A stretch of 23,822 nt of DNA, taken from IMG/VR virus record IMGVR_UViG_3300034198_017539, positions 1 through 23,822 of that record; one strand, written 5' to 3'. The notes under the pieces were generated by a model. That model did no database searches, had not been told where the DNA came from, and was given only the letters and a program-made list of their open reading frames with translations. The first letter of the stretch is position 1, and each line of letters opens with the position of its first letter. Below are positions 1 to 23,822 of this stretch, in pieces. The position numbers were made by a program, and so were the translations under genes. Source of the DNA: a virus.

Positions 1-139
1 CAACAATGAAACTCCCATTATCCTTCACATAAGAAGAATTTCGGAGCATGTTACGATCTGTGATAAGATCGTTAGTACCAACACGCCATTCGTTAAACGT
101 ATTTGTTAAGACGATTGTTGAAATATTTGCATTAGCCAT
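1..139 (-). CDS. Tail/fibre-type structural protein, N-terminal fragment (runs off the left edge)
   Basis: The ATG at 139-137 shares its A with the TAA stop of the 74-aa gene upstream (TAATG), so the two are translationally coupled. Forty-six codons are visible before the window ends, beginning MANANISTIVLTNTF and continuing NEWRVGTNDLI. A short N-terminal NTFNEWR..TN..I segment of this type is, from memory, common at the start of fibre or baseplate-associated structural proteins in cyanophage-like T4 relatives, where it acts as an attachment peptide. The position at the distal end of the outer-baseplate block fits a fibre or fibre-connector protein. The rest of the protein is outside the window, so the identity is inferred and uncertain; that it is a real gene is well supported by start context and overlap. 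Confidence 0.7.
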   Translation of the reverse strand, partial: MANANISTIVLTNTFNEWRVGTNDLITDRNMLRNSSYVKDNGSFIV

Positions 140-363
140 TACGGACCTCTAGAACTCAAAATCTCTAAGATTTTTGACACACTTTGTCTAATATCTGAAA
201 CTTCATCATTCAGCTTATTTATGGCTGAGTCGACTTCCTTCTCTCGGCGCAACTTTTCTTTGTACATAGTATCTTTGGCTAAAGATGCTTTGCTGACGTT
301 GAGAACCGCCATAGAATTCATATCACGAACCAAATTATCATTATTTTTAATATTTAGTTTCAT
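139..363 (-). CDS. Small coiled-coil protein of unknown function, 74 aa
   Basis: I place the start at the ATG at 363-361, one nt after the TAA stop of the 897-aa gene; an in-frame TTG at 384 would add seven residues but overlaps that gene and has no better ribosome site. The product is highly charged. It has an Asn/Lys-rich N-terminus (MKLNIKNND) and a C-terminal half (about residues 35-70) with a heptad-like hydrophobic pattern (EVDSAINKLNDEVSDIRQ), suggesting a parallel coiled coil. There is no signal peptide, membrane segment or cysteine. It ends in a TAATG overlap with the next structural gene. I do not recognise a family. Its place between two large virion proteins suggests a small oligomerising virion component or an assembly helper for a fibre protein; this is inference only. 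Confidence 0.65.
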   Translation of the reverse strand: MKLNIKNNDNLVRDMNSMAVLNVSKASLAKDTMYKEKLRREKEVDSAINKLNDEVSDIRQSVSKILEILSSRGP

Positions 364-364
364 A

Positions 365-3058
365 TTATCCAGCTGGCGTTGCAATTGCTCTATAGTTGCG
401 TAGGTATGGAGTTACTGTTGGATCAGCAGCAGTCAATACAATCTTAATTGCGAAATACTTGAACGTGCCACCGAGAGGATACGTCACACCACCCTCAACA
501 TAAGAAAGAACATTTTTGTCAAGAGATGGGCGATATTCTAATTCAATGATTTCGCTTTGATCGTGTGAGTATGTATCAGTAACCTTGCTCATCAACTGCC
601 ACTTCTTGTTTGAGAAGTTGTCAGGGTCAGCAGCAGACATTACCTTATAATACACGTGAACATTTGTTCCACGTGGACGATTGCAGTCCAAATAAACGCG
701 CAAGTCACCAGCATCGAATCCATCAGCAAGAGTAACTTGCTTCGTGATATAACGTGCCTTACAGTTACCACCACTTGCGCTGGTTTCGCCAGCAATGACG
801 CCAGTAGCATTAGATACTGAGCCTGGATCAGTAAACGTGATCGTTGGAGTCGTATAGTAGCCAGAACCACCGTTATCAATTACAACAGTGCCGACACCAC
901 CACCCGATAGAGCAGAAACATGCGCCGTAGCAGTCACGCCGTTTGGATCATCTGGAGGAGAAATCGTCACGGTGATTCCGCCAGCAGTTGCGTGAGTTCC
1001 AGCACTCGTGATCGAAACGTCTGCATTAGAGATGCTTCCGTCATTGATATTGTTTTCGTAACCGATTGCGCTGATTCTTTCCAAGTTTACAAATGGTGAT
1101 ACGTCAGCATCAGTCGTATAGAAGTCAACACCAGTCGAGAAGGAACTGCTATCACCTCTTACAATCACGCGACGACGATCTGAAGTCTTGGTTGACGTCA
1201 ATAGATCACCACCGAAGTTGTACACAGTATTGATTGGAATATATGTGTAGTCAGCGTCTTGAATATTGTTTACGTTGTTTGACTTAAACTTGTAACGAGA
1301 AATCGTTGGCTTATGATTTCTTTCTACAGAGTGCAACAACAACGAGTCAATATTTGCATTAGCCGTTCTGTTAAGTGGCTTGAGAAGTAGTGTGCCTGAT
1401 GAGTTTACAGTAAACACACACTTCTTGATTCTAAACATCAAGTCTTGATTTTGAATTGGTGTCCAAGTAGAAGCATTTTGCGACTTGAACAATGATCCAA
1501 TATATGGCTGAATCGAAACACGACGTGGTGGAACTGCACCAATTACGCTTCCACCAAGTTCAGCAATATAGACGTTATAGTCTGGTGAATCAGACTTCAC
1601 AACTAGTGCATACTCAGTATCTGGTTCCAAATATACTGGATCGCTGAACTTAAAGTTAGTGATCGTTGAGGTGTTTGCTACATCTGGTGCAGTTGAGATA
1701 TTAACATCTTTACATTCAACAGCTTTTTCAGCAACCACTGTTTCAGTTGGAATGCCGTTTTCAACTTCAACGATTTGAACTGTAACTGGCATTTGAAGAT
1801 CAGCAAGAATTGGCTTCTCAGAGAAGAACAAGTCTACTGATGATACATAAACGCCATAATTTGTTTTGGCTAGTCCATCAACCTTATCCTTCACTTGTGG
1901 CGTGAAGAATGTCTGCGCCAATGGGTCTCTGCGACGAGCAGGGACTGGTGGTGGAGGAGGTGGTGGATAAACGATTTGCGGAGCGCCAAGAACATTATAG
2001 AACGCAGAGGCGCGCATCAAATATGAATTGTTTGACGATGCATTCACATCTGCAATCGTAAACACACGTTGTCCTGCAGGGAAATTGTCCGATTCAGTTT
2101 CTGGGATATTGAAGATACCAGTAATCTTACCGAACTCATCTACAACATGCGGACCGAACGTATAACGCGAGTTTGAAGTCAACGCTGTTGATAGAGCAGA
2201 ATTGAGCGTAAGTTCAAGACCATTTGCAGTTACTGCGGTGATTGTCTTAACAGTATTCTGTCCAGTTCCAGAAGTAATCGTAATCGTATTACCGACAGCA
2301 ACGCTATATGAGTTTGCTTGAACAAGAATAGACTGCGTGTTTGCACCATTTGATTTAGCAAATGATCCAGAGGAGTGCGCTAGTGTTACGATTGTTCCGA
2401 CGTTTGATGCATTTACTGCAGAGCGAATCTTACCGCCAGCAGGGAATACGTCACCGCGAATGATAGAAATAGCATTTGAAAGGACGGTGCTGTTATACTT
2501 GATGAAGGTACTGTTCGTAACATTACCTGCAGCATTCATCGTTCCATCAACTGGTAGAATTGCAAGAACACCATTCGAGCGATCGTAGTATTGAACACGA
2601 CCCTGGAATGTTACCACACCACTAGATGTTTGATAGACAACATCGTCGGCTGCATAATCTGATGCGCCAAGAGTATTTGCGCCATATGGAGCAATGTTCA
2701 ACGTCAAGTAGTTTTGATTCAAATAGACAATGTTATTTGAAGTCGTCAACACACGAGCAAATGCGTTTGTAGTAATATCAATAACACCTTCGCCGTCAGC
2801 AAAGATGCTCGCATTGTTTGAGCTGGCTAGTTGTAGACGATTAGACTTTTGACAGAACTGATTGACTAGCGTTTGATCGAAAAAGAAGTTTGGTTGCTTA
2901 TCAGGGCATAAAGATGAGCCAGAAAACACTACTTCGTTTTTACGAATAAATCTAGTGATCACATTCGGATCATTTGATGATTGAGCCTGGGAAAATACAC
3001 CAGGGTCAACTCCTAGATTGATAGATTGTAGGAATAATGCTAATTCATTCTCGTCCAT
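365..3058 (-). CDS. Large baseplate/fibre-connector virion protein with polyproline linker and DPLAQTF motif, 897 aa
   Basis: A virion structural protein of the type common in cyanophage-like T4 relatives. The N-terminal part (residues 1-360) contains beta-rich segments, including a VVYQTSSG.. module near 138-180. A linker of seven prolines followed by Val-Pro-Ala-Arg-Arg-Arg (365-377) leads into DPLAQTF (378-384), a motif I associate with these connector proteins. Next comes a beta-sandwich-like segment (about 400-505) with a ..YLEPDTEYALVV.. strand resembling carbohydrate-binding jelly-roll domains. A GGSGY-type module (676-765) interrupts the C-terminal domain, which resumes at NCKARYITKQVTLADGF. 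The start has an AGGG ribosome site seven nt upstream of the ATG. T4 has gp9/gp10/gp11/gp12 in the corresponding place, but I see no clear match to any of them. Structural role confident; exact location in the baseplate inferred. Confidence 0.8.
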   Translation of the reverse strand: MDENELALFLQSINLGVDPGVFSQAQSSNDPNVITRFIRKNEVVFSGSSLCPDKQPNFFFDQTLVNQFCQKSNRLQLASSNNASIFADGEGVIDITTNAFARVLTTSNNIVYLNQNYLTLNIAPYGANTLGASDYAADDVVYQTSSGVVTFQGRVQYYDRSNGVLAILPVDGTMNAAGNVTNSTFIKYNSTVLSNAISIIRGDVFPAGGKIRSAVNASNVGTIVTLAHSSGSFAKSNGANTQSILVQANSYSVAVGNTITITSGTGQNTVKTITAVTANGLELTLNSALSTALTSNSRYTFGPHVVDEFGKITGIFNIPETESDNFPAGQRVFTIADVNASSNNSYLMRASAFYNVLGAPQIVYPPPPPPPVPARRRDPLAQTFFTPQVKDKVDGLAKTNYGVYVSSVDLFFSEKPILADLQMPVTVQIVEVENGIPTETVVAEKAVECKDVNISTAPDVANTSTITNFKFSDPVYLEPDTEYALVVKSDSPDYNVYIAELGGSVIGAVPPRRVSIQPYIGSLFKSQNASTWTPIQNQDLMFRIKKCVFTVNSSGTLLLKPLNRTANANIDSLLLHSVERNHKPTISRYKFKSNNVNNIQDADYTYIPINTVYNFGGDLLTSTKTSDRRRVIVRGDSSSFSTGVDFYTTDADVSPFVNLERISAIGYENNINDGSISNADVSITSAGTHATAGGITVTISPPDDPNGVTATAHVSALSGGGVGTVVIDNGGSGYYTTPTITFTDPGSVSNATGVIAGETSASGGNCKARYITKQVTLADGFDAGDLRVYLDCNRPRGTNVHVYYKVMSAADPDNFSNKKWQLMSKVTDTYSHDQSEIIELEYRPSLDKNVLSYVEGGVTYPLGGTFKYFAIKIVLTAADPTVTPYLRNYRAIATPAG
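764..1033 (-). repeat. GGSGY-type beta module inserted in the 897-aa protein
   Basis: Residues 676-765 carry the pattern VDNGGSGYYTTP.I.F (seen here as VVIDNGGSGYYTTPTITF) plus Gly/Ala/Thr-rich strands on both sides. Flanking sequence on each side reads as one continuous domain, so the module looks inserted. Related copies occur in gp6, gp8 and the 937-aa protein in this window. Confidence 0.6.
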
Positions 3059-3089
3059 TTTATGCCCTGTCTATTGCTAATCTTTTATA

Positions 3090-6000
3090 TTATCTGTTGA
3101 AAAGTGGACCCATGTCTGCCATTCCAGTTGGCGACGATGTTCTTACGAACCAATTGTCTCGAGTTGTCGTGAACGGAGCAAAGCCGAATGCGTTTAGTCC
3201 AGATCCAGTCAACGACATTTGCGAACCAATAATAGTTTGCGTTGGGTTGAGATTTGGGAACACGACGGTTGCCGTAATTGGTAGCGGAGCAATATTCGTC
3301 GAGAACCAAGAGTCTCCTGCTGGAGTCAATTTCAACTGACCATCAAACACACCATAGAGATATGGCTGGACGGAAACATTACCTGTTGCCGCTGTTTGCT
3401 CAACAATCACTTCTTCAGTGAATGTCAAACTGGCTGTCTTGTCGTTCTTTTGAATACCTGAACCGATCACATTTACTTCGAGTGGAATTTGCGTCAATGT
3501 CACATATGGTGACATCTTATTCTTTTCGATCGAGCAAGTAAAGTCTACTGCTTGGCTATCTGCAATCTGGAATCCAGTAAAGTTATCTGCGACGATACCA
3601 TACTTTTCCTTCTGCGTTGAATTATCTTCGTAAAGAATCGTTGTATCAGTAGCCTTCTTTTCAACCACGTTCAATGCAACATAGTATTCTAGATTGCGGA
3701 AACGTGATTCAAGCGCACCGATATCCTTCATCGTATAACGCTTATTCTCAACCTTTGTAACGATAATATCTTTAGTATTTGACGTATATGCTGGGATGTT
3801 CAACTTGAACAACGTCATTGCGTCTTCACTATCGACTGGCTCTTTTGGATAACGAGCTGGAACGCCTGAGAGTGTCTTTAGTTCGCGATCTTTCGTGAGA
3901 ACAATCTTATCTATTCTTGGGTTATAGTAAGAATACGTCAATTCAATTGGTTCGTTTGGATTTGGTGTTTTCGTACCGACGAACGTATATGATTGGACGT
4001 TTGAACTTGTACCAATATCGCGTGTTGGACGGAAGTCAATAGCATCACGCAGATTATATTGAGTGCCATCAGAGTTTACGAATACTGGGATGGTCCCGTT
4101 TGCATATTGTGCTGCAGGATATGAATCCACGTCAAAGTAGCCGTTGATGGCTGATGAGTGTTCATAGTATTCAAGCATCACAACAGTTTGACCTGAAGGA
4201 GCAGTTGCACCTGGTTTTAGAACAAGTTTAGAGTGATCGTAATAACCAAGATTTTGACCAGAGTCAAGATAATATCTGTTGGTAATATCGATCGCATTCG
4301 TTGCTGTTGGCTGAGCGCCATTGCTTCCAGAGGTATAGATTTTGACAATCTTATAAACGTCGGAAACATATAGTGAGTTATTGCCACCAGGTGTTGTATT
4401 GATAATCGAAGTGTCTGTAAACCAAACAAATCCATTCGTTGAGTCAATATATGATTTTGACCCTGTGCCTATTACAACAGTGCCGTTTAGATAACTGTCT
4501 GTTGCTCTGAGTGTCGTGATTGCTGAGTTACCACGAACAACCTTTGTTATACGATTGTTAGTTGCTGACTCAGAATCATTTACCTTAACACGAGCATAGA
4601 TATCTGCCGTGAACGTACCCAACTCACCAGTGAAAATTGTCAACTGAGTTGATGAGTCGCGGCGAACTGCTGCACCACCGACACCAGCAGGACCTGTTGC
4701 TGCTGTTAGATTTAGAATTTGTCCAACAGAAACATTCGTTGCCGTGCCGACAGACTTGACCATAACAATAATATTGGTATTCGCAGCAGTTGTTGACAAG
4801 AAACTACCATCTGAACCATAATCGTATGTTTCATTACCTGATAGCGTTAGAGCCAACTGACCGTTACCAGTAAAGGTCTTTGTTTCAAAGAATTTGTTGC
4901 TGACAAAATCAGCATTCGTAATCGTCGTATTGGCGATATACGTTTCTGGTAGCATGAAGATCAATGAGTTTCTATTCGAGTCATAAATGACTGTCGCATT
5001 TGCAGTATCCTTACTGCTATTTGATACGTCCATTGCGACGTTGAGACCTTGCTTCGTAGAAACTGCTTCAGCAAGAGCATCAATATCTTTATTATTGTAA
5101 AGAAGCGCAATGGTGTTTCCGCTTCCGATTGCGGTTGTGAAGTTCAAGTCCGTGAATGCAGTTCTTGTTGGAGCATCATAGCGAACGATCTTACGAACGT
5201 CGCCTGTTGACAATCCGCTAGTGCCGCCTGAAAGAACACGAACAGTCACATTCGCATATGCATTGCTTAGATTAGAATAATGCTGAGGGAACACTACGCT
5301 GTTTGCATTGACAGAAGTTGCCGCTGCAGTTACTGTATTTGATACTAGACTAATATCTGTCAAGTAGACGATATATTCTGTTGAACTGTCGCGCACAAAG
5401 TTACGAACACGAGCCGTGCCCATATATGATGTGTTATAACCAACCGTGCCGACAGTATTGATATTTGCGCGTGGAACGCAGTGCAATTCAAGTTTGTCTA
5501 GTTTGGTAATGTCAAACAATCCATTCGATGAACCGACGATATTGTTTGCATACAAATAGTTCCCGTATTCTAGCGATAGATCGTAGTCGGTTGACGTATT
5601 TGTTGTTCTGGCTTTTGGTACGCTGATCTTTTGAGTTCCGAATGTTTCGTACTCAAATCCTTTGACGTATGCCTTTCCTGGTTCAATGTTAACAGTGAAG
5701 ACTGAAGTGCATGCCGTGTTTGGTTCGATAGAGATGCCAAATGGCTTGACGGTATAATCGCCAGACTCGTCGTAAGTACGACGCGCCATTGTCTTTTCGA
5801 GTTCAGAATAAATTGGATAATTGACTTGCTTCGTCACAAGTCCATTTTCAACTCTGAGCAACTCAAAGAACTTGTTATCGTCGACTGATGTCAACGATCT
5901 CTTGGCTAGATTCAACTTGAACTGATAGCGATGTGCGCCTGGAGCCTGATAGTTGAAAGAGTCTTGTGCTGGGTCTAGTAGATTGTTGTCTTGGTTTTCG

Positions 6001-6617
6001 TTGATGATATTATCATCAATTTCTAGACCGACTCTGTAAGTTGGTGCTGCGCTATATGGGTCAAGAACAATACTTTGTGGCGCAACTTTTACGAAATAAC
6101 CATCAACATAGAATACGCCTTCTTCGATAGAAGCCACTGATCCAGTGCCTGAGGCACCATCTGGAACTAGCAATGCATATTGGTTTGTCGTTGTAACGAT
6201 AACATTACCGTTCGGGAATTGATTTCCACGAAGATAACGAACCATCAACGTTGGGTTGGTTTGAGTTGCGTCCGTTGCTACGACTTTTGCACGAATCTTT
6301 TCTGTGCCAGAATCGTTTGCAATAACTTGATTCTCGAAATTGGCAAGATCGATATCTGTGCCGCTATACGTGGCAACCAATTTTAAGTAACTGGTGCTGG
6401 TGTCAAGAGTAATGTGACCACCGAATACTGGCGAACCGTCTTGGAAGATATGGTCGCCGAAGTTTTTAATCTGATTTTGAATAATAGACTGAATTTGCGT
6501 AAGTTCACGAGCCTGGACAGCGTACCCAGGACGGAACAAAATGCGCATGTAGTTTTCATCTTTCGCGCCGTTTGTGGCTTCAAAATCGTCGTAATATGGT
6601 TCTACATTAAAATCCAT
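3090..6617 (-). CDS. DUF4815-type giant baseplate protein, 1175 aa
   Basis: The N-terminus (YYDDFEATNGAKDENYMRIL, then FRPGYAVQARELTQIQSIIQ and FGDHIFQDGSPVFGGH) matches what I remember of the DUF4815 family of phage structural proteins. The middle is a long series of Thr/Ser/Asn/Val-rich beta segments, including a VRKIVRYDAPTRTAFTD strand pair. Around residues 750-830 a YYLDSGQNLGYYDHSKLVLK segment leads into DIDAIDFRPTRDIG-like sequence. A YVALNVVEKKATDTT helix-like stretch lies near residue 990, with VADNFTGFQIADSQAVDFTC following. No cysteine cluster, signal peptide or membrane segment is seen. The AAGGTG ribosome site lies just ahead of the ATG in the 10-nt gap after gp8. Its position after gp8, where T4 has gp9-gp10, suggests an outer-baseplate or fibre-anchoring role, but I see no clear residue match to T4 gp10. 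Family call fairly confident, role inferred. Confidence 0.78.
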   Translation of the reverse strand: MDFNVEPYYDDFEATNGAKDENYMRILFRPGYAVQARELTQIQSIIQNQIKNFGDHIFQDGSPVFGGHITLDTSTSYLKLVATYSGTDIDLANFENQVIANDSGTEKIRAKVVATDATQTNPTLMVRYLRGNQFPNGNVIVTTTNQYALLVPDGASGTGSVASIEEGVFYVDGYFVKVAPQSIVLDPYSAAPTYRVGLEIDDNIINENQDNNLLDPAQDSFNYQAPGAHRYQFKLNLAKRSLTSVDDNKFFELLRVENGLVTKQVNYPIYSELEKTMARRTYDESGDYTVKPFGISIEPNTACTSVFTVNIEPGKAYVKGFEYETFGTQKISVPKARTTNTSTDYDLSLEYGNYLYANNIVGSSNGLFDITKLDKLELHCVPRANINTVGTVGYNTSYMGTARVRNFVRDSSTEYIVYLTDISLVSNTVTAAATSVNANSVVFPQHYSNLSNAYANVTVRVLSGGTSGLSTGDVRKIVRYDAPTRTAFTDLNFTTAIGSGNTIALLYNNKDIDALAEAVSTKQGLNVAMDVSNSSKDTANATVIYDSNRNSLIFMLPETYIANTTITNADFVSNKFFETKTFTGNGQLALTLSGNETYDYGSDGSFLSTTAANTNIIVMVKSVGTATNVSVGQILNLTAATGPAGVGGAAVRRDSSTQLTIFTGELGTFTADIYARVKVNDSESATNNRITKVVRGNSAITTLRATDSYLNGTVVIGTGSKSYIDSTNGFVWFTDTSIINTTPGGNNSLYVSDVYKIVKIYTSGSNGAQPTATNAIDITNRYYLDSGQNLGYYDHSKLVLKPGATAPSGQTVVMLEYYEHSSAINGYFDVDSYPAAQYANGTIPVFVNSDGTQYNLRDAIDFRPTRDIGTSSNVQSYTFVGTKTPNPNEPIELTYSYYNPRIDKIVLTKDRELKTLSGVPARYPKEPVDSEDAMTLFKLNIPAYTSNTKDIIVTKVENKRYTMKDIGALESRFRNLEYYVALNVVEKKATDTTILYEDNSTQKEKYGIVADNFTGFQIADSQAVDFTCSIEKNKMSPYVTLTQIPLEVNVIGSGIQKNDKTASLTFTEEVIVEQTAATGNVSVQPYLYGVFDGQLKLTPAGDSWFSTNIAPLPITATVVFPNLNPTQTIIGSQMSLTGSGLNAFGFAPFTTTRDNWFVRTSSPTGMADMGPLFNR

Positions 6618-6627
6618 CTTTTACACC

Positions 6628-8004
6628 TTAAAATCTGAGCGTGAGTTTAATTTGTTGAGTCTCACTGGAGTCGCGAGTGATTTTTGCGCTGTTGTCAATA
6701 TATAGTAGTTGCCCTGAGAACTTCTTTATATCTGATTCATCGATACTCAATATCGTGGCTGTTGCACCTGTTGTATTACCGTAAATAGTTGCAGGTGCAG
6801 TGACTGATCCAGTCAAATTATTTAGATACAAATAATACGAAGAACTGTCGTAACTCTCGACCACTCCAGTAAATGTTGCGGTTGCAAGAGAAGTGCCGAC
6901 ATAAACGATTTCACCGTCAACGTATGGTTTGTTTGGTACGGTTAGATTATATTTGTTCGTAACACGATAGACCGAACCATTTGCATAATTCGAATGGGCT
7001 GCATACACTGGATCTCTGATAATCGCAATTTGTCGATACTGGCTATTTGATCCATTGATCGGAAGAACGCCACTTTCTGACCCTTCGATTTCTCCGCATA
7101 TCATAAGATCAGAAGCACCCAATTCTCTTTCAATGCTCGATCCATGCCCACCTGGAGGACCAATCACAGCGACTACATTTGCCGTTTGTGTATTTGCAAT
7201 CTTGAGTGGATCGTTGATAGAAATAACTGCTCGGCTATAATTCGTTCCTGCATTTATAATATTGTAACCAATAATATTTGCGCCGTTTGCTGCGGTAGAA
7301 GAAACAACTGCCGTAATATTCGCATTAGAGCCATCGCCAACTACAGTGAAGATAGCGTAACTATTTGAGTTTCCGTTGGCATTATAGCCAGCACCACGAG
7401 TGCTAATCTTAATAATATCCAAACGTCCATCAACTGCGCTATTTGTTACAATAGGCTCAGAAACAATAGGCATATATTCGCTGGTAAAGAACTTTTCCTT
7501 TAGTCCTGCAGGAATCGTATAAAGATACTTCCACTTATATCCGTCTGATGTGATGATGTAAGCATTTTCTGGAAGTTGACCGTCGATAGAAATAGACGGC
7601 ATCACAGTTGAACTGGCAGATGAGTTATTAAACAAGCATTTAAAAACTTGGTCAGTAGTATTTCTTACATAGAACTTATTGTCATAGGCTACATTAGCTG
7701 TATTTGCTTTAGCGAACAATTGTGTGTCTTGATTGTATTCAACATAGACTGTACCTGAAGTCCAATCAACGCGAGGGACTACAAGATTCATATCCGATGC
7801 ATTGAGTCTTTTTATACCAATTAGATTGTTCCAAAGATCATAAACGCTATTTGAGGTATCAACTGGAGTTGGGACCGAATCACCATTACTCCACGCAGAT
7901 TGTCTTCCGATGGCAATGAACGTGTTGGCATGATCATTTGTGGAATCTGTCTCGAAATTTTTAGCGAGTAGAACACCAAAATTCTTGGTAAAAATTGCAC
8001 TCAT
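6628..8004 (-). CDS. gp8: Baseplate wedge subunit gp8, 458 aa
   Basis: In T4, gp8 dimerises and links gp7 and gp10 within each baseplate wedge. Three blocks support the call. The N-terminus has TFIAIGRQSAWSNGD...VYDLWNNLIGIKR..., corresponding to T4 TIFITFGRSEPWSS...VTDMWTHMMGTVK. Residues about 70-82 (NLVVPRVDW) match T4 AVIPRRDW. The C-terminus (GQLLYIDNSAKITRDSSETQ then IKLTLRF) matches the T4 ending GEMIYMENRPPI...EEINILFTF. T4 gp8 is 334 aa; the extra length comes from a GGSGY-like module (about 194-285) and a GEIVYVGTS module (about 362-422). The start has a GAGGAT ribosome site five nt before the ATG. The gene sits between the gp7-position protein and the DUF4815-type protein, as expected from T4 order. 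Confidence 0.93.
   Translation of the reverse strand: MSAIFTKNFGVLLAKNFETDSTNDHANTFIAIGRQSAWSNGDSVPTPVDTSNSVYDLWNNLIGIKRLNASDMNLVVPRVDWTSGTVYVEYNQDTQLFAKANTANVAYDNKFYVRNTTDQVFKCLFNNSSASSTVMPSISIDGQLPENAYIITSDGYKWKYLYTIPAGLKEKFFTSEYMPIVSEPIVTNSAVDGRLDIIKISTRGAGYNANGNSNSYAIFTVVGDGSNANITAVVSSTAANGANIIGYNIINAGTNYSRAVISINDPLKIANTQTANVVAVIGPPGGHGSSIERELGASDLMICGEIEGSESGVLPINGSNSQYRQIAIIRDPVYAAHSNYANGSVYRVTNKYNLTVPNKPYVDGEIVYVGTSLATATFTGVVESYDSSSYYLYLNNLTGSVTAPATIYGNTTGATATILSIDESDIKKFSGQLLYIDNSAKITRDSSETQQIKLTLRF
6739..6921 (-). repeat. VYxG-type beta module in gp8
   Basis: Residues 362-422 run DGEIVYVGTSLATATFTGVV and continue with ESYDSSS.YLYL. and an ATIYGNTTGATATI ending. The same layout (GE.VYQG, an ATA-rich strand, a .SYD turn, then a new strand) appears in gp53, the 937-aa protein and, more weakly, the 897-aa protein. 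T4 gp8 has no counterpart that I recall, so this is probably an inserted accessory module. Confidence 0.55.
7150..7425 (-). repeat. GGSGY-like beta module in gp8
   Basis: Residues about 194-285 contain two half-repeats, IIKISTRGAGYNANG and IIGYNIINAGTNYSRAVISI, each followed by an alternating hydrophobic strand. This is the same I..V.v...G.GY...P.v.I pattern as in gp6 and the 937-aa protein, although more diverged. It lies between the two conserved halves of gp8. Confidence 0.5.
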
Positions 8005-8011
8005 TTTATCC

Positions 8012-10825
8012 TCAACTTATAGTTCTTACGACGTTATACAACGCAGCATTTAGTTTTGGATAGACCAAATACACTAAATTGGTGTTTGTCGTTATGATAC
8101 CAGTATTACTATTCAACGTGATTACATTGCCAGAAATGCTATTGATCGTTTTAGTTAGAACATTGTTGTTAACATTGATCTTCAATTGATCGTTAACCGT
8201 GATGTAACTAATGACCTGATTTGTATTTCCTGAGATGGTTAGCGTTGCAGCATTGCCAGTTACTTTTGCTCTACCTTCGCCAACAATGACGCAAGCACTT
8301 TCTATATTTAGTGAGTTGTTATTCGTGATACCAGTGATAACCTTCGCAAAACTGCGGTAAACATTATCGGAATTAATGATAATGAGATCACCAGTATTTG
8401 CAATTAGATCAAAGTATTCACCAGTTCCTGTTACAACTGTTGAATTGAAATCGACGTTACAGTTATTATTATATGCATTGCTTGATGCAATAACTGCTTG
8501 TGTGTTAATATTTGCTAGAATATTGATTTGCGGATTTGTTTTAATTTCGTGCACAGGAACAAGTTTTGTTCCTGCAGGATGCAATGAATCTAGCACTGTC
8601 TTCACATATTCGCTATATGAACTTTCAGAAATTAGAGAGTATGAGAAGTTATGATATTTCGTATTGTCTTGGAGTTTCTTGTCAGAACTTAAATGTCCAT
8701 CAGTACTCAAATAGAATCCTGCATACTTAATAACACCGTCCAAGAATTGAGCGTTTGCTTTTGCTCGACCGTCGCCATACTTGATTGACGTGATCGAAGG
8801 TATTGTATTGATATTCGCAGTCGAAGTCTTGTACACAACAAGATTTACACCTGGAAATAAAGATCCAGAATAATCAAATACACGAATGATGTTATTTGAT
8901 CTAAAATATTCATCGACCGTGGCTTTGAACACTGCGGTGTTAACATCTGCGCCCTGATACACGATATCGTTTTCTGAGATATACTGTGTTTCAAGAATTG
9001 GATCAATGACGATATCGTAAACCTTCAATGAGACATTTGGCTTACTTGTATAGTCTGAACCCTTATCGAGCAGCACCAAGTCTCTGATCTGACCGATACT
9101 TGTTGTGGCGATATCGAAGCGCAACTTCTCGCCTTCGCTCATCATTATAACGTCAAATATCGCATCAGCGCCACCAGAGGTGCCAATTTGCACAGTTGGT
9201 GCAGCAGAGTAACCTTCGCCGCGATTAGTTAGTGTGACAGCAGTGATCACACCACTTGATACGGTCAATGTTGCAGTGGCATCATAACCTGTTCCGATAA
9301 ATGAAACAGTATCACCGCTCGAGTAACCAGAGCCACCGTTAAGCACTTCGACTTTGGCAATTCTGCCCATGCTCTTGATCAATGGTCTTGGATCAAGATA
9401 CAAAGTCTTAGATAAGATATTAATGTTTATATTAGGCTCAAATCCTCTGGCTAGAGTTGCGGTTTTTGTTGCGCCATCATAAGCAATAATTTCTCTATAT
9501 TGGCTATTCAAAACCAAACGCCAGCCCTTATACCAGTCATTAGTGCTTGAGTATGAGCCGCCAACAAACTGAATTGTATTCGCATACCAGTCATAGTTTG
9601 TAAAGTCGCCGCTCGGAACAGTGATGAAACTTCCAGTGATTCCGTAGTCACTATCATAAGTTGAAATAACATCAAGTGTTGGTGGTGCTTCGAAGAAATC
9701 GCCAGAGTTGTATACTGTGACTTCTTCTATTGGATATACGCTGATTGAACTGAATGTCAATGCAGACTGTATCGTTGTGCTAATTGTCGAGGTTCCAATA
9801 TTTGCAAATCCAAAGTTAGCAGCGTTCAAGAGAACACTTGCTTTTGGTAAAATTGCATCAGTCGCATTGACGAATGTAATCGCGCTGGTTGTATTGACCG
9901 CTGAAACAACTACATTCGCATTTACACCAGTTGGGGAAATAACATCGATGAATGAATCTGGTGCCACTCTAAATGCATAGCCAGGATTTAAAATTGCAAC
10001 AGAAGAAATAGAGCCAGAAGTCACATTACCAACTACTGCTCTACCCTTTCTTCTAGTCTGAGATGCGGTGTCTAGACCACCATTAATAACAACTGGATCG
10101 CCAGAGTTATATTTTGAGCCGCGATAGTTTGGATTAATGTCAACGCTCTTCAAAGAACCGATGATCTTTTCAGAGAATGTCTGCTTCACACCATTAGCAT
10201 CAAAGTAGTCGAACTCTAGATATTCGCCGTTTCGGAACGTGCGATTTACGTTTGAAACATAGAGTTCAATGATTTCTAAATTCGAGTTAACATCGATTGT
10301 TCGATATGCTGATTCGATGATGCAACTGGCGCGTGAAATAGAACCGTATGCTTTATGCTTCTTTAGTAGATTTACGTCGATGTTTTTATTTGCTTCAGAA
10401 AGAGAGATGCGGAATGCTTGAGGCAATACCCACTTACCGTCTGATGCTTTTAGAATTTGTAGTTTTGGGAATAATACTTCTAGTTCTTTGCCGTATAGAA
10501 CTCTAAACAAGAATTTGAAAGAGTCGGGCGTGCCTTTCTTTGCGTAGAAGTCACGAGCGGCTTTGATGATTCTTTCAGTCGAAAGTTCACTGGTGTCTGG
10601 GAAAGAAGGTAGAATCTTATTTTTGAAGTATTGTAGAAACGACTCGCGAGTTTTATCAACGTCGAAGTTTTCCTGAAATCTCTTTAGTTCATAAATTGGA
10701 TTCGAAGGTTGTTCGAGAAACTCATAATATTTCTCCAAGAATTCAACAAAGATGGGATGATCATCTCTGATGAAATCAGGCAGCTGATACTTAACTAATG
10801 TAGAGACTCTTTCTAATGTTGACAT
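8012..10825 (-). CDS. Large baseplate wedge protein in the gp7 position, 937 aa
   Basis: The conserved N-terminus (VKYQLPDFIRDDHPIFVEFL, then EKYYEFLEQ, and ARDFYAKKGTPDSFKFLFRV near residue 90-110) is of a type I remember from large T4-like environmental phages, where it is annotated as a virion structural or baseplate protein. The first 125 residues look alpha-helical and wedge-like; most of the rest is a run of beta modules. GGSGY/PGYAF-type units occur near 224-300, 360-395, 487-548 and 577-600. A REIIAYDGATKTATLARGF unit lies near 443-462 and an IVYQGADVNTA unit near 617-660. Lying directly between gp6 and gp8, it occupies the place of T4 gp7 (1032 aa), the wedge protein that starts wedge assembly, so it is probably the functional equivalent; I cannot show homology by eye. 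It starts one nt after the gp6 stop, with only a weak ribosome site. Confidence 0.72.
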   Translation of the reverse strand: MSTLERVSTLVKYQLPDFIRDDHPIFVEFLEKYYEFLEQPSNPIYELKRFQENFDVDKTRESFLQYFKNKILPSFPDTSELSTERIIKAARDFYAKKGTPDSFKFLFRVLYGKELEVLFPKLQILKASDGKWVLPQAFRISLSEANKNIDVNLLKKHKAYGSISRASCIIESAYRTIDVNSNLEIIELYVSNVNRTFRNGEYLEFDYFDANGVKQTFSEKIIGSLKSVDINPNYRGSKYNSGDPVVINGGLDTASQTRRKGRAVVGNVTSGSISSVAILNPGYAFRVAPDSFIDVISPTGVNANVVVSAVNTTSAITFVNATDAILPKASVLLNAANFGFANIGTSTISTTIQSALTFSSISVYPIEEVTVYNSGDFFEAPPTLDVISTYDSDYGITGSFITVPSGDFTNYDWYANTIQFVGGSYSSTNDWYKGWRLVLNSQYREIIAYDGATKTATLARGFEPNININILSKTLYLDPRPLIKSMGRIAKVEVLNGGSGYSSGDTVSFIGTGYDATATLTVSSGVITAVTLTNRGEGYSAAPTVQIGTSGGADAIFDVIMMSEGEKLRFDIATTSIGQIRDLVLLDKGSDYTSKPNVSLKVYDIVIDPILETQYISENDIVYQGADVNTAVFKATVDEYFRSNNIIRVFDYSGSLFPGVNLVVYKTSTANINTIPSITSIKYGDGRAKANAQFLDGVIKYAGFYLSTDGHLSSDKKLQDNTKYHNFSYSLISESSYSEYVKTVLDSLHPAGTKLVPVHEIKTNPQINILANINTQAVIASSNAYNNNCNVDFNSTVVTGTGEYFDLIANTGDLIIINSDNVYRSFAKVITGITNNNSLNIESACVIVGEGRAKVTGNAATLTISGNTNQVISYITVNDQLKINVNNNVLTKTINSISGNVITLNSNTGIITTNTNLVYLVYPKLNAALYNVVRTIS
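9182..9367 (-). repeat. Best-preserved GGSGY module (937-aa protein)
   Basis: Residues 487-548 form two half-repeats: AKVEVLNGGSGYSSGDTVSF, then GVITAVTLTNRGEGYSAAPT followed by VQI. The first ends in GTGYDATATLTV and the second in GTSGGADAIFDV. This is the clearest copy in the window and can serve as the query for the others. Confidence 0.7.
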
Positions 10826-10826
10826 A

Positions 10827-12908
10827 TTATGTCACTGGAATTACGTGTACTGATACGGCAGCAGTATCTTCTGAGTCAACCGTAATGATTGAATTCTTAG
10901 AAGAACTGAATAGACTATTTTGCGGAGTTGCGTAAATCTTCAATACCTTGTCTGCATTTTTAATATCAGATGCGGTGAAGTTTTTAAGAGTTATTGTGCC
11001 TGCACCATAATCGATCGTGCCTGCATCTTCCGAGAAGATGATCTTGACTTGGTTATCGTCAAAGTAATATGAGCGAAGTTTACCGACCGTGTTTTGATAT
11101 ACTGGCTCAAGAACTACGCTAGAAATTGCTGTATTGCTTGAGTCGTATGCCTTAATAACTGCAGTGGTATACTCAGCGCCAGGAGTTAGAACATTGACGG
11201 AAGTGATCTTACCATTTGTGATAATTGCTTCAGCATTTGCACCATAACCGTCACCTTGAATGATAATCGTAGGTGCAGTGGTAAAGTTTGATCCACCTGC
11301 TGTAACCTTAATTGAATCAATACCTGTTGTTGATAGTGGAACTTCTTCGAGGAAGAAGTTTCTCTTTACGCTATCATTATCAATCGCAACATATGCAGGA
11401 GAAGATGTGATTCTGTTGCTGCCTGTTCCTTTTTGGAGTGCAGTATAGAAGTTAATCGTATAATTTTTAGCAGCAGTTGCAAGGCTTGGCTCGAAACGCT
11501 TTTCAATCTTCACATCGATTTCGTTACTTAAAATTGCAGTCTCAATATTATCAATATCTCGAGACATACGAGAGATCTTAAAGTAAGAATTGAAAGAGTT
11601 TAGATTTGTATTTGCGTAGTTGTAAATGGCATTGCGTACAGAATTCTCTACCTGTCCTGGAGTCTTTGTCGTTGCTGTTGGATCATACGTTACATTGACG
11701 CTCAGATTCAAGTAGTTGTAATCAGGGTCAACAAACTCAGGTGTTACTGTCACAATACTCAATGGCTTGACAACAGCGTCAAGAATATATTGCTTTTCGG
11801 TTGTTGAGATTTCATATCCAGCAGTAGGTTTAGCAGAAATGAAAACCTTTCCGTAAATAGGTGGATCGTTTTCTTCACCACCCCAAACATTAACTGCTTC
11901 AAGTGATGGATAATCTCGTTGAATCAATGAGATGTAATCGTTCTTAGTAATCGCACGATTTTGAGCAGTATAAGACTTTGTAGCCGTGAATTTAATCTTA
12001 TCGATATTTTCAATATCTGCGCCACCAACAGCAGCAGAATTTAGCGTCACTGTACCACTGCCCAATCCACCGACTGAGTCGATCAATGTGAACTTATTCG
12101 TCTTGTTTGAATTTGGTCCACGGCTGCGTAGATAACTCAATACAACAAGATTATTATCAGAGAGTTTTTTGCCTAGTATTCCGTCACCAAAGTATATCTT
12201 ATATTTGCCGTCATTGACTTCACTGATATAATACACAGCACTGTTGGCGTCTACAGTAGTTGCATCAGTGGATAGCGTATAGGTTACTTGAGTTAAATCT
12301 ACTGCTGAGTTTTGAACAATAATTTCTAGAGTTGATGTATCGATGTCAGCGTCTGGAACGGTAAACTCTTGCTGAGGATTATTTTGTTCGTTAAATGTAA
12401 ACACGTAATTGACTGGACGACCTTCAGTGATCGTTAGTCCAGAGAACGTAAATGCACTATTTGATTTTGTAACCGTCTTTTCGGTCAAAGTGCAGAACGT
12501 ATAGTTGACTCCATCCAAAGAAGATCCAGAGAATCGAGTAAATCTTGGAATCGTTAGAGAAGTTAGATTCGCAACTGCGGCATTATTTGCCTGCGTGAAT
12601 GTTAGGTCTACGTTTGCGCGAGAACTTGTGATAGAAGTCGGAGTATAACCGAGCATCTTGGCATGAGAGACGACTGAGTTGCGTAGAGAAGCAGTATCAA
12701 GGAAAGCCTCATTGGCGATCATATTTGCATAGAAAGCCATATAGTGCGTATTATAGGCAAGAATATCTAATAGGTTAGAAAGACCTGCTCCTTCGAAATC
12801 ATAATCCGAAAACGTCGTTTGAGAACGAAGGAAATTTTTTATGTTGCTTTTGATCACCGCAAAGTCGGGGTTTGAGACGATCAATTTATTTTCTAGTGTA
12901 TTTGCCAT
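10827..12908 (-). CDS. gp6: Baseplate wedge subunit gp6, 693 aa
   Basis: gp6 forms the continuous inner ring of the T4 baseplate that clamps wedges together; it shares its core with Mu gp47/P2 J-type proteins. Supporting sequence is DILAYNTHYMAFYANMIANE near 48-67, typical of gp6/J N-termini. It is followed by VSHAKMLGYTPTS, a YKIYFGDGILGKKLS segment near 236-250 and the RAITKNDYISLIQRDYPSLE...NVWGGEEN segment near 318-347. The length is close to T4 gp6 (660 aa). A GGSGY module (529-590) is inserted in the C-terminal domain just before GKLRSYYFDDNQVKIIF. The gene begins directly after the gp25 stop (TAAATG) with an AAAAGG ribosome site about nine nt upstream, so it is cotranscribed with gp25 from the promoter at 13322-13329. 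Confidence 0.93.
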   Translation of the reverse strand: MANTLENKLIVSNPDFAVIKSNIKNFLRSQTTFSDYDFEGAGLSNLLDILAYNTHYMAFYANMIANEAFLDTASLRNSVVSHAKMLGYTPTSITSSRANVDLTFTQANNAAVANLTSLTIPRFTRFSGSSLDGVNYTFCTLTEKTVTKSNSAFTFSGLTITEGRPVNYVFTFNEQNNPQQEFTVPDADIDTSTLEIIVQNSAVDLTQVTYTLSTDATTVDANSAVYYISEVNDGKYKIYFGDGILGKKLSDNNLVVLSYLRSRGPNSNKTNKFTLIDSVGGLGSGTVTLNSAAVGGADIENIDKIKFTATKSYTAQNRAITKNDYISLIQRDYPSLEAVNVWGGEENDPPIYGKVFISAKPTAGYEISTTEKQYILDAVVKPLSIVTVTPEFVDPDYNYLNLSVNVTYDPTATTKTPGQVENSVRNAIYNYANTNLNSFNSYFKISRMSRDIDNIETAILSNEIDVKIEKRFEPSLATAAKNYTINFYTALQKGTGSNRITSSPAYVAIDNDSVKRNFFLEEVPLSTTGIDSIKVTAGGSNFTTAPTIIIQGDGYGANAEAIITNGKITSVNVLTPGAEYTTAVIKAYDSSNTAISSVVLEPVYQNTVGKLRSYYFDDNQVKIIFSEDAGTIDYGAGTITLKNFTASDIKNADKVLKIYATPQNSLFSSSKNSIITVDSEDTAAVSVHVIPVT
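11139..11324 (-). repeat. GGSGY module inserted in gp6
   Basis: Residues 529-590 read IDSIKVTAGGSNFTTAPTII, GDGYGANAEAIITNGKITSV and then VNVLTPGAEYTTAV. The two half-repeats have the same order as the copy at 9182-9367. The module lies between the conserved gp6 core and its C-terminal strand pair. Confidence 0.6.
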
Positions 12909-13298
12909 TTATCGCAACCTTTTAAGGAACAACGTTGTTCTGAGCGGTTTAATTGAATTTGTAGTGAAGAACGTCAACGTCACTGAATAACTATTCGTAT
13001 CATAATCTGTTACGACTTGAATATCCTTAATCGAAACTCGAGGCTCATAGTTGGCAAGTAAAATTCTAATTTCCTTCTCAATCATAATCCCCGTAATCGA
13101 ATCTAGAGGCTCAAATAGCATTCCGCGAATGTTACTTCCCATTTTAGGATTAAATGGGCGTTCGAAAAAGTTCGTATAGATCAGATTCTTTACAGAAGTA
13201 ATAATTGCTTTATCGCCAATTTTACGAGAAACATCCTTGGTGACAGGGTGCTTTGTAAAGTTAAGGTCTAAATCCGAAAAAATGCGTTGCTCTGCCAT
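12909..13298 (-). CDS. gp25: Baseplate wedge subunit gp25, 129 aa
   Basis: A gp25/GPW-family protein, one of the most conserved pieces of contractile injection machines. In T4 it sits beside gp6 and gp53 in the inner wedge and nucleates the sheath. Diagnostic features are SVKNLIYTNFFERPFNPKMG near residue 35-54 (the gp25 family ..I...L.T..GER...P..G signature), the MIEKEIRILLANYEPRVSIK segment near residue 72-91 with the conserved EPR, and a beta hairpin at the C-terminus. T4 gp25 is 132 aa. It is the first gene after the late promoter box at 13322-13329 and has an AAAGG ribosome site six nt before the ATG. Confidence 0.95.
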   Translation of the reverse strand: MAEQRIFSDLDLNFTKHPVTKDVSRKIGDKAIITSVKNLIYTNFFERPFNPKMGSNIRGMLFEPLDSITGIMIEKEIRILLANYEPRVSIKDIQVVTDYDTNSYSVTLTFFTTNSIKPLRTTLFLKRLR

Positions 13299-13321
13299 CT
13301 TTTGCCTTTAAATTTGTTTTA

Positions 13322-13329
13322 TATTTATA
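13322..13329 (-). promoter_or_regulatory. T4-type late promoter box TATAAATA upstream of gp25
   Basis: The minus strand reads TATAAATA exactly, the T4 late consensus recognised by the gp55 sigma-like factor with gp33 and the gp45 clamp. Placing this box at -13 to -6 puts transcription start near 13316, an 18-nt leader ahead of the gp25 ATG at 13298 that contains the AAAGG ribosome site. It lies in the 39-nt gap between the gp5 stop and gp25, the widest gap in the leftward block, so it probably starts a gp25-gp6-gp8 transcript. Confidence 0.75.
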
Positions 13330-13337
13330 CTAGGTTA

Positions 13338-15557
13338 TCAAGCCTTTGATGGACGGAATATACCAATCAACGTGCCGTCTGCAGGAGCAGAGAAGCCACC
13401 GCGCCATGCAATGCTTACGTCACCCTGTGATGGGTCGCCGTTGCCATTACTGTTGCGGCACTTCTGATTTCCACCGACGAAATTCAATATTCCATTATTA
13501 TTCTCATAGACAAATGAAACGTGACCATAACTCCAGAGAGCGATATCGCCAGATTGTGCCTCTCGTGGGTTTAGAACTCGAAGTGCACCATAATCGGATA
13601 TTCTGTTACGAATATCGAACGCAGAAGCAGTTTGAACGTAGCGATATCCATTTTGCTTCAATCCATAGTTTACGAAGCCCATACACCATGAGGTTTGGTC
13701 GCTGTTCCAGGCACCCTTATTGCCGAAGCCCAAGTCTCTCCAGATGTTGAGAATATTCGGATTAGATGGATTGCCACCCATACCTGTTTCGAGCCAATAC
13801 TTCGAGGAATTGGTTTTCGCCAACTGCTGATCGAGCCATGCCTTGAGGTCTGAGCCGTCACTAGTATTCGGATTGTTTGGGTTGATATAACTTGAGCCAA
13901 ATCCGCTAGTATCTGGTGTTCCGCGATAGTTTTCTTTTACGCCACCATTCGCCGCATCGCCGTTATAGAATGATCTTGGATTTTTAACGTATTCAATTGT
14001 TTGTTGATCGATATCAAGTTGTCGATCTTCAGGTAGACGAATGCTTGGACTCTTCTCAAAGAATACAGGTGGGTCGTTATATTCCAACACAGGGACAGCC
14101 TCACCAAGTCCCGTAGTATATGCTGGGACGCCTTCACCTGCAGCAATGCCAGGAACTGGCACACCAGTAACAGGAGTTGGTGAAACGGTAGTGAAAGTTT
14201 GAAGTGGAGCAATTACTGTCGCGCCAAGTGACACTGAAGTGCCATGAATGTTCACAAGTCCAGCGGATGTAAGAGCAACCACCTCACCATTTAATCCGAC
14301 CGTGGCTGCAGTCATTGATGCAACAGCGCCAGATTGAATTGCGACTTCACCTTCTGCCTGTAGACTTACCGCACCACCCGCCTGACCAATAACAGCACCA
14401 CCAGCAGTTAGAGAAATATCTGCACCGCCGCTCATTGTGATTCCAGCATCACCCAACACTGAAACATCACCACCCTGCAAACCGACACTGCCGTTTGGTG
14501 CAACAACATAAACACCATCACCATCGTTCTCGCCGTTGCCTGTAATTAGAACAGCAGAGTTTGCAAGTTGACTGATGTAAGAGTTGGCTTCTAGATTGAT
14601 GCTTTCGGCTTTGATATTGAAGTCGCCACCAACAGTATAGTTGACACTGCCACCGACGTTTGCGTTCACGTCGTTGTGTGCTTCTAGATTTATGTTTCCA
14701 TAAACCTTTATATTGACATTGCCTTCGACTGTTAGATTGGCACGTCCTTTGATATAGACATGGTCGTCAGAGAAAACAATTTTGTAATTGTTTTTGACAA
14801 TCTTTTCTACTTTGGTGCCTGATGGATACATTTCCTGGAATGTACCTGAGCGGTGAGCGATATGCACACGCTCTGAACCAGGAGTATCGTCAAACTCCAT
14901 CACGTGACCAGATTCAGTTTCCCAAACCTTATTGAATGGATACTCTGCATCATAACCTGGAGTTGGTTCTTGCCAAGCATCGGTTTCAGATACTGGAACT
15001 GTAACAGTTGAATATTGCTTATACGCTAGAACAGTTTGATCTGTTTGTTCGTTTCGAACGAGTGGGCTGTTGGTTGGATGACCAATTTGGAACACAGATG
15101 GATTTCGAAGACTTGCCAATTCTTCTTCATCAGTAAATTCTTCGATGGTTGCGCCAGTACCGTCTGCAGCATACTCGACATTTCGAGGCTTCTTTGGTGA
15201 GGCAGCAATTTCTTCTGGAGTTCGAAGATCAGCAAAACCAGCGTTTGGATCAGTTTGTGTATTTGGAATACCAGGAACAACACCCATCATTACTGGCTGT
15301 TGTGCATACTGTCCATCGATAAAGAACCCGAAAACGTAATCGCCTTCCTTTGGCGTAGAAAATGTTTGATTGTTTAGCGAGTGAACTGGAAGTGCCCAAG
15401 GAAGATCTTCGGAAGGGATGTTGGTTAAGTCGGGGCTGTGTGAGCCAAAAATACGAACCTGACAACGACCCAGCAACAATGGATCATTACGATTTTCAAC
15501 GACGCCGAACCACCAATGGAACCCGTCTAATCCTATAAAGTCTTTACGAAATTTCAT
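13338..15557 (-). CDS. gp5: Baseplate central spike gp5 with C-terminal CHAP/NlpC-like peptidase domain, 739 aa
   Basis: gp5 is the membrane-piercing spike at the tip of the tail tube. Residues 1-97 form the gp5-type OB fold (HWWFGVVENRNDPLLLGRCQ then VRIFG, SEDLPWALPV, GDYVFGFFIDG, QPVMMGVVPG). Residues about 205-450 are VgrG-like, starting SGHVMEFDDTPGSERVHIAH and continuing as short beta-helix strands (VEGNVNIKVYGNINLEAHND). T4 has a GH24 lysozyme between the OB fold and the helix; here that region (98-205) is only an acidic linker. Instead the C-terminus (about 565-739) carries SWCMGFVNYGLKQNGY with Cys625, SYGHVSFVY with His679 and NFVGGNQ with Asn697, the layout of CHAP or TIGR02594-type amidase/endopeptidase domains. 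Its start overlaps the gp27 stop by four nt (ATGA). The hub role is certain; the enzyme class is inferred from motifs. Confidence 0.92.
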   Translation of the reverse strand: MKFRKDFIGLDGFHWWFGVVENRNDPLLLGRCQVRIFGSHSPDLTNIPSEDLPWALPVHSLNNQTFSTPKEGDYVFGFFIDGQYAQQPVMMGVVPGIPNTQTDPNAGFADLRTPEEIAASPKKPRNVEYAADGTGATIEEFTDEEELASLRNPSVFQIGHPTNSPLVRNEQTDQTVLAYKQYSTVTVPVSETDAWQEPTPGYDAEYPFNKVWETESGHVMEFDDTPGSERVHIAHRSGTFQEMYPSGTKVEKIVKNNYKIVFSDDHVYIKGRANLTVEGNVNIKVYGNINLEAHNDVNANVGGSVNYTVGGDFNIKAESINLEANSYISQLANSAVLITGNGENDGDGVYVVAPNGSVGLQGGDVSVLGDAGITMSGGADISLTAGGAVIGQAGGAVSLQAEGEVAIQSGAVASMTAATVGLNGEVVALTSAGLVNIHGTSVSLGATVIAPLQTFTTVSPTPVTGVPVPGIAAGEGVPAYTTGLGEAVPVLEYNDPPVFFEKSPSIRLPEDRQLDIDQQTIEYVKNPRSFYNGDAANGGVKENYRGTPDTSGFGSSYINPNNPNTSDGSDLKAWLDQQLAKTNSSKYWLETGMGGNPSNPNILNIWRDLGFGNKGAWNSDQTSWCMGFVNYGLKQNGYRYVQTASAFDIRNRISDYGALRVLNPREAQSGDIALWSYGHVSFVYENNNGILNFVGGNQKCRNSNGNGDPSQGDVSIAWRGGFSAPADGTLIGIFRPSKA
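13341..13865 (-). other. Cell-wall peptidase-like domain of gp5 (Cys625, His679, Asn697)
   Basis: Residues 565-739 of gp5. A helix bearing TSWCMGFVNYGL places Cys625 at its N-terminal end, as in papain-like CHAP domains. AQSGDIALWSYGHVSFV supplies His679 and FVGGNQ supplies Asn697. The ending GTLIGIFRPSKA is a typical last strand. It probably cleaves peptidoglycan crosslinks or stems during injection; substrate unknown. Confidence 0.65.
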
Positions 15558-16855
15558 GAGCTCTTAATGCTTTTGAGTAGTTGACTATCATCAGCAACTG
15601 CACCTGGGAATGGCGCAGTCACAGAGTCTTTACATAATTCTAGATAGCACAAATATTTATTTTCAAGAATACGATGCCTTACTCCCGTTATGATGTAATT
15701 CCCATTTTTGTATGGGTCTTCAATCGTCTCAGAAGTTTCATTAATTGGTTGTATGTACGGGAAGTCAACATATATGACTTGACCAGCCTCATACTGCGTA
15801 TCGCCAGCAATCATAATATTCATTCTATGATTGTTAAGCAGAGCCAATTGATGTGCGCGCTGCAATAACATCTTATCAACTAGCCCACCTTTCAAATCAA
15901 CAAAATATCGTACATATGCAGAACTATCAATCACAGTTCCGTTAAGTCTATTTTTTGAATTTGTAAATGGTAGATAATCATTTAGTGTTGTAAATGGCGT
16001 TGATGCGACTGGATCTGAAAACGCTGCGACTGCTTCTTGATTGATCAAATTTAGTTTAAGCATTGAAGAAGCATACCCACCATTAGAGGCGGTGTCTAAG
16101 ACGTTAAACAATTGAGGGATTTCAAAGTCGCTAATATAATCGACGTGCTGCAATTTATTTTCTGTTTCGCTCAAGATATTCTGAGGTCTTAGCGATAATG
16201 ACTTATATGGCTCTGCTGTGATTAGAGATTCTAGGCTTTGAAACTTAAAACCAGATTGCGTTTCAAAAAACAAAAATGCAGACGTTAAAGTCGGATTCAA
16301 CGTGAACGAAGTTAGCATTTGAATTGCTTCAAATGGCTTTAAATTTGGTACAATAAACTCGTCGTGCGGAATGACAGTCTGCTCTAGCGTAATCTTTTCA
16401 GCAGGAACTTGTAGATAGTTGATAAGAATATCAGCCACGATCTGACTATCATAAAACCCTTTGTAGGACTTTGAGATTCTAAACTGCTGATCAAGAACCA
16501 GTTCTTCGGAGACAAAATGAATCTTGTATTTTAACGTGTTGAGATTTTTTAATCCGACTTCTGTAATCTTAACGATTCTGAACGATTTCTCAAAGGTGGC
16601 ATATTGCTCACCTTTTGTAAAATTTATGTACAAGAATTCGCTACCATTTAGCGCGAGTTGAGTTAAGATATTATTTGAATCTTTGACGACAATATCGCCT
16701 GACATCACAGAAGAAAAAATGCTCTGATAGATATTGAAATCTTCAACGATATACTTTAGATTCTGAATATCAACACTACCAATCGCAGGGCTGACAATTG
16801 TAATAGATGTAATATCAAATATTGTTGATTCGACTGAATCTGGGGAATTACTCAT
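15554..16855 (-). CDS. gp27: Baseplate hub subunit gp27-type, 433 aa
   Basis: gp27 trimers sit on top of gp5 and match the sixfold tube to the threefold spike. The features I see are an N-terminal barrel half (ITIVSPAIGSVDIQNLKYIV; SGDIVVKDSNNILTQLALNG; FEKSFRIVKITEV) and a helical insert (FYDSQIVADILINYLQVPAE). A FIVPNLKPFEAIQMLTSFTL helix follows, of the kind found in hub proteins just before the second barrel, then an AGQVIYVDFPYI...NGNYIITGVRHRI ending typical of gp27/gpD/VgrG hubs. T4 gp27 is 391 aa. Direct linkage to gp5 by an ATGA overlap and placement after gp53 support the call. In T4 gene 27 lies instead in the 51-27-28-29-48-54 cluster, so the arrangement differs. Confidence 0.85.
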   Translation of the reverse strand: MSNSPDSVESTIFDITSITIVSPAIGSVDIQNLKYIVEDFNIYQSIFSSVMSGDIVVKDSNNILTQLALNGSEFLYINFTKGEQYATFEKSFRIVKITEVGLKNLNTLKYKIHFVSEELVLDQQFRISKSYKGFYDSQIVADILINYLQVPAEKITLEQTVIPHDEFIVPNLKPFEAIQMLTSFTLNPTLTSAFLFFETQSGFKFQSLESLITAEPYKSLSLRPQNILSETENKLQHVDYISDFEIPQLFNVLDTASNGGYASSMLKLNLINQEAVAAFSDPVASTPFTTLNDYLPFTNSKNRLNGTVIDSSAYVRYFVDLKGGLVDKMLLQRAHQLALLNNHRMNIMIAGDTQYEAGQVIYVDFPYIQPINETSETIEDPYKNGNYIITGVRHRILENKYLCYLELCKDSVTAPFPGAVADDSQLLKSIKSS

Positions 16856-16856
16856 A

Positions 16857-17744
16857 TCACTTTACGCCCAATAGACTCTTCAATTCTTGCTCAATACCTG
16901 GGACATATGCTGGGTTTATAATGATTATCTTTCTCTTTTCTTCATTCTGTTCGATCTCATAATCATAATAAGAAACAGGACCAATTGAGGTCTCAACGGT
17001 AAGTATACTTCCATCTGATAAAGTATACGTGTTTGAGTATGAGATATTTGTATTGCGACTTACAATCGTGTTCGAAGTAAAATTATAATCTTGCGCGGAG
17101 ACCTTATCTTTTGTAGTCGTCTTCAAATTATCGACATTGTTGTAAGATACTTTGGTCATCAGATAGTGGCTCGTTGTATTTGATGCCCACTGATAACCGT
17201 CGTTGTTGTATGTCAACGAAACAACATTATGAGAAACATTGGAACTTGCTCCACTGACTACTGTAGTGTTCGCAAAAACTTGATCCATAAAGTTGATTGT
17301 AAGTTTCTTGTTTACTGAATCGTATGCGACGACTGATGCAGTAGATGATGCTTTATCAATAGACGAACCCTGATAAACCTTTTCTCCGACAATATAATTA
17401 GAACCATATGTTTCCGTTGTATCTAAATCTAGAGTCACGGAACTATATTTCATATTGATGTATTCTTCTAATGCGCGCATACTCAAGACCCAATCATAAT
17501 TTGGGTCTGTAATATTGTTTGACATTAAAATGATCCAGTGCTTGCCTGCATCTTTATACATCTTATAAGCAATATCCTCTGGACGCTCGCCGTCTTTTAC
17601 AGAGTAATCATAATAGATGCTTGTATTGTTTGCAGTTGAACTTAAAAAGTTGACCTTCGCGAGAAGATTTGTCACCGCCTTTGGATTCACTACACCAGAG
17701 GATGTAGAGTAAAGTATTTGCGGAAAGAAAGAAAAGAAAGCCAT
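16857..17744 (-). CDS. gp53: Baseplate wedge subunit gp53, 295 aa
   Basis: gp53 joins adjacent wedges around the hub in T4. The key block is GERPEDIAYKMYKDAGKHWI near residues 52-71, followed by ILMSNNITDPNYDWVLS (72-88), which aligns with T4 PRPEELANAIYGNPQLYWVL and NDNYDPYYGWITS. The C-terminal IEQNEEKRKIIIINPAYVPG (about 264-283) matches the T4 ENEKLRQIKII segment. T4 gp53 is 196 aa; the extra ~100 residues lie in the middle (about 105-255), which here contains a GEKVYQGSSIDKASSTASVV module. Its ATG shares one nt with the gp48 TAA (TAATG), and an AAGGTGGG ribosome site lies within the end of gp48. Confidence 0.93.
   Translation of the reverse strand: MAFFSFFPQILYSTSSGVVNPKAVTNLLAKVNFLSSTANNTSIYYDYSVKDGERPEDIAYKMYKDAGKHWIILMSNNITDPNYDWVLSMRALEEYINMKYSSVTLDLDTTETYGSNYIVGEKVYQGSSIDKASSTASVVAYDSVNKKLTINFMDQVFANTTVVSGASSNVSHNVVSLTYNNDGYQWASNTTSHYLMTKVSYNNVDNLKTTTKDKVSAQDYNFTSNTIVSRNTNISYSNTYTLSDGSILTVETSIGPVSYYDYEIEQNEEKRKIIIINPAYVPGIEQELKSLLGVK
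17289..17399 (-). repeat. VYQG-type beta module in gp53
   Basis: Residues 116-152 read NYIVGEKVYQGSSIDKASST, then ASVVAYDSVNKKLTINF. They match the gp8 unit at 6739-6921 and the 937-aa unit at 8846-8977 in order and spacing. The module lies in the part of gp53 that T4 lacks. Confidence 0.55.
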
Positions 17745-18988
17745 TAGTATCCCACCTTAATATCGTCTTTCGTTAGGATTACAGTTTCAGTAAATGTTAA
17801 CTGTAGTTGCGTTTCAACAGCATTACCGTCTGTATATGCGGCAAATTGACCTGCTGGAGAATAATTGACGTCAACATTAGTCAAAACACAGGGAGCAATT
17901 CTAGGCAGTTTGTCATTGTATCTTGCGCCTTTATCTTCGATTACCAAAAACTCAATCTCAAATTGAGAAGGTGGAATGATATAGCGCGAGCCAGGAAATT
18001 TAATTTCACTTTCTGTAAATCCATCTTTTCTAGTATCAAAGTTAGTAGAAGCATGGTAACGCAATGTTCGAATAATCGATTGGACTTCGTCTGCCTCATC
18101 TTTATTTCGTGGGGAGAACTTAAACGTGAATACAAATTCTCTATTTTTTGTGCTTTTAAAAAGAACTTCAAGTTGTGGATTTAGCGCATATCCAGAATTA
18201 TACAAAGACAATTCGGTAAAATTTTGCCCAAGTAACTTCAGTCCTGCCACAGATGCAGTTTCACCGATTCTACCGAGGATTTCTTGTTTTGAGCCTTGAG
18301 TTACAACGCCAAGTGTTCCCAGCGCATCAGTAACAGAGACTGAGTCATAATCATGCCTATCAGTAAATGTCAATCCATCGGGCATGAAGAGATTGATATA
18401 TGCTAATGGTTTAGTCTGTAGAGAAGCACCACTTTTGTTTATTTCTGATGCTGCAAATCCAGCAACGACGACTTTTGATGCGTCTATCCCAGCGTTTATC
18501 AAATCAGACCCGAATTTACCCAATCCTGCAGCAATTGGATTTTTTGATACTTTAGCCAAATTTGAAACAAGTGCGCCACCTAAACCACCTACTGCTGCGG
18601 CAGAAACTGCACCGATAGATCTAGCATTCACAATATCATAATTGATTCGATTTGCCTGTGATGCCTTTGCTTTTAAACGAAGATCGTCATATGGGCTAGG
18701 GGTGTTTATAATTCCGTCCTGCGGTGCCTTCTCCTGTCTGAAGATAAGCATTCTCATGGCGTACTTGTACCTGGAATTAGTTCCAAGGTCGACAGGATAT
18801 TTTAATCCAGTTATGTTATTGACAACTTCCAGCGCACTGAGTGGACCGTCGACGAATGGAGAAACAACAAAATCAGAAGTCTTTGTTATTTCTTGCAAAG
18901 TTTGTTCTGCTTGTTGGCGCTGACTTTCTGGTAATCCATAAATCGATGGATCGCTTTTTGGATTTGATCCTACTTCGGAACCTGCCAT
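17744..18988 (-). CDS. gp48: Baseplate tail-tube cap gp48, 414 aa
   Basis: gp48 forms the hexameric ring on the hub and gp54 from which the tail tube grows. The fold is recognised by EFVFTFKFSPRNKDEADEVQ, then SIIRTLRYH (T4 FTWDLTPRSTEDLMAIINIYQYF), and near the C-terminus by APCVLTNVDVNYSPAGQFAA (T4 GPCQIQSIRFDKTPNGNF). The ending LQLTFTETVILTKDD corresponds to T4 FTLEITMREIITL. T4 gp48 is 364 aa. An Ala/Gly-rich stretch (about 115-175) with AVSAAAVGGLGGALVSNLAK could be a hydrophobic loop or amphipathic helix rather than a membrane anchor. It is the first gene of the leftward block and has an AGGAAG ribosome site in the divergent gap. No exact late box faces it. Confidence 0.88.
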   Translation of the reverse strand: MAGSEVGSNPKSDPSIYGLPESQRQQAEQTLQEITKTSDFVVSPFVDGPLSALEVVNNITGLKYPVDLGTNSRYKYAMRMLIFRQEKAPQDGIINTPSPYDDLRLKAKASQANRINYDIVNARSIGAVSAAAVGGLGGALVSNLAKVSKNPIAAGLGKFGSDLINAGIDASKVVVAGFAASEINKSGASLQTKPLAYINLFMPDGLTFTDRHDYDSVSVTDALGTLGVVTQGSKQEILGRIGETASVAGLKLLGQNFTELSLYNSGYALNPQLEVLFKSTKNREFVFTFKFSPRNKDEADEVQSIIRTLRYHASTNFDTRKDGFTESEIKFPGSRYIIPPSQFEIEFLVIEDKGARYNDKLPRIAPCVLTNVDVNYSPAGQFAAYTDGNAVETQLQLTFTETVILTKDDIKVGY

Positions 18989-18998
18989 TGAATCTTCC

Positions 18999-19006
18999 TA
19001 TAAATA
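18999..19006 (+). promoter_or_regulatory. T4-type late promoter box TATAAATA for the rightward block
   Basis: An exact TATAAATA in the 23-nt gap between the divergent gp48 and gp4 genes. With the box at -13 to -6, transcription should begin at 19012, the A of the gp4 start codon. No Shine-Dalgarno sequence precedes gp4, so the predicted mRNA is leaderless. The box should drive the six-gene rightward block up to the hairpin at 23525-23548. Confidence 0.75.
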
Positions 19007-19011
19007 CGTTT

Positions 19012-19446
19012 ATGGCTTACAGTGGTAAATTTAGTCCTAAAAATACCAATAAATATTTAGGTGACCCTACGAACATCTGGTACAGATCTCTATGGGAGCG
19101 CCGAGTTATGGTACACTTGGACACTAATGCAAGTGTCATAGAATGGTCAAATGAGGAAATAGTTATACCTTATTTATCGCCTGTGGACAATCGATGGCAT
19201 CGTTATTTCCCTGATTTCTTCGTTAGAGTCAAAAATAAAGATGGCATCTCAGAGGCGATGATCTTAGAAGTTAAGCCGAAAAGCCAATCGAAACCACCAG
19301 TAAAGAAAAGTAAGATCACTCGAAAATATATCAACGAAGTGGTCACTTGGGGTGTAAATGAGGCAAAATGGAAGGCTGCTTCTGAATACTGTAAAGACCG
19401 TCAGTGGGCATTTAAAGTGATCACTGAAGAACATCTAGGACTTTAA
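19012..19446 (+). CDS. gp4: Head completion nuclease-like protein gp4, 144 aa
   Basis: The T4 gene 4 (also called 50) product is needed to finish DNA-filled heads before tails can join. The start MAYSGKFSPKNTNKYLGDPT, then NIWYRSLWERRVM, closely follows the family pattern. The residues of a PD-(D/E)xK / TnsA-N-type nuclease fold are visible: Glu29 (SLWERR), Asp68 (YFPDFFV), Glu86 and Lys88 (ILEVKPK), with a basic C-terminal half. Family length is about 150 aa. I reject the longer in-frame start at 18841 because it runs into gp48 and lacks homologous sequence; the ATG at 19012 fits the known N-terminus. There is no ribosome site upstream, in keeping with a leaderless transcript. It overlaps the next gene by one nt (TAATG). 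Confidence 0.93.
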   Translation: MAYSGKFSPKNTNKYLGDPTNIWYRSLWERRVMVHLDTNASVIEWSNEEIVIPYLSPVDNRWHRYFPDFFVRVKNKDGISEAMILEVKPKSQSKPPVKKSKITRKYINEVVTWGVNEAKWKAASEYCKDRQWAFKVITEEHLGL

Positions 19447-19994
19447 TGGCTTCTCTACTCGACAAATTCCAGAAAGAAATGCGCGCATCGGGAGTTAATC
19501 CCAGAACCGCGAGTGCCAGAAGTTGGCTTCAGAGTAAGATCAGCACTCTTAAGATTCCGACAAATCGATCTTCCATTCTCGGTGATAATCGTCGTATTTC
19601 GGCTCAAGCATTTATCGGGAAGATGTACTTCTTCAAGTACGATCCAAAGTTTAAAGAGACGCTCCCAGTTTGGGATAAGTTTCCGCTCGTCATTCCGATG
19701 GATATCTATTCTGACGGATTCCTGGCGTTGAATCTGCACTACCTTGATCCATACACTCGCCTGATGCTACTGGATCGATTGCACGACTTTATAAACAACG
19801 ATAAATATGACGATACAACAGTATTTCGATTGTCGTATCAGTTATTGGCAAAATCACGACGTTATTCGATGATCGAGCCATGCGTGAAGCGATACCTCTC
19901 TAATCACATTATGTCTCCATTAATTTACATAGAACCTAACAGCTGGGAAACAGCGTTATTCCTACCAACAGAAAAAATGGTATATAGAACATAA
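19446..19994 (+). CDS. Virion/head-completion protein, possibly gp2-type DNA end protector, 182 aa
   Basis: The central block GKMYFFKYDPKFKETLPVWD, then KFPLVIPMDIYSDGFLALNL and HYLDPYTRLMLLDRL (about residues 58-112), is a signature I remember from T4-like environmental phages, where it is often annotated as DNA end protector gp2. T4 gp2 stays bound to the virion DNA ends and blocks RecBCD; its gene is next to gene 4 in T4, as here. The N-terminus (about 1-55) is basic and Arg/Ser-rich, compatible with DNA contact. T4 gp2 is about 274 aa, so this protein is shorter, and the assignment rests on memory of annotations plus neighbourhood, not on a visible alignment. An AGGA ribosome site lies inside the end of gp4, and TAATG overlaps couple it to both neighbours. 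Confidence 0.72.
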   Translation: MASLLDKFQKEMRASGVNPRTASARSWLQSKISTLKIPTNRSSILGDNRRISAQAFIGKMYFFKYDPKFKETLPVWDKFPLVIPMDIYSDGFLALNLHYLDPYTRLMLLDRLHDFINNDKYDDTTVFRLSYQLLAKSRRYSMIEPCVKRYLSNHIMSPLIYIEPNSWETALFLPTEKMVYRT

Positions 19995-20893
19995 TGGAAA
20001 GAGTACCTTCCCCAGAACCAATTGCCGTCAATCCTACTAGTGGACAAACTACAGGCTCACCAGAACAGCAACAAGACGCAAGATCTAAACCAACCATTGA
20101 TGTGGCTAATGTCATTCAGGATGGTGAGACTCTGGAGGAAGTTGTAGTAGCCCAACAAAGAGATAAAATTCCAGATCTGACGAGCATTTCCAGTTTTCTT
20201 GCTCGAAATCAAGTTTCTGGTTTTGCAAAAACTAATCGCTTTTTCGTCAAGTTTAATCTTGATGGATTGTTTGATGGATTGACTAGTCTAGATTATGCGA
20301 ACTATCTTACATTTAGATGTGAGTCTGTAGACTTTCCTGGGCGCGAGTTGTCAGTGACAGACGCCAGAATCTATGGTCCAATCTATAAGATTCCAACGAT
20401 ATCTTCTTACCCTGACGTTAACATGACATTGCTTTGCGACAGTTCATTGTCTCAGAAACAATTGTTTGAAATATGGATGAATAGAATCAATCCTAAAACG
20501 AGTTATGACTTTGAGTATCGCGAGAGTTACGTTAGAACAATAGAGATTCACCAAATTAATGAAATAAACGACGTCATGCACACCATCGAACTTGTTAACG
20601 CTTTCCCAACTTCTGTTGCATCTTTGCAAAGTAACTGGGCAGATGATGGATATCATAAATTGCAGGTGACGTTCGCATATGATTATTGGAAATCATCAGT
20701 TGATAAGATTCAGGAACAAACGCAATATGATCTTCTAAGAACCGATCATATTTCTAAGATCAATTCAGCTTCTCTTGCCACATTTAAACGATCATTTAAT
20801 GATGATAGAAATTTAGAACATCAAAGAAAAGTTAGAATCGCTGCAGAGGAAAGCACAGGTAGATTTAAGAGCATTATTACAAACTTGAAATAA
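19994..20893 (+). CDS. gp54: Baseplate tail-tube initiator gp54-type protein (tube fold), 299 aa
   Basis: Residues about 75-225 have the tail-tube fold pattern: an opening strand (NRFFVKFNLDGL), an LTFRCESVDFPGRELSV segment (tube proteins have FQCK..ALPG), VNMTLLCDSSLSQKQLFEIW with MNRINP (the WTVTV..DE....F.DW unit of gp19), and a closing HKLQVTFAYDYWK close to gp19 FEVTLALDYWE. T4 gp54 (320 aa) binds the hub and starts tube growth. The first 70 residues are Pro/Gln/Ser-rich and probably disordered; the last 70 are charged and helical. It could instead be another tube-fold protein, but linkage to gp26 and the tape measure and its length favour gp54. It begins in a TAATG overlap with no clear ribosome site, suggesting coupled translation. 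Confidence 0.75.
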   Translation: MERVPSPEPIAVNPTSGQTTGSPEQQQDARSKPTIDVANVIQDGETLEEVVVAQQRDKIPDLTSISSFLARNQVSGFAKTNRFFVKFNLDGLFDGLTSLDYANYLTFRCESVDFPGRELSVTDARIYGPIYKIPTISSYPDVNMTLLCDSSLSQKQLFEIWMNRINPKTSYDFEYRESYVRTIEIHQINEINDVMHTIELVNAFPTSVASLQSNWADDGYHKLQVTFAYDYWKSSVDKIQEQTQYDLLRTDHISKINSASLATFKRSFNDDRNLEHQRKVRIAAEESTGRFKSIITNLK

Positions 20894-20910
20894 TTGAGTT
20901 GGAGTTTACT

Positions 20911-21627
20911 ATGGCGTTACCAAAAATTGATTTGCCAGTTTTTCATTTACAATTAAAGTCTGAAGATAAGAAAATACGCTTTCGACCGTTTCTTGTTAAA
21001 GAAGAAAAACTATTGATCATGGCTTTGGAATCTGGAGAGCATGCTCAGATTATCGATACGATCAAACAGGTTATCAATAACTGTCTGATCGATGAACTTG
21101 ATTTAGATAATCTTCCCATGTTTGAGGTAGAGAACATCTTTCTCAACCTACGTGCCAGATCGATGGGCGAAATCGTCGAAGTGACTTATGTCTGTCAAAA
21201 CGTCTTAGAAGAAAAGAAATGTGGCGCGGAGATGGAACTGCAAGTTGATCTGCTAAAAGTTGCTTTGGATATGGGCTCTGTTGACCCTGTGATCAAACTG
21301 ACTGATAAGATTGGGATCAAAATGAAATTCCCAACCTTCGAAGTAGCAAGATCTATATCAGGGGAAAAGGACTCTGATGTAGCGATGAAGATTATACGCG
21401 AATGCACCGAGTTTATTTTTGATACAGAACAAACATATAAGGCTGATGAAGTCAGCACTGAAGAGTTTAATGATTTTATTAACAATATGACACAAGAACA
21501 GTTCGGTAAAATAAAACAATTTTTCGATAACATCCCAAAATTGAAGTATAGCGGAAATGTTCAATGTCCAAGATGCAAAAAGGGACATGATGTGTTCCTG
21601 GAGGGTATCCTCGATTTTTTCGAATAA
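20911..21627 (+). CDS. gp26: Baseplate hub assembly chaperone gp26-type, 238 aa
   Basis: The start MALPKIDLPVFHLQL and RPFLVKEEKLLIMALESGEH are typical of the T4-type gp26 family, which helps assemble the hub and tape measure. The ATG at 20911 has a GGAG ribosome site six nt upstream; an in-frame TTG at 20899 is less likely. Cys95 and Cys104 (YVCQNVLEEKKCG) pair with Cys219 and Cys222 (QCPRCKKGH), which suggests a zinc ribbon closing the fold. T4 gp26 is 208 aa. The last codons (GAT TTT TTC GAA TAA) contain a T TTT TTC slippery site, in register to continue into the following 70-aa frame. Together with the tape-measure gene just downstream this mirrors lambda-type G/GT tail chaperones. Function from family and context; frameshifting is a prediction. 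Confidence 0.82.
   Translation: MALPKIDLPVFHLQLKSEDKKIRFRPFLVKEEKLLIMALESGEHAQIIDTIKQVINNCLIDELDLDNLPMFEVENIFLNLRARSMGEIVEVTYVCQNVLEEKKCGAEMELQVDLLKVALDMGSVDPVIKLTDKIGIKMKFPTFEVARSISGEKDSDVAMKIIRECTEFIFDTEQTYKADEVSTEEFNDFINNMTQEQFGKIKQFFDNIPKLKYSGNVQCPRCKKGHDVFLEGILDFFE
21600..21605 (+). promoter_or_regulatory. Internal Shine-Dalgarno-like GGAGGG upstream of the slippery site
   Basis: GGAGGG ends nine nt before the slippery heptamer at 21615. In dnaX an internal ribosome-binding sequence at about this distance stimulates -1 frameshifting. It is 21 nt from the next ATG (21627), too far for ordinary initiation, so it suits frameshift stimulation better than initiation. Confidence 0.5.
21615..21621 (+). 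promoter_or_regulatory. Candidate -1 ribosomal frameshift site T TTT TTC
   Basis: In the gp26 frame the sequence reads GAT TTT TTC GAA TAA. Slipping back one nt gives TTT TTT CGA ATA ATG, which enters the frame of the 70-aa gene exactly at its start codon. The fused product would be 309 aa (237 residues of gp26, Arg-Ile, then the 70-aa protein). Confidence 0.55.
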
Positions 21628-21839
21628 TGCTTCGTGATGAATCGTTGAGAAATTACTTTATAAACAATTTCTCGCTCATGCAATACCACCATTACTCTTT
21701 GCATGAACTTGAGTCAATGTTACCTTGGGAAAGAAAGACTTATATTTCATTAGTCGCGAAGCATGTTGAGGAAGAGAACGAAAAGATTAAACAGCAGAAA
21801 GAAAAGAATTCTGCTAATCGCACCAGAAGAAGTAGATGA
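21627..21839 (+). CDS. Small tail-assembly protein, T-part of a putative G/GT chaperone, 70 aa
   Basis: The ATG shares its A with the gp26 TAA stop (TAATG). The sequence is FSLMQYHHYSLHELESMLPW, then ERKTYISLVAKHVEEENEKI, then a basic tail with ANRTRRSR. A ..MPWWER..Y..LL..H.EEE.E.. pattern is common in small proteins next to gp26 in T4-like phages and in the T part of tail-assembly chaperones of other long-tailed phages. T4 gp51 lies in this region but is 249 aa, so I do not use that name. The protein may be made by termination-reinitiation, by -1 frameshift as an extension of gp26, or both. It ends in an ATGA overlap with the tape-measure gene. Confidence 0.72.
   Translation: MLRDESLRNYFINNFSLMQYHHYSLHELESMLPWERKTYISLVAKHVEEENEKIKQQKEKNSANRTRRSR
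21647..21673 (+). promoter_or_regulatory. Perfect 8-bp hairpin downstream of the slippery site
   Basis: GAGAAATT (21647-21654) and AATTTCTC (21666-21673) form a perfect stem with an 11-nt loop, 25 nt after the slippery heptamer. That is farther than the usual 5-9 nt for a frameshift stimulator, and the stem is AT-rich, so any role is uncertain. Confidence 0.3.
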
Positions 21840-23524
21840 ATAAACAAACTGACTTAGAAGAAAAGATAGAAAAACTTGAGAAGAAACTTCGCCGAGTTGG
21901 AGGACAACTTGATGAGGTTGGGGATATATTCAGCCCTTCGGCGCAGAGAGATTTTCGTGCATATAAAGGCACATTTTCTCAATATATGCGAGAACAAGAA
22001 CTTCGCAAAAAGGCTACTGGTAGAAACAGAACCTTCTTTAATATTGCTGCAGCACTCACTGGAAATGAAGACATCTCCAGAATAATCAGCGAGAAGTTTG
22101 ATGAGAAATATTCTGAAGCCGAGGTAGAGCAAGCGAAGCAAGCTCTGCGAGATGAATTTGGAATCAAAGAATCAGAAAATAAAAAAGACAAAGAAGAAGT
22201 ATTTAAAGAAACTCTTGAAACATTCTTTAATCCGATTACACAGACAGTTAATGGACTGGTTAGGGCTGCAGACAAAACAGCTGAAGAAATCAAAGATGTT
22301 TATGCAAAACTCAGCACAATTTCCAATTCATTAGTACCAACGATCAATCAGCTCGCAACTGCTCTTGCTGGAGGAACACCATCTGCCAGATCAGTCGCTG
22401 AGAAATTAAAGCCAATAACTGTAACTGGACTCGAAGGTGAGGAGTATCTTTACTATCCAGACGCACCTGAAGGTCGGCAGTTATACGAAAAGAGTAAGAA
22501 AGGCACAGCAGGCAGAATTGCAAGCAAAAAAACTCAAAAGTCTTTGAAGAGCGAAATAAAGAGACTGATGAATGAAAATTCTATGAAGCCAATCAGAAAA
22601 ATAGATTTAGATGAAGTGGCTCAGAAAGATCCAAGTGCTGGGAAACTCTTGGGCGAGATTAAAAAACTACTAGACGAACAAACTGCATACAGAAAAGAGG
22701 AGATGGCAAATTTGTTATCTGATCTTAAATTGGCAGTTGGTGCAGATAACGGAAGTAGCATCTTTACTGCAGAACCAGATGAACAACAATCTACTCTACA
22801 GAAAGCACTCACCAAAGCACTTGAGGAAATTATCGCTGAGAATCCAGACCTATTAAAATGTCAATCAAGTTTATTGGGTGATATTGGTATACCTAATTTA
22901 CGTGGAAATCTATTCGGTAAAAATGGACCAATAAATCCATCAACAGTTCCAAAATTTGCGCCTGGGGTTGGTGGTGTTGGCGGATTTGCAGCCGCTCCCA
23001 TTTTAAGTGGATTGGCAGCAACTGCAGCAACTGCATTTGCCTTTGATAGTGGAATGAAGAGCATAGGTGAAGGCGCAATCGGAAAGATTGCAAATAGTTC
23101 TGCCGCAGATATTGCTGTTGCATTAGAACGTGGATACAATAAAGAATATACTCGCCAACGACTTCACGAGATGGCAAAAGATAATCCAGAACTCCAAGTT
23201 AAATTGAAGCAAGCCGAACAAATGGCTGGACTTATTAAGCCAGAAGCGAAACCACAAAATGCCACAGCTCTAGTTATTGAAAGAAATACTGAGCCAATGG
23301 GTCAGCAAATCATCGATCAGAATAGAAAGAAGTTAGAAATCAATAACGCACAAGAAGTTACAATTCCTTCTCAAACTGTAAATCAATATAATACCACTAG
23401 TGTTATCCCAATTCCTGCAAAGGAAAAGTCAATTAGTGTCAATAATCCAGATAACACATTCAATCGTTTGTTGGCTCAGGAATTCAATCATCCGTCAACG
23501 TATAGCAGTTTGACGATGGGATAA
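21836..23524 (+). CDS. gp29: Tape-measure / baseplate hub protein gp29-type, 562 aa
   Basis: T4 gp29 (590 aa) runs inside the tail tube and sets its length; the near-identical length here suggests a tail of about T4 size. Residues 1-30 are a strong coiled coil (LEEKIEKLEKKLRRVGGQLD), and about 80-165 and 235-300 are charged helices. A Gly/Ala-rich hydrophobic segment (376-405, VGGVGGFAAAPILSGLAATA) resembles the membrane-active segment of tape measures. The C-terminus ends NPDNTFNRLLAQEF before a short tail. The gene follows the putative G/GT chaperone genes, which is the usual order for tape measures. Residue-level similarity to T4 gp29 is not clear to me by eye; the call rests on length, composition and context. 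It starts in an ATGA overlap with a purine-rich AGAAGAAG stretch upstream. Confidence 0.78.
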   Translation: MNKQTDLEEKIEKLEKKLRRVGGQLDEVGDIFSPSAQRDFRAYKGTFSQYMREQELRKKATGRNRTFFNIAAALTGNEDISRIISEKFDEKYSEAEVEQAKQALRDEFGIKESENKKDKEEVFKETLETFFNPITQTVNGLVRAADKTAEEIKDVYAKLSTISNSLVPTINQLATALAGGTPSARSVAEKLKPITVTGLEGEEYLYYPDAPEGRQLYEKSKKGTAGRIASKKTQKSLKSEIKRLMNENSMKPIRKIDLDEVAQKDPSAGKLLGEIKKLLDEQTAYRKEEMANLLSDLKLAVGADNGSSIFTAEPDEQQSTLQKALTKALEEIIAENPDLLKCQSSLLGDIGIPNLRGNLFGKNGPINPSTVPKFAPGVGGVGGFAAAPILSGLAATAATAFAFDSGMKSIGEGAIGKIANSSAADIAVALERGYNKEYTRQRLHEMAKDNPELQVKLKQAEQMAGLIKPEAKPQNATALVIERNTEPMGQQIIDQNRKKLEINNAQEVTIPSQTVNQYNTTSVIPIPAKEKSISVNNPDNTFNRLLAQEFNHPSTYSSLTMG

Positions 23525-23548
23525 AAAAAGGGGGACCGAAGTCCCCCT
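23525..23548 (-). terminator. Intrinsic terminator for the leftward gp32 gene, UUCG tetraloop
   Basis: On the minus strand the stem GGGGGAC, loop TTCG and GTCCCCC are followed by seven T residues, a textbook rho-independent terminator with the very stable C(UUCG)G tetraloop, 29 nt after the gp32 stop. On the plus strand the same stem has a CGAA loop and is followed by TGAAAACATAAATTG, a poor U-tract, so it should end rightward transcripts weakly, if at all. It lies between two convergent genes. Confidence 0.85.
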
Positions 23549-23576
23549 GAAAACATAAATTGTTTTCTAACTGAAA

Positions 23577-23822
23577 TTACTCAGCAGCCAACTTCTCGAA
23601 AAACGCCATGTCATCGTCATCCGAGACACTCACGCTTTCAGCAGTGACTTTCTTGGCAGGAGCAGAACGAACGACAGGAGCAGCTGCTTCCTCATCTTCG
23701 ATCTTGCGAGCAGACGCAGCAGTTGCGCCACCAGCACCAAGAACTTTATCCAACTTCGCCTTCAACTCATCGTAAGACTTGAAGTTATCTGGCTTCAAGA
23801 AATCCTTGAGCGAGTATGCAGA
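23577..23822 (-). CDS. gp32: Single-stranded DNA-binding protein gp32, C-terminal 81 aa (runs off the right edge)
   Basis: gp32 coats ssDNA during phage replication and recombination. The visible part begins SAYSLKDFLKPDNFKSYDEL, then KAKLDKVLG; a DFLKPDNFKS.DEL...L..VLG element marks the end of the core domain of cyanophage-type gp32. A Gly/Ala/Lys/Pro linker follows (AGGATAASARKIEDEEAAAP), then an acidic tail with SDDDDMAFFEKLAAE, as expected for the gp32 tail that recruits replication proteins. The N-terminus and DNA-binding core, including any zinc site, are outside the window. It is a convergent neighbour of the tape-measure gene and ends at the UUCG terminator. Confidence 0.9.
   Translation of the reverse strand, partial: SAYSLKDFLKPDNFKSYDELKAKLDKVLGAGGATAASARKIEDEEAAAPVVRSAPAKKVTAESVSVSDDDDMAFFEKLAAE

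Follow-up and report, generated by a model that had tools for sequence, protein, structure and literature searches.

The end of the gp26-like gene in an uncultured T4-like virus very probably carries a −1 frameshift site, T TTT TTC, through which one tail assembly chaperone (TAC) gene would encode both a short form and a frameshifted long form. The sequence analysed, hereafter the window, is virus record IMGVR_UViG_3300034198_017539 (23,822 nt), and the locus lies in its T4-like tail and baseplate region. The frameshift reading is favoured because the heptamer, the reading frame beyond it and an upstream Shine-Dalgarno (SD)-like motif are conserved, many relatives lack start codons for the second protein, the N-terminal protein has a predicted chaperone fold and the corresponding T4 proteins are paralogous. 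The site is thus a well-supported further example of a published T4-like frameshift and not a discovery.

In the proposed mechanism, most ribosomes would read the gp26-like gene to its TAA and produce the short form, TAC-N. A minority would slip one base back on T TTT TTC, aided by pairing of GGAGGG with the ribosomal anti-SD sequence, and continue in the −1 frame to yield a 309-aa long form, TAC-NC. By analogy with lambda gpG and gpGT, the two forms probably act as a coat on the tape measure protein, and the C-terminal extension of the long form probably recruits the tail tube. We infer the slipping, its frequency and the binding partners of the proteins.

Organization of the junction

By direct reading, the gp26-like open reading frame (ORF) extends from the ATG at 20911 to the TAA at 21625-21627, its end codons being CTC GAT TTT TTC GAA TAA (Table 1). 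The zero-frame codons within the heptamer are TTT at 21616 and TTC at 21619, which places it in register for a −1 slip. The TAA overlaps the ATG at 21627 of a 70-aa ORF, whose stop ends at 21839, and this ORF would be entered in frame since the −1 frame past the slip reads CGA ATA ATG CTT. The predicted fusion amounts to 237 + 72 = 309 aa, the C-terminal part having 72 residues after the slip and 70 from its own ATG. An earlier note had claimed the in-register heptamer at the end of gp26, the GGAGGG nine nucleotides upstream of it and a slip opening the 70-aa frame to give a product of about 309 aa; the first two are confirmed at 21615-21621 and 21600-21605, and the third holds at the level of the sequence.

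Table 1. Features of the putative frameshift locus in the window
Feature	Position	Strand	Basis
TAC-N short form, gp26-like, lambda G counterpart, 238 aa	20911..21627	+	PF12322, phrog_150, AF2
GGAGGG, internal SD-like stimulator (candidate)	21600..21605	+	Read directly; 9-nt gap to heptamer
Slippery heptamer T TTT TTC, putative −1 shift site	21615..21621	+	In-frame T TTT TTN conserved
TAATG: TAC-N zero-frame stop overlapping possible −1 ORF ATG	21625..21629	+	Read directly
TAC-C, T domain, gp51-like C-terminal domain, −1 frame	21621..21839	+	phrog_634, phrog_150 C-terminus
Predicted TAC-NC fusion, 309 aa, lambda GT counterpart	20911..21839	+	Inferred from its parts and T4 gp51 architecture
562-aa ORF, tape-measure position	21836..23524	+	Position only

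The pair had also been placed directly before the tape measure gene. The next ORF, of 562 aa, does occupy the expected position, but this assignment is positional: no homologue emerged from Pfam, from any phage-collection record or from comparison with Cr30 and HTVC008M, in both of which the annotated tape measure lies two ORFs on from the pair. Elsewhere in the window, the minus strand carries a 739-aa ORF (13338-15557) that has the look of a gp5-like spike protein of the baseplate; by eye, the C-terminal part is reminiscent of a hydrolase (stretch SWCMGFVNYGL).

Family and fold of the gp26-like protein

The gp26-like protein matches PF12322 (E 3.8e-58; 197.2 bits against a curated cut-off of 24.5) and phrog_150 (E 4.8e-66), and a sequence search of it against solved structures returned no match. 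Its AlphaFold2 model, built with 79 relatives, has a mean pLDDT of 92.4, and the predicted fold was compared by VIA-align with 772 chains that Foldseek had picked out beforehand. The highest scores went to 3fgx, 2ob9 and 3klu (Z 8.4, 7.7 and 7.6; the next 4.7), over some 85-90 N-terminal residues. These entries are the three phage tail assembly chaperones with solved structures, HK97 gp13 (2ob9), YqbN and Rbstp2171, and PMC9603447 describes all three as such. Foldseek alone gave a non-significant result for the model (2ob9, E 2.6) and, although the VIA-align Z scores are modest, the agreement of all three chaperone matches to the predicted fold would be hard to ascribe to chance. The earlier proposal that gp26 represents the G part of a G/GT-type pair is supported by this HK97 gp13-like N-terminal fold, together with the architecture of T4 gp51 described below.

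Conservation of the slippery heptamer

The sample comprised 275 sequences, namely 274 fetched loci from viral contigs and isolate phages plus the window, and gave 257 usable junctions that fell into 146 clusters at 90% gp26 identity. Of these 146 clusters, 141 have T TTT TTN in frame where gp26 ends; at 50% identity the figure is 45/49 clusters and at 40% it is 18/21. The variants among the 141 are TTC (108), TTT (31) and TTA (2). Elsewhere in the same genes the six-T arrangement occupies just 0.05% of codon positions. Within the genes of the window, canonical X XXY YYZ heptamers occur 25 times in 7637 codon steps, a count slightly inflated by one gene being out of frame, and T TTT TT occurs once in those steps. 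The earlier note had predicted that the heptamer would not be lost where both proteins are kept, and with 141/146 clusters retaining it this prediction survived.

Two groups of relatives are unusual at the junction. In Mosig (L034:1788-2519) and the contigs L241 and L243, the zero frame stays open for eight codons after the heptamer, and the short form would therefore have a different tail with an unchanged shift site. An Ackermannviridae-like set, consisting of L047:2182-2300, L277, L276, L043 and L275 (Ackermannviridae), L281 (Cygsa01) and L045 (Vibrio D506), has a single PF12322 gene, and the −1 frame there encodes the small domain or something resembling it (...MPWH...). Members of this set lack the canonical heptamer, a point against the frameshift reading, and have [A/C]TT TTC NNN TAA in common; at the junction, those from Kuttervirus and Taipeivirus lack ATG, GTG and TTG alike, and the others have an overlapping ATG.

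The C-terminal domain

Two profiles match the 70-aa ORF: phrog_634, annotated 'baseplate hub assembly catalyst' (E 3.1e-21), and phrog_150 (E 1.6e-4). The latter is longer and is matched at its C-terminus, which suggests from profile composition that joined forms exist. When the three forward frames were searched with a profile built from −1 readings of heptamer-bearing members, the gp51-like small domain was found in the −1 frame in 143/146 clusters and never in frame 0 or +1. It is predicted to be helical (pLDDT 79). A Pfam scan of 76 T domains produced just scattered weak matches, and the matches of the T domain in a sequence search of solved structures were rejected as chance matches of long helices.

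The upstream motif and downstream RNA

In 94 of 141 relatives (67%), against 7.5% expected from the same genes, an SD-like tetramer begins 8-20 nt before the heptamer. Glutamate codons at the motif favour GAG over GAA (GAG in 66/101, compared with 24% elsewhere). Relatives that lack any start codon have the motif as often (45/68) as those with one (49/73), so starting the second protein is not its sole role. A search across relatives for conserved downstream RNA structure revealed only a weak signal, folding being at most slightly elevated (mean z −1.25 versus −0.58 for the control). Conservation of the heptamer, the reading frame and the SD-like motif among T4-like phages extends down to about 30% protein identity.

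Alternative readings of the junction

As the window contains TAATG, some free small protein could be produced there by stop-start coupling. A scenario compatible with the frameshift reading, and unlikely rather than negligible, is that fusion by frameshifting is accompanied in this subgroup by some free T domain arising from coupled re-initiation, as the co-occurrence of the conserved heptamer with TAATG in the subgroup would allow. However, between the upstream stop and the end of the conserved core the −1 frame contains no ATG in 98/141 relatives (about 20/141 have one among the first −1-frame codons), and a free T domain is therefore not a general requirement. An extended and rather doubtful form of this proposal is that the subgroup junction yields short, frameshifted long and free C-terminal products, GGAGGG and TAATG having a joint role in frameshifting and re-initiation, and that the Ackermannviridae-like long form arises through the non-canonical [A/C]TT TTC.

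It is much less probable that the two ORFs simply encode separate proteins, the small one being translated from its own ATG by TAATG stop-start coupling and the T run merely encoding Phe-Phe. Both the overlap and GGAGGG are present in the window, and close relatives share the overlap, but the 21 nt that separate GGAGGG from the ATG are far for initiation. In 65/141 relatives, the −1 frame lacks ATG, GTG and TTG alike over that stretch from the upstream stop to the end of the conserved core, and there the domain could therefore hardly be made except by a shift. Codon choice at the site also argues against mere coding of Phe-Phe: the first Phe codon is TTT in 141/141 clusters, compared with 69% elsewhere, and the pair is fixed as TTT TTY, whereas TTC TTT is the commonest form of the other Phe pairs in these genes (79/186). 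In two clusters (L209 and L219) the second Phe has changed to Leu (TTA) with T TTT TT intact, and it is therefore the bases, not the residues, that are conserved. Slippage of RNA polymerase on the run, which is indeed pure T, is the most improbable explanation, since transcriptional slippage usually needs longer runs and here the run mostly consists of just six T (T TTT TTC in 108/146 clusters), with a strict codon register and an SD-like motif that point to the ribosome.

Comparison with known systems

The likeness to T4 extends to both of its proteins. T4 gp26 and gp51 each match PF12322 (8.8e-64 and 3.9e-52, the latter over gp51 residues 1-201), and the extra C-terminal part of gp51 is the same small domain, that is, gp51 has the architecture of a gp26 paralogue to which this domain is fused in frame. 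Judged by these matches, the two are paralogues, of which gp26 is the short and gp51 the long form. Both are listed as hub assembly chaperones, and gp51 is required for assembly yet absent from the particle (PMC3004832). The difference is that T4 has two divergent genes and the window one frameshifted gene. Two PF12322 genes were found in T4, PhaR5, 44RR and Klebsiella KM3 and one gene in the other 27 records tested. The junctions read among the two-gene genomes (T4, PhaR5 and KM3 gp26) lack the heptamer; the single-gene genomes have it, the Ackermannviridae-like set excepted. The gene counts and heptamer pattern therefore indicate, over a broad sampling, that most sampled T4-like lineages use one gene with lambda-type frameshifting for their tail chaperones and that the T4 group uses two paralogous genes.

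This arrangement would also account for anomalies in annotation. Annotated cyanophage gp51 has been described as 'truncated' by about 200 residues, and gp51 as seemingly missing in Aeh1 (PMC3037559); the missing part would be gp26, supplied by the frameshift. In public annotation the −1 ORF is cut to an internal ATG in P-SSM7 (31 aa; L036) and HTVC008M (45 aa; L033) and omitted in S-WAM1 (L051) and AS-zj (L042), apparently because no start codon exists at the junction.

Tail assembly chaperones of T4-like phages were reportedly identified by Vladimirov, Gautam and Davidson (Virology 2022, PMID 34826709). The link between gp26 and G/GT, regarded in the earlier note as unfamiliar in the T4 literature, had therefore been published already, as papers citing that work indicate, and by every sign these are the same proteins, in short and long TAC forms. 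The citing papers place poly-T −1 slippery sequences in the TAC-N genes of T4-like phages (PMC12846349) and report separate short and long genes for some of these phages (PMC10274946); a 2016 review had described the G-T frameshift as widely conserved 'except T4' (PMC5009743). A literature search combining gp26, gp51 and frameshift returned only unrelated phages using the same gene numbers. What is added here is a new member and an independent, wider test based on start-codon absence, SD spacing, the Phe-to-Leu cases and the fold match.

In the −1 frameshift of Escherichia coli dnaX, an internal SD-like element lies about 10 nt ahead of the slippery heptamer. The window resembles it in having such an element about 10 nt before its heptamer, and differs in the heptamer itself; no strong conserved downstream hairpin was found. 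A further parallel is lambda gpG/gpGT, the mechanism of which is reviewed in PMC5009743: in both cases a short protein and a protein extended by −1 frameshifting, predicted in the window, would be encoded ahead of the tape measure, a placement that rests here on position. Unlike lambda, the window has T TTT TTC rather than the lambda site, and its N-terminal protein, at 238 aa, is larger.
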